A stretch of 64,000 nucleotides of DNA. Origin: Pediococcus acidilactici (GTDB lineage: Bacteria; Bacillota; Bacilli; Lactobacillales; Lactobacillaceae). The stretch covers positions 744,001-808,000 of the forward strand of contig CP103908.1 in NCBI GenBank assembly GCA_024970065.1. The letters run 5' to 3'. The notes under the pieces are model-generated. The model was given only the letters and a program-made list of their open reading frames with translations, had not been told where the DNA came from and did not search any database. This document shows, in pieces, positions 1 to 64,000 of the stretch (position 1 is its first letter; each line of letters begins with the position of its first letter). A program made the position numbers and the translations under genes.

Positions 1-756
1 ATTTTCTTAACGATTGTGGCGTTTATTGCGTGGCGATTGCAAAGTAAATTGGAAGAGTCTCAAGTTTTTGAAGAGCAAAAACAGGCCGAAAAAGACAGTG
101 GGATTACCTCACATCCGTATAAAGATTTATTTTCTAACATGGTTAACATCAAATCACTGCTCTTTTTGATTGGTGTTTACATGTTCTGGAATTTAGTTGC
201 TGGAGCAATGGGATTCTTCATGCCGTATGTTTATGAAACGGTTGGGGGATTAACCAACATGCAAGCTAACTTGTTGCAAGCGGTACTTTGGATTTTAACT
301 GCTTTGGGTACCTATGTCGGATTTGCTAAATTTGGTGATCGAGCAAACCACCGAATTTTCTACTTTGTTGGGGCAGCAATGGCGGCAGCTTCATGGATTG
401 TATTAACTTATGCGGGAATGAATTGGACCAGCTTATGGCTTTTCGTAATTCTTTGGGGAGTGTCTGCTGGAATTGGTGCGCAAGCTTGGTATGCATTATG
501 GGCTACTGAATTGTTCCCGACTCGCTATCGGGCGGGGTCGCAAGGCGTAATGTTTTTCGTTGTGCGAGGATCCGCTGGAATATGGTCAATTATTTTTCCA
601 ACTATCTTAACCAGCATGGGCTTTAAGGCTGCCGGAACTTTCATGATTGCACTATTGATTGTTTCCTTAGTGATTGGGACGGTTTGGACACCGCATACTC
701 GAGGAAAATCTTTAGAGCAAATTAGTAAGGAACGTTACGGTAATGACCAAGTTTAG
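1..756 (+). CDS. MFS sugar porter, C-terminal part (likely L-rhamnose uptake)
   Basis: The reading frame is open from the first base, so the 5' end lies outside the window and only about 250 C-terminal residues are present. The visible part has about six hydrophobic membrane segments. It carries [13 protein letters not shown] before a helix and ends in TRGKSLEQI, which match the ELFPTRxR and PETKGKSLEEI signatures of the sugar porter branch of the major facilitator superfamily. It lies directly upstream of rhaB, so proton-coupled L-rhamnose uptake is inferred from context. The substrate itself is not visible in the sequence. Confidence 0.8.
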
Positions 757-781
757 TTTGAAAAGAAGGTTGGTGGAAAAG

Positions 782-2239
782 ATGAAGACATACGTTGCCG
801 TTGACATCGGCGCATCCAGTGGCCGGCTGATGCTAGCTCAACCCACCGCGGATGGGGGGCTTACTTTAGAAGAGGTCCATCGATTTACTAACGGTTTCAA
901 ACTTAAAGATGGACATGACCGTTGGGATATTGACCATTTGATTCACGAGATTCTCGTGGGGTTAACCAAGGTCAAGGCGCGGGGGATTAACGCCATTGAA
1001 TTAGGCATTGACACTTGGGCAGTTGACTATGTTTTAGTAGGTTTTAACGGTCAGAAGTTAGAAGATCCAATCAGTTACCGGGACCGGCGAACTTCCCAGG
1101 CGATTACCGAATTAACCAGTGAATTGCCGAAGGAATACATTTATGAAAAAACTGGAATCCAGTTTCAAGACTTTAACACGTTGTATCAGCTTTACAAGAC
1201 TGATCGAGCATTGCTAGCTAAAACGGACAAAATCATGATGATTCCCGACTACATTGGTTACGTACTAACTGGGAATGCAGTTACTGAAATTACCAATGCG
1301 TCCACCACGCAGATGTTAAATTTACGGGTCGGTTTGTTTGATAAAGACTTGTTGGCCAAAGTTAACGTCTCTCCAGACCAATTTCCTCGGTTAGTTGAAT
1401 CAGGAACAGTTTTGGGCAACTTAGGTCATAAATGGCATCGCCAATTCGATTTGCCAGAAACTGAAGTGATCACGGTAGCGACCCATGACACGGCTTCAGC
1501 AGTAGTGGGAACTCCGGGCCAGGGCGATCGCTGGGCATTCTTAAGTTCGGGGACCTGGTCGCTTCTGGGCACCGAGCTGAACGTTCCGGAAAATGGTTTG
1601 GCTGCCTTCCATGAAAACTATACAAACGAATGGGGAGCTTACGGAACTTACCGTTTCTTAAAGAACATCATGGGGTTGTGGATTGCGCAATGCGTTCGTC
1701 ACGAATTAGCAGATGAAATTAGTTTTGGAGAACTTGCTAAGCAAGCGGAAGCAGTCCGCCCGTTCCAGCAGTTCATCGACATTAATGATCCCCGATTTGT
1801 TAATCCAGCAAACATGACGGCCGAACTGAAAAATTACTGTCGGGAAACTCAACAACCAGTTCCAGAAACGCCGGGAGAACTTTTCCAAGCGATTTACAGT
1901 AATTTATCGTTATATTACGCAAATGAGCTTCAAAAATTAGATCAAATTTTAAACTATCATATTGAACGACTTAACATCGTTGGCGGGGGCAGCAACGTTG
2001 CCTTGATGAATCAACTTACCAGTACACTAGCCAATGTGGAAGTTATCGCAGGACCTAGCGAAGCGACCGCAATCGGTAATATCTTAGTCCAGATGATCGC
2101 AACAGATGCCGTGGAAAATATCAATGCGGGACGCCAATTAATTGGTAAGTCGTTTAAATTAAAGCATTATTATCCAGAAACCGGGAAATACGGCGACATT
2201 TTGCAACAGTATCAACAATTTATTGCAAGTCAAACTTAG
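782..2239 (+). CDS. rhaB: L-rhamnulokinase RhaB
   Basis: Phosphorylates L-rhamnulose to L-rhamnulose 1-phosphate with ATP in the cytoplasm. This is a FGGY-family kinase of 485 residues, the usual RhaB length. The N-terminal phosphate-binding motif DIGASSGR is at residues 8-15, and HDT with the catalytic-type Asp is at 235-237. A GGGSN adenosine motif follows near residue 400. I chose the ATG at 782 because the longer frame from 743 overlaps the transporter and adds 13 residues before the conserved KTYVAVDIG start. It is the second gene of the rhamnose operon, and its RBS (GGTGG) lies a few bases upstream. Confidence 0.95.
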
Positions 2240-2254
2240 AAAGGAGTGGCATCA

Positions 2255-2569
2255 ATGATCCGAATTGGACAAGTAATGTATTTACACAAGGATGCATATG
2301 CAGAATACGCAAAAAGGCATGCCGAGCTATGGCCAGAGATGAAGGCAGCCCTCAAGGAACACGGCGCACATAATTATTCGATTTATTTAAACGAAAAAAC
2401 GGGGCAGACTTTTGCCTACTTAGAAGTTCCGGACGTGACCAAGTACAACGAAATCGCTCAGACGGATATCTGTAAGAAATGGTGGGCCTACATGAAGCCA
2501 TTAATGGAGACTAATCCTGACAATAGCCCGGTGACCACTGATTTAAAAGAAGTCTTTCATTTAGATTAA
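2255..2569 (+). CDS. rhaM: L-rhamnose mutarotase RhaM
   Basis: Interconverts the alpha and beta anomers of L-rhamnose so that the isomerase receives its preferred form. At 104 residues it matches the E. coli enzyme in length. His22, Tyr18 and the Trp75-Trp76 pair correspond to the active-site residues known for RhaM. The start is the ATG at 2255 because AAGGAG ends about nine bases upstream. An in-frame GTG at 2246 falls within that RBS and would add three residues. It lies 15 bases after rhaB and 22 before rhaA, so the genes are surely co-transcribed. Confidence 0.95.
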
Positions 2570-2591
2570 GCAATTTTAGGAGGAAAATAAA

Positions 2592-3863
2592 ATGACTAAA
2601 GCAAGCGAAGTTGAAAGCGCGTACAAAATTGCTCAAGAGCGTTACGCCGAAATTGGAGTTGATACCGAAGCTATGTTGGCTAAACTGGCGAAGATTAAAT
2701 TGTCGGTCCACTGTTGGCAAGGTGATGATATTCATGGATTTGTGAATCCCGAACAAGAATTGACGGGGGGCATTGGCGTTTCTGGTGATTATCCCGGCAT
2801 GGCGCGGACCCCGGATCAACTAACTGGTGATTTATCGGAGGCGCTAAGCCTAATTCCCGGAAAACATAAGGTGGCATTGCATACTTTATACGCGGTTACT
2901 AATCAGAAAAAGGACTTTGATGAAATTGGTCCAGAAGACTTCAAGTACTGGGTTGATTGGGCTAAGGAAGCCGGCGTAGGTCTAGACATGAACCCGACCT
3001 TTTTCTCACACCCAATGGTTAAACATAACTTTACCTTAGCCAGTCCCGAAAAAGATGTCCGGGACTTCTGGATTAAGGTTGGCCAACAATCCCGGGCAAT
3101 TGCGAATTACTTTGGGGAAGAACTGGGTCAACAATCTGTCAACAACTTCTGGATTCCCGATGGATTCAAGGATAACCCGATTGATAAGCTTAATCCGCGT
3201 CTCCGACTAGTCGAATCGCTTGATAAGATTTTTGCTAAACCGTATGACGAAAAGAATACCATTGAAGCAGTTGAAGGAAAACTTTTTGGCACGGGAATTG
3301 AATCTTACACGGTCGGCTCCCACCTCTTCTACAATAACTACGCCATTAGTCGTGGCAAATTGTGGACCATTGATGCAGGACACTGGCATCCGACCGAAGA
3401 TGTCTCGGATAAATTCTCAGCCTTCCTGCCATTTGGGAAGGGGTTGATGCTGCACGTTTCGCGTCCGGTACGTTGGGATAGTGACCATGTGGTAATTTTT
3501 GACGATGCTTTGATCCGGATTATGCGTTCGTTGGTTCGTGATCAAGAACTAGACCGGACCAATATTGGCTTAGACTTCTTTGACGCCACCATTAACCGGG
3601 TAGCTGCTTGGGTAATTGGGGCTCGGGCAACTCAGAAGGCATTGTTACAAGCGCTTTTAACCCCAATTGATGACTTGAAGGAAGCTGAATTAAATTACGA
3701 CTTTACGAAACGTTTGGCAGTTACGGAAGAATTAAAATCTTATCCATTTGGGGCAGTTTGGGACGAATTTTGCTTACGCAACGATGTACCGGTCGGCACC
3801 GATTGGCTCGCGAATATTCGGAATTATGAACAAAAAGTTCAATTCCCACGGGATCAAAAATAG
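2592..3863 (+). CDS. rhaA: L-rhamnose isomerase RhaA
   Basis: Cytoplasmic metal-dependent isomerase converting L-rhamnose to L-rhamnulose. It has 423 residues against about 419 in E. coli. The family signature SVHCWQGDDIHGF is at residues 38-50, and the conserved GLDMNPTFFSHP and DAGHWHPTEDVSDK stretches, which hold metal and substrate ligands, are intact. AGGAGG lies at the right distance before the ATG. It is the third gene of the rhamnose operon, between rhaM and rhaD. Confidence 0.96.
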   Translation: MTKASEVESAYKIAQERYAEIGVDTEAMLAKLAKIKLSVHCWQGDDIHGFVNPEQELTGGIGVSGDYPGMARTPDQLTGDLSEALSLIPGKHKVALHTLYAVTNQKKDFDEIGPEDFKYWVDWAKEAGVGLDMNPTFFSHPMVKHNFTLASPEKDVRDFWIKVGQQSRAIANYFGEELGQQSVNNFWIPDGFKDNPIDKLNPRLRLVESLDKIFAKPYDEKNTIEAVEGKLFGTGIESYTVGSHLFYNNYAISRGKLWTIDAGHWHPTEDVSDKFSAFLPFGKGLMLHVSRPVRWDSDHVVIFDDALIRIMRSLVRDQELDRTNIGLDFFDATINRVAAWVIGARATQKALLQALLTPIDDLKEAELNYDFTKRLAVTEELKSYPFGAVWDEFCLRNDVPVGTDWLANIRNYEQKVQFPRDQK

Positions 3864-3887
3864 GATTGATAGAAGAGGCGGAAAACG

Positions 3888-4706
3888 ATGAAATTTATTG
3901 ATTCACAATACGTGAAAGAAATGAAACAAACTACGATGAATTTATACCAACACGGTTGGGACGAACGTAACGGCGGTAACGTCAGTCTACGACTAACGGA
4001 CGAAGAAGTGCGCGCATTTAGCGATGTTACTGAAACCATTCGGACCGTCGCCATTGATTTCGATGCAAGTGAACTGGCTGGAAAATATTATCTAGTTACC
4101 GGTACGGGACGCTACTTTAAAAATATTACCGAGTATCCCGAACGAGACATGGGCTTAATCCAAATTAATCCAGATGGTCAGAGCGTGGCAATTAAGTGGG
4201 GCTTTAACGACGGTGGTCAACCGACCAGTGAATTTCCAGCACACCTAATGAGTCACATCGCGCGGTTAAAACAAGACCCTGAACAACGGGTGATCATGCA
4301 TTGCCACCCGACTAATTTAATTGCGATGACCTTTACTTTGCCATTGTCAGAAAAACTACTGAGTCGAACGTTGTGGCAGATGCATCCTGAATCAATCGTG
4401 GTTTTCCCAGAAGGCGTCGGGGTAATTCCGTATATGTGTCCAGGAACTACCGCGATAGGAGAAGCTACTGCAGCAAAAATGGCAGACCATCATGTAGTAG
4501 TTTGGCCGCACCACGGAGTATTTGCGGCCGGTGACTCTTTGGATGAGACCTACGGACTAGTAGAGACGGTTGAAAAATCAGCCCTCGTATATACTGCAAT
4601 TCAAGCACAAGGCGGTAAAATGTTTCAAAAGATTACCGACCAAGATTTTCGGGATTTAGCACAGCGATTTGGATTGGATTTACGAGAAGAATATTTGGAA
4701 GGTTAA
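3888..4706 (+). CDS. rhaD: L-rhamnulose-1-phosphate aldolase RhaD
   Basis: Zinc-dependent class II aldolase that splits L-rhamnulose 1-phosphate into dihydroxyacetone phosphate and L-lactaldehyde. It is 272 residues long (E. coli 274). RNGGNVS at 27-33, CHPTN and WPHHGVF carry the phosphate-binding and zinc-ligand positions of the class II aldolase/RhaD family. It is the last gene of the rhamnose operon and is followed by a clear terminator. No lactaldehyde reductase is found next to it, so the lactaldehyde must be handled by an enzyme encoded elsewhere. Confidence 0.96.
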
Positions 4707-4723
4707 GCTATCAATAATTTTTT

Positions 4724-4762
4724 AGGAGCTGAGTTAAAATAACTCAACTCCTTTTTGTTTTT
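4724..4762 (+). terminator. Intrinsic terminator of the rha operon
   Basis: A 12-bp stem (4724-4735 with 4741-4752, one mismatch) has a five-base loop and is followed by a T-rich run. Confidence 0.85.
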
Positions 4763-4808
4763 AACCGACTATTTTATAGAAGTAAAGTTATTTTAATTAG
4801 TATTTCTT

Positions 4809-4822
4809 TGAAAATACTTTCA
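4809..4822. promoter_or_regulatory. Dyad TGAAA-N4-TTTCA, possible RpiR operator
   Basis: A perfect inverted repeat of five-base arms lies about 95 bases before the mannoside PTS gene. RpiR-family regulators commonly bind TGAAA-type dyads, and an RpiR gene lies in this operon at 9604. The link is an inference. Confidence 0.4.
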
Positions 4823-4879
4823 TGTTTTACAAAAATAGCGAAATCAATACCCATATACATGAAAACAATTGCAAAAACA

Positions 4880-4894
4880 ATGGAAGCGTTTTAC
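4880..4894 (+). promoter_or_regulatory. Weak cre-like box before the EIIBC gene
   Basis: ATGGAAGCGTTTTAC agrees with the low-GC Gram-positive cre pattern except for its last two positions. It resembles the boxes upstream of lacL and galK in this same window, which supports CcpA-type catabolite control. Confidence 0.4.
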
Positions 4895-4916
4895 AGTTGT
4901 GGTGGAGGTGGAAATA

Positions 4917-6428
4917 ATGCAAGAAAATAGTAAAGGCCCAATGAAAATTGTGGCGGTAACGGCCTGTGCAGCTGGAATTGCACATACATATATGGCTGCA
5001 GAATCAATAGAGAAAGCAGCTAAAGCTCGCGGAGACCAAGTTAAGGTAGAAACAGATGGGGCAATGGGTGCCGAAAACGTATTAACCGAAGCGGATATAC
5101 AAGCTGCGGACTTAGTAATCGTGGCGGCCGACATTAAGATTGACCCAATTCGGTTCACCGGTAAACGGTTGTACGTAACCGATTCGAACGAGGCGATTGA
5201 TGATGGAGCGGCTTTGATTGAAAACGCAATTGCCAAAGCAGAAGTTTTTGGGAAGAAAGGTACTAAGGTCGGTAAAATCAAAATTGGTAACGACCATAAG
5301 AAGAATGGTTTCTTTACCCACGTAATGACTGGGATCTCGTACATGATTCCCATGGTAATCTCAGCGGGATTAATTTTAACGATTGCGAACTTGTACGCGT
5401 TTCAACGAGATAGTGCGGGACGGATTGTTAAATGGGGATTTGATAACCATACCCAAATGGGGTTATTGATGTCGAATTTGTTCCAGGTAGGACAAGTTGG
5501 CTTTAAATTAATGATTCCATTGTTTGCTGGTTTTGTGGCAATGTCGATCGCTGATAAGCCTGCCATGGCACCAGCAATGATTGGAGCATACATTGCAAAC
5601 GATGCGGAACTATTACACGCAAAAGCGGGCGGTGGATTTATTGCGGCTTTATTAGTGGCATTTATTGTTGGTTACTTTGTTAAAGCACTTAAAAAAATTA
5701 AATGGCCAAAAATAATTCAACCGATTGTACCCATTATGATTATTCCGGTGATTGCGACGCTGTTTATCTCGTTAGTGGTATTTTACTTGATTGGTAGTCC
5801 GATTGCCGCGGGAATGGACGGCCTATACTCGTGGCTAAATTGGATTAACGCGCACTCAACAAGTGCTCCAATTATTTTAGGCGCAATAATTGGTGCGATG
5901 ATGGGCTTCGACTTGGGTGGCCCAGTAAACAAGACGGCCTTAATTTTTGGCACGGCAGTGTTTACGGATACAATGGCTAAATACGGACCTACACATGCCA
6001 ATTTTGTTCCTCAGACTGCTGCTCAAGCCGCAATTTCAGTAGCACCGCTCGGAGTTTGGCTAGCTTCCGTAATTTGGAAGAAGAAGTTTTCTAAAGACGA
6101 AAAGGCGGCTGCCGGTGCAGCTCTAGGAATGGGCTTAGTGGGAGTTACCGAAGGAGCGATTCCATTTGTAGCTGCGGATCCAATTCGAATGATTATTGCT
6201 AACGTATGTGGATCAGCCGTCGCGGGTGGGTTAGTTTCCCTAACCGGATGCAAGTTCTATGGCGGAATTGGTTCGCCACTAGGAACTTTTATTGGTTACA
6301 TTGAACAACCAGTTCCGTTCATCACTTGGATTCTTTGTGTATGTGCGGGAATTGCGGTCACCGCTGTCATTATCGGATTTACTAGAAGCGATGCCGTCAT
6401 TGAAGCGGCTAAAGCGGTAGAAGATTAA
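4917..6428 (+). CDS. PTS fructose-family EIIBC (mannosylglycerate/mannoside type)
   Basis: Membrane permease that imports and phosphorylates a sugar. The EIIB domain occupies about residues 9-110, with phosphocysteine Cys17 in VTACAAGIAHTYMAAE. The EIIC domain begins near residue 130 and has the family motif GGPVNK at 334-339. The start is the ATG at 4917, preceded by GGAGGTGG, and not the earlier TTG at 4869. EIIA is a separate gene just downstream. The EIIBC plus EIIA plus GH38 order resembles E. coli mngA/mngB, where 2-O-alpha-mannosyl-D-glycerate is taken up and hydrolysed, so a mannoside substrate is inferred. Confidence 0.88.
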   Translation: MQENSKGPMKIVAVTACAAGIAHTYMAAESIEKAAKARGDQVKVETDGAMGAENVLTEADIQAADLVIVAADIKIDPIRFTGKRLYVTDSNEAIDDGAALIENAIAKAEVFGKKGTKVGKIKIGNDHKKNGFFTHVMTGISYMIPMVISAGLILTIANLYAFQRDSAGRIVKWGFDNHTQMGLLMSNLFQVGQVGFKLMIPLFAGFVAMSIADKPAMAPAMIGAYIANDAELLHAKAGGGFIAALLVAFIVGYFVKALKKIKWPKIIQPIVPIMIIPVIATLFISLVVFYLIGSPIAAGMDGLYSWLNWINAHSTSAPIILGAIIGAMMGFDLGGPVNKTALIFGTAVFTDTMAKYGPTHANFVPQTAAQAAISVAPLGVWLASVIWKKKFSKDEKAAAGAALGMGLVGVTEGAIPFVAADPIRMIIANVCGSAVAGGLVSLTGCKFYGGIGSPLGTFIGYIEQPVPFITWILCVCAGIAVTAVIIGFTRSDAVIEAAKAVED

Positions 6429-6452
6429 AAGTGAAAGGAAATTGACATTTAT

Positions 6453-6899
6453 ATGGATGCAAATGTTTTTTCTAAAGCAAATATTTTGTTTGATCATGAC
6501 AGCCAAACTCAAGAAGAGGCTTTTCATGCCATTGCGGAACACGTTAATAAACTGGGATATGCAGATTCTGTAGACAGTTTTTTTGCGGGATTAATGAATC
6601 GAGAAAAAGAGACTACTACGGGTTTTAAAAACGGAATTGCCATTCCTCATAGTAATGACGCAAGTGTAAAACGTCCCGGACTGTTCGTAATTAAGTTTGA
6701 TCACCAAATTGAATGGAACGCACTTGATAAAAAGCCAGTTCAAGTAGCGATTGCGCTATCAATTCCTCAAGAAGGATCTAAGGAACATTTACGGCTTTTA
6801 AGTAAAATTGCTAGAAAGCTGATGGACGAAGATTTTACTAAAATAATTTTAGAAAATGATGACCCAGACATTTTAGCTCAAGCAATTAATGAAATATAG
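6453..6899 (+). CDS. PTS fructose-family EIIA
   Basis: Soluble phosphocarrier of 148 residues passing phosphate from HPr to the EIIBC encoded 24 bases upstream. The phosphorylated residue is His66 in NGIAIPHSND, the standard EIIA-2 (fructose/mannitol) active site. In E. coli MngA the A, B and C domains are one polypeptide, while here EIIA is split off. It is followed at once by a terminator, so the downstream GH38 gene may be expressed only by read-through or from its own promoter. Confidence 0.93.
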   Translation: MDANVFSKANILFDHDSQTQEEAFHAIAEHVNKLGYADSVDSFFAGLMNREKETTTGFKNGIAIPHSNDASVKRPGLFVIKFDHQIEWNALDKKPVQVAIALSIPQEGSKEHLRLLSKIARKLMDEDFTKIILENDDPDILAQAINEI

Positions 6900-6917
6900 T
6901 TCCATAACCAAAAAGTG

Positions 6918-6950
6918 GAGGCTGGGAAACATCTTTCAGCCTCTTTTTTA
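6918..6950 (+). terminator. Intrinsic terminator between EIIA and GH38
   Basis: The stem GAGGCTG/CAGCCTC is followed by six T. The spurious GTG start of the longer GH38 reading frame falls next to this hairpin. It may attenuate rather than end the operon. Confidence 0.8.
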
Positions 6951-6983
6951 TTAAAAATATTAGGTTTAGGAGAAAGAGTAGTA

Positions 6984-9599
6984 ATGAAAAAAATACACGT
7001 AATTCATCATACCCACTGGGATTTTGAATGGTACTTTACGAGAGATGAAGCATTGATTCAATTTGTTTATCACATGGACGAAGTTTTCGCAGCTTTACAA
7101 GCGCAAAAAGTCGATTACTACCTATTGGATGGACAAATGAGTATTCTAGATGATTATTTAGATGCTTATCCAGAAAAAAGTAAGGAAATTAAAAAATGGG
7201 TTAACGCAGGTAGACTATTTATTGGGCCATGGTATACCCAAACGGATGAACTAATTATCACCGGCGAATCAATTGTCCGTAACTTAAGTTTAGGAATGGA
7301 AATGGCGCAACGGTTAGGAGGAGCACAACCAATTGGATATTTGCCGGACTCCTTTGGGCAAGGTGCGGATATGCCTAAAATTTATAACGGAATGAACATT
7401 AAAAACGCCGTTTTTTGGCGGGGTCTGCCGAAAGAAAAGACTGCTAACCGTGAATTTATTTGGAAGTCAGAAGACGGCTCACAAGTTAACGTTGCTAACA
7501 TCAAGAACGGATACTTTGTTGGGGTCGGTCTAATTGAAGATGACGACGCCAAAAACATGATGACTACGGTAGTTCAAGGCGCAAGTGTCGACGACGTCCC
7601 ATTGCCGGTGGGGGGCGATCAACGGTATGTTGATTTTAATTTAAAAGAACGAATTAGCTTCTATAATCAACAACTTGACGATGCAAAGTTAGTTGAAAGT
7701 AATTATGTTAAATATTTTCAGGATCTAAAGCAGCATCAAAATGAATTGGATCAGGTTACGGGAGAATTTATTGATCCTTCCGTGTCGAAAATTCACCGCT
7801 CAATCTATTCGTCTAGGTACGACCAAAAATATCTTAATGATAAAGTAGAAAGACGAATGATCTACCAAGTAGAACCTTTGATGGCAATGGCTGAACGTGC
7901 GGGTATTCCTTATAAAAAAGCTTTGCTAGATAAAATTTGGAAATTAATCGTGCGCAACCATGCTCACGATAGCGCTGGTGGATGTAATAGCGATAAAACA
8001 AATCGGATGATTTTGGCACGGTTGGTAGAGGCGGATCAATTATCTTATTCGGTTGTTGATTACCTTACTCGTAAAATTACTGAGTCAGACGTGAACTATG
8101 GAGAAAATACGATTACTTTCTTTAATACGTTGCCATATCCAATAACTAAACGAGTTAAGTTCCAATTATCACTAAAGAACCCTGCCTTTAAGCTAATGAA
8201 GGACGATCAAAAGATAACGGTAGACGTTGAAAAAGTCACCAAAGAATACCATGGGCAAATTAAGCGGGATACTAGCGCGTACCGAGATGATGATTTCTAC
8301 TACAAAATTGACTGTAGCGCGCGAATAAATCTTCCGGCGCTACAGTGGCAATCTTTTGATGTTGTCGCTAGTGAAGCCGTACCCGCATTATTAGAAAATA
8401 CAACGGACAAATCGATTAGTGATAACCATTTTAAAATTGAATGGGTTGATGGAAAGCTAAACTTGACTAATTTAAATAATCAAACTTTGGTTGAAGACTT
8501 TATGTATATTGAAGACGGAGGAGACGAAGGGGATACTTACGATTACTCGCCGGCTTACAAAAATCAAGTTTATCGTTTGGATTTTAAGAACGCTGCGGTC
8601 ACTACCCGTAGAGGTCGGGTAGCTAGCCAATTAATTTTACAAGGAACCTGGGCAGTTCCAGTTGACTTAGCAGCACGGGCAGAAAACTTGCGAAATCAAC
8701 AAATCAACTATCGGTTAGAGCTTGAGTTAGATGGGAGTGGCCGGATTAATCATGAATTACAAATTAACAACGAGGCCAAGGACCATCGCATGCGAGTGAT
8801 TAATCGCACTAACGTTTATGCTAAGGTTTCGTACGCGGACACTGGTTTTGGCTATATTGAAAGGCCAGTGGTGGATCCCCACTTGAAGGATTGGCAAGCA
8901 ATTGGCTACCACGAAGAACCTACGGCCATCTTTCCGATGATCCACTACGTTAACGTACACAATGATGAACGTAGTGTTAGCTTCTTAACAAAAGGAATTA
9001 AAGAATATCAAATTACGGGCGCTCAAAATGATCAAGTAGCCTTAACATTGTTTAGATCAGTAGGTTACTTGGGGCGTCCAGATTTGCTCCGACGTCCGGG
9101 AGTGGCGTCTGGGAATCAATTTACCTATATTCCTACACCAGATAGCCAGCTACAAAAGGAAATGCATTTTAAATGGGCAACTTACATTAGCAAACAGTTT
9201 AATCCAGCTGAGGTAAGTAAAGAGTTTATGGAGTATGCGGTGACTAACCCGAGTTATCAAGCTCAAAATTTAAACCAGTTTACTAACACTTTGAAGTACT
9301 TTGTGATGCACCCGCTAAAAAATACGGTTAAAGCACAACCATTTTTTGAATTGGTTGACCAGCGAATCACCTTTAGTAGCTTAACAAAAAGCATTGACGG
9401 AACGGCAGATTTAATTCGAGTAGTTAATTTAAACAAGCAAAAAATTCAAATTGATCAACTCATTAACCTCGATAAGCAGTATTATATAAATGAAACCGAT
9501 TTCTCGGGGCGGATTAGAAAAGATTTAGGCTATGCGGCAAGCATTGGAGAAATTAGCTTCCAACCGGGAGAGGTGAAGACTTTTAAAATAGCGAGATGA
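6984..9599 (+). CDS. GH38 alpha-mannosidase, MngB-like (first copy)
   Basis: Retaining, zinc-dependent alpha-mannosidase of 871 residues, close to E. coli MngB (877). Zinc ligands His11 and Asp13 lie in HHTHWDFEWY, the nucleophile Asp122 in LPDSFGQ, and a further zinc His (about 328) in NHAHDSAGG. There is no signal peptide, so it acts in the cytoplasm, presumably on mannosides brought in by the PTS just upstream, perhaps as 6-phosphates. I chose the ATG at 6984 because the conserved N-terminus starts there and the longer frame runs into the terminator. A second GH38 of the same build is at 19462. Confidence 0.92.
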   Translation: MKKIHVIHHTHWDFEWYFTRDEALIQFVYHMDEVFAALQAQKVDYYLLDGQMSILDDYLDAYPEKSKEIKKWVNAGRLFIGPWYTQTDELIITGESIVRNLSLGMEMAQRLGGAQPIGYLPDSFGQGADMPKIYNGMNIKNAVFWRGLPKEKTANREFIWKSEDGSQVNVANIKNGYFVGVGLIEDDDAKNMMTTVVQGASVDDVPLPVGGDQRYVDFNLKERISFYNQQLDDAKLVESNYVKYFQDLKQHQNELDQVTGEFIDPSVSKIHRSIYSSRYDQKYLNDKVERRMIYQVEPLMAMAERAGIPYKKALLDKIWKLIVRNHAHDSAGGCNSDKTNRMILARLVEADQLSYSVVDYLTRKITESDVNYGENTITFFNTLPYPITKRVKFQLSLKNPAFKLMKDDQKITVDVEKVTKEYHGQIKRDTSAYRDDDFYYKIDCSARINLPALQWQSFDVVASEAVPALLENTTDKSISDNHFKIEWVDGKLNLTNLNNQTLVEDFMYIEDGGDEGDTYDYSPAYKNQVYRLDFKNAAVTTRRGRVASQLILQGTWAVPVDLAARAENLRNQQINYRLELELDGSGRINHELQINNEAKDHRMRVINRTNVYAKVSYADTGFGYIERPVVDPHLKDWQAIGYHEEPTAIFPMIHYVNVHNDERSVSFLTKGIKEYQITGAQNDQVALTLFRSVGYLGRPDLLRRPGVASGNQFTYIPTPDSQLQKEMHFKWATYISKQFNPAEVSKEFMEYAVTNPSYQAQNLNQFTNTLKYFVMHPLKNTVKAQPFFELVDQRITFSSLTKSIDGTADLIRVVNLNKQKIQIDQLINLDKQYYINETDFSGRIRKDLGYAASIGEISFQPGEVKTFKIAR

Positions 9600-9603
9600 G
9601 TAT

Positions 9604-10419
9604 ATGAGTGAATCAATGAGTAATTTAATATTGATGATTGAATCAAAGCGGGAACAATTTACGGACGTGGAGCAAATAATTGCCAACTACTTTGTCGCTC
9701 ATCAAGAAGTGCGCGACATTAATGGATTGGCCAAAAAATTAGCGGTATCACCGTCTTCAATTACTAGGTTCAGCCACAAAATTGGGTTAAGTAATTACAA
9801 GGAGCTTGTGTTTTTGTATAAAGAATACCTAGGCTCGCTAAACCGTAAAGTTTCGCGGATTTCAAGTGACGTAGTGGACAGTTATCGGGCCATTGCCCAA
9901 CGGACGAGCGATCGTTACGATGAACAGACCGTGCAACTTTTCTGTGAACGAATTTTTAAAAATCGCATTATTTTCTTTTGGGGGTTAGGATTTAACTCCT
10001 TTGTCGGACTAGATTTTGAGTTTCGGTTTGCCCGGTTTGGTAAGATAGTCCAACATTTTAGTGATCAGCAGTCGATATCCCTAAACGCAAATTTTTTAAA
10101 AAAAGGCGATACTCTGTTAATCTCTTCAATTAGCGCAAAGGACAAATCCATACTTAAGTCAATTGAAACGGCTAAAGCTCGTGGCGCACATATCTTATTG
10201 ATTACTGCTAATCACGAATCGGCTTACTTACCATACTGCGATGGAGTAATGTATACTGCAAGTTTTTCTCCAGAAGAGTCGTTAGGAAATATTTCTCCGC
10301 AGGTTCCAGCGCTAATTGATCTGGATATTATTTATTCAAAGTACATTGATTTACACCAACATGATTTATCTCAGTGGGCTAAATCTGAAAATATATTGAA
10401 AAATTGGAGGAAGAGTTAA
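9604..10419 (+). CDS. RpiR-family transcriptional regulator (HTH plus SIS)
   Basis: DNA-binding regulator of 271 residues. An N-terminal HTH_6 domain (about 1-75, with GLAKKLAVSPSSITRFSHKIG) is followed by a sugar-phosphate-binding SIS domain (about 120-250). It lies four bases after the GH38 gene, and its stop overlaps the start of the GH1 gene by one base, so it is inside the mannoside operon. It probably senses a phosphorylated intermediate of this pathway, and the TGAAA dyad at 4809 is a candidate target. The RBS is poor, which suggests translational coupling. Confidence 0.88.
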   Translation: MSESMSNLILMIESKREQFTDVEQIIANYFVAHQEVRDINGLAKKLAVSPSSITRFSHKIGLSNYKELVFLYKEYLGSLNRKVSRISSDVVDSYRAIAQRTSDRYDEQTVQLFCERIFKNRIIFFWGLGFNSFVGLDFEFRFARFGKIVQHFSDQQSISLNANFLKKGDTLLISSISAKDKSILKSIETAKARGAHILLITANHESAYLPYCDGVMYTASFSPEESLGNISPQVPALIDLDIIYSKYIDLHQHDLSQWAKSENILKNWRKS

Positions 10420-11804
10420 TGCAATTTCCTGAAAACTTTCTTTGGGGAGCGGCTGCGTCAGCTCCGCAAACGGAAGGACACAGCCTAGAAGATGGCAAGT
10501 CGGCCACTACCTGGGACAAGTGGTTTGCAATGAATCCTGAAAAATTCAACGAAGGACAAGGGCCAGAAAATACGTCAAACGTATATGAAGAGTATCCTAA
10601 CGATGTTCAAATTATGGAAGATTTACATTTAAATTCGTACCGGACATCAATTGCCTGGGCCCGGTTGCTTCCTGACGGGAAAACTTTAAACGTTGCGGCG
10701 GTTAAATTCTATCGGCAGTATTTCCAAGAGTTAATTAATCACGGAGTTCACCCGATTATTAACCTTTTCCACTTTGACATGCCCTGGTGGCTAATGGAAA
10801 AAGGAGGTTGGGAAACACGGGAGGCAGTTGACGCGTTTTACTTTTATGCGAAAACAGCTTTTGAACAATTTGGGGATTTAATTACGGATTGGGTGACGTT
10901 TAACGAACCGATTGTGCATATCGAAATGGGTTATTTGTACGGTTTCCATTATCCGGCGGTGGTGGATTTCAAAAAAGCTATTCAGGTAGGGTATCATACG
11001 TTGATGGCTCACGTCATGGCAGTTAAGGCGTTTCGGGAAGCAAACATTTCCGGCGGACGAATTGGAATCATTCTGAACGTTACACCGGCTTACGCGCGAA
11101 GCAATGACAAAGCAGACCAAATGGCTAAGGAAACTGCAGATTTACTATTGAGTCGCAGCTTTCTTGATCCAGCAGTTTTAGGAGAAATTCCGCCAGAGTT
11201 GATTGAACTGGTTAAAAAGCATCAAATGTTACCGGAAACTAAAGAATCAGACAGAAAACTGATCGCCGAATATACCGTTGATTTCATCGGGATTAATTAT
11301 TATCAGCCACTCCGAGTCAAAGCACCCGAGAAACCAAATTTTCCGGCTCAAAATACCGACGATTTATTTGCTAATTACGAATGGCCGGAGCGCCGAATCA
11401 ATCCATACCGGGGCTGGGAAATTTACCCTGAAGCATTATATGATGTGGCCATGATGATGAAAGAGCGTTACCACAACATTCCTTGGTACGTAAGCGAAAA
11501 TGGTATGGGAGTTGCTGATGAGCGCCGGTATGCCGATGCAAACGGACAAATTGATGACCAATACCGTATTGACTTTATTAAAGAACATTTAACCCAGTTA
11601 CATAGAGCCATTACAGAGGGAAGTAATTGTTTTGGATACCATTTGTGGACTTTCGTAGATTGTTGGTCCTGGTTGAATGGATACCGAAATCGTTACGGCT
11701 TAGTGAGTGTCGATTTAGATAATCATTATCAACGGACTATTAAAAAGAGTGGCTACTGGTACCGTAATTTAATTAAGCAAAATGGCTTTTCAGTGGAGGA
11801 TTAA
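10419..11804 (+). CDS. GH1 glycosidase, probable 6-phospho-beta-glucosidase
   Basis: Retaining glycosidase of 461 residues. The acid/base Glu163 lies in TFNEP and the nucleophile Glu360 in VSENGMG. The C-terminal stretch SVDLDNHYQRTIKKSGYWY resembles the Ser/Lys/Tyr phosphate-binding loop of 6-phospho-beta-glycosidases. It is cytoplasmic, with no signal peptide. The start is the ATG at 10419, preceded by GGAGGAAG. An upstream in-frame TTG lies before that RBS. It sits between RpiR and a ROK kinase in a mannoside operon, so beta-mannosyl or beta-glucosyl phosphates are both possible. Exact specificity cannot be read from the sequence. Confidence 0.88.
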   Translation: MQFPENFLWGAAASAPQTEGHSLEDGKSATTWDKWFAMNPEKFNEGQGPENTSNVYEEYPNDVQIMEDLHLNSYRTSIAWARLLPDGKTLNVAAVKFYRQYFQELINHGVHPIINLFHFDMPWWLMEKGGWETREAVDAFYFYAKTAFEQFGDLITDWVTFNEPIVHIEMGYLYGFHYPAVVDFKKAIQVGYHTLMAHVMAVKAFREANISGGRIGIILNVTPAYARSNDKADQMAKETADLLLSRSFLDPAVLGEIPPELIELVKKHQMLPETKESDRKLIAEYTVDFIGINYYQPLRVKAPEKPNFPAQNTDDLFANYEWPERRINPYRGWEIYPEALYDVAMMMKERYHNIPWYVSENGMGVADERRYADANGQIDDQYRIDFIKEHLTQLHRAITEGSNCFGYHLWTFVDCWSWLNGYRNRYGLVSVDLDNHYQRTIKKSGYWYRNLIKQNGFSVED

Positions 11805-11807
11805 TTA

Positions 11808-12665
11808 ATGAAGAATTTAATTACAATTGATGTAGGGGGCACGTCAATTAAGTACGGATTATGGCATGAAGAAGACCAGCGCCTTAGTGATCAAGGACAA
11901 GTTGCTACCCCCGCCAAGCTTACTGATTTTTACCAAGTTTTACAAACAATTAGTGCAAAATTTACTAACGTTGCTGGCGTAGGGATGAGTATTCCAGGGG
12001 CGGTTGACCAAAATACCGGAGTGATTGGCGGGATTAGTGCTTTGCCATACATTCATAATTTTCCCATCCAAAAAGAACTCGAAGAAAAATTAGGGCTACC
12101 AGTGGCGATGGAAAACGATGCTAACTGCGCTGCTTTAGCAGAAGTTGCGTTGGGTGCCGCTAAGGACATGCAAAATGTTTTATTCGTGGTAATTGGTACC
12201 GGGGTTGGTGGAGCAGTCGTAGTTGATCGCAAAATCGTGCATGGTCACCAACTTTATGGTGGTGAATTTGGAATGATGCTAGGACTAGATAACCAGCAGT
12301 TAAGCACGGTGGGCACGGCTGTTAAAGTTGCGGAACGATACAATGTACAAAAAGGCACACAATGGACTGGACAACAGGTTTTTGAATTGGCAACTAAGGG
12401 CGACCAATTAGCCATTACGGAAGTGCAAAGGATGTATGCTAACTTAGCGCACGTTATTTATAACATCCAGTTTAGTACCGACCCCGAAGCAATAATTATT
12501 GGGGGAGGCATCTCTGCTAACCAACAATTTATTAACGGCTTGAACCAAACGTTAAGCGATTTAGTGGGACAATTGAATGGTATCCCAATCACTCCCCAAG
12601 TAATTGCTGCTAAAATGCATAATGATGCTAATTTGGTAGGGGCGGCTTACAATTTTTATCATTAG
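11808..12665 (+). CDS. ROK-family sugar kinase
   Basis: Cytoplasmic ATP-dependent hexose kinase of 285 residues. The ATP-binding motif DVGGTSIK is at 8-15, the catalytic base Asp104 in ENDANCAA, and the second phosphate motif is IGTGVGG. The cysteine-rich zinc motif (CxCGxxGCxE) of classical ROK proteins is absent, as in several Firmicute beta-glucoside, manno- and fructokinases. No HTH is present, so it is an enzyme and not a repressor. It probably phosphorylates the mannose or glucose released by the glycosidases encoded upstream. It starts three bases after the GH1 stop and is the last gene of this operon. Confidence 0.9.
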   Translation: MKNLITIDVGGTSIKYGLWHEEDQRLSDQGQVATPAKLTDFYQVLQTISAKFTNVAGVGMSIPGAVDQNTGVIGGISALPYIHNFPIQKELEEKLGLPVAMENDANCAALAEVALGAAKDMQNVLFVVIGTGVGGAVVVDRKIVHGHQLYGGEFGMMLGLDNQQLSTVGTAVKVAERYNVQKGTQWTGQQVFELATKGDQLAITEVQRMYANLAHVIYNIQFSTDPEAIIIGGGISANQQFINGLNQTLSDLVGQLNGIPITPQVIAAKMHNDANLVGAAYNFYH

Positions 12666-12690
12666 ATATAGATGAATAGTCATAATAATA

Positions 12691-12731
12691 AACAGCTACT
12701 GACATATTAAAATGTTGGTGGCTGTTTTTTG
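12691..12731 (+). terminator. Intrinsic terminator of the mannoside operon
   Basis: ACAGCTAC pairs with GTGGCTGT (one G-U pair) and is followed by TTTTTT. A weaker T-rich run on the other side suggests that it also serves the convergent AraC gene. Confidence 0.75.
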
Positions 12732-12740
12732 TTATATTAA

Positions 12741-13493
12741 CTAAATGATGTGATTTTTTCGAAATTCACTTGGTGAGCAGTTTAAGTAGCGACTAAAAAC
12801 CCGACTTAAATAGAATGAATCATTAAAACCAGTTGTATCGGCTATTTCTGTTAGCGAGAGGTCGGTAGTAATTAATAGGGATTGAACCTTTTTAAGTTTG
12901 ATTTTGGTATAAAAACTAATTGGAGACTCACCAGTTACCTTTTTAAAAGTTTTAGAAAAGTAGGCAGCATTAAGTCCAACTTGGGAAGCAATTTTACTAA
13001 TGGAAAGCGTTAAATCCTGGTGCATTAGATTAATTGCAGCAGTAATTGTCTGATTGCGATGACGAATGTTTTTCGGGGCTGGTTGAAAATATGTCATAAT
13101 TTTTGTGATCATAAAATCATTAACAATGTGATTACGAACTATTTGAGCACGGGGATGAAAACTAAAGTTTGTTTTCTTTAGCATGCTACAGTTTTCGGTA
13201 AAACGGCTAGTAGAGTAGTGGTGATTTCCAATCATAGAATGGGGAATGTCAGTATCAGAAGTCAAACGGATGAAGTGAAAAGTCATGGTTAGCAGCATTT
13301 TACGCTGAAAGTTAGTATATGGTGGAACGACTAAAACATCATTTGCTTTAGCAACCCCCTCATGATTATTAAAGTGGTACCAACAAGCTCCTTTTTCAAT
13401 GATGTACATGACGTATTGTGAATCTACGTCAGCACTAAGTTGAAAACGGGGCTTATTTTGCCAATATGCATATCCAGCAGTTTCAACAGACAT
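12741..13493 (-). CDS. AraC-family transcriptional regulator
   Basis: Regulator of 250 residues. The N-terminal half is a cupin-like ligand-binding domain. Two C-terminal HTH motifs follow (about 150-250), including ISKIASQVGLNAAYFSKTFK and LTEIADTTGFNDSFYLSRVF, the AraC/XylS signature. The start is the ATG ending at 13493, with AAGGAGGA seven bases upstream on the minus strand. The longer frame adds 13 residues before that RBS. It is divergent from the FAD oxidoreductase/MFS operon, its likely target, across 106 bases. Confidence 0.9.
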   Translation of the reverse strand: MSVETAGYAYWQNKPRFQLSADVDSQYVMYIIEKGACWYHFNNHEGVAKANDVLVVPPYTNFQRKMLLTMTFHFIRLTSDTDIPHSMIGNHHYSTSRFTENCSMLKKTNFSFHPRAQIVRNHIVNDFMITKIMTYFQPAPKNIRHRNQTITAAINLMHQDLTLSISKIASQVGLNAAYFSKTFKKVTGESPISFYTKIKLKKVQSLLITTDLSLTEIADTTGFNDSFYLSRVFSRYLNCSPSEFRKNHII

Positions 13494-13508
13494 CGGAAAA
13501 TCCTCCTT

Positions 13509-13531
13509 TGTATTTTGACAAAAATAATACA
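13509..13531. promoter_or_regulatory. Inverted repeat around TTGACA in the araC/FAD intergenic region
   Basis: TGTATT and AATACA flank a TTGACA hexamer in the 106-base divergent region. This is a candidate regulator site or -35 element. No convincing -10 was found. Confidence 0.35.
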
Positions 13532-13599
13532 TGTTTAACTAAAAAAAGTAAATTGTGCAAATGGTCACAACTGGGTATCTTAAGACCAAGGAGGCGAAT

Positions 13600-15837
13600 A
13601 TGATGTTAGAAGAAAATGTAACCGCTAACATAACGGTGATTGGTGGCGGATTAGCAGGTGTTTGTGCTGCAATCGCCGCAGCACGATTGAATTATAAAGT
13701 AACGTTAGTACAAAATCGAGGAGTCTTGGGGGGGAATTCAAGCAGCGAAATTCGTGTATGGGTGGCAGGCGCAACTAAGCATGGAGTTAATCGATATGCA
13801 AGAGAGACGGGAATTATGGGGGAATTATTTGTAGAAAATCAGTACTGTAATCCAGAGGGAAACCCATACTTATGGGATGCATTATTAATGGAAAAGGTAA
13901 AAGAGGAAAGTAACATCCGCTTATTTTTGAATACCGAAATAATGACGGTGAAAATGCAGGACCATCAAAAGATCGAATCAATTACAGGTTTTATGTCAGG
14001 TTCAGAAAGGCTAATTACTTTCAAGAGTTCCCACTTTATTGATTGCAGTGGAGATGGCATCGTAGCTTTTTTAGCGGGAGCAAAATTTCGGCTTGGGCGA
14101 GAAAGTCGGGCAGAATTTAACGAAAGCTTAGCACCGCTTCACGAAGATAAAACGACCCTAGGTAGCACACTATTTTTCTATACTAAGGATCTTGGTCGTC
14201 CAGTAAAGTACGTTAAACCAAGCTTTGCAAGAGACATTACTAAGACTTCAATTATTAAAAATCGAATTATTAAAAAAGAAGATAATGGTTGTGCTTATTG
14301 GTGGATTGAATGGGGCGGTGAGTTAGACGTTGTTCATGATAATGAAAAAATTAGGGACGAATTGCAAGCTATCGTATACGGAATTTGGGATTATATTAAA
14401 AATTCCGGAAATTATGATGCTGATAACTTAACTTTGGAATGGATTGGTTCAGTACCTGGGAAAAGAGAATATCGTAGGTTTGAAGGAGATTATACACTAA
14501 AGCAAACTGATATTGAAGAACAAGTGTTGTTTAAAGATCGGATTGGCTTTGGAGGATGGTCAATTGACTTACATCCAGCTTCTGGCGTTTACAACGACTC
14601 TGTTGGCGCACAACATTCCGTTCCTGATGGAATCTATCATATTCCATATCGCATACTGTATTCAAAAAATATTAGCAATTTATTTTTAGCCGGAAGAGAT
14701 GTTTCTACGTCTCACGTAGCTTTTGGAACGGTTCGCGTAATGGCAACCTGCGCAGTAATGGGGCAGGCAGCAGGGACTGCAGCAGCCATTGCAGTTAAAC
14801 ATAACGCTAATCCTCGCGATGTTTATTTGCGATATTTAAAGGAATATCAGCAAACTTTATTGAGAGAAGACGGTGCGATATTAGGGATTAAAAATCAAGA
14901 TGAACACGACCTAGCCCGGCAGGCTGACATTACGTCCACTAGCACATTAACTGAAATTAACACTTACGTGGCGAATGCTGAACCATATCGATTAATTAAA
15001 GCAGCGGCTTTTACCATTCCCGTAGATCCTCAAGTTAACCAATTGGATATTTTTTTAACAACCGAAAAGGCGACTTCTTTAGTAGTTAAGTGGTACAGTA
15101 CCGGGAACCCACAAAATTATATTCCGGATACGTTAATTGGTGAACAAAAAATAAAAATTGGTAAAGGGTTTAGCGGATGGCAAGAAGTTAAAGTTAATTA
15201 CCAGCCTAGTAATGCACAAAACTTATTTGTGGTAATTGAAAAAAACGAAAATTGCACTTTATATCTAGGAAATCAAGAGTTTGCCGGGGTTTTGAGCTAT
15301 GTAAATAATCCTATTGCCGAATTGAGCCAGCCGGAGCTGCATGATTATTCTCGAAAAAGTCCACTATTGTATTGGACAAATCAATTAATTAACCGGCGGA
15401 ACTTTGTTTTTCGAGTAAAACAAACTAACGCATTTCAACCAACGAAAATTATTAATGGGTATGTTCGACCTTATGGTGGGCCCAATATGTGGGTTACTAA
15501 TTTTAACGGTCAACCAGAAGCCATCGAACTAAGTTGGAAAAGACTCCAGAATATCAAACAGATTAACCTGACATTTAACGATGACGTTAACGAAGATATT
15601 ATTAATCTACACCACCATCGGACGTATTTTGATGAGGTCCCCGAACTAGTAAAGGCATTTAACCTATACTACTGGGAAGCCGGTAGTTGGAAACGGTGGT
15701 GGTCGGTAGATCAAAATCGTCAACGGCATTTGGTGAAAGAATTTGAGCAACCTATTCAGACTAATAAATTGAAATTAGAGTTACTCCAAACCAATGGTAG
15801 TCAACAGTTTTCTTTATTTGAAGTTCGAGTATATTAG
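13600..15837 (+). CDS. FAD-dependent oxidoreductase with C-terminal beta-rich extension
   Basis: Flavoprotein of about 745 residues. A Rossmann GGGLAG motif is at 15-20, followed by GGNSSSEIRVW and a second conserved block (LAGRDVSTSHVAFGTVRVMATCAVMG cut into parts here) typical of the FAD_oxidored family. From about residue 475 a beta-rich region follows that looks like a carbohydrate-binding or jelly-roll module. No signal peptide is present, so it is cytoplasmic. The start is one of two adjacent ATGs (13600 or 13603) after AAGGAGG. It is paired with an MFS carrier and lies inside a mannoside island, so oxidation of a sugar or sugar acid is plausible. The reaction is unknown. Confidence 0.8.
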   Translation: MMLEENVTANITVIGGGLAGVCAAIAAARLNYKVTLVQNRGVLGGNSSSEIRVWVAGATKHGVNRYARETGIMGELFVENQYCNPEGNPYLWDALLMEKVKEESNIRLFLNTEIMTVKMQDHQKIESITGFMSGSERLITFKSSHFIDCSGDGIVAFLAGAKFRLGRESRAEFNESLAPLHEDKTTLGSTLFFYTKDLGRPVKYVKPSFARDITKTSIIKNRIIKKEDNGCAYWWIEWGGELDVVHDNEKIRDELQAIVYGIWDYIKNSGNYDADNLTLEWIGSVPGKREYRRFEGDYTLKQTDIEEQVLFKDRIGFGGWSIDLHPASGVYNDSVGAQHSVPDGIYHIPYRILYSKNISNLFLAGRDVSTSHVAFGTVRVMATCAVMGQAAGTAAAIAVKHNANPRDVYLRYLKEYQQTLLREDGAILGIKNQDEHDLARQADITSTSTLTEINTYVANAEPYRLIKAAAFTIPVDPQVNQLDIFLTTEKATSLVVKWYSTGNPQNYIPDTLIGEQKIKIGKGFSGWQEVKVNYQPSNAQNLFVVIEKNENCTLYLGNQEFAGVLSYVNNPIAELSQPELHDYSRKSPLLYWTNQLINRRNFVFRVKQTNAFQPTKIINGYVRPYGGPNMWVTNFNGQPEAIELSWKRLQNIKQINLTFNDDVNEDIINLHHHRTYFDEVPELVKAFNLYYWEAGSWKRWWSVDQNRQRHLVKEFEQPIQTNKLKLELLQTNGSQQFSLFEVRVY

Positions 15838-15846
15838 GAGGTTCGT

Positions 15847-17142
15847 ATGGCACCTTTAGAAAAGTCTAAAAGATTATCAACAAATATGCGCTACGTAATT
15901 TTAGCTTTTGTTTTTATTAATATAGTGATTAATTACATGGATCGTACAAATGTTTCGATTGCGATGCCGGAATTATCTAAAGAAATAGGACTGTCAACTG
16001 TCCAACAAGGCCTTATCTTTTCGGCATTTGGTTGGATTTATGCTGCGATGCAAATTCCTGGAGGAATCTTGCTAGATAAGTTTGGCTCCCGAATAATGTA
16101 CTTCATTAGTTTATTTGGTTGGTCATTGGTCACGGTATTTCAAGCATTCATTAGTGGGTTTGGGCAATTAATGGGATTACGACTAGGAGTAGGATTTTTT
16201 GAAGCACCGGTAATGCCAGCTAATAACCGGGCAATTTCTTATTGGTTTCCCGAAGACGAACGGGGTACGGCAATCGGAATTTATTCGTCCGCCCAATTCT
16301 TAGGATTAGCATTTTCAACTCCAATTTTATACGGAATTCATAATTCAATTGGTTGGCGAGGGCTTTTCGTCGTAACTGGAGTAGTTGGAATCCTCTGGTC
16401 AATTGTTTGGTATATATTTTATTCTGACCCAGATAAAAGCCGATTTGTCGGCCAAGACGAATTAAAATATATAAAAGCTGGGGGTGCGATTACTGATGAT
16501 GATTTGAAGAATGTTGATAAGCACAAAGTTAAACTCAATTCGCAAAACATCAAACAGCTATTTTCACGAAGATTGATTGGAATTTATATTGGACAATTTG
16601 CAATTTCGGGGACGTTTTGGTTTTTCCTAACATGGTTTCCAACCTATTTAACAAAAGCAAAGCACGTTAATTTTTTGCAGTCCGGTTTTTTGTCTTCGAT
16701 TCCATATTTAGCAGCTTTTTGTGGGGTAATATTGGCAGGATTTATTTCTGATCAGTTAATTAAAAAGGGGCGTTCAGCTAGTTTGGCCCGGAAAGCTCCC
16801 GTAATTACAGGGCTATTGTTAACGCTTCTAATTTTAGGGGCAAACTTTGTTTCTAGTCCAGCTTTGATTATCTTATTTATGTCGATTGCCTTTTTTGGAA
16901 ATGGCTTGGCGACCATTACGTGGGTATTTGTTACTGCGTTAGCTCCTAAACACCTAATTGGATTGGCAGGTGGAATATTTAACGGATGTGGAGCTTTATC
17001 TTCAATAGTGATTCCAATTGTAATTGGTATTCTAGTTTCTAATGGTAATTTTTCTTCAGCATTGGTATTCATAGCAGCAATTGCTTTGTTGGGCGCACTT
17101 TCTTACATTTTTGTCGTCGGTAAAATCGAATTAAAGGATTAA
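15847..17142 (+). CDS. MFS transporter, anion:cation symporter (hexuronate-like) type
   Basis: Integral membrane carrier of 431 residues with about 12 membrane segments. The N-terminal NYMDRTNVSIAMPEL and LDKFGSR motifs, and RLGVGFFEAPVMPANNRAISYWFPEDERG (spread across two loops), are typical of the anion:cation symporter family that includes hexuronate, glucarate and galactarate carriers. AGGAGG precedes the ATG, nine bases after the FAD oxidoreductase, so the pair forms one operon. A sugar acid or similar organic anion is the likely cargo. Confidence 0.85.
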   Translation: MAPLEKSKRLSTNMRYVILAFVFINIVINYMDRTNVSIAMPELSKEIGLSTVQQGLIFSAFGWIYAAMQIPGGILLDKFGSRIMYFISLFGWSLVTVFQAFISGFGQLMGLRLGVGFFEAPVMPANNRAISYWFPEDERGTAIGIYSSAQFLGLAFSTPILYGIHNSIGWRGLFVVTGVVGILWSIVWYIFYSDPDKSRFVGQDELKYIKAGGAITDDDLKNVDKHKVKLNSQNIKQLFSRRLIGIYIGQFAISGTFWFFLTWFPTYLTKAKHVNFLQSGFLSSIPYLAAFCGVILAGFISDQLIKKGRSASLARKAPVITGLLLTLLILGANFVSSPALIILFMSIAFFGNGLATITWVFVTALAPKHLIGLAGGIFNGCGALSSIVIPIVIGILVSNGNFSSALVFIAAIALLGALSYIFVVGKIELKD

Positions 17143-17155
17143 TTATTTAGCATAT

Positions 17156-17209
17156 TATACTAAAAAAGCAGGACCTCATGTTTAACATGGAGGCCTGCTT
17201 TTTAGTATA
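17156..17209. terminator. Strong bidirectional terminator between MFS and gntR
   Basis: A long stem pairs the start TATACTAAAA with the end TTTTAGTATA and also pairs AGCAGG with CCTGCT. It has A and T tracts on both sides and separates two convergent genes. Confidence 0.85.
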
Positions 17210-17213
17210 AAAA

Positions 17214-17927
17214 TTATTTATTTAAATGGACATCCAAAACAAACTGACTTTGATCACCAATAAATTTAGAAATTGAATATTCAAAAGCCCGGCCACGTTG
17301 GTCATAGGCGGTTTGTTTGATTACAAAAAGAGGGCTAGCAACTTTAACGCCAAGAATACTAGCAGCTTCTTCATCAGCAGCTTCAGCATAGACAATTCTT
17401 TGAGCATCCGTTAACTGTAATTTTGCTTTGCTGCCTAAGTAGTCATAAATGGATTCTTGAATGATTTTTTCGTCTAATGGAGCGATGCTAACTGGCATGA
17501 GGGTGTGCTCAAAACTGTATTTTTCTCCATTAATTAATCGAAGACGTTTAATTTCATAAACAGGTTCATTGCCCTTTATTTGTAAATTTTTTTGCTCCTC
17601 TTTAGACGGTAAACGGGCGTCAAAATGCAAAATTTTACTAGTTATTTTTTGATCACGATGAGAATAGGTTACACCTACGGGTAAGTCAAGGGGCAACAAT
17701 TCACCAGACTGATTGTTCATCCTTTGGCGGACAAAGGTGCCGGATCCTTGCTTGCTAAATACTAATCCTTCTTCTTCAAGCAAATGGATAGATTTTTTTA
17801 AGGTGATTCGGGAAATGTCATATTTGTTAGCTAATTCGTCTTGAGTAGGTAAAGCATGGCCAGCACGATAATGATTAGTTAAGATGTCCCGTTTAATGTC
17901 GGAATAGACCTCACGATATCTGAACAT
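17214..17927 (-). CDS. GntR-family regulator with UTRA domain
   Basis: Repressor of 237 residues. A winged helix (about 1-70, with LPTQDELANKYDISRITLKKSI and GSGTFV) is followed by a UTRA effector domain. UTRA proteins usually bind a sugar phosphate or amino sugar. The start is the ATG ending at 17927, with a GAGGT RBS. The longer frame adds 50 residues from AT-rich leader. It is divergent from the EIIC-GH38-GH125 operon, and three TGTAnnTACA-like dyads lie between them. Confidence 0.9.
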   Translation of the reverse strand: MFRYREVYSDIKRDILTNHYRAGHALPTQDELANKYDISRITLKKSIHLLEEEGLVFSKQGSGTFVRQRMNNQSGELLPLDLPVGVTYSHRDQKITSKILHFDARLPSKEEQKNLQIKGNEPVYEIKRLRLINGEKYSFEHTLMPVSIAPLDEKIIQESIYDYLGSKAKLQLTDAQRIVYAEAADEEAASILGVKVASPLFVIKQTAYDQRGRAFEYSISKFIGDQSQFVLDVHLNK

Positions 17928-17950
17928 AAAGATAAACCTCTTATTTAAGA

Positions 17951-18018
17951 TTTGTATATACATATTAACGCTAAAAATATTATTTGTATACATTTTTATT
18001 AAAAAATTGTATTTACAA
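17951..18018. promoter_or_regulatory. Three TGTA/TACA dyads, probable GntR operators
   Basis: TGTATATACA at 17953-17962, TGTATACA at 17985-17992 and TTGTATTTACAA at 18007-18018 lie in the 168 bases between gntR and the EIIC gene. Their shared half-site TGTA fits GntR/UTRA operators. The assignment is inferred from position. Confidence 0.6.
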
Positions 18019-18050
18019 ATTAATGGATTGACTTTAATATAATAGGTGAA

Positions 18051-18065
18051 ATGAAAGCGCTTGAT
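18051..18065 (+). promoter_or_regulatory. cre-like box before the EIIC-GH38-GH125 operon
   Basis: ATGAAAGCGCTTGAT fits the cre pattern WTGNAANCGNWNNCW at all but one position. It lies just after a TATAAT-like hexamer (18038), where CcpA bound there would block initiation. Confidence 0.6.
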
Positions 18066-18095
18066 TTCGAAAAACAATACAAGGAGAAAACTGTT

Positions 18096-19433
18096 ATGAA
18101 ATTCAAACTTGAGTCAATTCAAGAACCATTACTAAAAGTTTCTTCATGGGTAGAGCGGAATACCATCTTACAAGCAATTAAAAATGCGTTTGTTCGAACA
18201 ATTCCGTTTACCGTTGTCGGATCATTTTCAAACTTAATTAAAATGCAGATTGACGCGTTAATCAAGGCTAAGCACCTAGATAACGTTATTTTGACCAATA
18301 TAAGCAATCTTTTCGGGTACCTAGGTACGGCAACCTTAGGAATTGTCGCTTTAATTGTGGTATTTTCATCGGCTTATTCCTATGCGGTGGAATTAAAACG
18401 AGATTCGCGTAATGGCAATTTAAATCCAATTATTGCTACTTTGCTAGCTTTAGCAGCATATTTTGTTATGGTACCAAATAACATTAATTTTCTAGATACT
18501 AAGGCAAAGGTGATCGAGGGCTTTTCAACACCATTCTTTAGTTACGAAGGGATGTTTACGGGTCTAATTGTCGGTATGATTTCGGTAGCTTTGTTTGCAA
18601 AGTTTGCTCGGAGCAAATTCACCATTAAAATGCCTGGCAACGTTCCTCAAAACGTTTTTGACTCCTTTCTTTCATTAATCCCTATTTCAGAAGTTTTGTT
18701 AGTATTTGGCGTTTTACGGATTGTAATTCAATCTTTAGGTTACGTTTCTTTAGTCCAAATGATTTCCGAAGTTTTGATTAAACCATTATTAACCGTCGGA
18801 ACCGGATTACCAGCAATTATTATCGTAATTTTATTGGAACAAATCTTATGGTTCTTAGGTTTGCATGGTTTCAATATTGTATGGGGTGTGGTTTCAGCGT
18901 TTTGGTTGCCACTTTTCTTACAAAACGTCGCTGAATTTGCTAAAACTCAAAGTTTTGCAGGCATCTCCATTGCACCAAATACAATGACTAACGTTTACGC
19001 AATGATAGGTGGATCAGGGGCAACCTTTGGTTTAATTATTGCGATGTTAATTTTCACTCGTAAAGGTGGAAAAGAACGGGAGGTTGCAAAATTAGCCTTA
19101 ATTCCTGGCTGCTTTGGAATTAACGAACCGGTTATTTTTGGTTTGCCGATTGTCTTGAACCCGTTGATGTTCATTCCGTGGATTCTAGTTCCAATTATTA
19201 ATGCAGTAATTGCGTACGTAGTTACGGCAATTGGTTGGGTAGTACCTTTAGTAGTGTTAAATTCAGGAAACGAACCAATTTTTATTAGTACTTGGGTCCT
19301 AGGTGCCTTTCATTTTAGTCCCGTAGTATTAACGTTTGTGCTAGTCGTTTTGGACGTGTTCTTGTACGCGCCATTTGTAATTATTAACCAACGACATGAA
19401 CGTGCGGTGGCTGATCAAGAATTAGCGGTTTAA
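18096..19433 (+). CDS. PTS EIIC, lactose/cellobiose family
   Basis: Membrane channel subunit of 445 residues with about ten hydrophobic segments. The EIIC motifs include LGLHGFNIVWG and the C-terminal GCFGINEPVIFGLPIVLNP (NEP loop). The start is the ATG at 18096 after AAGGAG. An earlier in-frame ATG at 18051 falls within the cre-like box. No EIIA or EIIB of the lactose/cellobiose type lies in this operon or elsewhere in the window, so it must borrow them from another locus. It is followed by two alpha-mannosidases, so an alpha-mannoside is the likely cargo. Confidence 0.88.
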   Translation: MKFKLESIQEPLLKVSSWVERNTILQAIKNAFVRTIPFTVVGSFSNLIKMQIDALIKAKHLDNVILTNISNLFGYLGTATLGIVALIVVFSSAYSYAVELKRDSRNGNLNPIIATLLALAAYFVMVPNNINFLDTKAKVIEGFSTPFFSYEGMFTGLIVGMISVALFAKFARSKFTIKMPGNVPQNVFDSFLSLIPISEVLLVFGVLRIVIQSLGYVSLVQMISEVLIKPLLTVGTGLPAIIIVILLEQILWFLGLHGFNIVWGVVSAFWLPLFLQNVAEFAKTQSFAGISIAPNTMTNVYAMIGGSGATFGLIIAMLIFTRKGGKEREVAKLALIPGCFGINEPVIFGLPIVLNPLMFIPWILVPIINAVIAYVVTAIGWVVPLVVLNSGNEPIFISTWVLGAFHFSPVVLTFVLVVLDVFLYAPFVIINQRHERAVADQELAV

Positions 19434-19461
19434 GTAGGTAAATAGAGAAGGAGTGTTGGTT

Positions 19462-22095
19462 TTGAAAAAAGTTTACGTGGTTGCACATACGCATTGGGAT
19501 TTTGAATGGTATTTTTCACGTCAGGAGGCTCGGGTACAATTTATCTTTCACATGGACGATGTTTTCAAGGCGTTAGCTGAAAATAAGCTGGAGTATTACA
19601 TGCTAGATGGACAGATGGCCATTGTAGATGATTATTTAAAAACCTGTCCTGAAAAAAGAGCTACGCTTGAAAAGTACGTAAAAGCTGGACGATTGTTTGT
19701 GGGACCGTGGTACACCCAAATTGATGAAATGGTAACTTCGGGTGAGTCGGCAGTTAGAAACTTACGGTTAGGCTTGAAGGCTAGTAGAAAATTAGGTAAA
19801 TCTACTAAGGTAGGATACCTTCCGGATTCATTTGGTCAGAGTAAAGATATGCCGAAAATATATAATGGTTTTGGCATTAAAGATGCCGTGTTTTGGCGGG
19901 GACTTCCAGCGGACCAAAAAGTTAGATATTTTTACTGGACGAGTGAAGATGGTTCAAAAGTGCTGACGGCTAATATCAAAAATGGGTACTATGCGGGCGT
20001 AGACTTAGTTGAAAAAGATAACTTTAAGGAGTTAATGCAAAACATTTCTACAGATACCAACGTAGAAGATTTGGTCTTACCAATTGGGGGAGACCAACGA
20101 GCGGTAGATTTTAACTTGAAGAAACGCTTAAAGTTGGCCAATCGAGAATTAGCTGGAGAATATGAAATCATTGAAAGCAACTATCCGGAATACTTTAAAG
20201 CCTTAGAACAAAATGGGGTGCTTCCTGAGCTTAGCGGTGAGTTTATTGATCCTTCAGTTTCAAAAATTCATCGAGGAATTTATTCCTCTCGTTATGATCT
20301 CAAACAAATCTACGATGAGCTAGAGCAATTGATGATTTACCAGGTAGAACCACTTTCAGCAATTTCCCGCCAACAGGGTATGGAAGTTAAGCAAGGATTA
20401 ATTGATGAGGTTTGGCAAATAATTGCTAAAGGGCAAGCACATGATAGTTCGGGAGGAAGTAATAGTGATAAAACTAACCGAGATATTTATAATCGTGCCG
20501 TAGGAGCCCAACAACTTGCACGTTCTTTAAAAGACTATTTGTTACGAAAATTAAGTATTTCAGTCACGAACAAGGACGACTTATTCTTATGGAACCCGTT
20601 GCCAATGTCAGTAGACGAAGTCCGGGAGTTAGAGGTCACCACTACGACCCCCTCTTTTGAAATTATATCTCAAGATGGCAAAATAGATTTTGATTTAATT
20701 GAACAAAAGCAATGCAACGCTGCTACCTTACGGCGAAATCCAGCAGAGATGGATAACGAATATTATTACGTGAGTCGGATAGCTATGAGAGTGCAAATTA
20801 AGGCTACCGACTGGACTAGTTTTAGAATTAAGGAAGGCACCGCTGGTAAGGAAATTTTAGCTAGTTCGGTTACTAATGAAATTCAAAATGAAAAATACCA
20901 GATAGAATTTGAAAATGGGCAGTTAAACATAACTGACAAACTAAATCATTGTACCTATACAAACGCATTAAGTTTTGAAGACGGCGGCGACGAAGGAGAT
21001 ACGTACGATTATTCGCCTGCATACAAAGATTGGATTATCAACTTAGGATTTGCAAATGCAACAATTACTACCAAAGCAGGAAAGAAAACGCAAATAATGC
21101 TTTTGGAGGGCACGTGGCACGTTCCTTATGATTTGCAAGAACGAGCCGCAAAAAAAAGTAACGGAGCTATTACTTACCGAATAAAGTTGCAGCTAGATCA
21201 AGGTGGGGATTTAATAAAGTTTAAGATGAATGTTAATAACCAAGTACTTGATCACCGGCTTCGTTTGGTGATGAACACGGGGGTAAAAGCCCAAAATACT
21301 TTTGCAGACACCCAATTTGGCGTTGCCCAACGTCCAGTAATTGACCCTAAAATGGATAATTGGCAAGCAATTGGATACCGGGAAGAACCTACGGCATTAA
21401 GACCGATGCTTCACTTTGCTAATGTTCACGATAGAGAAAAAAGTTTTTCGTTCATTACTGCTGGTATGCGAGAATTCCAAGCAATTGGTGACCAATTCGA
21501 TAAATTAGCAGTTACGCTTTTTCGTGGTGTAGGTTTCTTAGGCCGACCAGACTTAAAACGGCGCCCTGGAGATGCTTCTGGTTTAGTGATGAAATCAGTA
21601 GCCACCCCCGATAGCCAGTTAATGGGCGAGCAAAGTTTCCAAGGTGCAATTGTAATTACTCACGATTGGAATCCGCGACAATTGCAAAGTATGCATCTGC
21701 AACTATCGCAATCTGGTTTGTATTACCAGCGCCAAGTAATTAACCGATTTACTACTCCATTGCAATACTTTGCGGTTAATGAACTTGCTAATGAGGTTAA
21801 ACATCGGCCAATCGTCAAGATCAATAATTTAAAAGTTACCTTGAGCAGTTTTCAAACTTCGGTAGATCAGACAGGTTATGAATTACGATTATATAATCCT
21901 ACGCAACAAGCCGTGGCTAACCCAGGGGTTCTGCAATTTACGCAGAACGTTAACGTATCTTTAATGGACCTAAAAGGTGAGGTCCAACAAGCAGTAGCAA
22001 ACGCGGTGAAAAACTATTCGTTACCGAAGTTTAAACCAGGGGAAATTCGGACTATTGGACTGTTTCCTATTGGAGAAATAAATGGTGGTGATTGA
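19462..22095 (+). CDS. GH38 alpha-mannosidase (second copy)
   Basis: Zinc-dependent retaining alpha-mannosidase of 877 residues, colinear with the copy at 6984. AHTHWDFEWY (zinc ligands His11, Asp13), nucleophile Asp122 in LPDSFGQ, and QAHDSSGG are all present. I chose the TTG at 19462 because it aligns with the start of the first copy and gives good spacing from GAAGGAG, while the GTG at 19453 lies next to that RBS. It is cytoplasmic. Paired with GH125 just downstream, it probably trims alpha-1,3- or mixed-linkage mannosyl residues of imported mannan or N-glycan fragments, as studied streptococcal homologues do. Confidence 0.9.
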   Translation: MKKVYVVAHTHWDFEWYFSRQEARVQFIFHMDDVFKALAENKLEYYMLDGQMAIVDDYLKTCPEKRATLEKYVKAGRLFVGPWYTQIDEMVTSGESAVRNLRLGLKASRKLGKSTKVGYLPDSFGQSKDMPKIYNGFGIKDAVFWRGLPADQKVRYFYWTSEDGSKVLTANIKNGYYAGVDLVEKDNFKELMQNISTDTNVEDLVLPIGGDQRAVDFNLKKRLKLANRELAGEYEIIESNYPEYFKALEQNGVLPELSGEFIDPSVSKIHRGIYSSRYDLKQIYDELEQLMIYQVEPLSAISRQQGMEVKQGLIDEVWQIIAKGQAHDSSGGSNSDKTNRDIYNRAVGAQQLARSLKDYLLRKLSISVTNKDDLFLWNPLPMSVDEVRELEVTTTTPSFEIISQDGKIDFDLIEQKQCNAATLRRNPAEMDNEYYYVSRIAMRVQIKATDWTSFRIKEGTAGKEILASSVTNEIQNEKYQIEFENGQLNITDKLNHCTYTNALSFEDGGDEGDTYDYSPAYKDWIINLGFANATITTKAGKKTQIMLLEGTWHVPYDLQERAAKKSNGAITYRIKLQLDQGGDLIKFKMNVNNQVLDHRLRLVMNTGVKAQNTFADTQFGVAQRPVIDPKMDNWQAIGYREEPTALRPMLHFANVHDREKSFSFITAGMREFQAIGDQFDKLAVTLFRGVGFLGRPDLKRRPGDASGLVMKSVATPDSQLMGEQSFQGAIVITHDWNPRQLQSMHLQLSQSGLYYQRQVINRFTTPLQYFAVNELANEVKHRPIVKINNLKVTLSSFQTSVDQTGYELRLYNPTQQAVANPGVLQFTQNVNVSLMDLKGEVQQAVANAVKNYSLPKFKPGEIRTIGLFPIGEINGGD

Positions 22096-22100
22096 GAATA

Positions 22101-23405
22101 ATGGAAGAGCACATGTTCATTGACCAAACAAAATTAATTAAACAAGTTAGAAATTACGCTGAAAAAATTAGTTTAACCAACGCTAAAACTACGGCAATGT
22201 TTAAAAATGCAATTATTGACACAATTTCTAACACTGTCGAAGTGCAAGGTGACCGCGTTTTTATTGCGACGGGTGATATTCCGGCAATGTGGTTAAGGGA
22301 CTCCACTTTTCAAGTGTTGCCTTATTTAAGCATTAGTGAAGACATCCCGAATTTAAAGGGCTTAATTCACGGCGTGATTAATCAACAACTAGATTATGTG
22401 AATCATGATCCTTACGCGAATGCGTTTAACAAAACCGCCTCGGGAGCACATTTTAATCCTGATCATTCTAATGTCAGAATTTCTGATTTGGTTTGGGAAC
22501 GTAAATTTGAAATTGATTCACTATGTGCGCCACTACTACTAGCAGTTCGATTATATGAAGATACGGGATATGCGCAACATTTTACAGACTATTTTTGGCA
22601 AACCGTAGATTTAATCGTCGATACCTTTATTAAAGAGCAGCACCATGAACATTCTGAGTATTTCTTTGAAAGAGACGTTGGCCCAGCTTCAGACACGTTA
22701 AGCAATTCAGGTAGAGGGACTAAAATTGGTTATACGGGGATGGTCTGGTCTGGTTTCCGACCAAGCGATGATGCATGTAAATACGGGTATTTCGTGCCAG
22801 GAAACATGATGATTGTGACTGTGATTGAACACCTGTTAAAAATCATGAAGAAGCAACGAATAGATGATGAAGTTTTATCGACTAAAATGAATCGTTTAGC
22901 TAACGAAGTTAGAAATGGGATTGAACGTTACGGAGTTGTCGAACTACCGGACGGGGCTCGGATGTTTGCTTATGAAGTTGACGGATTGGGTAACTATAAT
23001 TTAATGGATGATGCCAACGTCCCTAGCTTGCTAGCAATCCCCTTTATTGGTTATACAGATGAGCGGGATGCTGTGTACGTTAATACGCGAAAGTTTATTT
23101 TGTCTTCTAATAATCCCTATTATTATCAAGGGACGATTTTGTCGGGAATTGGTAGTCCGCATACTCCCCAAAATTACGTATGGCCAATCGCATTAGCAAT
23201 GGAGGGGTTAACGACTAGTGATTTAAACTTGATTACTGCTAAGCTGAACGTGATTAGTCAAACGGATGCGAATACCAACCAGTGCCACGAAGGAATTGAC
23301 GTAAACAATCCTGATAAATACACTCGGGAATGGTTTTCATGGGCAAACATGACTTTTTGTCAGTTGGCGTTCCACTACTTGAAGTTAAAAGGGGAGCTGG
23401 TTTAG
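22101..23405 (+). CDS. GH125 exo-alpha-1,6-mannosidase
   Basis: Metal-independent inverting alpha-mannosidase of 434 residues. Conserved blocks are GDIPAMWLRDSTFQVLPY, VWERKFEIDSLCAPLLLA and WPIALAMEG, characteristic of the family formerly known as DUF1237. Characterised members remove alpha-1,6-linked mannose. The start is the ATG at 22101. A second ATG at 22113 is possible, and the frame overlaps the GH38 end closely, so translation is coupled. With EIIC and GH38 it makes a compact import-and-trim operon that ends at the terminator at 23454. Confidence 0.9.
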   Translation: MEEHMFIDQTKLIKQVRNYAEKISLTNAKTTAMFKNAIIDTISNTVEVQGDRVFIATGDIPAMWLRDSTFQVLPYLSISEDIPNLKGLIHGVINQQLDYVNHDPYANAFNKTASGAHFNPDHSNVRISDLVWERKFEIDSLCAPLLLAVRLYEDTGYAQHFTDYFWQTVDLIVDTFIKEQHHEHSEYFFERDVGPASDTLSNSGRGTKIGYTGMVWSGFRPSDDACKYGYFVPGNMMIVTVIEHLLKIMKKQRIDDEVLSTKMNRLANEVRNGIERYGVVELPDGARMFAYEVDGLGNYNLMDDANVPSLLAIPFIGYTDERDAVYVNTRKFILSSNNPYYYQGTILSGIGSPHTPQNYVWPIALAMEGLTTSDLNLITAKLNVISQTDANTNQCHEGIDVNNPDKYTREWFSWANMTFCQLAFHYLKLKGELV

Positions 23406-23453
23406 TTAGGGTGTATTGAAAATATAAATCATTAAAATAATATGTATTTTTAT

Positions 23454-23484
23454 AAAAGCTGGAATTCATTTCCAGCTTTTTTTG
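23454..23484 (+). terminator. Intrinsic terminator after GH125
   Basis: AAAGCTGGAA pairs with TTCCAGCTTT and is followed by a T run. Confidence 0.85.
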
Positions 23485-23544
23485 TACAAAAAATTATTAA
23501 TTAGAGTGCAAAAGTTGCAGACTAACGACTGCTAGAACTTGTCT

Positions 23545-23559
23545 TGTTAGCGTTTTCAT
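23545..23559 (-). promoter_or_regulatory. cre box before the ascorbate-type PTS operon
   Basis: On the minus strand ATGAAAACGCTAACA fits WTGNAANCGNWNNCW at every position. It lies 46 bases before the EIIA start, as expected for direct CcpA repression of the operon. Confidence 0.7.
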
Positions 23560-23604
23560 AAAAAGTAAAATGAAGTCATAGCATAAGGAAGGGAGGAAAC
23601 ACTA

Positions 23605-24057
23605 GTGTTAAATGAATTGTTGACCAAAGATACGATTCAGTACCGAGATATTGACCACCTTAATTGGCAAGAGGCGATTAAGGTTGCAGCAATGCCACTA
23701 ATTAAGAACAGCAGTATTTTACCTCGGTACGTTGAATCTATGATTAAGATTTCTTTGAAAGAAGGACCGTACTTTAACATTGGACCAGAAGTCGTCTTGG
23801 CTCATGCTAGACCGACTGATGGTTCTAATGGGATTGCATTGGCACTCTTAAAAACTAAAAAGGACGTTTGTTTAATTAATGATCAACATCCTGCAAAGTT
23901 ATGGTTTGTTTTAGCTGCAAATGATAACCAAAGTCATTTGATGGTAATTAAGGAGCTGATGCAATTATTAACAGATAAAAAGCGGGTTGATTTATTACTC
24001 AACGCTGAAAATAAACAAAGTATTGAAAAAATTATTGTCGAAGGAGTAGGAAAATGA
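23605..24057 (+). CDS. PTS EIIA, ascorbate/mannitol type
   Basis: Phosphocarrier of 150 residues. The phosphorylated His67 lies in VVLAHARP, the UlaC-like EIIA-2 motif. The start is GTG at 23605 with GGGAGG upstream. The frame overlaps the EIIB gene by four bases (ATGA). Its whole length resembles the C-terminal domain of the PRD regulator at 28530, including QHPAKLWFVLAA against QHPIKLVFVLAA. It is the first gene of a PTS-transketolase-transaldolase operon. Confidence 0.9.
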   Translation: MLNELLTKDTIQYRDIDHLNWQEAIKVAAMPLIKNSSILPRYVESMIKISLKEGPYFNIGPEVVLAHARPTDGSNGIALALLKTKKDVCLINDQHPAKLWFVLAANDNQSHLMVIKELMQLLTDKKRVDLLLNAENKQSIEKIIVEGVGK

Positions 24058-24350
24058 AGATTTTAGCAGTTTGTCAAAGCGGATTAGGAAGTAGCTTTAT
24101 GGTGCAAATGAATATCCAACAGATATTAAGCGACGAGAAGGTAGATGAAGAAATTCAAGTTGATCATGCAGATGTGGGAAGTGTGACTGCAGACGCAGCT
24201 GATTACTTTTTTGTCGAAACTACTTTGAAAAGTGCGCTAGGTAGCCTTCCAGAAGATAAGATTATTCTTTTAGATAGCCTGATTGATCAAGATGAAATTA
24301 GGAAAAAGGTTAATGAAATACTAGATAAAAATAATATCCAACATGGTTAA
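24054..24350 (+). CDS. PTS EIIB, ascorbate type
   Basis: Small cytoplasmic phosphocarrier of 98 residues. The phosphocysteine is Cys7 in VCQSGLGSSFM, the SgaB/UlaB signature. It overlaps EIIA by four bases and precedes EIIC by 24 bases, so the three subunits are made together. Confidence 0.92.
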   Translation: MKILAVCQSGLGSSFMVQMNIQQILSDEKVDEEIQVDHADVGSVTADAADYFFVETTLKSALGSLPEDKIILLDSLIDQDEIRKKVNEILDKNNIQHG

Positions 24351-24374
24351 TACAAAATAAAGAAGGTGGCATTA

Positions 24375-25733
24375 ATGAAAGCGATTCTAAATCTATTTGT
24401 AGCGATTGCAACGCAACCAGCAATTTTAGTCGCATTAATTGCGATGACAGGACTATTGCTACAAAAGAAAAAAGCAACTGAAGTAGTTCAAGGAACTATC
24501 AAAACTTTTGCTGGATTTTTGGTCTTAATTGGTGGTTCAGGAATCTTAAGTAATTCGTTGGCGCCGTTTGCAAGTATGTTTCAATCGGCCCTTCACGTAC
24601 AAGGGGTGGTGCCAAGTAATGAAGCAGTTGTAGCGATTGCGTTAGTTAAGTATGGATCAACAACGGCGCTCATTATGTTAGTAGGAATGATTATAAATAT
24701 TCTCTTAGCACGGTTCACCCGGTTTAAGTACATTTTTTTAACTGGACAAGCAATGCTTTATGTTTCTTGTTTAACTGCGGTAATTTTAATTTCAGCTAAT
24801 TTAGGAAATGGCTGGCAAACGGTTATCTTAGGTGGCATTTTTGAAGGGACTTTATTAACGATTACCCCGGCACTTTGCCAACCCTTTATGAGAAAAATCA
24901 CCGGTGGTGACACAGTTGCAATGGGGCACACCGGAAATATTGGATACGCAACTGCAGGATTGGTCGGCAAAATTTTTGGCAATAAAGAAAAGAGTACAGA
25001 AGACTTAAATATTCCTAAAGGACTAAGTTTTTTAAGAGATTCAACAGTTTCAATTACTTTATTGATGGGAATCGTGTACATTGCTTTAGCTATCGTAGCA
25101 GGACCACACTTTGTAGAAACTAAGCTAAGTGGCGGGACTAATTACATTATTTATGCATTAGTGCAAGCGGGAACTTTTGCAGCTGGATTTGTAGTGGTAC
25201 TACAAGGGGTTCGAATGATTTTAGCTGAAATTGTTCCAGCCTTTCAAGGAATTGCCAAAAGCTTAGTGCCTAATTCTAAACCCGCGCTAGATGTTCCAAT
25301 CATTTTTCCTTACGCACCAAATGCTGTATTAATTGGCTTTTTTGTAAGTTTTATTGTAGGTACCTTAAGCATGTTTGTGATGATTGCCATGAAAACTACG
25401 GTAATTATTCCAGGAGTGGTTGGCCATTTCTTTTGTGGAGCAGCAGCAGCAATTTACGGTAATTCAGAAGGTGGACGGCGAGGTGCAATTTTAGGTGCTA
25501 CTGTAAACGGTTTAATTATTAGTTGGTTACCGTTATTGATTTTACCAGTACTGGGCTCTTTAAAATTGGCGGCATCTACTTTTGCAGACACAGATTATTT
25601 AGTACCCGGAATTCTATTAGGAAAACTAGGTAGCTTAGGAACGATGGCAGTAGTTACTGGTATTATTTTATTTTTCTTAATAGTACTAGTAACCAGCGTA
25701 ATTTTAAATCAGCGAGATAAGACATCAGACTAA
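24375..25733 (+). CDS. PTS EIIC, ascorbate (UlaA/SgaT) family
   Basis: Membrane permease of 452 residues with about ten or eleven hydrophobic segments, of the UlaA type. The start is the ATG at 24375 because AAGGTGG lies nine bases upstream. An in-frame GTG at 24366 belongs to that RBS. The ascorbate catabolic enzymes UlaD, UlaE and UlaF are absent nearby. Transketolase and transaldolase follow instead, so the cargo is more likely a pentose, pentitol or similar sugar that enters the pentose phosphate pathway. Confidence 0.88.
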   Translation: MKAILNLFVAIATQPAILVALIAMTGLLLQKKKATEVVQGTIKTFAGFLVLIGGSGILSNSLAPFASMFQSALHVQGVVPSNEAVVAIALVKYGSTTALIMLVGMIINILLARFTRFKYIFLTGQAMLYVSCLTAVILISANLGNGWQTVILGGIFEGTLLTITPALCQPFMRKITGGDTVAMGHTGNIGYATAGLVGKIFGNKEKSTEDLNIPKGLSFLRDSTVSITLLMGIVYIALAIVAGPHFVETKLSGGTNYIIYALVQAGTFAAGFVVVLQGVRMILAEIVPAFQGIAKSLVPNSKPALDVPIIFPYAPNAVLIGFFVSFIVGTLSMFVMIAMKTTVIIPGVVGHFFCGAAAAIYGNSEGGRRGAILGATVNGLIISWLPLLILPVLGSLKLAASTFADTDYLVPGILLGKLGSLGTMAVVTGIILFFLIVLVTSVILNQRDKTSD

Positions 25734-25756
25734 AGGATTGTTGGGGGAAGAAGAAA

Positions 25757-27733
25757 GTGTTTACTAAAAAAGATATTGATGCGGTTAACGCAATTCGTTT
25801 TCTAAGCGCAGACATGATTGAAAAGGCGCAAAGTGGACACCCAGGTTTGCCGATTGATGCGGCACCCATGGCGTACACATTATGGGAGAAGTTCCTACAA
25901 TTTAACCCACAAGATCCAAAATGGATTAATCGGGACCGCTTTGTCCTAAGCGCGGGCCATGGATCGGCAATGCTTTATAGTTTATTGCATTTGAATGGTT
26001 TTGATTTACCGCTAACTGAATTGAAAAAGTTCCGGCAGCTCGGATCTAGAACTCCGGGACATCCGGAATATGGGGTGACGGCTGGTGTAGATGCCACCAC
26101 CGGCCCGTTAGGCCAAGGCTTAGGGATGGCAGTCGGAATGGCAATGGCAGAACGCCACTTAGCAGCGTTGGTTAATCGCCCAGGTTACCCAGTTTTCAAC
26201 CACTTCACGTACGCTTTAGTTGGCGATGGAGATCTAATGGAAGGGGTTAGTCAGGAAGCTATTAACATTGCTGGCCAAAAACAGCTCAATAAATTAATTG
26301 TTTTGTACGATTCTAATGACGTTTCGCTTGATGGACCTTTGAGTTTAAGTGCTAACGAAAACGTCGCGCAGCGTTTTAAAGCTGCTAACTGGAATTACCA
26401 AAAAGTTACCGATGGCAATGATTTGACTGAGCTGCAACAAGCGTTGCAGCAAGCCCAAACTAGCGATCGACCAACTCTGATCGAAGTTAAAACGTTAATC
26501 GGATATGGTACCCCAGAAAGCGGGACGAATAAGGTACACGGAAATGCCTTAGGAAAGGCTAATTTGGCAGCGATGCGCCAATTTTATCATTGGCAAGCGG
26601 CGCCGTTTGAAATTGCCCCAGAAATTTACCAACATTATCAAGAACAGGTAGCTAAAAAGCAAACGGCCTACCAAGCCTGGCAAACGATGTTCCAAGAATA
26701 CCAAACAGAGTTTCCAGAAGTTTACCGCCAATTTCAAGATGCGCACCTAGATACGACCAAGCTTAATTTAGATGATCCGGCATGGCAGGAGCCCATGGCA
26801 ACTCGAACAAGCAATTCTAAAATCATGCAACAGGTTGCCGACCAGAACGTGAAATTATGGGGTGGCTCAGCAGATTTGTATTCTTCAAATAATACTCACC
26901 TTGATGATTCAAAGGCGTTTGATGCGTTGCATCCCGAACAACGCAACGTTTATTTCGGGGTGCGCGAATTTGGCATGGCAACTGCGGTTAACGGGATTAA
27001 CTTACATGGCAACACCCGGGCGTTTGGGAGCACGTTCTTTGTCTTTAGTGACTATCTTAAAGCAGCGATCCGCTTAGCGGCGATCCAGCAGATCCCAGCG
27101 GTATATATTTTCACGCACGACTCGATTGCGGTCGGCGAAGATGGACCAACTCATGAGCCGATTGAACAGCTAGCCGGATTACGATCCATTCCTAACGTGA
27201 CGGTGATTCGCCCAGCCGATGCGCACGAAGTACTGGGCGCTTGGCAAAAGATTGGACAAATTACTGATCAACCAACGGTACTAGTGTTGACCCGCCAAAA
27301 AGTGCCATTATTAGCGCAAACACAAGCTGATAAGGTGGCCTTCGGTGGCTACACAATTTCACCAGCTGCCACCGCCAATCCAGACGGAATCTTGGTTGCG
27401 ACAGGTTCAGAAGTCGCCTTAGCCCTACGGGCGCAACAAAAACTCGCCCAAGAAAAATTGAACGTGGCGGTAGTTTCCATGCCGAGCGTCGAGCTTTTCC
27501 AAGCTCAAAGTCCGGATTATCAAGCTCAGGTTCTTCCACCAAACGTGAAGGTAAAACTAGGGCTTGAAATGGGCAGTCGCAATGGTTTAGCCACAGTGGC
27601 GAGCGCGGTAATCGGAATTGATCACTTTGGAGCAAGCGGGAACGGTACGGAAGTAGTTCAACAAGCAGGCTTCACGGTAGATAACATTGTGGAGCAATTT
27701 AAAGCAAAATTAGCAGAGGCGGAAGTGAAATGA
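25757..27733 (+). CDS. tkt: Transketolase
   Basis: Thiamine-diphosphate enzyme of 658 residues that moves two-carbon ketol units between sugar phosphates in the cytoplasm. N-terminal SADMIEKAQSGHPGLPIDAAPMAY (in two parts), the TPP/Mg motif GDGDLMEG, and central HDSIAVGEDGPTHEP are all canonical. The start is GTG at 25757 after GGGGGA. It lies within a PTS operon and overlaps the transaldolase start by four bases. It is therefore probably a catabolic, substrate-induced transketolase, possibly in addition to a housekeeping copy elsewhere. Confidence 0.93.
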   Translation: MFTKKDIDAVNAIRFLSADMIEKAQSGHPGLPIDAAPMAYTLWEKFLQFNPQDPKWINRDRFVLSAGHGSAMLYSLLHLNGFDLPLTELKKFRQLGSRTPGHPEYGVTAGVDATTGPLGQGLGMAVGMAMAERHLAALVNRPGYPVFNHFTYALVGDGDLMEGVSQEAINIAGQKQLNKLIVLYDSNDVSLDGPLSLSANENVAQRFKAANWNYQKVTDGNDLTELQQALQQAQTSDRPTLIEVKTLIGYGTPESGTNKVHGNALGKANLAAMRQFYHWQAAPFEIAPEIYQHYQEQVAKKQTAYQAWQTMFQEYQTEFPEVYRQFQDAHLDTTKLNLDDPAWQEPMATRTSNSKIMQQVADQNVKLWGGSADLYSSNNTHLDDSKAFDALHPEQRNVYFGVREFGMATAVNGINLHGNTRAFGSTFFVFSDYLKAAIRLAAIQQIPAVYIFTHDSIAVGEDGPTHEPIEQLAGLRSIPNVTVIRPADAHEVLGAWQKIGQITDQPTVLVLTRQKVPLLAQTQADKVAFGGYTISPAATANPDGILVATGSEVALALRAQQKLAQEKLNVAVVSMPSVELFQAQSPDYQAQVLPPNVKVKLGLEMGSRNGLATVASAVIGIDHFGASGNGTEVVQQAGFTVDNIVEQFKAKLAEAEVK

Positions 27734-28449
27734 TGGATGTAAATGATTTAACTATTAAGGTTTATGAAGACGGCGCGGAAATTGAGAAAATGCGAGCTGC
27801 TAGTCAACAGGCGTTCGTTAAGGGCTTTACTACGAACCCTTCGCTATTAAAACAAGCGGGAGTGACTGATTATTTAGCTTTTGCCCGCCAAGCAGTGGCA
27901 GAATTTCCAGAGAAGGAGTTTTCTTTCGAAGTTTTTAGTAACGAACCGCAAGAGATGTTGCGGGAAGCTCAAATCTTACATGATTTAGGTCCTCGGGTGT
28001 ATGTAAAAGTGCCGATCATCACTACGACCGGAGAATCAACTGCGGACGTGATTAAAGAGCTATCGGCAGCACATATTAACTTAAACATTACGGCAATCAC
28101 CACGGTAGAACAGGTTGAGGTTGCCGAGCGTAATTTAGCACCAGGTACCCACAACTTAATTTCCATTTTTGTGGGACGGGTAGCTGACGCTGGGATTGAT
28201 CCGCATCATTTGATTGAAAGCAGTGTAGAAATTACGAAGTCTCATCCAGAAGCCTCCCTGTTATGGGCAAGTACGCGAGAAGTGTACAACGTATTTGAAG
28301 CACAACAAATGGGGGTGGATATTATTACGGTGCCACCAGCCTTAATCACGAAGTTAAGCAAAACGGGTAAAGCAGCTTTAGAAATTTCGGTGGATACGGT
28401 TAAGGGGTTCCAACGGGATATTAAGGAATCGGGATTGTCAATTTTATAG
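27730..28449 (+). CDS. Transaldolase, small (TalC/FSA-like) type
   Basis: A class I aldolase-fold enzyme of 239 residues in which a Schiff-base lysine lies in YVKVPI. FTTNPSLLKQAG and ITAITTVEQ are family motifs. It transfers dihydroxyacetone units, and fructose-6-phosphate aldolase activity is a known alternative in this subfamily. The ATGA overlap with tkt shows translational coupling. Together the two enzymes could convert pentose phosphates to fructose 6-phosphate and glyceraldehyde 3-phosphate. Confidence 0.88.
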   Translation: MMDVNDLTIKVYEDGAEIEKMRAASQQAFVKGFTTNPSLLKQAGVTDYLAFARQAVAEFPEKEFSFEVFSNEPQEMLREAQILHDLGPRVYVKVPIITTTGESTADVIKELSAAHINLNITAITTVEQVEVAERNLAPGTHNLISIFVGRVADAGIDPHHLIESSVEITKSHPEASLLWASTREVYNVFEAQQMGVDIITVPPALITKLSKTGKAALEISVDTVKGFQRDIKESGLSIL

Positions 28450-28460
28450 CCAGATTTTTT

Positions 28461-28496
28461 CTCAGACATTGTATTAACTATTGTCTGAGATTTTGT
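28461..28496 (+). terminator. Intrinsic terminator of the PTS-tkt-tal operon
   Basis: CTCAGACA pairs with TGTCTGAG and is followed by a T-rich tail. A T run on the other side makes it potentially bidirectional. Confidence 0.75.
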
Positions 28497-28529
28497 GTAT
28501 GTTAATTAGTGAATAGCATGGGTGAATAT

Positions 28530-30632
28530 ATGTTGGAATTAAATAATTCGGAAACTAAAGTATTAGAAGCACTTTTAAAAAACAATGTCTTGTATTCAAT
28601 AAAAGATTTAGCAACCGAAACTAAATTATCAAATCGAGCAATATATTACAACGTTGCTAACCTTTCAAAAAAGCTGATGGTAAATAATATTGAACCGCCG
28701 CGCAATATTCGCGGAAAGGGATATTATTTGCCTGAGGAAAGTAAGCGTCTTTTAAAAAATAATTATTATAGTGATAAATTACTAATTCTAGACGCCCATT
28801 CTCGTCGAATCTTCTTGATTTTTTTAATGTTAACTGAGTCAAGTTCCAATACATTAGCTAAGATGGCGGAGATTTTAGAAGTTTCTAGGAATACGATTGT
28901 ACATGATCAAAAGATAATTACAGTTTTTTTGAAAAAGTACCATTTAACGGTGGTTGGCAACCGAAAGGGCCATTTTATTTCAGGAAATGAAGTAGATATT
29001 CGGTATTTTTTACAAAACAATAGCGTAAAGATTGCAACTGTTTTAGCAGAAGTAAGTAAGCAAAAGGGCGACTTTGACGAAATTCGTTCCATAATGAACT
29101 TAAGAAGTGTCATTGAAAGTTGGCTGGAAAGTATTGAACAGCGTAGTTTTTTAAATTTTACTGACGATGGAAAAAAACATCTAGAAAATTTTTATATGCT
29201 AGTTTTAAATCGAATCTTACGAGGACACATATTACAATCAGGTGAGATGTTTACGTCTGGAATGGATTACCATCATTTACGAAAACAAAATGAATTTATG
29301 ATGGCAAAAGAATTGCTAATAAAATTAGGATTGGACTTAAGAGCAAAGTATGAAGAAGAGGTTTATTTTTTAGAAAGTATGTTGTTAGGGACTCCTAAAA
29401 ATGAGATTGGTTTTATTGGAGAAAGTGATGTTAAAAATACGCTAAAGAAGGTTACTAAAGAGATAATAGATAATTTTAAGAAGTTAAGCGGAATGAATTC
29501 AAACAATGAGAGCCAGTTACTAAATGATCTTTACACGCATCTGGTTTCAACTTTTTACCGTGTTAAATACAATCATCAATATCGAGATGGATTAGTTACA
29601 CAGATAAAGAATAAATATTTTAACGTTTACACATATACCAAAATGTCTTTACAACCATTTGAAAAATTAAATGTGGGACATTTGAACGAAAATGAAATTT
29701 CGTTGATTGCAATTTATTTTGGTTCCCAGATGGTTAGGCAAGCTAAGCAAGGTACGGTTCTTTTAGTTTGTTCTGCGGGGTTGGGTACTTCAAGACTACT
29801 TAAAGAAGAAATACTTGCTCATTTTCCTGACGTTAATGTCATCGGTCCGATTACTAAAAGTGAATATAACAATATCCAAACTGATGATTATCCACTCATA
29901 ATTACAACTACCCCTTTAAATAGTCAGCCAAGTAATAAAGTGATTCTACTTTCTCCAATTCTAACGCAGAGAGATTTGATTTTATTGCAAAAGTTGTTTG
30001 TAGAGAGAGGAATTTTGCAAACTAACTCAAAATTTAATGAAAGCAAGTTTGCGGCACTGATGGATGTTATTAATGACACAGCAATTATTCGCGATCCAGT
30101 AAAATTAAGTGAGGGAATCAAAGAAATTTTAGCAACGGACACTGAGAAAAGACAAAAGATTATTAAAAATACTTACCCGAAACTAAGTGAATTAATTACT
30201 AAAGACACGACTAGCTTTGTTGATGGTCAGAATTTAAATTGGCAAGCTGCTATTGAGTTAGCAGCTAAACCACTAAGTAAAAATAATCAAATACGCCACA
30301 CCTATATTGAGGCTATGATTAATAATGTTATCCAAAATGGTCCCTATATTAATATTGGCAGAATGGTGGCATTTGCACATGCGAAAACCGAAGATGGGGT
30401 AAATAGCTTAGGAATGTCTCTCTTACATCTAAAAGAACCGATTTCGTTAGTTAACAAACAACATCCAATTAAATTGGTTTTTGTTTTAGCAGCTGTTGAC
30501 CAAGAATCACATGTTAATGCAATGGCTGAATTGGCAGCACTATTGAGGGACGAGGAGAAACTAGATCGATTGCTTAACGCTAAAAATTTTGAGGAGATTG
30601 CACAGATTATTCGTAGTGTAGAAAATTTTTAA
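28530..30632 (+). CDS. PRD-containing transcriptional activator (LicR/MtlR type)
   Basis: Regulator of about 700 residues. Two N-terminal HTH segments (YSIKDLATETKLSNRAIYYNV and LAKMAEILEVSRNTIVHD) are followed by PRD-like helical regions. An EIIB-like domain carries VLLVCSAGLGTSRLL, and a C-terminal EIIA-2 domain has an AHAKTEDG active-site-like His. PTS phosphorylation should set its activity. It lies just after the PTS-tkt-tal operon and its EIIA domain resembles that operon's EIIA, so it most likely activates it. The start is uncertain: ATG at 28518 or 28530 (GGGTGA upstream). Confidence 0.85.
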   Translation: MLELNNSETKVLEALLKNNVLYSIKDLATETKLSNRAIYYNVANLSKKLMVNNIEPPRNIRGKGYYLPEESKRLLKNNYYSDKLLILDAHSRRIFLIFLMLTESSSNTLAKMAEILEVSRNTIVHDQKIITVFLKKYHLTVVGNRKGHFISGNEVDIRYFLQNNSVKIATVLAEVSKQKGDFDEIRSIMNLRSVIESWLESIEQRSFLNFTDDGKKHLENFYMLVLNRILRGHILQSGEMFTSGMDYHHLRKQNEFMMAKELLIKLGLDLRAKYEEEVYFLESMLLGTPKNEIGFIGESDVKNTLKKVTKEIIDNFKKLSGMNSNNESQLLNDLYTHLVSTFYRVKYNHQYRDGLVTQIKNKYFNVYTYTKMSLQPFEKLNVGHLNENEISLIAIYFGSQMVRQAKQGTVLLVCSAGLGTSRLLKEEILAHFPDVNVIGPITKSEYNNIQTDDYPLIITTTPLNSQPSNKVILLSPILTQRDLILLQKLFVERGILQTNSKFNESKFAALMDVINDTAIIRDPVKLSEGIKEILATDTEKRQKIIKNTYPKLSELITKDTTSFVDGQNLNWQAAIELAAKPLSKNNQIRHTYIEAMINNVIQNGPYINIGRMVAFAHAKTEDGVNSLGMSLLHLKEPISLVNKQHPIKLVFVLAAVDQESHVNAMAELAALLRDEEKLDRLLNAKNFEEIAQIIRSVENF

Positions 30633-31872
<1,240 letters not shown>

Positions 31873-31904
31873 GGTGGCAAAGTAAAAAAATTATCCGTAA
31901 GAAG

Positions 31905-31952
31905 TCGTATAGTTATTAGATGTAGTGATCTAATAATTATGCGATTTTTTCT
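31905..31952 (+). terminator. Intrinsic terminator after galR
   Basis: A 17-bp stem with two G-U pairs (TCGTATAG... with ...TTATGCGA) is followed by a T run. Confidence 0.85.
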
Positions 31953-32000
31953 TTTAACTAAAATATTTACCAAGTGTAGTTGAATTCTGATATACTGAAC

Positions 32001-32015
32001 TTGAAAGCGGTTTAA
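32001..32015 (+). promoter_or_regulatory. cre/GalR-like box before galM
   Basis: TTGAAAGCGGTTTAA is a near-palindrome that fits cre at all but one position. It lies just after a TATACT -10-like hexamer (31991-31996). Confidence 0.55.
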
Positions 32016-32037
32016 TTAATATGGAGGTGTCATAATA

Positions 32038-33066
32038 TTGGAAACTAAAAAAGAAGTATTTGATCAATTTGAGGGTCAAGATGTAATTCGTTATACGTTA
32101 ATCAACGACCAACAAACGCGGATTTCAGTTTTGAGCTATGGTGGAACGTGGCAAGAATTTGTGGTTAATGAAAATGGTGTTGAGCGCCCATTAATTTGGG
32201 GATTGGATAGTATGGCGGATTATCAACGAGTTGGCTACTGCCTTTGCCAATCAGTTGGACGGGTTGCCGGGCGCATTGGCGGAGCTAAATTTAAGATTGA
32301 TGACCAAGAATACCAAGTTGACATGAATGAACAGACGCATTCGTTACATGGTGGTAATCATGGCTTTAATACGTTAAATTTTGCCGGGAAATTTAGTGAA
32401 GATGCCAATAGTGTCAGCGTGGATTTATCGAAGCACATTAAAGCAACTGACGATAATTATCCGGGAAACCTCGATGTAGAAATCAAGTTTACTTTAGATA
32501 ACCAAAATCAAGTTACGATTGCCTTCACGGGGGATACGGATGCTGCCACCCTGTTTAATCCTACCAACCATGTTTACTGGAATACTACGGATGAGCGGGA
32601 AAGCTTGGCTAAACAATGGTTGCAAATCACGAGTGCAGCTCACCTTGAATTTGACCAAGAAAAAGTGCCTACCGGTAAAAAAATTGCAGTTAAGGAAACT
32701 GCCTACGACTTTAACCAACCCAAGTCGGTTGAAAAGGCTTTGCAACAATTAAAAGATGAAAATGACGGAATTGAATTTGATGATGCTTACGAAGTTAACC
32801 CGAGTGCAACCACTCCAATTGCAATGATTGGGGATACCGATGGTAAACGACGCATCAAACTTTATTCTGACCGCAACGGATTGGTTATTTACACGGCAAA
32901 TCCGTTTGATCCGGATAAAGAAGCGGCACACGAATACAATGCCCTAGCTACTGAAGCGCAAACGTTGCCAGACGCAATTAATCACCCTGATTTTGGTGAC
33001 GTTATTTTACGCCCAGGGCATCCAATTACTAACACGATTCGTTACCAATACGAACGCTTGGGTTAG
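32038..33066 (+). CDS. galM: Aldose 1-epimerase (galactose mutarotase)
   Basis: Cytoplasmic enzyme of 342 residues that interconverts the alpha and beta anomers of galactose, feeding alpha-galactose to GalK. QSVGRVAGRIGGAKF, HSLHGGNHGFN and NPTNHVYWN are the substrate-binding motifs, including the catalytic-type His. The start is TTG at 32038 with GGAGGT upstream. It lies between galR and lacS and has its own promoter region. Confidence 0.93.
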   Translation: METKKEVFDQFEGQDVIRYTLINDQQTRISVLSYGGTWQEFVVNENGVERPLIWGLDSMADYQRVGYCLCQSVGRVAGRIGGAKFKIDDQEYQVDMNEQTHSLHGGNHGFNTLNFAGKFSEDANSVSVDLSKHIKATDDNYPGNLDVEIKFTLDNQNQVTIAFTGDTDAATLFNPTNHVYWNTTDERESLAKQWLQITSAAHLEFDQEKVPTGKKIAVKETAYDFNQPKSVEKALQQLKDENDGIEFDDAYEVNPSATTPIAMIGDTDGKRRIKLYSDRNGLVIYTANPFDPDKEAAHEYNALATEAQTLPDAINHPDFGDVILRPGHPITNTIRYQYERLG

Positions 33067-33173
33067 TAAGGAGTCAAGGGAGCATTGGCTAATCGACTAA
33101 TAATACTTATTGAATAACTATTATTTTATTTGGTGCGAATGAATTGGACCATTTTGGCCACCGTTAATTTTTT

Positions 33174-33227
33174 ATAGGGGACTTTTTGAGAAATGTTAAC
33201 TTCTTAAAAAATCCCCTATTATTTTTG
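33174..33227 (+). terminator. Intrinsic terminator after galM
   Basis: ATAGGGGAC... pairs with ...ATCCCCTAT over about 19 bp, including wobble pairs, and is followed by a T run. Confidence 0.85.
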
Positions 33228-33423
33228 CTAAATTTTTAGTAGTCATTTTTTGGAGAACTTGTTTAAAAATGGGTAGTAAAACTACGTAAATTATATTAAA
33301 AGTTTGGAATAAAAGATTGAGAGCGGGTAGAATGCTGATTTGTAGGGAATCAGGTCGAGGGAATGCGCAATCATTTTAAGCACAAGGTAATAAAATAATT
33401 GAACAAATTTTACTAAAAATATA

Positions 33424-33452
33424 TTGACATCTCTTCTGGAAACGATTACATT
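33424..33452 (+). promoter_or_regulatory. lacS promoter with overlapping cre/GalR box
   Basis: TTGACA (33424-33429), a 17-base spacer and TACATT (33447-33452) form a promoter. TGGAAACGATTACA at 33437-33450 fits the cre consensus at 13 of 14 positions and covers the spacer and -10. Confidence 0.75.
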
Positions 33453-33488
33453 TAGTGCATAGATAGTTAAAGGAGATTTGTGTAGATT

Positions 33489-35432
33489 ATGGATGCAGAA
33501 GTTAAACAAAGTAAGGGTCGTAAGATTACCTCACGACTAGCTTACTCATTTGGTGCATTTGGTCACGATGCATTTTATGCAACACTTTCAACATATTTTA
33601 TTATGTTTGTGACTTCCCATTTATTTGATAAAAGTAGTGGGGCACAAGGAACAAAGATGATCGCGTACATTACGATGATCATCGCGGTATTACGTTTTGT
33701 AGAGCTTGCCATCGATCCGCTGATCGGAAACGCAATTGATAATACTAATTCGCGGTGGGGACATTTTAAACCGTGGATTGTGATTGGTGGGACAATCGGT
33801 TCGGTTGTTTTAGCGCTTTTATTTACCAGTTTAGGGGGATTGAACACCTCTAACCCAATTTTGTACTTAATCGTTTTTGCCATTTTATATATTACGATGG
33901 ATGTTTTCTATTCATTTAAGGACGTTGGGTTCTGGTCAATGATTCCTGCCATTTCGTTTGATTCGGCAGAACGTGAAAAGACGGCAACCTATGCTCGGGT
34001 TGGTTCCAATATCGGGCAAAACATCGTCGGTGTCGTCGTTATGCCAATCGTTTTAATGTTTTCAACGAAGGCTAACAGCGGTCAGGGCGATAATCGCGGT
34101 TGGATGGCCTTCGGGATTATCATTGCGGCAGTTGCGTTAATTTCGGCTTTTGCGGTAGCAATTGGTACCAAGGAAAATGATTCGGAATTACGTAAAAATA
34201 CTGAAAAAACTACGTTCAAAGAAGTTTTCAAAGTGTTAGCCCGTAACGACCAGTTGATGTGGTTATCTTTAACTTACGGAATTTACACTGCCGGAATGGC
34301 AATTACCAACTCACTTGAACTTTATTACTTTACTTACATTTTAGGTGACGCTTCGAAGTTTACGTTGCTTGGCTCGTTAAATGCCATTATTGGGGTCTTC
34401 GCCGTATTGGCCTTTCCTCCATTGGCAAAGAAATTTAGCCGTCGGAAGGTTTTCTTCTTAGCAATTTCAGTTATGGTGATTGCATTGGCAATGTTTGCCT
34501 TTGCGGGTCAATCATTACCAATGATTTTAACCGCTGCCGTGCTATTCTATATTCCACAACCACTGATTTTCTTGGTTGTTTTGATGGTACTCAGTGATTC
34601 TGTTGAGTACGGACAATTGAAATTTGGTCACCGGGACGAATCGTTGACGTTATCCGTTCGGCCGTTGCTTGATAAATTAGGTGGAGCCATTTCAAACGGG
34701 GTGGTTGGTTTAACTGCTGTTTGGGCCGGAATGACTGCTGGCGCAACGGCGGGTGACGTCACTGCTCACGGCCAAGCAATCTTCAAACTGATGATGCTTG
34801 GGGTTCCTGCGTTAATGATTTTAACCGGAGCGTTTATCTTCTTTAAGAAAGTTAAATTAGATGAAAAGATGCACGCTCAAATCGTTGATGAGCTCGAAAA
34901 AACTTGGGCAAAACATTTGGAAACGGATGAAACTCCTGCAGAAATCGAGACTGATGCTAAAGTAACTATTTACCACAACCCAGTTGCTGGGAAATTAGTT
35001 AGTTTGGATAAGGTTGCGGACGAAACGTTTGCTGATGGAAGCATGGGCAAAGGATTTGCAATTAAGCCGACGGATGGTCGAGTTTTGGCTCCGTTTGATG
35101 GTGAAGTGGTTGCAACCTTCCCAACTCGGCACGCAATTGGCCTTCGCTCTGATCAAGGAATTCTAACCTTAATTCATATCGGAATTGGTACCGTTAACAT
35201 GCGGGGAACCGGTTTTGTTCAATACGTTGAAAAGGGCGATCACGTTAAACAAGGCGAAGAGTTGATTGAATTCTGGCAACCAGCAATCAAGAAGGCTGGG
35301 CTGGATGATACCGTAATGGTAGTCATTACCAACAAAGAAATGCCTGAACTTGAATATCTCAAAGACATGGGTACGGATGTTAAAGATAATGAAGGCGTTT
35401 TGAAATTATCGAACACGGAATTGCCGGATTAA
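33489..35432 (+). CDS. lacS: Lactose/galactoside permease LacS with EIIA domain
   Basis: Membrane carrier of 647 residues in the GPH family. About 12 membrane segments (residues 15-460) are followed by a soluble EIIA-Glc-like domain (about 490-640). There His563 in LIHIGIGTV matches the phosphorylatable His of S. thermophilus LacS, and GRVLAPFDGEVVATFPTRHAIG is also present. It performs lactose/proton symport or lactose-galactose exchange, modulated by HPr-dependent phosphorylation. The AGGAG is about 13 bases from the ATG, farther than usual. It lies opposite lacLM. Confidence 0.94.
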   Translation: MDAEVKQSKGRKITSRLAYSFGAFGHDAFYATLSTYFIMFVTSHLFDKSSGAQGTKMIAYITMIIAVLRFVELAIDPLIGNAIDNTNSRWGHFKPWIVIGGTIGSVVLALLFTSLGGLNTSNPILYLIVFAILYITMDVFYSFKDVGFWSMIPAISFDSAEREKTATYARVGSNIGQNIVGVVVMPIVLMFSTKANSGQGDNRGWMAFGIIIAAVALISAFAVAIGTKENDSELRKNTEKTTFKEVFKVLARNDQLMWLSLTYGIYTAGMAITNSLELYYFTYILGDASKFTLLGSLNAIIGVFAVLAFPPLAKKFSRRKVFFLAISVMVIALAMFAFAGQSLPMILTAAVLFYIPQPLIFLVVLMVLSDSVEYGQLKFGHRDESLTLSVRPLLDKLGGAISNGVVGLTAVWAGMTAGATAGDVTAHGQAIFKLMMLGVPALMILTGAFIFFKKVKLDEKMHAQIVDELEKTWAKHLETDETPAEIETDAKVTIYHNPVAGKLVSLDKVADETFADGSMGKGFAIKPTDGRVLAPFDGEVVATFPTRHAIGLRSDQGILTLIHIGIGTVNMRGTGFVQYVEKGDHVKQGEELIEFWQPAIKKAGLDDTVMVVITNKEMPELEYLKDMGTDVKDNEGVLKLSNTELPD

Positions 35433-35448
35433 ATTTTAGTTATAAGAA

Positions 35449-35478
35449 GAACTTCTCCATTTGGGGAAGTTCTTTTTG
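35449..35478 (+). terminator. Intrinsic terminator after lacS
   Basis: GAACTTCTCC pairs with GGGGAAGTTC and is followed by TTTTT. Confidence 0.85.
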
Positions 35479-35535
35479 TATGTCCCGAAGACGCTATAAA
35501 AATATTTCGATATATAGATTTGGTAGGGACCAAAC

Positions 35536-35640
35536 GTGGGACAAAAGTCAATTTGTTCCGGTTAGCTGCAAAATAGCCATTATGCCAGATTCAGGCATAA
35601 TGGCTATTTTTACTTTAACGCTCGCAAACTACTGATTTTT
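35536..35640. repeat. Dispersed repeat, copy 1, between convergent lacS and lacM
   Basis: It starts with GTGGGACAAAAGT (35536-35548), then TGTTCCG, then a 17-bp hairpin with loop AGATTCA (35570-35611), then TTAACGCTCGCAAACTAC. The flanks and loop recur at 42597-42709 with a different but still paired stem. It probably acts as the lacM terminator on the minus strand. Confidence 0.75.
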
Positions 35641-35642
35641 AT

Positions 35643-36602
35643 TTAAAAATGGATATTAAAATCGAAATCAATGTTTTGGTCAGCGGGGATGTGGTAACGT
35701 TGTTCAACATCGGCCCCCCAACTGTCGATCCCGCCGACTCCGCGAACCGCGCCGTATATGGAGAGCACGGTGCGTCTTGGTAGTGGGAGCTCCTCAATGT
35801 GTGTAGCATTTTCGAGTTCTGCGGCAGTATATGGTAAACAACTGAAGGCAAACGGCTTTTTGGCTTGGCTGAAAGTCAGGCTAAAGGGTTGAGAATCGGG
35901 ATCCGCATTGTTTTGGGTAGTTGAGCGGGTCACGGTTAGTTGACTGGTTTGCATGTGCATCCCGCATTCTTGAGGCACCAGGTAGGGGGTGACTGGTAAT
36001 CCGTCAACGTGAAATTGGCCATGCGTTGCGCCTGCTAGCCGGTCGGGATAGGTTTCGCCCGAAAGCCCCGTATAATCAAAACTAGTGGCTGTCGTGGGCA
36101 TAATAAAGCGTAAACCAAACGCGGGTAGTTCAGGCAAATCTGCCCGGCCGGTGAAATGAACCGCAACGTTAATATTACCGTCACTAGTAACGGTGTAAGT
36201 GATCGTTACCGAAGTACTTGGTACGGTCGGCGTGACCAAATGGTAGGTTAGGGCAACCTCATTTGCGTACTCCCGGTTAGTGTAACGATTATTAAAGGGG
36301 GCAATGGGTAAGGGTTGTAGCGCCTGGCCATCTACCGCTAATTCAATTTTTTGACAAGTGGTAAACCGGTCGGCTGCATACCATTGGGAAGCCTTAACGT
36401 CAAAACCATTTCCACGGTCGTTATCAGTAGTTGCCCGCCAGAATAACGGAGTCGGGGTGCGATAGAGCCATTCTTTATTATTAACCACTAAAGACTCAAG
36501 GCCCCCGCGCTCGTAGCTAAAAAGATAGTGAAAATTGGGGCCGGCCACTCCTAAACTACCGTCACCATATATTACGTGTAATTGGCTATTTGTGTAATCC
36601 AT
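35643..36602 (-). CDS. lacM: Beta-galactosidase small subunit LacM
   Basis: The 319-residue small subunit of the heterodimeric GH2 beta-galactosidase. It corresponds to the C-terminal beta-sandwich (Bgal_small_N) of single-chain LacZ, with [12 protein letters not shown] as a conserved block. It has no catalytic residues of its own and must pair with LacL. It overlaps lacL by 17 bases in a different frame, a typical arrangement in lactobacilli that ensures balanced synthesis. The gene ends next to the repeat-derived terminator at 35536-35640. Confidence 0.95.
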
Positions 36603-38466
36603 AATAGTATTTCACCTCCTGCATTGCTGGTTTGGGTGTTCGATCAGCAAACAATAATCCATCTCCCGAAAACTCATAGTCAGAATGGCGTTCATCAAAG
36701 TCACCGCCGTAACGAAGAACTTCTTGATTGGTTACCGGATCGTGAACCAAGAGGGCTTGGTCAATGAAGTCCCAAATAAACCCGCCTTGGTACATTGGAT
36801 ACTGATCAATTAAGTCGTTATATGATTGCATGCCACCCAAAGAATTACCCATATCATGCATGTATTCACAGTTTAGGAAGGGTTTATCCGGGTTATTTTC
36901 TAGGTAACGCGCAATGTTAGCTGGGGTTTCGTACATCCGACTTTCCACGTCAGAAATGCGATCCCGAAATTCGGGAGCCCGGACCACACCTTCGTAATGA
37001 ACTAGACGCGAAGAATCGTGTTCCTTATAGAAAGCTTGCATGGCTGCAATGTCTTCTCCCGCAAAGGATTCGTTACCGAGGGACCAGAAGATGATTGATG
37101 GATGATTTTTAAACCATTCGTAATTAGAACGGGCACGGTCAACCACGGCTGCTAACCAGTGGGGATTATCGCCGGGAACGTTATAAGAAGGCTCCACTGC
37201 GCCCATTTTTTGCCAGGAGCCGTGAGATTCCAAATTATTTTCGGCCATCACGTAAAGCCCGGCTTCGTCGCAAAGGTGGTACCAGGGAAGCTGGTCCGGA
37301 TAATGGCAAGTTCGAACGGCATTGATGTTGTTATCCAACATGATTTGAATGTCCTTGCGCATATCGTCCAGCGAAATGACTCGGCCACTGCGAGCATTCC
37401 ATTCGTGACGGTTAACTCCGTTGAGCACTAGGCGGTGGTTGTTAACGTAAATGACCTTGTCCTCGCGTAATTCCACTTTTCGAAAGCCGAATTGATAGGG
37501 AACGACTTCTAAGAGTTGCTGCTGTTCATCGTAAACTTTAATCAGTAATTGATATAAAGTCGGTGAGGTTGGGGACCAGAGTTTTAAATTGTCGAAGGCA
37601 ATCTTTTTAAATGAAACTTTACCAGTTCCCGTCTGGGTTTGCGCTGCTAAAAGTTGCTGATTTTGATCAGTCACGCTTAACTCTAAAGTAGCGCTAGTGC
37701 CAGAAACGGTAGCCTTAACCGTAAGGACGCCACTCTTAAAATCGGCGTTCACCTCGGGTTTAATATCTAAATCAACAATGTGCGCATCGGGAAGGGCAAG
37801 TAAATTAACGTCCCGGAAAATCCCGGAAAAACGGTACATGTCTTGATCTTCGATAAAGGCCGCGGTGCTCCGTTTGTAAACGCGCACGGCCAGGAGATTA
37901 TCACGTTCTTGAACGTAAGGGGTTAAATCGAATTCAGAAGGGGTGAAACTGTCTTCAGCATACCCAATAAAATGCCCGTTTAACCAAACGTAGAGGGCTT
38001 CCTCAACCCCTTGAAATTGAATGATAACCCGATGATTTTTGAAAGAATCGTCAAGGTCAAATTTTTTCAGGTATGAGCCAACGCTGTTGTCGCTCGCGTC
38101 ACTAAATAAGCCGGGTTCTAGTTGATCTTGGTTAAGCGTGTACGGCGGGCGCCGATATATTTTACCCTCCCAGGGATACAAGGTATTAATATATTGGATC
38201 TGGCTGTAACCTGCTAATTCGATGTGTCCGGGGACTTGAATAGTACCAAAATTGGCGTCGTCAAAATCAGGTAAATAGAACTTGAGCGGCCGTTTAGCTG
38301 GCGTTGTGGCAAAATGAAAACGCCAAGTCCCGTTAAGGCTCTTTACAAAGCTACTACCAGTATTAAGTTCGTCTAAATTACGATAGTAGTGATGGTCACT
38401 ATGAGCGGGTAGTTGATTTACTCGGAAAGTTTCGGGATCATCAAGCCACTGTAGATTTGCTTGCAT
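36586..38466 (-). CDS. lacL: Beta-galactosidase large subunit LacL
   Basis: The catalytic 626-residue subunit of the GH2 LacLM enzyme, which cleaves lactose to glucose and galactose in the cytoplasm. Acid/base Glu466 lies in WSLGNESF and nucleophile Glu534 in [12 protein letters not shown]. The N-terminal sugar-binding and immunoglobulin-like domains are complete. The AAAGGAG RBS sits eight bases before the ATG. It is divergent from galK across 278 bases that hold cre/GalR-like boxes for both directions. Confidence 0.96.
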
Positions 38467-38491
38467 AATAAAACTCCTTTCATTAGCGTAG

Positions 38492-38506
38492 ATAAAACGC
38501 TTACAA
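38492..38506 (-). promoter_or_regulatory. cre/GalR-like box of lacLM
   Basis: On the minus strand TTGTAAGCGTTTTAT fits cre at 14 of 15 positions, 26 bases before the lacL start. It is close to the box at 38632. Confidence 0.55.
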
Positions 38507-38631
38507 CAAAATGATAGAACAAAAAGTTATGTTTGTATACGTGGTTTTAGTTAAACTTTAACTATAATCAACGATTTTTATGAGATTTTAGGAAACTTCA
38601 CTTTAATAAAAGGGTAATATCAATGATTATA

Positions 38632-38646
38632 TATAAAACGCTACCA
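38632..38646 (-). promoter_or_regulatory. cre/GalR-like box upstream of galK
   Basis: On the minus strand TGGTAGCGTTTTATA matches the lacL box at most positions (13 of 15 to cre on the plus strand). It lies about 30 bases upstream of the galK -35. Confidence 0.45.
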
Positions 38647-38674
38647 TTTTTATTTCTACGCGCATAGAAGGGTG

Positions 38675-38703
38675 TTGACAAGTGCCTCTGAAAGCTATAT
38701 ATT
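38675..38703 (+). promoter_or_regulatory. galKET promoter
   Basis: TTGACA (38675-38680), a 17-base spacer and TATATT (38698-38703) lie 41 bases before the galK ATG. Confidence 0.8.
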
Positions 38704-38744
38704 CAAGTTAATAAAATTTTAGTAAAACACGGAGGGTACATATT

Positions 38745-39908
38745 ATGAACGCAACTGACTTAAAGAAAGAATTTTCCGAAATTTTTGACACCAAACCTGA
38801 AAGGGTTTTCTTCTCCCCGGGACGGATTAACTTAATTGGTGAACACACTGACTACAACGGTGGTCACGTATTCCCATGCGCAATCACAATCGGAACTTAT
38901 GGGGTTTACGCACCCCGGACGGATAGTACGGTCAGAATGTACTCGGCTAACATTCCGGATTCAGGAGTAGTTACGTTTGACGTGAATAACCTCGAATACG
39001 ATCAGGCAGCGGGTTGGACGAATTATCCAAAAGGGATGATGAACGAATTGGTTAAAACGGGAGCTAAGTTTGACCATGGATTTGACCTTTACGTACACGG
39101 CAACATGCCAGATGGTGCAGGTTTATCATCCTCAGCTTCCATTGAATTATTGACCGGAGCTATTTTAAACACCGCTTTTAATCTAGGCGTTAGCCAATTA
39201 GACTTAGTCAAAATTGGCCAAAAGTGTGAAAATAACTACGTAGGGGTTAACTCTGGAATTATGGACCAATTCGCAGTTGGAATGGGGAAGCAAGAACAAG
39301 CGATTTTACTGGACACTAATACCTTAGATTATTCATACGCTCCAGTTAAGTTAGGCGATCACGTAATCGTAATTATGAATACGAACAAACGCCGTGAACT
39401 TGCGGATTCTAAATACAACGAACGCCGCTCAGAATGCGAGGAAGCACTGCGTCGTTTACAAACTAAGCTAGACATCAACTCTTTAGGTGACTTAACAAAT
39501 GATGAATTTGACGAAGCAGCTTACCTAATTAACGATGAAACTTTAATCAAACGTGCTCGTCACGCCGTTTCTGAAAATCAAAGAACCATTCGGGCAGCTA
39601 AGGCGTTGGCAGACGACGACTTGAAGACGTTTGGTGACTTAGTTACGGCTTCTCACGTTTCACTCCACTTTGATTACGAAGTAACTGGTAAGGAACTAGA
39701 TACTTTGGCAGAAGCAGCTTGGAAACAACCCGGCGTACTTGGAGCCCGGATGACCGGTGCTGGTTTTGGTGGTTGCGGAATTGCAATCGTGGAAAAAGAC
39801 CAAGTGGAATCCTTTAAGGAAAACGTGGGCAAAATTTATCGCGATAAAATCGGCTACGACGCTGACTTCTATATTGCAGAAGTGGCTGACGGACCTAAAG
39901 AACTTTAA
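38745..39908 (+). CDS. galK: Galactokinase
   Basis: GHMP-family kinase of 387 residues that phosphorylates alpha-D-galactose to galactose 1-phosphate, the first Leloir step. The galactokinase signature PGRINLIGEHTDYNGG lies near residues 26-41. The ATP-binding motif GAGLSSSAS and the C-terminal GARMTGAGFGGCGIA are intact. It has an AGGGAGGGT-like RBS (GGAGGGT). It is the first gene of galKET, downstream of a near-consensus promoter. Confidence 0.96.
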   Translation: MNATDLKKEFSEIFDTKPERVFFSPGRINLIGEHTDYNGGHVFPCAITIGTYGVYAPRTDSTVRMYSANIPDSGVVTFDVNNLEYDQAAGWTNYPKGMMNELVKTGAKFDHGFDLYVHGNMPDGAGLSSSASIELLTGAILNTAFNLGVSQLDLVKIGQKCENNYVGVNSGIMDQFAVGMGKQEQAILLDTNTLDYSYAPVKLGDHVIVIMNTNKRRELADSKYNERRSECEEALRRLQTKLDINSLGDLTNDEFDEAAYLINDETLIKRARHAVSENQRTIRAAKALADDDLKTFGDLVTASHVSLHFDYEVTGKELDTLAEAAWKQPGVLGARMTGAGFGGCGIAIVEKDQVESFKENVGKIYRDKIGYDADFYIAEVADGPKEL

Positions 39909-39962
39909 TATTAAAGAATTTTAAATAACGATTACGCATTGAGAGATTGAGGAGGAATTAGA

Positions 39963-40952
39963 ATGGCTGTCTTAGTTTTAGGTGGTGCTGGTTATATTGG
40001 CTCACATGCAGTTGATCAATTGATTACGAAGGGTTATGACGTGGCGGTGGTTGACAACCTTGTTACCGGACACCGCGCAGCAGTAAACGACCAGGCTCGT
40101 TTTTACGAAGGCGATATCCGAGATACTGAATTTATGGATTCAGTTTTTACTAAAGAAGATGTGGAAGGTGTAATTCACTTTGCGGCCTTTTCGGTTGTCC
40201 CGGAATCAATGAAGAATCCTTTGAAATACTTTGACAACAATACCGCTGGAATGGTAAAGCTTCTTGAAGTAATGGCTAAGCATGGTGTGAAACGGATTGT
40301 ATTTTCATCTACTGCGGCAACCTATGGCGAACCTAAGCGGGTGCCAATCCAAGAATCGGATCCCCAAGTGCCTACCAACCCCTATGGCGAAAGCAAGTTA
40401 GCGATGGAAAAAATTATGCATTGGTCAGACATTGCCGACGGAATTAAGTTTGTCGCGTTACGCTACTTCAACGTGGCGGGAGCCAAACCAGACGGCAGCA
40501 TTGGCGAAGACCACCATCCCGAGACTCACTTAGTACCAATTATTTTACAAGTGGCGGCTGGCGAACGCGACCAGTTACAAATCTTTGGGGACGATTACCC
40601 AACTGCTGACGGAACCAACGTGCGCGATTATGTTCATGTAGTTGATTTAGCAAATGCCCACATCTTGGCATTGGAATATCTCAAACAAGGACATGATAGC
40701 GACGTATTTAACTTAGGATCGTCAACTGGTTTTTCAAATAAGCAGATGTTGGATGCCGCTCGTGAAGTAACCGGAAAAGAAATTCCTGCGGTTATGGCGC
40801 CTAGACGTGCAGGTGACCCAAGCACCTTAGTAGCCGCTAGCGAAAAGGCCCGGAAAGTGCTCGGTTGGCAACCGCAATATGATGACGTTAAGGAAATTAT
40901 TAAAACCGCTTGGAATTGGAAAGTAAGTCATCCCAAGGGTTACAATGATTGA
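39963..40952 (+). CDS. galE: UDP-glucose 4-epimerase
   Basis: NAD-dependent short-chain dehydrogenase of 329 residues that interconverts UDP-galactose and UDP-glucose. The NAD motif GGAGYIGSH is near the N-terminus, the catalytic YGESK follows FSSTAATYG, and [11 protein letters not shown] is conserved. AGGAGG precedes the ATG. It lies between galK and galT in the Leloir operon. Confidence 0.95.
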
Positions 40953-40966
40953 GGAGGACAAGCATC

Positions 40967-42427
40967 ATGAATAGTTTAGAACAATTTGTCCAAGCCGTAA
41001 TTGATTCACCATCGCAGTACACCAACTTGGACCATATTTATGTTTATAATCGTGTTTTAGGCTTGGTTGGCGAAGGTGAACCAGCTGAAGCCGTTGATGG
41101 ACAGTTGACGAGTTTGGTAGATGCGTTAGTTAAGACGGCTATCCAAAACGGTAAAATTGAGGATACTCAATCAGATAAGAGCATTTTAGCAGACCAACTA
41201 ATGGACTTGGTGACGCCGTTGCCTTCCGTTTTAAACCAGCTTTTTTGGGATAAATATCAGGTGAGTCCTAAAGCGGCTACCGATTATTTCTTTAAATTAA
41301 GTAAAGCGAACGACTACATTAAAACCCGAGCGATTGCTAAAAACGTATCTTTTCCGGCTCAGACGGACTTTGGGCAGCTTGAAATTACCATCAATCTCTC
41401 GAAACCGGAAAAGGATCCTAAGGCAATTGCCGCGGCCCGTAACCAACCGCAAAATGGCTATCCTTTGTGCCAACTATGCATGCAAAATGAGGGGTATTTA
41501 GGTAGGTTAGGTTACCCATCCCGCAGCAATCATCGAATTATTCGGATGACGGTAGGCGGCGAAACTTGGGGTTTCCAATACTCGCCGTACGCATACTTCA
41601 ACGAACATTCGATTTTTCTAGATCAAATTCACCGTCCAATGGTGATTAACCGGCAAACTTTTGCTAACTTATTGGAAATCGTTAAGCAGTTACCACATTA
41701 TTTTGTGGGGAGTAATGCTGATTTGCCAATTGTTGGGGGATCAATGTTGTCACACGAACACTATCAAGGTGGCCGACATGTATTTCCAATGATGAAGGCG
41801 CCGGTTGCTAGGACCATTGACTTAGGGATGACTGGCGTGGAAGCTGGGATCGTAAAATGGCCAATGTCGACCATTCGCCTAACTAGCAAAAACCCGGTCG
41901 CGCTAACGGATGCGGCCGTTAAAATCCACAATACTTGGATGAATTATTCCGATGAAAGTGTGGATGTCAGAGCATATACCGATGGAACGCGTCACCATAC
42001 AACTACCCCAATTGCCTATAAAGATGGGGAGAACTACGTGATGGACGTGGTCTTGCGGGATAATCAAACCTCGGCAGAGTTTCCAGACGGCATTTTCCAC
42101 CCGCACCAAGACGTACAACACATCAAAAAAGAAAATATTGGATTGATTGAAGTAATGGGTAGGGCAATTCTGCCAGCTCGGTTAAAGACGGAACTGGTGG
42201 AAGTAGAAAAGTACCTGTTAAACCAAGAAAATCAAATGGCAGAAATGCATAAAACTTGGGCTGATCAACTAAAAGAAACTAAGTCGATCACGCCAGCAAA
42301 CGTTACTGAAGTGGTCAATACGGCCGTTGGTAATGTTTTCGCGCGGGTTTTAGCTGATGCCGGTGTTTTCAAATGGGACGACGCTGGTAAGGCAGCCTTT
42401 GCTCGTTTTGTTTCCGCAGTTAAGTAA
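40967..42427 (+). CDS. galT: Galactose-1-phosphate uridylyltransferase, class II
   Basis: Transfers UMP from UDP-glucose to galactose 1-phosphate, completing the Leloir pathway. It has 486 residues, the long Firmicute class II type, with SHEHYQGGRH as the active-site His cluster and CQLCMQNEGYLGR near the middle. The start is the ATG at 40967 after GAGGAGG. The longer frame from 40949 covers that RBS. It is the last gene of galKET, and the stretch after it contains the second dispersed repeat. Confidence 0.94.
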   Translation: MNSLEQFVQAVIDSPSQYTNLDHIYVYNRVLGLVGEGEPAEAVDGQLTSLVDALVKTAIQNGKIEDTQSDKSILADQLMDLVTPLPSVLNQLFWDKYQVSPKAATDYFFKLSKANDYIKTRAIAKNVSFPAQTDFGQLEITINLSKPEKDPKAIAAARNQPQNGYPLCQLCMQNEGYLGRLGYPSRSNHRIIRMTVGGETWGFQYSPYAYFNEHSIFLDQIHRPMVINRQTFANLLEIVKQLPHYFVGSNADLPIVGGSMLSHEHYQGGRHVFPMMKAPVARTIDLGMTGVEAGIVKWPMSTIRLTSKNPVALTDAAVKIHNTWMNYSDESVDVRAYTDGTRHHTTTPIAYKDGENYVMDVVLRDNQTSAEFPDGIFHPHQDVQHIKKENIGLIEVMGRAILPARLKTELVEVEKYLLNQENQMAEMHKTWADQLKETKSITPANVTEVVNTAVGNVFARVLADAGVFKWDDAGKAAFARFVSAVK

Positions 42428-42738
42428 TGGGGCAAAATGGCAATTGTTGAGCCCTCTGGATTAGACATCTCACGAATTTTTATGTGCTTAGTGCGGTAAA
42501 GTTAATAAAATAAGAGGCTGGAAAAAATAAAGCGATATTTTATCAAGGATAAAAAGATTCTTAAAAAGCTGTTTTGGCGTCAATAAGGCCAAAGCGAGCG
42601 CCAAAATCCAGTCTGTTCCGTTTAACCAAAAAAAAGATCGTTACGCCAAATTCAGGCATAACGGTCTTTTTTTGGTTAATGCTCGCAAACTACCCAACTT
42701 TTGTCCCACTTCTTTTCAGTTGTGCACCGTTGCTTAAA
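42428..42738. other. Intergenic region between convergent galT and XRE genes
   Basis: These 311 bases hold two hairpins, TTTTGGCG/CGCCAAAA (42573-42608) and the large repeat hairpin (about 42624-42679). A 67-codon frame through it (42574) reads the repeat and is not a credible gene. A GAGGCTGG-type terminator start is seen at 42512 without a matching arm. Confidence 0.6.
42597..42709. repeat. Dispersed repeat, copy 2, with strong bidirectional hairpin
   Basis: TGTTCCG (42614), then a stem of about 23 bp with A/T tracts and loop AAATTCA, then TTAATGCTCGCAAACTAC, and finally ACTTTTGTCCCAC (42697-42709). That last motif is the exact reverse complement of the first 13 bases of copy 1. It lies between galT (+) and the XRE gene (-) and can terminate both. 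Confidence 0.75.
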
Positions 42739-43077
42739 TTAATCCTTCCGCAAATAGGCCTTCGCAATGGCTTTTAAACCACGTCGCTTAAAATCGGTAA
42801 CCGGTTCGCCGTTAAAGTAGCGAATGCTATCGATGGCTTCCTCGATGGTCATACTTACGGGGTGGTTTTGAATCTGGGAATCTTCTGAGCGCCCCATTAA
42901 GTAATCGAGGGATACGTCAAGAACTTCCGCAACCTGAAGCAGCTTGTCAGCTCGGGGAGCTTGCGTTTGCCAACGGTAAATACTATTAACCCCAATTCCA
43001 GCGTGTTGGGCGGTGGTTTTAAGATTCCAATTTTTCTTTAACTTTGCGGTTAGTTTGATCCGGTCGACGAGGTCCAT
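42739..43077 (-). CDS. XRE-family HTH regulator
   Basis: Small DNA-binding protein of 112 residues. An N-terminal Cro/C1-type HTH (about 5-65, with WNLKTTAQHAGIGVNSIYRWQ and VLDVSLDYLMGRSED) is followed by a 45-residue tail. It has a GGAGG RBS. It is divergent from an APC permease across 298 bases that contain two related GAATTC-centred dyads. It likely represses itself and possibly the permease. I do not recognise a named orthologue. Confidence 0.85.
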   Translation of the reverse strand: MDLVDRIKLTAKLKKNWNLKTTAQHAGIGVNSIYRWQTQAPRADKLLQVAEVLDVSLDYLMGRSEDSQIQNHPVSMTIEEAIDSIRYFNGEPVTDFKRRGLKAIAKAYLRKD

Positions 43078-43096
43078 CGAATTCCTCCACTCTAAT

Positions 43097-43140
43097 TATC
43101 GAATTCAGTACTTTTGGCGATGACAAATTTTGCCAAAAGT
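43097..43140. promoter_or_regulatory. XRE upstream site: GAATTC half-dyad and ACTTTTGGC inverted repeat
   Basis: TATCGAATTCAGTA (43097-43110) shares 15 bases (GAATTCAGTACTTTT) with the palindrome at 43224. It is followed by ACTTTTGGC/GCCAAAAGT (43110-43118 with 43132-43140). Both lie just upstream of the XRE start, so autoregulation is plausible. Confidence 0.5.
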
Positions 43141-43223
43141 CTGTAGAATAAATAAAAAAATTTTTGTGCGGGTCAAATCCCTAAATGACGGGCTTTTAAG
43201 ACGTCCTTAAACTAAAATTATTT

Positions 43224-43237
43224 TACTGAATTCAGTA
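43224..43237. promoter_or_regulatory. Perfect 14-base palindrome TACTGAATTCAGTA
   Basis: This palindrome lies midway between the XRE gene and the APC permease. Its right half repeats at 43101-43115. It is a candidate XRE operator. Confidence 0.55.
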
Positions 43238-43375
43238 CTTTTTTGTCAATTCGGCTATCTTAAGTATTGGCGAAGTAAACAAAATTAAAATTTAATTAAT
43301 TTTTTAATGGAAATCTATTTATTTTTGCGGCGTTTTCTGGTGTAATAGGGTATAAATATTTAAGGAGGACAATTT

Positions 43376-44821
43376 ATGGAAACTACGGGTAACAACCGCA
43401 ATTTTCGTTGGTACAACATTGCGTTGATTTCGTTTACGGCCGTTTGGGGCTTGAACAACGTGGTCAATAACTTTGCTAATCAAGGCCTCGTGGTCATCGT
43501 TTCTTGGATTTTGATCATGGCGCTATATTTTATCCCTTACACTTTAATGGTTGGACAACTGGGGGCCACCTTCCAAAACGCGGAAGGTGGGGTCTCTTCG
43601 TGGATGAAGGAACTATCCACTAGTCGCTGGGCCTATTTGGCAGCTTGGACATATTGGATTGTTCACGTACCTTACTTAGCCCAAAAACCACAGGCAATTT
43701 TAATTGGATTTAGTTGGCTTTTCCAGAGTAACGGGAATTTTGTTAACCAGACTCCGTCATACATTGTTCAAGCGCTGAGTCTGGTGATTTTCTTGATTTT
43801 CTTGTGGATGGCTACTAAAGGAGTCACCACGCTTAATCGTGTGGGAAGTATTGCGGGAATCGGAATGTTTACCATGTCGATTTTGTTCATTATTTTAGGT
43901 TTAGCGGCACCATTTATTGCGCATTCATCGATTGCTACGGCACACATGGATCAAGTTAGCACTTATATGCCAAAATTTAATTTTAACTACTTCACCACGA
44001 TTTCCATGCTAGTTTTCGCGGTTGGGGGAGCGGAAAAAATTTCACCATACGTTAATAAGACGCGAAATCCTTCCAAAGAATTTCCTCTAGGGATGATTTT
44101 ACTTGCGATCATGGTGGCACTTTCAGCTGTCCTAGGTTCGTTTGCGATGGGAATGATTTTTGATGCCGACCACATCCCTAACGACTTGATGGCGAACGGG
44201 TCGTATACGGCTTTCCAAATTTTAGGAAATTATTTCCACGTAGGTAACTTATTAACCTGGATTTTTGCAATTTCCAATATTTTATCGACTTCGGCGGCGC
44301 TTGCGATTTCAGTTGATGCACCGTTACGAATCTTCTTAAATGACGCCGATAAAAACTTTGTGCCAGCAAGTTTGCGGCGGAAAAATAAGAATGGTGTCGC
44401 GATTAACGGTTATAAATTAACCGGAGTTTTGGTTTCGATCATTATTATCGTTCCGGCGCTGGGTATTGGTGGAATGAATGACTTATATAACTGGTTAATG
44501 AACCTTAACTCAGTCGTAATGCCGATGCGCTATCTTTGGGTATTCGTAGCGTACATGCTATTGTCGAAGCAAATCAAGAAGTTCAATTCCGACTACGTAT
44601 TTGTTAAAAACTCGAAGATTGGCTTTGGCTTTGGATTATGGTGCTTCTTATTTACCGCATTTGCATGTATTTTAGGGGTGATTCCTAAGATTGACTATGC
44701 AGCAAATCCGACAACTTGGTGGTTCCAATTGGCAATGAACATCATCACGCCGTTTGTTTTAATTGCGCTAGGGGTCATTATGCCAATGATTGCAAAACGA
44801 CAAGTTAAGGAAGAACTATAA
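43376..44821 (+). CDS. APC-superfamily amino acid permease
   Basis: Integral membrane transporter of 481 residues with about 12 membrane segments. It resembles the glutamate:GABA antiporter/YjeM-like group of the APC superfamily (N-terminal WGLNNVVNNFANQG and EGGVSSWMKE). No decarboxylase gene is adjacent, so an amino acid antiport acid-resistance role is not supported by context. AGGAGG precedes the ATG. It is divergent from the XRE regulator. The substrate is unknown. Confidence 0.82.
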   Translation: METTGNNRNFRWYNIALISFTAVWGLNNVVNNFANQGLVVIVSWILIMALYFIPYTLMVGQLGATFQNAEGGVSSWMKELSTSRWAYLAAWTYWIVHVPYLAQKPQAILIGFSWLFQSNGNFVNQTPSYIVQALSLVIFLIFLWMATKGVTTLNRVGSIAGIGMFTMSILFIILGLAAPFIAHSSIATAHMDQVSTYMPKFNFNYFTTISMLVFAVGGAEKISPYVNKTRNPSKEFPLGMILLAIMVALSAVLGSFAMGMIFDADHIPNDLMANGSYTAFQILGNYFHVGNLLTWIFAISNILSTSAALAISVDAPLRIFLNDADKNFVPASLRRKNKNGVAINGYKLTGVLVSIIIIVPALGIGGMNDLYNWLMNLNSVVMPMRYLWVFVAYMLLSKQIKKFNSDYVFVKNSKIGFGFGLWCFLFTAFACILGVIPKIDYAANPTTWWFQLAMNIITPFVLIALGVIMPMIAKRQVKEEL

Positions 44822-44907
44822 AGATCACGGATAATTTAGGAATGAAGCTGGTAGTTATTGATAACTGAGCTAGCTTGGCGAAAGCTTTGGATTCGGTTTT
44901 AAAATTA

Positions 44908-44950
44908 AGGGTTTCTCCAGAATTTTAGATTCTGAGAGGCCCTTTTTTTA
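44908..44950 (+). terminator. Intrinsic terminator after the APC permease
   Basis: AGGGTTTCTC-AGAAT pairs with ATTCTGAGAGGCCCT (wobbles and one bulge) and is followed by seven T. Confidence 0.8.
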
Positions 44951-44961
44951 GGTTAGAAAAT

Positions 44962-44991
44962 TTGACAAATACGAACGTGTGTTTGTATAAT
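44962..44991 (+). promoter_or_regulatory. Promoter with embedded LexA/DinR-like box
   Basis: TTGACA (44962-44967), an 18-base spacer and TATAAT (44986-44991) are near consensus. The spacer contains CGAACGTGTGTTTG (44972-44985), which matches the Bacillus-type LexA box CGAACRNRYGTTYC at 13 of 14 positions. A repressor there would block RNA polymerase, so SOS control is inferred. Confidence 0.65.
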
Positions 44992-45021
44992 TAAGCCAAT
45001 ATATTAATGAGGGTGATGGTT

Positions 45022-45267
45022 ATGCAAAAATTAAGCGGAATTATTACTTCGTCAATTAAAATTGTCAGTTACTCGCCACTTTTAATGTGGTTTCAGCTGA
45101 CGGACCGCCGACAACGAAAATACAATATGCTGATTCATACGCACGCGTTGCGTTTTTTCCAAGAAGCACGACCTGGATCAGCGTTAATGGCTTTGGTGCG
45201 GCCTAACCAACGCGGCCAAATGGTGGTTCGCCAGTTTACGGTTTTTAATGCGGAAGTGCTAGTTTAA
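45022..45267 (+). CDS. Small protein of unknown function, first gene of LexA-boxed pair
   Basis: Predicted 81-residue basic protein that I do not recognise. It has a hydrophobic N-terminal half without a clear signal peptide or membrane segment, then a KYNMLIHTHALRFF stretch and a beta-rich tail. The start is the ATG at 45022 because GAGGGTG lies upstream. The frame also opens at 45007, before that RBS. It is followed without any gap by the 98-residue gene. The strong promoter with a LexA-like box suggests a DNA-damage-induced role. Confidence 0.65.
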   Translation: MQKLSGIITSSIKIVSYSPLLMWFQLTDRRQRKYNMLIHTHALRFFQEARPGSALMALVRPNQRGQMVVRQFTVFNAEVLV

Positions 45268-45564
45268 ATGGATCAGGATGCTAAGGTGATTTTGCAGCGA
45301 ATTCAACGGTATTTTAAAAAAATTCCGAATACATATTATGCAATTAACGTTGTCGACGACCAGTTTGACGATTGTTATAACTTCTTTTTCATTGTTCATA
45401 AAAAGAACGGACGGCCACATTCAATTCCTCTGCGAAGGGTGACCCCTTATAACCTTGAATCTTTGAAAGAAGTGGTGCGCGAGATTCGGAAAGTTTATCA
45501 ATTAACGATTAAGTACACTGGATTTACGACGGAACAAATTCGTTGGTTACAGTCTCCTAAGTAG
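45268..45564 (+). CDS. Small protein of unknown function, second gene of the pair
   Basis: Predicted 98-residue protein, not recognised. It has an amphipathic N-terminal helix (DAKVILQRIQRYFKK), a middle part rich in Tyr, Phe and Asp, and a C-terminal helix. The fold looks like a small alpha-beta domain. Its ATG follows the previous stop codon directly (TAA-ATG) and has only a weak RBS, so translation is coupled to the 81-residue gene. It is followed by a terminator, so the two genes form a closed operon. Confidence 0.65.
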   Translation: MDQDAKVILQRIQRYFKKIPNTYYAINVVDDQFDDCYNFFFIVHKKNGRPHSIPLRRVTPYNLESLKEVVREIRKVYQLTIKYTGFTTEQIRWLQSPK

Positions 45565-45629
45565 TGTGATTTGGTGGACGATTTGCATTAGAGTAGCGGT
45601 AACCATCTCCAAAATTTAATATTAATTGA

Positions 45630-45659
45630 ATCCCTTCCCATGGTGGGAGGGATTTTTTT
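45630..45659 (+). terminator. Intrinsic terminator of the small operon
   Basis: ATCCCT(T)CCCA pairs with TGGGAGGGAT and is followed by TTTTTTT. Confidence 0.85.
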
Positions 45660-45692
45660 GTACACGCACAAAAATAATCACTTTATTTGAGG

Positions 45693-45714
45693 AACTGTTG
45701 GGTAGCGAACAGTT
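45693..45714. promoter_or_regulatory. 22-base dyad with Crp-like spacing before the NhaC operon
   Basis: AACTGTTG-N6-GAACAGTT has the length and half-site spacing of Crp-family sites (TGTGA-N6-TCACA pattern). It ends two bases before a TTGACC -35-like hexamer (45717-45722). The operon's last gene encodes a Crp/Fnr regulator. It could instead be a hairpin, since a T run follows. Confidence 0.45.
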
Positions 45715-45856
45715 TTTTGACCGAAATTTTGGTAAATTAATTGTGAAATAAATATCAAACTTACGCACGGATTTTATCGGAAAAGAGGTTGGTGAAGTGA
45801 ATAGCTTAAAGGGTGGTGAGCAAGGATATGAGATTGCGTTTTATGGAGGTAAAAAA

Positions 45857-47269
45857 ATGGGGATGGTCCCCATTGTGGTTTACATCATTGTTAGCGCCGG
45901 GTTAGCAATCTTTTTCCAAGTATATTCAATGAAGGGATTGGCCGTCGCTTCGATAATTGGTCTTTTTGCGGACTTTTTCTTTGTAAAAGAGAAGGCTAAG
46001 TATTGGAAAGTAATTATTAAAGGGTTAGCGCAATTTGGCAACTCTAAATTGATTTTTACCTTCATCTTAATTGGGTTGTTCACTAAATTATTGACGGTGG
46101 GCAACATTGGGAGTGGATTTGTTTGGTTGAGTACCCAAATGGGAATTACCGGAAGTGGTTTCGTGGTTTTTACGTTTATCGCCTCCACAATTATCTCCAT
46201 GGGGACTGGGGCACCCATTGCGGCGGTATTTGCGGTGGTGCCAATCTTTTACCCACCAGGGATTATGTTAGGAGCGAAAGCCGCAGTTTTAGTAGGAGCA
46301 ATTTTGAGTGGCGTTTTCTTTGGAGATGCAATGTCGCCCAGCTCGCAGGTGATTAATACCACCATTGATACACAGCATGATAAGCAGACCCACAAGTCCG
46401 CTGACTTACAAGGCGTAATGAAGACTCGGAGCCCGTATTTAATCGTAGTTGCGTTGCTTAGTGCAATTTTATTTTACATGTCTGGCTCTACCGGCGCGGC
46501 CATTAATCCAGTTCAACTGGCAGTAATTAACCAAAATGCCGACGGCAAGGGACTATTTATGCTGATACCAATTGTAATTTTATTAGTGGTTAGCTTTATT
46601 AAGAAAGATTTATTTTTAGGTCTATCGTATGCTACGGTAATCGGATTGGTTTTAGGGGTGGTCCTAGGAAGCTTCCAGATTGGAGATGTTTTAAGGGTTA
46701 ATCGGCAGCACGAACTACTCGGAATCCTAGTTACGGGAACATTCAGCATGACGGATATTATTATTTCTTCCATATTATTGTTTGGCATGATTGCGGTGGC
46801 CGTGGAGTCGGGATGCTTGGATATGTTGTGTGAATGGATTTTAAAAAAGAAGGTTATTCAGTCCCCGATGGGCGCGGAGTTAGTTTTGGTGCTCACCATT
46901 GGGGTAATTAATATTTTGCTTTCGGGCTGTGTTCTGCCAGCAATTTTGTTATTTAGCAACGTTGCGGACCAAATCGGCCAGAGCGCAAATATTTCACCCA
47001 ACAAGCGCTCGTATCTACTAACTGGGGCAGCAACAACGGTGACGGCGATCATTCCCGTTAATAGTGCATTTGTAATGGGTGCGGTTACGTTAATTAATCA
47101 AATAAATGTAACCGGTTACGGCAAGGTGGGGGTTAATCCGTTTGAGATTTTTGCTTCCAGTTATTACTGCATCTTGCTTACCCTAGTTTGTTTCTTATGG
47201 GTTTTTAAACGGGAAAAGCAAAGTAATCCAGAAAAAATAGGAATCAAAGGAGTATCGAGAAATGCGTAA
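45857..47269 (+). CDS. NhaC-family Na+/H+ antiporter-like transporter
   Basis: Membrane transporter of 470 residues from this start. It has about ten or eleven hydrophobic segments and NhaC-like motifs such as MGTGAPIAAVFAVVP and FFGDAMSPSSQVINTT. GGAGGT lies seven bases before the ATG at 45857. A GTG at 45797 would add 20 polar residues and cannot be excluded. The family includes Na+/H+ and organic acid (malate-lactate) antiporters, so the cargo is open. It overlaps the next gene by eight bases and heads the redox operon. Confidence 0.82.
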   Translation: MGMVPIVVYIIVSAGLAIFFQVYSMKGLAVASIIGLFADFFFVKEKAKYWKVIIKGLAQFGNSKLIFTFILIGLFTKLLTVGNIGSGFVWLSTQMGITGSGFVVFTFIASTIISMGTGAPIAAVFAVVPIFYPPGIMLGAKAAVLVGAILSGVFFGDAMSPSSQVINTTIDTQHDKQTHKSADLQGVMKTRSPYLIVVALLSAILFYMSGSTGAAINPVQLAVINQNADGKGLFMLIPIVILLVVSFIKKDLFLGLSYATVIGLVLGVVLGSFQIGDVLRVNRQHELLGILVTGTFSMTDIIISSILLFGMIAVAVESGCLDMLCEWILKKKVIQSPMGAELVLVLTIGVINILLSGCVLPAILLFSNVADQIGQSANISPNKRSYLLTGAATTVTAIIPVNSAFVMGAVTLINQINVTGYGKVGVNPFEIFASSYYCILLTLVCFLWVFKREKQSNPEKIGIKGVSRNA

Positions 47270-48449
47270 CGAATATGATGTATTAATCGTCGGCGGGGGC
47301 CCGGGTGGTTTGACGGCGGCAATTTATGCCGGGCGCGCCGAATTAAAAACCCTTTTAATTGAAAAAAGTGGTTACGGTGGACGGATTACTGAAACGGCAG
47401 AGGTTAAAAATTACCCAGGGATTGAGTTAGATTCTGGAAGCCACCTAATGGAGACCTTTAAAAAACACGCCGAAGATGGGGAGACCGTGGAATTAAAGCG
47501 CACGACGGTAACCAAGGTGCAACCTAGTGAGGGAGGTTTCGTGGTATCAACGAAACGACGGGGCGATTTTACAGCTAAAACGGTAATTTTAGACTTAGGA
47601 ACCGTTCCGCGTGAATTAAATATTAGTGGTGAAAAAGAGTTTGTCGGCCAAGGAGTTTCGTACTGCGCTACCTGTGACGCGGAATTTTTTAAGGATCAAG
47701 AAATTTTCGTGGTTGGAGCAGGGGACCAAGCCATCGAGGAATCCGAATATTTAGCTAAATTTGCCAAAAAAATTAACATTGTCGTGCTCCATGATGAAGG
47801 TGTTTTAGATTGCAATGAGGTGGCCGCTAAGAATATTAAAAACAATCCGAAGGTTAACTTTATTTGGAATTCAACGCTAGCAGAAATTAAAGGGGGCGAA
47901 AAAGTTGAAGAAGTAGTTGTTAAAAATGTAAAAACTGGAGCATTAACTACTCACACGACCAAGGGAGTGTTCTTCTTTATTGGGATGACTCCTCAAACTA
48001 GTTTGGTAAAAGGAGTGGTTGAAAGGGATGAACACGGGTACATTCACGTAAATGAGAAGCAAGAAACTAATTTGCCAGGATTATACGCAATCGGGGACTG
48101 TACGGATAATTATCTGAAACAAGTAGTTACAGCTTGCGGAGATGGCGCTTGTGCGGTAGTCGCAGCAGAACGCTATCTGACTGAAAAAAAACAGCTAGAC
48201 CAAATTTTAAACGATTCCAATGCAAAAGTGGCGTTCATCTTTTTCAATCCGTATGAAACCCAGGACATTGACCAAGCAACCAAGTTTGAAAATGCCTTGG
48301 TAGAAAAATATAAAGTCTACCGTCAGGATGTTTCACACCAAACCATCTTGTTTAACCAGTTGAAACTTACCCAAACGGTCGCGGCAGCATTGTACGAAAA
48401 TGGTCAGTTGATAAAAGTTGTTAATAGTATTGATGAATTAGAAAAATAG
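47262..48449 (+). CDS. Thioredoxin-reductase-like flavoprotein with C-terminal extension
   Basis: Cytoplasmic NAD(P)H-dependent disulfide reductase type of 395 residues. The FAD motif GGGPGG is at 11-16, the redox pair Cys135-Cys138 in SYCATCDAEFF, and the second Rossmann motif VVGAGDQAIEESEYL is near 151. Ordinary bacterial TrxB ends near residue 310. Here about 80 extra residues follow, with a thioredoxin-like pattern but no CxxC. AAAGGAG precedes the ATG. The neighbouring gene carries a thioredoxin domain with CVHC, its likely redox partner. Confidence 0.85.
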   Translation: MRNEYDVLIVGGGPGGLTAAIYAGRAELKTLLIEKSGYGGRITETAEVKNYPGIELDSGSHLMETFKKHAEDGETVELKRTTVTKVQPSEGGFVVSTKRRGDFTAKTVILDLGTVPRELNISGEKEFVGQGVSYCATCDAEFFKDQEIFVVGAGDQAIEESEYLAKFAKKINIVVLHDEGVLDCNEVAAKNIKNNPKVNFIWNSTLAEIKGGEKVEEVVVKNVKTGALTTHTTKGVFFFIGMTPQTSLVKGVVERDEHGYIHVNEKQETNLPGLYAIGDCTDNYLKQVVTACGDGACAVVAAERYLTEKKQLDQILNDSNAKVAFIFFNPYETQDIDQATKFENALVEKYKVYRQDVSHQTILFNQLKLTQTVAAALYENGQLIKVVNSIDELEK

Positions 48450-48460
48450 GGGTGAATAAC

Positions 48461-50272
48461 ATGGGACAACCTTCAGTATTCCCGCACGGGACCACAATTT
48501 ATAAACCGGAGAAGTGTTTTAACGGCTATACAATCGTTCCGCTGATTAACGACGGGGTTTTACTATTTGATATGAACGGAAATGAGGTTCGCCGTTGGAA
48601 TATGCACGCAATGCCGCCTAAATTGTTTAAAGGTGGCTACGTAATGGGTTCTTCGGGGAACCGTCATCCTGATTATGGAATGCAAGACGGAGTTAACTTG
48701 ATTGAAATTGACTATGACGGCAACATCGTTTGGGAGTTTGACAAACTTGAAAAGATTGACGATCCGGGCCGGGATCACCGCTGGATGGCGAGATCTCACC
48801 ACGATTTCCAACGGGAGGGCAACCCGGTTGGCTACTACGTTCCGGGCCAAGAAGCAAAACCGCTTTCGGGCAATACGTTGATTTTAGGGCACCAAACGAT
48901 CCATAACCCTAAGATTTCTGACAAACGGTTGTTAGATGAAATTATGTATGAAGTGGATTGGCAAGGGAACATCGTTTGGCAATGGTCCATTAACGAACAT
49001 TTTGACGAACTAGGGTTTGATGAGGCTGCCAAGAACGTCTTGTTCCGCGACCCTAACATGCGTTCTTCCGATGGAGGCGTCGGAGATTACCTCCACGTTA
49101 ATTGCATGAGTTACTTGGGACCAAATAAATGGTACGACGCTGGAGACGAGCGTTTTAAACCGAACAACATTATTTTTGACAGTCGGGAAGCAAATATCCT
49201 AGCCATTTTAGATAAGGATACGGGAAAGATTGTTTGGAGAATTGGTCCGGACTTTAATGCTTCACCAGAGCTAAAGAAGTTAGGGTGGATTATTGGGCAA
49301 CATCACCTGCACATGATTCCTAGAGGACTACCTGGCGAAGGCAACCTCTTAGTCTTTGATAATGGGGGGTGGGCAGGTTATGGCGTTCCAAATCCGGCTT
49401 CTCCAATTGGAACAAAGAACGCCACCCGGGACTACAGTCGAATTATTGAATTTGACCCAACCACTTTGAAGGTGGTTTGGGAAGTTACCCCTAAAGATTT
49501 TGGACACGCTATCCCAGTGGACGCAAGTAAATTTTATAGCCCGTACGTTTCTTCGGCACAACGGTTGCCGAATGGTAACACGCTGATTGACGAAGGGTCA
49601 GATGGGCGCTTAATTGAAATTACAAACGAAAAAGAAATCGTGTGGGAATGGATTTCACCATATTATTCGCATACCGATCCAGGACAACCTAAAAATAACA
49701 TGATTTATCGGGCGTATCGTTATCCTTACGACTACGTGCCGCAAGAACCAGTACCTGAAGAAGTGGCGATTGAGCCAATCGATAACACGACTTACCGGGT
49801 TCCAGGCGCTGGTAAACTAGGTGCTAAGAAAGTTATCGATGTAGAAGGAACTTTGCCATATTACGCTGACGTTGCTTTATGTGTGGCTACGGATGACGAG
49901 GATGATACAATTAATAAGGAAAAAGTGTTTGACGTTGATAAAGACTTCTTTGCGCCTCTGACCACTGCTACCTTTGACGAAGCTGTCTTAGAAAACCAGG
50001 AGAAGCCAGTTCTAGTCCTATTCGGCGCAGAAAGATGTGTGCACTGTAAGGCTCTGCATCCAGTTTTAGAAGAAGCGTTAAAAGAAGACTTTGCTGATGA
50101 CTTTATAATTCATTACGTAGACGTGGATGCCGAAACTAAGTTGGCTGAACAGCATAAAATTGCGGGAATCCCGGTCGTAGCCATCTTTAAGGACGGAAAG
50201 GAATTACAACGCTTTAATGGTGAACGTGATTACGATGACGTTTGTGATTTTCTGGAAGATGCCCTGAAATAA
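48461..50272 (+). CDS. Arylsulfotransferase-thioredoxin fusion protein
   Basis: Protein of 603 residues. Residues 1 to about 450 resemble the arylsulfotransferase (ASST) beta-propeller, with HVN at His212, the QHHLH cluster at 281-284, His349 in GHAIP, and repeated SAQRLPNGNTLI-type blades. Residues about 495-603 form a thioredoxin domain with CVHC at 526-529. Known ASSTs are exported, but no signal peptide is seen here, so it is probably cytoplasmic. The start is the ATG at 48461 after GGGGTG. It is surrounded by a TrxR-like gene and a Crp/Fnr regulator. The reaction is unknown: sulfate transfer, or a propeller co-opted for thiol redox chemistry. Confidence 0.8.
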   Translation: MGQPSVFPHGTTIYKPEKCFNGYTIVPLINDGVLLFDMNGNEVRRWNMHAMPPKLFKGGYVMGSSGNRHPDYGMQDGVNLIEIDYDGNIVWEFDKLEKIDDPGRDHRWMARSHHDFQREGNPVGYYVPGQEAKPLSGNTLILGHQTIHNPKISDKRLLDEIMYEVDWQGNIVWQWSINEHFDELGFDEAAKNVLFRDPNMRSSDGGVGDYLHVNCMSYLGPNKWYDAGDERFKPNNIIFDSREANILAILDKDTGKIVWRIGPDFNASPELKKLGWIIGQHHLHMIPRGLPGEGNLLVFDNGGWAGYGVPNPASPIGTKNATRDYSRIIEFDPTTLKVVWEVTPKDFGHAIPVDASKFYSPYVSSAQRLPNGNTLIDEGSDGRLIEITNEKEIVWEWISPYYSHTDPGQPKNNMIYRAYRYPYDYVPQEPVPEEVAIEPIDNTTYRVPGAGKLGAKKVIDVEGTLPYYADVALCVATDDEDDTINKEKVFDVDKDFFAPLTTATFDEAVLENQEKPVLVLFGAERCVHCKALHPVLEEALKEDFADDFIIHYVDVDAETKLAEQHKIAGIPVVAIFKDGKELQRFNGERDYDDVCDFLEDALK

Positions 50273-50295
50273 CTGATGGACAGGAGGGATTCCTG

Positions 50296-50949
50296 ATGGA
50301 ACAGCGCGATTTTGTGAAAAGTATTTTGCAGCATCCCTTAATTCGAAATCATTGTCGAATTGAAGAATACAAAAGAAATATTATCGTAAAGACCCCAGGA
50401 ACCCTAATTACGGAGATTGGAATTGTGCTCAAGGGCTATCTTAAGGCGATTATCTATTCTAGATATGGTAAAGAAATGTGTGAAACGATTTTCGGACCCA
50501 ACAGCATCATTTTAGAATATTTACATTTCTCGGGAGATAAACGGTCCACGTACAATTTAGGTTCAATTAACCAATGCCAGATTTGTTGGATTCCGATTGA
50601 AAATTTTTCAAAAGTGATTTTCGAAAATCCCGAACTTTCTAAAATGTACATCCACCAGTTAGCCAAACGAGGGCTGGAAAATCAGCGTTTGATCACCTGT
50701 TTGGGTTATAAAACGGTACGCGAACGGGTTGCTTACTGGATTATTAGCGGTGGTATTTCAGCGATGGAAAACACCGAAGCAACTGAGCTTGAATTCCCAG
50801 TCTCACAAGAAGTATTTTCAGAAATCTTACACGTGACCCGTTCATCATTGAATCAAGAGCTCCAAAAAATGAGTGCAGACGGACTTTTTACGGTGAAACG
50901 AAACGTGTTGAAGAATATAAATTACGCTAAATTAGTTAACGAGATTTAA
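50296..50949 (+). CDS. Crp/Fnr-family regulator of the redox operon
   Basis: Regulator of 217 residues. An N-terminal cyclic-nucleotide-binding-like barrel (about 1-140) is followed by a winged HTH (about 145-217, FPVSQEVFSEILHVTRSSLNQEL). It lacks the classical four-Cys [4Fe-4S] pattern at the N-terminus but has several scattered Cys, so redox sensing is possible. AGGAGG precedes the ATG, 23 bases after the ASST fusion. Autogenous control of its operon through the dyad at 45693 is a reasonable guess. Confidence 0.88.
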   Translation: MEQRDFVKSILQHPLIRNHCRIEEYKRNIIVKTPGTLITEIGIVLKGYLKAIIYSRYGKEMCETIFGPNSIILEYLHFSGDKRSTYNLGSINQCQICWIPIENFSKVIFENPELSKMYIHQLAKRGLENQRLITCLGYKTVRERVAYWIISGGISAMENTEATELEFPVSQEVFSEILHVTRSSLNQELQKMSADGLFTVKRNVLKNINYAKLVNEI

Positions 50950-50985
50950 AAACAAAAGACAGTTATACGAAATACCTCCTACCTA

Positions 50986-51018
50986 AAAAACCCCCGATTT
51001 TTGTGAATCGGGGGTTTA
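50986..51018 (+). terminator. Terminator of the redox operon
   Basis: AAACCCCCGATT pairs perfectly with AATCGGGGGTTT (6-base loop). The T tail after it is weak. Confidence 0.75.
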
Positions 51019-51167
51019 GTGTCTCGAGAAATTTGGTTGTCCGTGACTTTTTTCAAGAATTTTTGGGCTGCTTATGGGAGCGTGTTTATCTTGTTTCAAA
51101 AAAGAGTTACAATACAAACGGAAATATTGTGATGAATTGAACTTGTAAAGTGAAAGGGTTGTTAAGT

Positions 51168-52124
51168 ATGAGATATATCGTTACGGGTGCCGATGGAAAG
51201 TTAGCCGGACGAGTTGCTGAATTGATGTTAAAAGAAGTCAGTGGTGATCAGCTGACGTTCACTTGCTACAAAATGGAACGCGTACCCAAAGATAAACTGA
51301 AGCGTTGGGAAGATGCGAGGGTGCGAGTTGTTGAAGCTAATTACAATGATAAGGAATCGATGCTTAAAGCCTTTAAGGGCGGAGATCGACTCTATTTAAT
51401 TTCTGGTCTTGACGTGGGTAAACGCGTTCAGCAACACCGTAATGCAATCGACGCAGCTATCGAAATGGGCGTTAAACACATTACCTATACTTCATTTGTT
51501 GGGGCGAGAAATCCGGCGTATAAGCATATTTTTGTAACACCTGACCATACTGCTACTGAAGAATATTTGGAAAGTACGGGCATCGATTACACTGCTTTAC
51601 GCAACAACCTATATATGGAAACATTCATGACAATGCGGGCCATGTTAGCCTTTATGTCTAACAACCGGTGGGTCACAACTGCCGGGGAAGGTAAGGCCAC
51701 GCTAGTTTATAAAAACGATTGTGCTAAGGCAGGGGCTGCTTCACTTCTTGGAAAAAGTACTCGCAAAGTTTACAACATTGTCGGCTCAGAATCAGTTTCT
51801 ATTCGTCAAATAGCAGAAATGATCAGTGAGCGTTCAGGACAAAAAATCGAATACGTCCCAGCTACACCAGAACAATATTACGATTATTTGGAGGCTTTAG
51901 GGATTCCTCATGATATGTCTGGGGTCTTTTCAAAATCACCGGCGCCATTTAGCGCAAACGATGTGGTTGACAATGACCAATCGGTTGCAGACGGTTTGCT
52001 AGATGTTAAATCGAACGATATTGAGGAATTGACTGGTGATAAGCCTAAGACACCCGAAGAAGTCATTGGTGAGTTCGACTATATCTGGAAAGATCACATC
52101 ACTAATTGGCGTCAAATGAAATAG
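51168..52124 (+). CDS. NmrA/atypical SDR NAD(P)-binding protein
   Basis: Oxidoreductase-like protein of 318 residues. It has a Rossmann start YIVTGADGKLAGRVAE, the region TYTSFVGA, and DYTALRNNLYMETFM, as in NmrA and quinone-oxidoreductase-like atypical SDRs. I see no clear catalytic YxxxK. The start is the ATG at 51168. An in-frame GTG at 51150 precedes the likely AAAGGG RBS. It stands alone between two terminators, so no partner is suggested. Confidence 0.82.
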   Translation: MRYIVTGADGKLAGRVAELMLKEVSGDQLTFTCYKMERVPKDKLKRWEDARVRVVEANYNDKESMLKAFKGGDRLYLISGLDVGKRVQQHRNAIDAAIEMGVKHITYTSFVGARNPAYKHIFVTPDHTATEEYLESTGIDYTALRNNLYMETFMTMRAMLAFMSNNRWVTTAGEGKATLVYKNDCAKAGAASLLGKSTRKVYNIVGSESVSIRQIAEMISERSGQKIEYVPATPEQYYDYLEALGIPHDMSGVFSKSPAPFSANDVVDNDQSVADGLLDVKSNDIEELTGDKPKTPEEVIGEFDYIWKDHITNWRQMK

Positions 52125-52194
52125 CTTCGCAATCTAAATCAGGACACCATTTTTTAAATATGTGCGTAGATTAAAGGACAATGATAGAGAGTAA

Positions 52195-52226
52195 AAAACC
52201 GCTCGATTAATTCGGGCGGTTTTTAT
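52195..52226 (+). terminator. Intrinsic terminator after the NmrA-like gene
   Basis: AAAACCGCTCGA pairs with TTCGGGCGGTTTT (G-U pairs) and is followed by T residues. Confidence 0.8.
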
Positions 52227-52329
52227 TACGCGTTTGATATGTAAAATTGTTCAACATTTAAATTATTCGTTTGGGGACAGATTGGGAACAGGAGGGAATC
52301 TTTCCGCGATACTCATGGATAACTACCCA

Positions 52330-52373
52330 AAATCAAAAGTGCCGCAATCCCAGCGTTACCAAAGGATTGCGGC
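52330..52373 (-). terminator. Terminator of the tRNA-Gly gene
   Basis: A perfect 10-bp stem GCCGCAATCC/GGATTGCGGC (52341-52373) is followed on the minus strand by a T-rich tail. Confidence 0.8.
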
Positions 52374-52415
52374 AATTTTGATTCGTTATTGAAACCTTCT
52401 CAGAACATACAAAAA

Positions 52416-52486
52416 AGCGAACGACGGGAATCGAACCCGCGACACAAGCTTGGGAAGCTTGGATTTTACCACTAAACTACGTTCGC
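52416..52486 (-). tRNA. tRNA-Gly, anticodon CCC
   Basis: On the minus strand the 71 bases fold into a full cloverleaf with acceptor GCGAACG/CGTTCGC, a D-arm with AGTGGTA, anticodon stem CAAGC/GCTTG with loop TTCCCAA, and T-loop GGTTCGAATCC. The anticodon is CCC, which reads GGG. CCA is not encoded. Poly-T follows the gene on its 3' side. The rest closely follows Bacillus tRNA-Gly. Confidence 0.93.
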
Positions 52487-52680
52487 AATTGCAAAATTTA
52501 TTTTAGTCCAGTTTGGAAAAAATGTAAAGTAGAATTTAGTTAATTTACATGTTAAAACGGGTTAGCAAAAAGATTGATCATCCCGCTACTTCAACGGGTG
52601 CGAATTGGCTAGTTTTGGTGCCAATTTGATTTTTCGCGGTTATAATAGACTTGAAACCATCGCATTAACGGAGGAAAACA

Positions 52681-53541
52681 ATGATAAAACAGACATTTGA
52701 ATTTGATGATGAGTTACGGGTAAATCGTTTAGGGTACGGAACGATGCAATTACCTGGACACGGTGTCTGGGGGCCCAGTGCCGACGAAGCCAACGCGGTC
52801 GCCGTGGCAAAGCGGGTGTTAGATAGTGAAGTTAACTTCATCGATACTGCGGATGCGTACGGACCATTCTACGCAAATTTATACCTTAAAGAAGCGTTAA
52901 GGAGCTACCAAGGGCCACATAAAATGATTGCCAGCAAAGTCGGGTTCACCCGGCAGGGTCCGGACGTGTGGACGGTCGTGGGCGACCCGAATTACTTACG
53001 GCAACAAGTAGAATTGAACCTATGGTCTTTAGGACTGGAATCAATTGACTTAATGCAACTGCACCGGGTGGATCCCCGTTTTTCAATCGAAGAACAGGTC
53101 GGTGTCTTAGCGGACATGCAAAAAGAGGGTAAAATTAAGCACATCGGTTTGAGCCAAGTTTCGGTAGAAGAAATTAAACGTGCACAGGCAGTGGCTAAAA
53201 TTGCTTCAGTACAAAACCGGTATAACTTAATTGATCGCCGGGACGAAGCGGTTCTTGACTATGCCGAGTCCCAACACATGGCGTTTATTCCGTGGTTCCC
53301 GTTGGCAACTGGAAAGTTAGCTTCAGACCAAAATAGCATTTTGAACCAAATTGCCCAGAATCATCTAGCGACGCCAAGCCAAATTGCGTTAGCTTGGTTA
53401 TTGCAACGTTCAGAAGTAATTTTACCAATTCCAGGGACTTCAAATATTAAACACTTTGAAAGTAACATTCAAGCAGCGTACATTACGTTGGCACCTAATG
53501 AATTTGAGGCCCTTAATCAGTTAGCTGAAAAAGTTAATTAG
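52681..53541 (+). CDS. Aldo/keto reductase
   Basis: NAD(P)H-dependent oxidoreductase of 286 residues with the AKR barrel. The catalytic tetrad is visible as Asp in DTADAYGPF, Tyr in the same motif, Lys in SKVGF and His in LQLHRVD. IPGTSNIKHFESNI near the end is the cofactor-binding loop. GGAGG precedes the ATG, and a TATAAT -10 lies at 52641. It stands alone before the argS T-box. Substrate unknown, perhaps a small aldehyde. Confidence 0.88.
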   Translation: MIKQTFEFDDELRVNRLGYGTMQLPGHGVWGPSADEANAVAVAKRVLDSEVNFIDTADAYGPFYANLYLKEALRSYQGPHKMIASKVGFTRQGPDVWTVVGDPNYLRQQVELNLWSLGLESIDLMQLHRVDPRFSIEEQVGVLADMQKEGKIKHIGLSQVSVEEIKRAQAVAKIASVQNRYNLIDRRDEAVLDYAESQHMAFIPWFPLATGKLASDQNSILNQIAQNHLATPSQIALAWLLQRSEVILPIPGTSNIKHFESNIQAAYITLAPNEFEALNQLAEKVN

Positions 53542-53574
53542 CAAATCAAAACATACTCTGTTATAATGATTCAG

Positions 53575-53772
53575 TAATAAGTAGAATAGTAGTAATCTTC
53601 AGCGTTATCCTAGCGAGTCTGAGTTGATGGGAGTCAGATATAAGGCGGAGATGAAGGCGTGATTCTACGGATATTAAATTAAATAAATAAGTGGATTATT
53701 TTAATCAAGTAGAGTGGTACCGCGGGAAATCTCGTCTCTTACATTTAACGATGTAAGGGGCGTTTTTTTTCG
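53575..53772 (+). promoter_or_regulatory. T-box riboswitch (Arg) upstream of argS
   Basis: A TATAAT at 53562-53567 precedes the leader. Stem I is closed by GTAGAAT (53581) and GATTCTAC (53661), and CGT at 53658-53660 is a plausible arginine specifier codon followed by G. The conserved core AGAGTGGTACCGCGG is at 53711-53725. The competing terminator helix (53733-53762) is followed by eight T. Uncharged tRNA-Arg should favour antitermination and argS expression. Confidence 0.9.
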
Positions 53773-53788
53773 CAGAAAGGACGGAAAT

Positions 53789-55477
53789 ATGGATTATAAG
53801 AATCAAGTTGTTGGAGCATTAAAACCAGTTTTAAACGAATACCTATCGGATAGCGAAATCTATGAAAAGATTGAAGTGCCAAAGGAAAGCAAGCTAGGTG
53901 ATTTGGCTTTCCCAACCTTTACCTTAGCTAAGGTTTTGCGTAAAGCACCTCAAATGATCGCCCAAGATTTAGTTGAAAAAATCGACCAAAGCGACTTCGA
54001 AAAAGTTGAAGTTGCGGGTCCTTACATCAACTTCTTCCTAGATAAGCAAGCCTTTGGTGAAGAAGTCTTAAGAACGGTTCTTGACCAAAAGTCAGCTTAT
54101 GGTGATAACGACGATGGTCAAAACGGGAACGTTCCAATTGATATGTCGTCACCTAACATTGCTAAGCCAATTTCTATGGGTCACTTACGTTCGACAGTAA
54201 TTGGTAACTCCTTAGCCTTAATTATGGAAAAAAATGGTTATCACCCAATCAAGATTAACCATTTGGGAGACTGGGGAACGCAATTTGGTAAATTAATTAC
54301 CGCATATAAACTATGGGGTAGTGAAGAAGATGTAAAGGCTGATCCAATCAACAAACTTTTGGAATACTACGTTCGTTTCCATAAGGAAGATAAGGAGAAA
54401 CCGGAACTAGACGACATTGCTCGGGACTGGTTCAAGAAGTTGGAAGATGGCGACGAAGAAGCTACTAACCTATGGAAATGGTTCCGTGAAGTTTCGTTGC
54501 AATCCTTCAAGCAAATTTACGATAAATTAGGGATTACGTTTGATTCTTACAAAGGGGAAGCCTTCTATAACGATAAGATGGATGAAATCGTCCAAATTTT
54601 GGAAGATAAAAACCTCTTAAAAGAAAGCCGCGGAGCGCAAGTCGTCGATTTGGAAAAGTACAACTTGAACCCAGCCTTAATTAAGAAGACCGATGGGGCC
54701 ACCCTTTACATCACCCGGGACTTGGCAGCAGCCCTTTACCGTTACCGGACTTATAACTTTGTCCAATCACTTTACGTGGTTGGTGCCGAACAAACTAACC
54801 ACTTTAAGCAATTAAAGGCCGTATTGAAGGAAATGGGCTATGACTGGTCTGACGACATCCACCATATTCAATTTGGTTTGATTACGTTGAACGGAAAGAA
54901 ATTGTCCACCCGTTCAGGTCGGGTTGTCCTCTTGGATGAAGTCTTGAATGACGCGGTAACCTTGGCGAAGAAGCAAATCAACGAAAAGAACCCTGATTTA
55001 GCTAATGCCGACACGGTTGCAAAAGAAGTTGGGGTTGGCGCGGTAGTCTTCCATGATTTGAAGAATGAACGGACGAACTCCTTTGACTTTAATCTTGAAG
55101 ACGTTGTGCGTTTTGAAGGGGAAACTGGTCCATACGTACAATATAGTCGGGCACGGGCAGAAAGTATCCTTCGGAAGGCTGATAGCGAAGTTACAACTGA
55201 CCAATTGAAGATTACGGATGCGAATGCTTGGGATACCTTAAAAGCGTTGCAAGAGTTCCCAAGTGTAGTTCAACGTGCAGCAGCTCAATACGAACCATCA
55301 GTTATTGCGAAGTACGCCTTGAGCTTAGCGAAATCCTTCAATAAGTACTACGCAAATTCGCGGATTCTTGCCGACGATGCTGAAAAGCCAGCACGGTTAG
55401 CGTTAGTTAAGAGCGTTAGCTTAGTGCTTGAAGAAGCATTGCGCTTGCTTGGCGTTAAGGCACCGGAAGAAATGTAA
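53789..55477 (+). CDS. argS: Arginyl-tRNA synthetase
   Basis: Class Ia synthetase of 562 residues that charges tRNA-Arg. It has an N-terminal Add-1 domain, the HIGH-like motif [20 protein letters not shown] (about 115-134, with MGHLRS) and the ArgRS DALR anticodon-binding C-terminus. The KMSK-like loop is [10 protein letters not shown]. The start is the ATG at 53789 with AAAGGA upstream. The longer frame extends into the T-box terminator. The arginine T-box controls it. Confidence 0.96.
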
Positions 55478-55504
55478 AATAAATCGCTAAATATTGTTAA
55501 AAGG

Positions 55505-55536
55505 AAACCAAGTGCGAAAGTGCTTGGTTTTTTTTA
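55505..55536 (+). terminator. Intrinsic terminator after argS
   Basis: AACCAAG pairs with CTTGGTT around a GAAA-containing loop and is followed by eight T. Confidence 0.8.
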
Positions 55537-55722
55537 GTGAAAACGAATGGGCGGTTGGGATTATTAAAAATTTAGTATTCTCACTAAAATTTAATATAAA
55601 GAACAAATTGCGTTTTTTTTGCCAAAAGCTACGGATTTTAAACGGTTCTCTTCAGGTTACTTTGGCTACAGATTTTTCTAAGATAGATGGCGTTAATTCG
55701 ATTTACAAAAAGGAGTTTTTTC

Positions 55723-56394
55723 ATGATTTCGCCAACTATTCAAACGGAAATTAAAGAATTTTATTTGGCACAACCAGACTTTGGAAATTTACCCATGCAG
55801 GAAATAGAACGACTAAGTGAAGCTACACGACTTAAACGGGTGCACCGGGGACAGTGGCTTTTTGACCAAGGTGAGGAGTTTAGCCGGGGATATTTTTTGA
55901 AAAACGGACACGTGAAGGTCACGGCGGTAAATGCGGAAGGTGACCTTACTTATCTATCATTTTTAACTCCCCAGGCATTTTTTCCGCTAAGGGGCATTCT
56001 TAATGGTGAAGAATACTGTTATAATTCAATTGCGATCACTGATTTAGAAGTATACATAGTTCCGATAGCAGAAATTCGACGGGTAATTATTCATAACTAT
56101 GCTTGTTTAGTTTCCTTTACCCAGCGAATGGAGCAACTGGTGGAGCGAACAACTAGTTTAATTGAACAAACAACCAGTTCAAACGCTACTCAACGAGTTT
56201 GCCAAGTACTAAGTGGCTTAAAAAAAGAATATGGACAAAGACGGGGAACGGTACAACAAATTCCGTTTCAAATTTTGTTAAAGGATTTAGCGGTGTTGAG
56301 TGGGACCACGACAGAAACGGTGACGGCAGTTGTTAAACAGCTTCAACAACAAAACAGGTTAAGGTATAATCGAAAGATAATTTCGTTTATTTGA
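55723..56394 (+). CDS. Crp/Fnr-family regulator next to argR
   Basis: Regulator of 223 residues with a cNMP-binding-type barrel (about 20-130) and a C-terminal winged HTH (about 150-220, with LLKDLAVLSGTTTETVTAVVKQL). It is distinct from the Crp/Fnr protein at 50296. The start is the ATG at 55723 after AAAAAGGAG, and the longer frame precedes this RBS. It ends 19 bases before argR, so the two are co-transcribed. A role in arginine control, like ArcR of other Firmicutes, is inferred from this neighbour only. Confidence 0.85.
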   Translation: MISPTIQTEIKEFYLAQPDFGNLPMQEIERLSEATRLKRVHRGQWLFDQGEEFSRGYFLKNGHVKVTAVNAEGDLTYLSFLTPQAFFPLRGILNGEEYCYNSIAITDLEVYIVPIAEIRRVIIHNYACLVSFTQRMEQLVERTTSLIEQTTSSNATQRVCQVLSGLKKEYGQRRGTVQQIPFQILLKDLAVLSGTTTETVTAVVKQLQQQNRLRYNRKIISFI

Positions 56395-56413
56395 TTTAGG
56401 ACGGGGATGAATT

Positions 56414-56878
56414 ATGAAGAAAGACGTACGACGCGATAAAATTTTAGATTTAATCAGCGAAAAACCAATCTCTACACAATTGGAGTTACTTCAAGCATTA
56501 GCGGATGCCGGGATCAAAACTACCCAGGCAACCCTTTCACGTGACATTAAAGAAATGCACTTAGTTAAACAGGCGGATATTACCGGAGCTTTATCTTATC
56601 GGGTGATGGATTCTAAGGAACAAGTAGAACCGGACAACAGTCCAATTCGAGAAGTTTTTCAGGAAAGTGTGACTAAAATTACCCAGGTTCAGTTTATCAA
56701 CATTGTAAAAACCGAGCCGAACCATGGGAACCGGGTGGCGGCAGTAGTTGATGACGCAAATATTGAAGAAATCCGGGGAACGCTTGCGGGATTTGACACT
56801 TTAGTCATATTTAGCGCGGACGTCGACGAAGCTACTAGTTTAAATCAAAAATTAAACGAATTGATGCAGGAACAATAA
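56414..56878 (+). CDS. argR: Arginine repressor ArgR
   Basis: Arginine-responsive hexameric repressor of 154 residues. An N-terminal winged HTH (KTTQATLSRDIKEMHLVK) is followed by the arginine-binding oligomerisation domain, with GTLAGFDTLVIF near the end. Most ArgR proteins have GDDT here, and this one has GFDT, which keeps the Asp that contacts arginine. The start is the ATG at 56414 after GGACGGGGATG-type sequence. The gene sits after a Crp-like regulator and near argS. Confidence 0.92.
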   Translation: MKKDVRRDKILDLISEKPISTQLELLQALADAGIKTTQATLSRDIKEMHLVKQADITGALSYRVMDSKEQVEPDNSPIREVFQESVTKITQVQFINIVKTEPNHGNRVAAVVDDANIEEIRGTLAGFDTLVIFSADVDEATSLNQKLNELMQEQ

Positions 56879-56992
56879 AAGCGAGGAAGCTTTCCAAAAG
56901 TTAGGTCAACTTAGTCAGGATTCAAGTAGAATCTACTTTGCAAGCAATGTGCGGGGCTAATTAGCGTAACTAGCGGAAGTTTTCTCGTTTTT
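56877..56992 (+). ncRNA. Multibranched structured element after argR
   Basis: A long closing stem (56882-56895 with 56975-56987, one bulge, extended by an A tract and T run) encloses about 80 bases that fold into three hairpins: AAGTT/AACTT (56898-56912), AAGTAG/CTACTT (56924-56938), and GCTA-TTA/TAA-TAGC (56956-56974). The shape is cloverleaf-like and ends in TTTTT. It overlaps the argR stop codon. It could be an elaborate terminator, a small RNA or a cis element. I do not recognise a family. Confidence 0.45.
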
Positions 56993-57094
56993 AAGTATTA
57001 AGACCAGTTTAAAAAGCTTTCGTAGGCAAAAGAAGCCTTATAGAATATGATAAAATACCAACAGTATCGTAATCTGTAATGAGGTAATGATTAA

Positions 57095-59242
57095 ATGGAA
57101 AATTTTTGGAATGCGATTAAAGTATTTCTGCAAAAAATAGGGGGCTTTTTTAGCTGGATTTGGCAAAAAATCCACCCATTTTTACACAAGTACTGGCATC
57201 GTTATCAACTAACCCGCTGGATTATCGTTGTCGTTTTAGCGGTTATTTTTTTAGCTAGCGCAGTTTTAACGTATCAGGCTAAGACCGCAAACGTTAAAAA
57301 TTTAAAGGCGGCTTTATCGCAGCCAACGTTAGTTTACGATAAACATAATACGAAAGCGGGCAGCTTATATTCGCAAAAGGGAACGTGGGTAGACTTAGAT
57401 AAAATTTCGCCCAACGTGCAAAATGCGGTGATTGCTACCGAAGACCGTAATTTTTATAAAGAATATGGTTTTTCGGTGAAGGGGATCGCGCGCGCCTTCG
57501 TTATGTATGGTGTAAATAAGGTACTTGGGAGGAACTACATTTCTGGGGGTGGAAGTACGCTAACCCAACAACTGGTGAAAAATGCCTTCCTCTCCCAACA
57601 GCAAACCTTCACGCGAAAAGCTAAAGAATTGTTTTTATCTATTGAAGTAGAAAATGTTTATACCAAGAAAGATATTTTAGCGATGTACCTAAATAACGCC
57701 TACTTCGGTAATGGAGTTTGGGGTGTTCAGGATGCCTCCGAACGCTACTTTGGGGAGAGTGCTTCCGAACTAACGGTTCCACAAGCGGCCGTATTAGCAG
57801 GAATGCTGACCAACCCTAGTGCATATAATCCGGATGACCACCCGAAAAATGCGCTTTCCCGACGGAACGTCGTCTTGAATTTGATGGCGGAAACGGGCAA
57901 AATTTCCGATGCGCAAGCTAAGAGTTATGCTCAAACCCCAATTGTTACGTCTAATAACTACTCTAATGAGGATGGTTATAAATATCCTTACTACTTTGAC
58001 GCAGTAATTGACGAAGCAATTAACCGTTACGGACTAACCGAGTCTGACATTATGAACCGTGGTTACAAGATTTACACTTATCTAGACCAAGGCAGCCAGG
58101 AAGGAATGCAGGATACGTTTGATAACGCAAGCAACTTCCCAAGCAACGCCACCGACGGTACAAAAGTCCAGGCTGCTTCAGTAGCGGTCAACGCTGATGA
58201 TGGCGGGGTTGAAGCCATCGTCGGGGGGCGTGGTGAGCACGTCTTTCGGGGATATAACCGGGCTACCCAAATTAAACGGCAACCCGGTTCGACGCTGAAA
58301 CCGATCGCGGTATATGCTCCGGCACTCGCTAGTGGGTACAAGTATAGCTCAATTTTAGAAGACAAGCTCCAATCATACGGCACCAACCACTACAAACCGG
58401 AAAACTATAACAACCAGTATTCCGGCAAGATTCCGATGTACCAAGCGCTTGAACAAAGTAAGAATGCTCCAGCAGTTTGGTTGTTGAATAAAATCGGGGT
58501 GGATAAGGGCTATGACTATGTAAAGAAGTTTGGTCTTAATCCGAGTGAAGATGATAAAAACTTGGCCATGGCTCTTGGTGGTTTGACTAAGGGAGTTTCT
58601 CCAATTCAACTTGCTTCAGCATACACGGCCTTTGCAAATGACGGAAATATGTCTAAGCCACGTTTCATTCGGAAGATTGTCGATGCTTCCGGAAAAACGA
58701 TCGTTAACAATACTCCCGAAAAGAAGCGGGTGGTTTCCAAGAAAGTTGCTAACGAAATGACCAGCATGATGATTGGCGTGTACGGCGACAGTTCGGGAAC
58801 GGGATACGGGGCCGAACCAAGTGGTTATAAGATTGCCGGTAAAACGGGAAGTACCGAAGCTGATACGAGTGGAAATTCGGAAGCTACCCGGGATAAGTGG
58901 ATGGTCGGCTACACTAAAGACGTTGTAGTAGCTACTTGGGAAGGTTTCGATGACACCAACAAGGACCACCATTTGGAAAACATTACCGGGGTAGGAATGA
59001 ACAGCATGTTCAAGGCTGAAATGAGTGAAATTCTGCCAAATACTAAGGGAACCACTTTCCAAGTGAAATCAGCGTCATCGTTGGCAAATAATAACGGAAA
59101 CAGTAACGCAAATAATCTTTGGGATAATATTGAAGATGGAACTTCTTCCATTAAGGACAGTATTTCGAAGGGAGCAAATGGTGTTAAAGAAAAGGCTGGC
59201 GAATTATTTGAGGACGCGAAAAAGTTTATCATGGGCCAGTGA
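57095..59242 (+). CDS. Class A penicillin-binding protein (PBP1A/2A-like)
   Basis: Bifunctional peptidoglycan synthase of 715 residues. A cytoplasmic N-terminus and one membrane helix (about 42-60) anchor it. The GT51 glycosyltransferase domain follows with Glu116 in TEDRNFY. The transpeptidase domain holds the nucleophile Ser399 in PGSTLKP, SKNAPAV as the SxN-type motif, and KTGS at 583-586. A serine/asparagine-rich tail ends it. The start is the ATG at 57095 with GAGGTAATG upstream. It is likely single-gene, and its transcript begins after the RNA element. Confidence 0.94.
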   Translation: MENFWNAIKVFLQKIGGFFSWIWQKIHPFLHKYWHRYQLTRWIIVVVLAVIFLASAVLTYQAKTANVKNLKAALSQPTLVYDKHNTKAGSLYSQKGTWVDLDKISPNVQNAVIATEDRNFYKEYGFSVKGIARAFVMYGVNKVLGRNYISGGGSTLTQQLVKNAFLSQQQTFTRKAKELFLSIEVENVYTKKDILAMYLNNAYFGNGVWGVQDASERYFGESASELTVPQAAVLAGMLTNPSAYNPDDHPKNALSRRNVVLNLMAETGKISDAQAKSYAQTPIVTSNNYSNEDGYKYPYYFDAVIDEAINRYGLTESDIMNRGYKIYTYLDQGSQEGMQDTFDNASNFPSNATDGTKVQAASVAVNADDGGVEAIVGGRGEHVFRGYNRATQIKRQPGSTLKPIAVYAPALASGYKYSSILEDKLQSYGTNHYKPENYNNQYSGKIPMYQALEQSKNAPAVWLLNKIGVDKGYDYVKKFGLNPSEDDKNLAMALGGLTKGVSPIQLASAYTAFANDGNMSKPRFIRKIVDASGKTIVNNTPEKKRVVSKKVANEMTSMMIGVYGDSSGTGYGAEPSGYKIAGKTGSTEADTSGNSEATRDKWMVGYTKDVVVATWEGFDDTNKDHHLENITGVGMNSMFKAEMSEILPNTKGTTFQVKSASSLANNNGNSNANNLWDNIEDGTSSIKDSISKGANGVKEKAGELFEDAKKFIMGQ

Positions 59243-59305
59243 TTTCAGTATTAAAAATTAGTTCTAAATGATATAATTGAACTGTTAAATCAGAGGAGGC
59301 GCACT

Positions 59306-59650
59306 ATGACTGTAAACATTTATGATACCGCAAATCAAATGGAACAAGAGCTCCGTCTAACCAACGAATACCAAAATTTGAAACAATCTTTTGAAAAAGT
59401 TCAACAAGATGAAAATGCTAGTGCTTTGTATAAGAAGTTTCAAGATATTCAAAGTTCGCTTCAACAAAAGCAAATGAACGGCGAAGAACTAAGCGAAGAC
59501 GAAATTAAGAAGGTTCACGAAGTCGCTGGTGAAATTGAAAAGGTAGACTTGATTAAGGACTTGATGGACAAAGAACGGAGTCTCAATCAATTGATTAATG
59601 ACGTTAATCAAATCATTATGAAACCTATCCAAGAATTGTATCAAGGCTAA
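59306..59650 (+). CDS. YlbF/YmcA-family protein
   Basis: Small helical protein of 114 residues in the YlbF family (DUF964), with a long coiled coil (about 10-90) rich in Gln, Glu and Lys. In Bacillus related proteins form a complex that influences RNase Y, competence and sporulation. Which YlbF paralogue this is cannot be told from length alone. AGGAGG precedes the ATG. It lies 63 bases after the PBP gene and before a terminator, so it may be the last gene of that unit. Confidence 0.82.
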   Translation: MTVNIYDTANQMEQELRLTNEYQNLKQSFEKVQQDENASALYKKFQDIQSSLQQKQMNGEELSEDEIKKVHEVAGEIEKVDLIKDLMDKERSLNQLINDVNQIIMKPIQELYQG

Positions 59651-59746
59651 TTCTGGAATGGAATCGTGATGATCCACGTCTGGTAGTCGGTGAGGCGAAT
59701 AACGTTAACCGATAATAAAATTGGTGAAGATAATAAAACGAAAAAG

Positions 59747-59798
59747 AGGCTGGAAAAGAATTTCCTTGGTAAAGGATAATTTTTCCAGCCTTATTTTT
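59747..59798 (+). terminator. Intrinsic terminator after the YlbF-like gene
   Basis: AGGCTGGAAAA pairs with TTTTCCAGCCT, and an inner CCTT/AAGG extends the hairpin, which is followed by a T-rich tail. Confidence 0.85.
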
Positions 59799-59830
59799 GA
59801 TAAGAGCAAGTTTATTAAGGAGGAAGAACG

Positions 59831-61042
59831 ATGAAATTCATGCACGTAGCGGATGTGCATTTGGGCAGCCCGTTTCGGGGGCTAAAAAACATTCCAGACC
59901 GGTTGCGTAAATTAGTGGTCAACTCGACGAAAGCGGCCTTTGCGAAGCTAATCCAAACGGCAATTGAGCGGCAGGTTGATTTTGTTTGCATCGTGGGTGA
60001 TTTATTTGATACTCCACACCCTGATATTGATACCCTAAGTTTTGCGGTTGATCAGCTAGAACTGTTAAACGAGGCGCACATCCCAGTATTCTTGAGCTAC
60101 GGAAATCACGACTATCTTAATGCTAAAATTCCAGCAGCCATCTTTCCGGCAAACGTAACGATTTTTGGGCCAGAAGTAGAAACCCAAGCGTTGACGGTGG
60201 CGGATGGCTCGACCGTGGGACTAACTGGATTTAGCTATGCCAAACGAGCAGAAGTAAATTCACGAATTGAAGAATATCCGGTCAATGACGGTCAGTTTGA
60301 TTTTCGGATAGGTTTGCTACACGGTAGTATGGACGGGTTACGGACGAGTGAAGCTCATTACGCCCCGTTCACCTTAAATCAATTATTGAGCAAAAATTAC
60401 GATTATTGGGCGTTAGGTCACATTCACAAACGTCAAGTTTTACACGAAGCCCCCGTAATTGCCTATGCAGGAAACACACAGGGACGGCACATTAATGAAG
60501 CCGGAGCCAAAGGTGCGAGTCTTGTCACTTTGCAAACTAATCAGCAAGCTACGGTAGAATTTGTCCGCAGTGACGTAGTTGAATGGCAAAGTTTAACGGT
60601 GACTCCGGAACCTGAAGCTGACTTTAAGCACGTATTGGGAGAGATTTTACAACAGGTAGCTTCGAAAACTTCGCCTTCTTTCAAGCTAATGAGTGTTAGT
60701 TTGGCCGGAAGCAACCATCTCGAATCCGAGGTTCTAGAGGAGTTAAGTAACGGATTAGGTCTAACCCAACTACAAAAGCAGTTAGAGTCCCAAGAAGAGT
60801 GGGTCTACCGAATTTTGTTAAAGGCTGACGAACAAACTCCGGTATTCTCGGAATTGGACCGTTCGTATTGGCAACAAGCCGCTCAGCAAGTCTTCACGCC
60901 CCAAACCGTTCAAGAGCAACTGGGCAGGTTAATGGAGTTAGACTTTATTGCTGAAGCCTACCAAGCAAATTTTAATCCTGAGGAGCTTCGTGAACGAGTT
61001 GAAATTATGCTACAACAACGCAACGCGCTGGGGGATGATTAA
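59831..61042 (+). CDS. yhaO: Metallophosphoesterase/exonuclease YhaO (SbcD-like)
   Basis: Mre11/SbcD-like nuclease of 403 residues. The two-metal motifs are present in order: DVHLG (8-12), GDLFD, GNHD in SYGNHDYL, and GHIHKR. The C-terminal half has no recognised domain. It forms a tight operon with yhaN (two-base gap), whose product is an SbcC/Rad50-like ATPase, so together they probably act as a DNA or nucleic-acid-end processing complex. GGAGGAAG precedes the ATG. Confidence 0.88.
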   Translation: MKFMHVADVHLGSPFRGLKNIPDRLRKLVVNSTKAAFAKLIQTAIERQVDFVCIVGDLFDTPHPDIDTLSFAVDQLELLNEAHIPVFLSYGNHDYLNAKIPAAIFPANVTIFGPEVETQALTVADGSTVGLTGFSYAKRAEVNSRIEEYPVNDGQFDFRIGLLHGSMDGLRTSEAHYAPFTLNQLLSKNYDYWALGHIHKRQVLHEAPVIAYAGNTQGRHINEAGAKGASLVTLQTNQQATVEFVRSDVVEWQSLTVTPEPEADFKHVLGEILQQVASKTSPSFKLMSVSLAGSNHLESEVLEELSNGLGLTQLQKQLESQEEWVYRILLKADEQTPVFSELDRSYWQQAAQQVFTPQTVQEQLGRLMELDFIAEAYQANFNPEELRERVEIMLQQRNALGDD

Positions 61043-61044
61043 TT

Positions 61045-63612
61045 ATGAAAATCAAGCGAATTGAAATCTACGGATTTGGAAAATGGCAGAACGTAACCTT
61101 TGACTTACAAAATGACTTGCAAGTTTTTTACGGGATGAACGAAGCAGGAAAATCAACGTTACGACAATTTATTTATAGCGTCTTTTTTGGGTTTGCTCAG
61201 GGAAGGGGAAGCAACAAATATTTGAAATACGTACCTAAAAAAGGCCGCGGTTCGGCTGGTTATGGGGGTGCAATTGAAATTGAATACCAAGATCACCCAT
61301 ATCGAATTGAACGTGTGAAGGGGAAAAATGGTGGTACGGTAACCATTAAAGACTTAATTGACCAAAGCTCGGTCAGTCCGGACTTCCTAGGAGAAATTTT
61401 AGGCCCAATTGATCAACATACATACGAACGCCTATTAGGGTTCAACCAGAGTGATTTGGACGACTTTAACGATTTGGGAAACCGCGACGATTTAAGGCGA
61501 CACATTTTAAGAATGGGCGCCGTGGGTAGTGAAGAATGGATCCAGTTTGAAAAAGACCTGAAAAAAGATGCCGATAAAATGCATACGGCTAGTTCGCGAA
61601 CCCGTGAACTGGACAAGAAAGTTAAGCATTACGAACAAGCCAAGCAACATTTACAAGACGATCGGGACCAGCTTCCCGACTATCAAAGCGCCAAAGCTTT
61701 GGAAGACCAAAATCGCACGGAACTGCAAGGGGTTCGCCAACGGATCAATCAGTTGTCTAAGCAGACTAGTCATCAACAAACGTTGGTAGACGCCTGGAAT
61801 AATTACCACCAGATTCTTACTCTGCGGCAACGGGTGCAAAACGCTTCAAAAGCAGATTTGCAATTAGACTTAGGTCAAGTTAGTCGGCTAGTGGACCAAA
61901 TTCGAAAACTAACGGAAAATGTACAACGTACTCAGCAAAAATTGCGGGAGTTACCTGCCAACCCGCAAAAACCAGGTAACTTAGAGCAATTAACTGATTT
62001 ACAAGCTAAGTTGCCGGTTGCGCAGGTTAACCACGACGAATTAATTAAGGCACAGCAACGCCAGACCGCGTTAACGAACCAGTTGACTGAACTACAAGAA
62101 AATAATTCGGTAGACTTAAATCAATTAAAACCGATGGATTCGGCAACGTTGAAGCAAGTTAAACAACTCCTGCAAAAGCAAGCTCAAACGGCTGCTGAAG
62201 TTAACCAATTAAGAAGTGTACCTGTCCGAACTTCCACAACTACGGGAAGAGCGGCCAACGTGAATTTGATTTGGGGCGTGGGCATTGTTTTAGCTGCCGT
62301 AGACTTTTTCTTACCAATTAACGTAATCGTTAAATTAATTTTGTTGGTCGTGATTGCTTTGGGCGGTTATGGTTTTGCTAAGCAAACTGGACGGTCCGAA
62401 CAGCCAGATTCTGAATCAATGGATGCTTTACAAACCGCAGAAGAAAATAACCGACAAATCAACGACAAGCTTCACCAAGTTGGGGTACAGACTGGTTTTG
62501 ACGTGGTGCCAGCAACGGAATGGGTATTATTACAAAGTGAGGTAGTTAGTTACCAACAAATTAAACAAGAATTAGCCGACCTCAAGCACCGGCAACAAAC
62601 CTTACAAGAAAAGCTTGCTGATTTTTGGCGGACAGCCACTGCCGTATTGCAGATTGATGCGGCCGGCTCCCAACCAACTTTAGAAGAACTTACTGAACGG
62701 GTGACAAAGCAAATCCAACAAATTCAACATCAGCAAAGTGAAGTGCAAACCCGCAAAATTTTGACCCAAAATTTAGGGGAACAACAAACTGAATTAAAGC
62801 AAGCTCAAGATAAGTTTGGACAATTGGCAACTCCGCCGCTGGATGATCATTTTGATGAGTGGCTAGCCCAATTGACCGAAACGCAAAAACAGGCGGTCCG
62901 GTTGCGAGACTTAGAAAAAACGGTCGCCCCCGAACTCCAAGAGGAATTGCAAAAATATACGGACTTTACTGAGCTAAAAGAACAACAAGCGGTGTTAACA
63001 GAGCAATTACAACAATTAAAGGCTCAAGAACAAGCCCTGATGGATGAACGAACCCAGCGAATCGGAGAGTTAACCGGATTAAAGAACCAAATTGATATTT
63101 TAAATGAGCAACAGGCCCTTGCCGAAGAAGAAACTGAGCTAAAAGATTTAATTGACGAGTGGTTAACGCTACAATTAGGGGCAAAGTGGGTTGATGAAAC
63201 GCTGGGGGTGGCCACTAAAGGACGGCTACCGTTGATTATTCAACAAGCCAACGAATACTTTGCTAAAATCACGAACGGACATTACCAGCAGGTTGAATTT
63301 GATAGTGACGACGCCATCCACGTGATTGACCAAACCGGACAAGCCTATGAACTAGGGGAATTATCCAAGGGAACTTTGGAACAATTATATATTTCCATCC
63401 GGTTTGCGTTTATGCAGGCGTTCGCGGATACGGTAGATTTGCCAATTATTATTGACGATGCTTTTGTGGCTTTTGACGACCGTCGTTTGGCAGAGACTTT
63501 TGGTTTATTAAAGCAAATTGCTAAGCAAACTCAAATTATTTATTTCTCAGCGAAAAGGGAAGTTTATCAACTAGTCGACCAGCATAACGTAGTGAATTTA
63601 AACGAAAAATAA
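61045..63612 (+). CDS. yhaN: Rad50/SbcC-like ATPase YhaN with membrane hairpin
   Basis: Large protein of 855 residues. It has an N-terminal Walker A at 30-38 (GMNEAGKST) and a C-terminal Walker B with IIIDDAF near 801-807, separated by long coiled coils rich in Gln and Lys. In the middle, about residues 404-446, two adjacent hydrophobic segments (WGVGIVLAAVDFFL and IVKLILLVVIALGGYGFA) would form a membrane hairpin, unlike typical SbcC, which has a zinc hook. The pairing with yhaO suggests a membrane-tethered nuclease complex. Confidence 0.88.
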   Translation: MKIKRIEIYGFGKWQNVTFDLQNDLQVFYGMNEAGKSTLRQFIYSVFFGFAQGRGSNKYLKYVPKKGRGSAGYGGAIEIEYQDHPYRIERVKGKNGGTVTIKDLIDQSSVSPDFLGEILGPIDQHTYERLLGFNQSDLDDFNDLGNRDDLRRHILRMGAVGSEEWIQFEKDLKKDADKMHTASSRTRELDKKVKHYEQAKQHLQDDRDQLPDYQSAKALEDQNRTELQGVRQRINQLSKQTSHQQTLVDAWNNYHQILTLRQRVQNASKADLQLDLGQVSRLVDQIRKLTENVQRTQQKLRELPANPQKPGNLEQLTDLQAKLPVAQVNHDELIKAQQRQTALTNQLTELQENNSVDLNQLKPMDSATLKQVKQLLQKQAQTAAEVNQLRSVPVRTSTTTGRAANVNLIWGVGIVLAAVDFFLPINVIVKLILLVVIALGGYGFAKQTGRSEQPDSESMDALQTAEENNRQINDKLHQVGVQTGFDVVPATEWVLLQSEVVSYQQIKQELADLKHRQQTLQEKLADFWRTATAVLQIDAAGSQPTLEELTERVTKQIQQIQHQQSEVQTRKILTQNLGEQQTELKQAQDKFGQLATPPLDDHFDEWLAQLTETQKQAVRLRDLEKTVAPELQEELQKYTDFTELKEQQAVLTEQLQQLKAQEQALMDERTQRIGELTGLKNQIDILNEQQALAEEETELKDLIDEWLTLQLGAKWVDETLGVATKGRLPLIIQQANEYFAKITNGHYQQVEFDSDDAIHVIDQTGQAYELGELSKGTLEQLYISIRFAFMQAFADTVDLPIIIDDAFVAFDDRRLAETFGLLKQIAKQTQIIYFSAKREVYQLVDQHNVVNLNEK

Positions 63613-63627
63613 GGGAGGAACGCAGAT

Positions 63628-64000
63628 TTGACTAAGAAGTTAATTGATTTTCAAAATGATGAAGAAATGGAACTTTTTGTCTTGATTAAAAACGCTGAAA
63701 AGCGGGTAACTAAAACTGGTAAAGATTTTATCTCACTAGTTTTTCAAGACCGGTCGGGCGAAATTCGCGGAAATTATTGGGACGCTAAGCCAGCCGATTT
63801 TGAACAATTTCAATCAGGACGCGTGGTACTTTTAAAAGGAAAGCGTGAAACGTATAAGGGAGCACCCCAGGTTAAAATTATGGCAATGCGTCTAGCAACG
63901 GAAGAAGAACCTGACGATCCCACCACGTATACTGAAAAAGCTCCCGTATCGGCGAGCGAATTACGGGAAGCTTTTGCGCAATTAGTATTTGAAATCAACA
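63628..64000 (+). CDS. yhaM: 3'-5' exoribonuclease YhaM, N-terminal part
   Basis: The start of a protein cut by the window end, with 124 codons visible. It begins at TTG at 63628 after GGGAGGAA. The first residues are LTKKLIDFQNDEEMELF, followed by an OB-fold nucleic-acid-binding domain (about 15-100), as in YhaM/Cbf1, whose HD domain would follow outside the window. It is the third gene of the yhaO-yhaN-yhaM operon, 15 bases after yhaN. A start at ATG is not seen nearby. Confidence 0.85.
   Translation, partial: MTKKLIDFQNDEEMELFVLIKNAEKRVTKTGKDFISLVFQDRSGEIRGNYWDAKPADFEQFQSGRVVLLKGKRETYKGAPQVKIMAMRLATEEEPDDPTTYTEKAPVSASELREAFAQLVFEIN

Follow-up and report, generated by a model that had tools for sequence, protein, structure and literature searches.

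A leaderless arylsulfate sulfotransferase-thioredoxin fusion of Pediococcus acidilactici and its predicted part in the reductive release of sulfite

To our knowledge, the real partners of the sulfate-moving arylsulfate sulfotransferase (ASST) family have never been found, and a locus of Pediococcus acidilactici in which an ASST propeller is fused to a thioredoxin (Trx) raises the question of where such an enzyme would deliver its sulfuryl group. The locus lies in a stretch of 64,000 nucleotides (the window) and had been described, from the letters alone, as a block of four tightly packed genes at 45857-50949. This is confirmed by the ORF coordinates (Table 1): the NhaC-like and thioredoxin reductase-like (TrxR-like) genes overlap by 8 bp, and gaps of 11 and 23 bp separate the TrxR-like gene from the fusion and the fusion from the Crp/Fnr gene. 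The ORF list starts the fusion at GTG 48452, from which its residues are numbered here, but the aligned homologs begin at the ATG. The NhaC-like ORF has an alternative GTG start at 45797. The hairpin upstream of the operon is weak when taken alone, as the region holds 4 terminator-like sites against 6.3 expected in shuffles.

Table 1. Features of the operon and its upstream region (window positions; residues of the fusion counted from GTG 48452)
Feature	Position	Strand	Remarks
Terminator-like hairpin	45628..45655	+	upstream of operon
Palindromic operator ACTGTTGGGTAGCGAACAGT, predicted Crp/Fnr site	45694..45713	+	centre about -41.5 if 45733-45738 is the -10
-10-like hexamer TAAATT	45733..45738	+	spacing to palindrome
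NhaC-like membrane transporter	45857..47269	+	470 aa; predicted to move sulfate ester or product
TrxR-like flavoprotein	47262..48449	+	395 aa; CATC at 135-138
ASST-thioredoxin fusion	48461..50272	+	603 aa from ATG
ASST beta-propeller	48485..49753	+	residues 12-434; carries H117, H215, N217, R245, H284
H284 codon	49301..49303	+	equivalent of sulfurylated His436 of EcAST
Flexible tail with Cys477	49868..49915	+	residues 473-488, pLDDT below 50; codon 49880-49882, motif ALCVA
Thioredoxin domain	49937..50269	+	residues 496-606; CVHC at 529-532, codons 50036-50047
Crp/Fnr-family regulator	50296..50949	+	217 aa; predicted activator of own operon

The proposed gene identities held for the two domains of the fusion (PF05935 at 84 bits and PF14269 at 61 bits for the propeller, PF00085 at 73.5 bits over residues 502-602), and Pfam and inspection agree that propeller and CVHC thioredoxin share one protein with no leader-like N-terminus. 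The name NhaC-like fared less well, PF03553 (20.4 bits, cut-off 23) and TIGR00931 (27.5 bits, cut-off 370) both falling under their cut-offs, so that the call is a weak one. The TrxR-like protein reached 339.6 bits with TIGR01292 (cut-off 343.45) and differs from the low-Mr thioredoxin reductase/AhpF core by an extra C-terminal domain (about residues 322-395) with no CxxC; we read a Trx-like order of elements in the model of this domain, the structure-match list (VIA) being taken up by the core domain. The usual NADPH motif of thioredoxin reductases, HRRxxxR, was not apparent in its sequence. The Crp-like protein scored above the cut-off for PF13545 (30.3 against 27) and just under it for PF00027 (25.5 against 27.5).

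The closest known enzymes are the PAPS-independent ASSTs (EcAST/AssT, PDB 3elq; DhAST; Cpz4, PDB 9kf4), and the fusion has both their family profile (PF05935) and, in its predicted model, their propeller fold. Alignment with EcAST placed H117, H215, N217, R245 and H284 on H252, H356, N358, R374 and H436, that is, five of the six active-site residues, and the idea that the propeller might lack all ASST active-site geometry can thus be set aside. The sixth, Thr501, corresponds to V366 and is isoleucine in 18/18 aligned PF17425-type sequences. All five residues were retained in 119 of 126 distinct homologous ORFs, a set that includes fragments (the first ORF of L062, L137 and both halves of L212) and one sequence with unknown letters, one of them at position 284 (L210). 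The periplasmic AssT that works with DsbL/DsbI has a signal peptide and a disulfide shortly before His436, whereas the window protein shows no leader-like N-terminus on inspection and has no Cys between residues 218 and 477. It differs further from EcAST in its tail cysteine, fused thioredoxin and TrxR partner.

The feature that is new here is a flexible post-propeller tail with a near-invariant cysteine, C477, lying 46 residues beyond the point (residue 431) at which the EcAST alignment to the fusion model ends. A tail Cys was present in 122/126 ORFs (120 exactly at column 477), whereas the CxxC of thioredoxin was found in just 68, and 117 of the 119 ORFs with a complete set of five active-site residues have it. 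L134 has no Cys at column 477, yet its tail reads FCVV. Two of 97 rows without C477 (L015/L016) had been considered a broken gene; this was rejected, because one intact 446-aa frame had been counted twice, and a split pair was then seen. In genome G121 two adjacent paralogs divide the parts between them: one has lost all five active-site residues and keeps the tail with DFCVV, and the other, with the five intact, is tailless. The sister protein L097 resembles this tailless enzyme in having the five residues and no tail Cys.

The original prediction took bacterial ASSTs to be exported, and 20 loci of PF17425-type ASSTs were chosen as an exported control. The control failed as a negative one and the statement proved too broad: of the 18 usable proteins from the sampled phylum (a length and score filter excluded L173, one 1664-aa frame, and L183, short pieces), 17 begin, by inspection, with a sequence unlike a signal peptide, and these 17 also bear the tail Cys, in an A[LMA]CV motif. 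Hydropathy maximum alone did not separate these N-termini from true leaders. The eighteenth, the exported-looking PF17425-type ASST of the window genome itself, has no Cys at all and no tail. The motif was absent from 20/20 enterobacterial PF17425 ORFs, and in the 14 close AssT relatives among them the last 147 residues are free of Cys; the other six (L196-L198, L201-L203), which match the queries at 43-81 bits only, include some with a Cys near the end, outside the motif.

Full-length fusions of about 600 aa and 53-99% identity occur in many organisms among the matches listed (the best 120 of 6226, from 7999 scored candidates), close relatives being in Blautia, Clostridium, Emergencia and Gordonibacter; a single P. 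acidilactici cluster represents 104 member sequences, and an assembly artefact is therefore excluded. Two of five distant plasmid matches (36-37% identity) were examined. As had been suspected, the fusion is annotated in relatives ("aryl-sulfate sulfotransferase [Pediococcus acidilactici]"), and no description of the system was found in the open-access literature, a scope without most subscription journals. Lactobacilli, Enterococcus, Vagococcus, gut Clostridia and Gordonibacter have the four-gene block as well, and versions devoid of Crp occur in Actinomycetaceae, Kluyvera and Phytobacter. We surveyed 80 loci chosen as the best query matches (57 fused, 23 with no fused Trx), among which Pectobacterium, Klebsiella and similar genera are over-represented. 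Within 6 kb and on the same strand, the fused loci had TrxR in 24, NhaC in 20 and Crp in 18 cases, and the genes are thus conserved together.

The dithiol systems beside the ASST appear interchangeable: fused Trx with TrxR in those 24 loci, separate Trx and TrxR in L090, and elsewhere the lipoyl protein GcvH with DLDH and LipA/LipB. For 11 of the 23 non-fused loci, no redox gene was seen on the ASST strand inside 6 kb; of the remaining 12, five have a member of a "Grx-like" family as their sole partner, and the glutaredoxin part of that family was read from a motif, no Grx profile being listed. GcvH, Grx-like and DLDH genes were found in 4, 7 and 3 of 20 cytoplasmic loci, respectively, against 0/20 each in the PF17425 control, where LipA/LipB was seen once (L168). 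TrxR (6/20) and Trx (5/20) were also present in the control, in which L166 and L171 hold a cytoplasmic ASST as well, so that TrxR linkage is not specific to the fusion subfamily. The control and 80-locus counts are not independent: the named loci supplied the partner seeds, and there is overlap between the samples (L146 scores as L062).

In place of the NhaC-like transporter, SsuABC-like permease genes adjoin the ASST in 34/80 loci and DASS genes in 9/80; 30/57 fused loci combine an ABC importer with the absence of a local TrxR. The SsuA-like protein of L093 scored 149.8 bits (cut-off 163.5), and a scan of one enterobacterial permease (L082) gave two BPD_transp_1 stretches. In AtsRBC/SsuABC-type uptake of sulfur esters and sulfonates, release is the work of a sulfatase or an FMN monooxygenase, whereas these loci carry an ASST, in most cases together with Trx. 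In Phytobacter, the genes that follow immediately downstream of TrxR-ASST-Trx are AsrA, AsrB and AsrC of the anaerobic sulfite reductase, all above curated cut-offs, and the same holds in Kluyvera by similarity to the Phytobacter proteins; these are two of the 80 loci, from two related genera, and perhaps reflect one event. Weak AsrC-like matches in L050 (a ferredoxin-nitroreductase protein) and L091 (a NirB-like siroheme protein encoded some 6.7 kb upstream) were rejected. A gene for a YeiH-type exporter, whose score is below cut-off, is part of the operon in Enterococcus and, by similarity, in Vagococcus. The window genome gave no match to NIR_SIR or PF01507 (PAPS reductase), and NIR_SIR was likewise unmatched in 6 of 17 other genomes searched, one of them another P. 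acidilactici.

The palindrome upstream of the operon, ACTGTTGGGTAGCGAACAGT, is the sole exact match in the 2.0-Mb genome, where two further sites have 2 mismatches. Of 16 operons in which it was sought, 15 have a TANNNT hexamer that follows its centre at 29-30 bp; in L028 the palindrome was present with no simple -10. The survey left out L017, L031 and L041, whose first gene runs into a contig end. The motif was read by eye and scored against mononucleotide shuffles on nearly the same sequences (the window and 13 of the 18 Crp-bearing fused loci): L024 was equalled by 5 of 1000 shuffles and L023, marginally, by 112, while L019, L020 and L022 did no better than shuffles (382-493 of 1000); support there comes from the fixed spacing. 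L036 and L037, of the same genus and outside the motif-finding set, match at 12/12 with an offset of 29. The TAAATT hexamer itself is absent from the consensus promoter matches of the region. The position near -41.5 suggests dedicated, class II-like activation of the operon by its Crp/Fnr protein.

These comparisons support the proposed cytoplasmic sulfur- or thiol-based redox pathway served by a dedicated reductase, regulator and transporter; what the proposal did not name was the reaction, and here the evidence points to reductive sulfite release. In our view the operon probably encodes a sulfate-ester reductase that works in the cytoplasm and is coupled to thioredoxin. Its substrate, an organic and probably aryl sulfate, would enter through the membrane transporter, and His284 would attack the sulfur and free the phenol or alcohol, forming the sulfo-histidine known from other ASSTs. 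Next, Cys477 would swing into the pocket on its mobile tail and, on accepting the sulfuryl group, become Cys-S-SO3-. Attack on this S-sulfonate by the tethered CVHC thioredoxin would let sulfite leave and the mixed disulfide resolve, and the dedicated TrxR-like enzyme would re-reduce the thioredoxin (net, R-OSO3- + 2 e- -> R-OH + SO3(2-)). Where AsrABC or another sulfite reductase is present, sulfite might undergo further reduction; it might also be assimilated or exported. Since the window Pediococcus has no sulfite reductase or PAPS reductase family match, export would apply there, with an electron sink as the benefit. Binding at the palindrome, the Crp/Fnr protein would turn the operon on. 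What we observed are the genes and their conservation, the predicted fold, the active-site residues, the tail Cys, the partner genes and the palindrome; the reaction, the class of substrate, the transport direction and what the regulator binds are inferred from these. This reading draws on the kept active site, the tail Cys and its recurrence in leaderless PF17425-type ASSTs, the split paralogs of G121, the exchangeable dithiol systems, the AsrABC and YeiH-type neighbours, the SsuABC/DASS importers and the palindrome. We counted against it the in vitro transfer to phenols by PF17425-type ASSTs, owing to which a thiol need not be the sole acceptor, the loci devoid of a redox partner or local TrxR, the rarity of AsrABC, the genomes with no NIR_SIR, TrxR in the control, and the two active-site-bearing enzymes that lack the Cys.

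The proposed logic is that of PAPS reductase (CysH) with thioredoxin (PDB 2o8v), in which SO3 passes to a mobile C-terminal Cys and Trx then resolves the adduct, releasing sulfite. The fusion has a near-invariant Cys in a tail of pLDDT below 50, next to a Trx domain, and this Cys would be the candidate counterpart. Here, however, the sulfuryl group would come from an organic sulfate ester by way of sulfo-His, and PF01507 found no match in the fusion at E up to 1.

Other readings share part of this evidence. An ordinary cytoplasmic sulfotransferase acting between small molecules, with Trx and tail Cys serving as a redox on/off switch only, would fit the kept active site as well as the in vitro transferase activity reported for DhAST and other ASSTs in PMC13426309; DhAST is, we presume, of the PF17425 type. 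We regard it as unlikely, though worth keeping in mind, because it leaves unexplained the AsrABC genes in the operon, the lipoyl/DLDH system in place of Trx, and G121, where the dead-site paralog holds the tail Cys and the active one has lost its tail. Somewhat less likely still is the same chemistry on a donor other than an O-sulfate ester, such as a sulfamate, a thiosulfonate or Bunte salt (e.g. S-sulfocysteine) or a sulfonate-like compound arriving via SsuABC, DASS or NhaC; the importers do resemble sulfonate systems, but the pocket residues are those of aryl-sulfate enzymes. That the propeller is an idle binding or scaffold domain in a thiol-stress system reducing disulfides or electrophiles seems to us improbable: Trx occurs together with TrxR in the closest relatives among the matches listed, and CxHC thioredoxins resemble PDI/DsbA-type motifs, but neither the persistence of the five sulfotransferase residues nor the sulfonate-type importers and AsrABC of relatives would be expected.

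If the sulfate-ester reductase reading is true, the ASST family would gain a natural purpose, with a protein thiol as acceptor and sulfite as product, and the presence of leaderless ASSTs beside thioredoxin systems would be explained. The operon would import sulfated organics and strip their sulfate reductively, a reductive branch of organosulfur metabolism by which gut sulfates of host, dietary or drug origin would feed the formation of sulfite and sulfide, and from which anaerobes would gain an electron acceptor and a sulfur source. Whether leaderless bacterial ASSTs as a class, PF17425-type enzymes included, are naturally sulfate-ester reductases whose own tail Cys is the missing acceptor is to us a slightly less than even proposition. 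Were it so, sulfatase hydrolysis and oxidative cleavage would be joined by a third way to remove sulfate from organic esters, and the class would take in the kind of PF17425-type enzyme that biotechnology employs for "sulfation".

The four operon genes, all on the + strand, are tightly packed in the ORF calls (an 8-bp overlap, then gaps of 11 and 23 bp), and the product of the third joins an ASST propeller to a C-terminal thioredoxin domain bearing CVHC, as in the original prediction; on inspection, its N-terminus did not resemble a leader. The possibility raised there that the fusion was an assembly artefact is ruled out by full-length fusions (53-99% identity) among the matches listed from Lactobacillaceae, Enterococcaceae, Clostridia, Actinomycetaceae and Enterobacterales. 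When the phylum was sampled evenly, 24 of 398 genomes carried homologs (E <= 1e-60); the figures were 13 of 201 for the window genome's family (1e-20) and 14 of 295 for the Phytobacter genome's family (1e-100). The operon's NhaC-like transporter scored below NhaC family cut-offs. We believe that this conserved, dedicated, leaderless ASST-thioredoxin system is best read as a sulfate-ester reductase. Its fold and active site place it with the ASSTs; in its proposed mode of action it resembles PAPS reductase, although it is not itself one.

Coordinates of the features discussed (window positions unless a locus is named)
Feature	Position	Remarks
Four-gene operon	45857-50949	
Exact palindrome	45694-45713	once in the window genome
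TrxR-like protein	47262-48449	residues 173-185 read VVLHDEGVLDCN
Second ASST of the window genome	L001 970-2616	contig position about 33 kb; hydrophobic N-terminus, PF17425 domain
ASST paralog pair of genome G121	L208 5733-8299	adjacent genes amid ABC importer genes
Glutaredoxin-like/NrdG2-like family	L062 9131-9973; L091 9111-9959	these and relatives adjoin Trx-less ASSTs

The EcAST alignment ends at model residue 431 (EcAST residue 571), and the window protein extends further, into a segment (residues 473-488) that includes Cys477 and has pLDDT below 50 in the predicted model. Among 126 distinct ASST-like ORFs taken from the loci, 122 carry a cysteine within the aligned tail region, exactly at 477 in 120 and mostly in an A-L-C-V motif, and only 68 have the Trx CxxC. 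This tail cysteine is the new feature. The four ORFs devoid of it are those of Methylosinus (L097) and Calothrix (L099), which belong to a sister subfamily (36-37% identity), a broken-gene fragment in L212 and an intact gene of G121. In the last genome, the tail with DFCVV is kept by paralog A (411 aa), from which all five active-site residues have been lost, and paralog B (439 aa), which shares 59% identity with the window protein across 441 positions, has all five and no tail. Judged from sequence, one gene has the active site and the other the tail cysteine, a division that would be expected if a tail could act on an active site in trans; the exception supports the rule, and the pair is perhaps an obligate heteromer.

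The PF17425-type ASSTs, planned as a negative control, proved not to be clean. In the phylum, 17 of 18 lacked a leader on inspection, all 17 leaderless ones had an A[LMA]CV tail cysteine, and TrxR was present in 6 of the 20 loci. This motif occurred in 0/20 enterobacterial PF17425 ORFs, of which 14 are close to AssT, display leaders on inspection and lack cysteine within their final 147 residues; the remaining six are distant. The window genome's second ASST has no cysteine anywhere in its sequence. One locus (L090) holds a cytoplasmic ASST, a PF17425-type ASST and separate Trx and TrxR. The cytoplasmic type was also present in 11 of the 14 genomes of the phylum sample that carry PF17425 ASSTs (vs 24/398 overall).

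Upstream of the operon's first gene lies a palindrome like TGTTGG-N4-CCAACA. In 15 of 16 operons, 29-30 bp separate its centre from a TANNNT hexamer that follows, which puts it near -41.5, where Crp/Fnr activators have their class II site. Of the 14 operons that also served for reading the motif, nine reach scores of 11 or more out of 12, with no more than 1 of 1000 shuffles matching them, and in three the palindrome did not outperform shuffles. Two Furfurilactobacillus loci outside motif discovery reached 12 of 12. The palindrome points to a dedicated activator. The tabulated stretch of the TrxR-like protein, where an HRRxxxR NADPH motif would be expected, includes D183-C184-N185, invariant in 20/20, and the cofactor may be NADH.

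Partner genes (same strand, within 6 kb) were counted in 80 named loci, a redundant set. The 57 with fused Trx displayed TrxR (24), NhaC (20), Crp (18), an SsuABC-like permease (30), DASS (2), AsrABC (2) and YeiH (2), and none of the 30 with the permease had a local TrxR within these limits. Twelve of the 23 loci without fused Trx had a candidate thiol partner, namely a lipoyl protein (6), DLDH (5), a separate Trx (1) or a Grx-like family named from its CTRC motif, the sole such partner in five; in the other 11 none was found within the same limits. The one lipoyl protein scanned exceeds the GcvH cut-off, and LipA/LipB are close by in three loci. In Phytobacter, AsrA, AsrB and AsrC are the next genes downstream (543, 416 and 500 bits vs cut-offs of 323, 289 and 324), and Kluyvera carries close homologs in unchanged order; the adjacency may be a single event. 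Enterococcus has a YeiH-type exporter between fusion and regulator (197 bits vs a cut-off of 232.6), and Vagococcus a similar one. As far as sequence assigns them, the partner set consists of dithiol reductants and sulfur genes.

The family of L062 and L091 combines a glutaredoxin-like start (GCTRCK, read from sequence) with an NrdG2-like radical-SAM half (60.4 bits vs a cut-off of 131), and GcvH and DLDH are also present in several of its loci. Another locus (L047) has two ASST-Trx genes with one TrxR and two DASS/SLC13 genes, and a Cetobacterium plasmid version (L098) carries in a row an FAD-dependent oxidoreductase, ASST, SLC13 permease and NhaC.

A cytoplasmic ASST needs an acceptor, which we propose to be Cys477 because this cysteine is mobile and nearly invariant, Trx is tethered and the system has a TrxR of its own. 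Trx would then cleave the S-sulfonate to yield sulfite, as it does in PAPS reductase, whose complex with Trx (2o8v) is among the structure matches listed; we infer every catalytic step of this reaction. The presence of AsrABC in two operons is in keeping with sulfite being the product. Seventeen further whole genomes were searched, 16 of them carrying operon-type loci and one (L040) the ABC type; 11 have a NIR_SIR protein, a family that includes nitrite reductases too. Since family profile searches of this Pediococcus genome found no NIR_SIR or PAPS-reductase family member, and a PF03601 (YeiH-family) gene is present elsewhere in it, sulfite would be exported in this organism, and the benefit would lie in an electron sink or the freed phenol.
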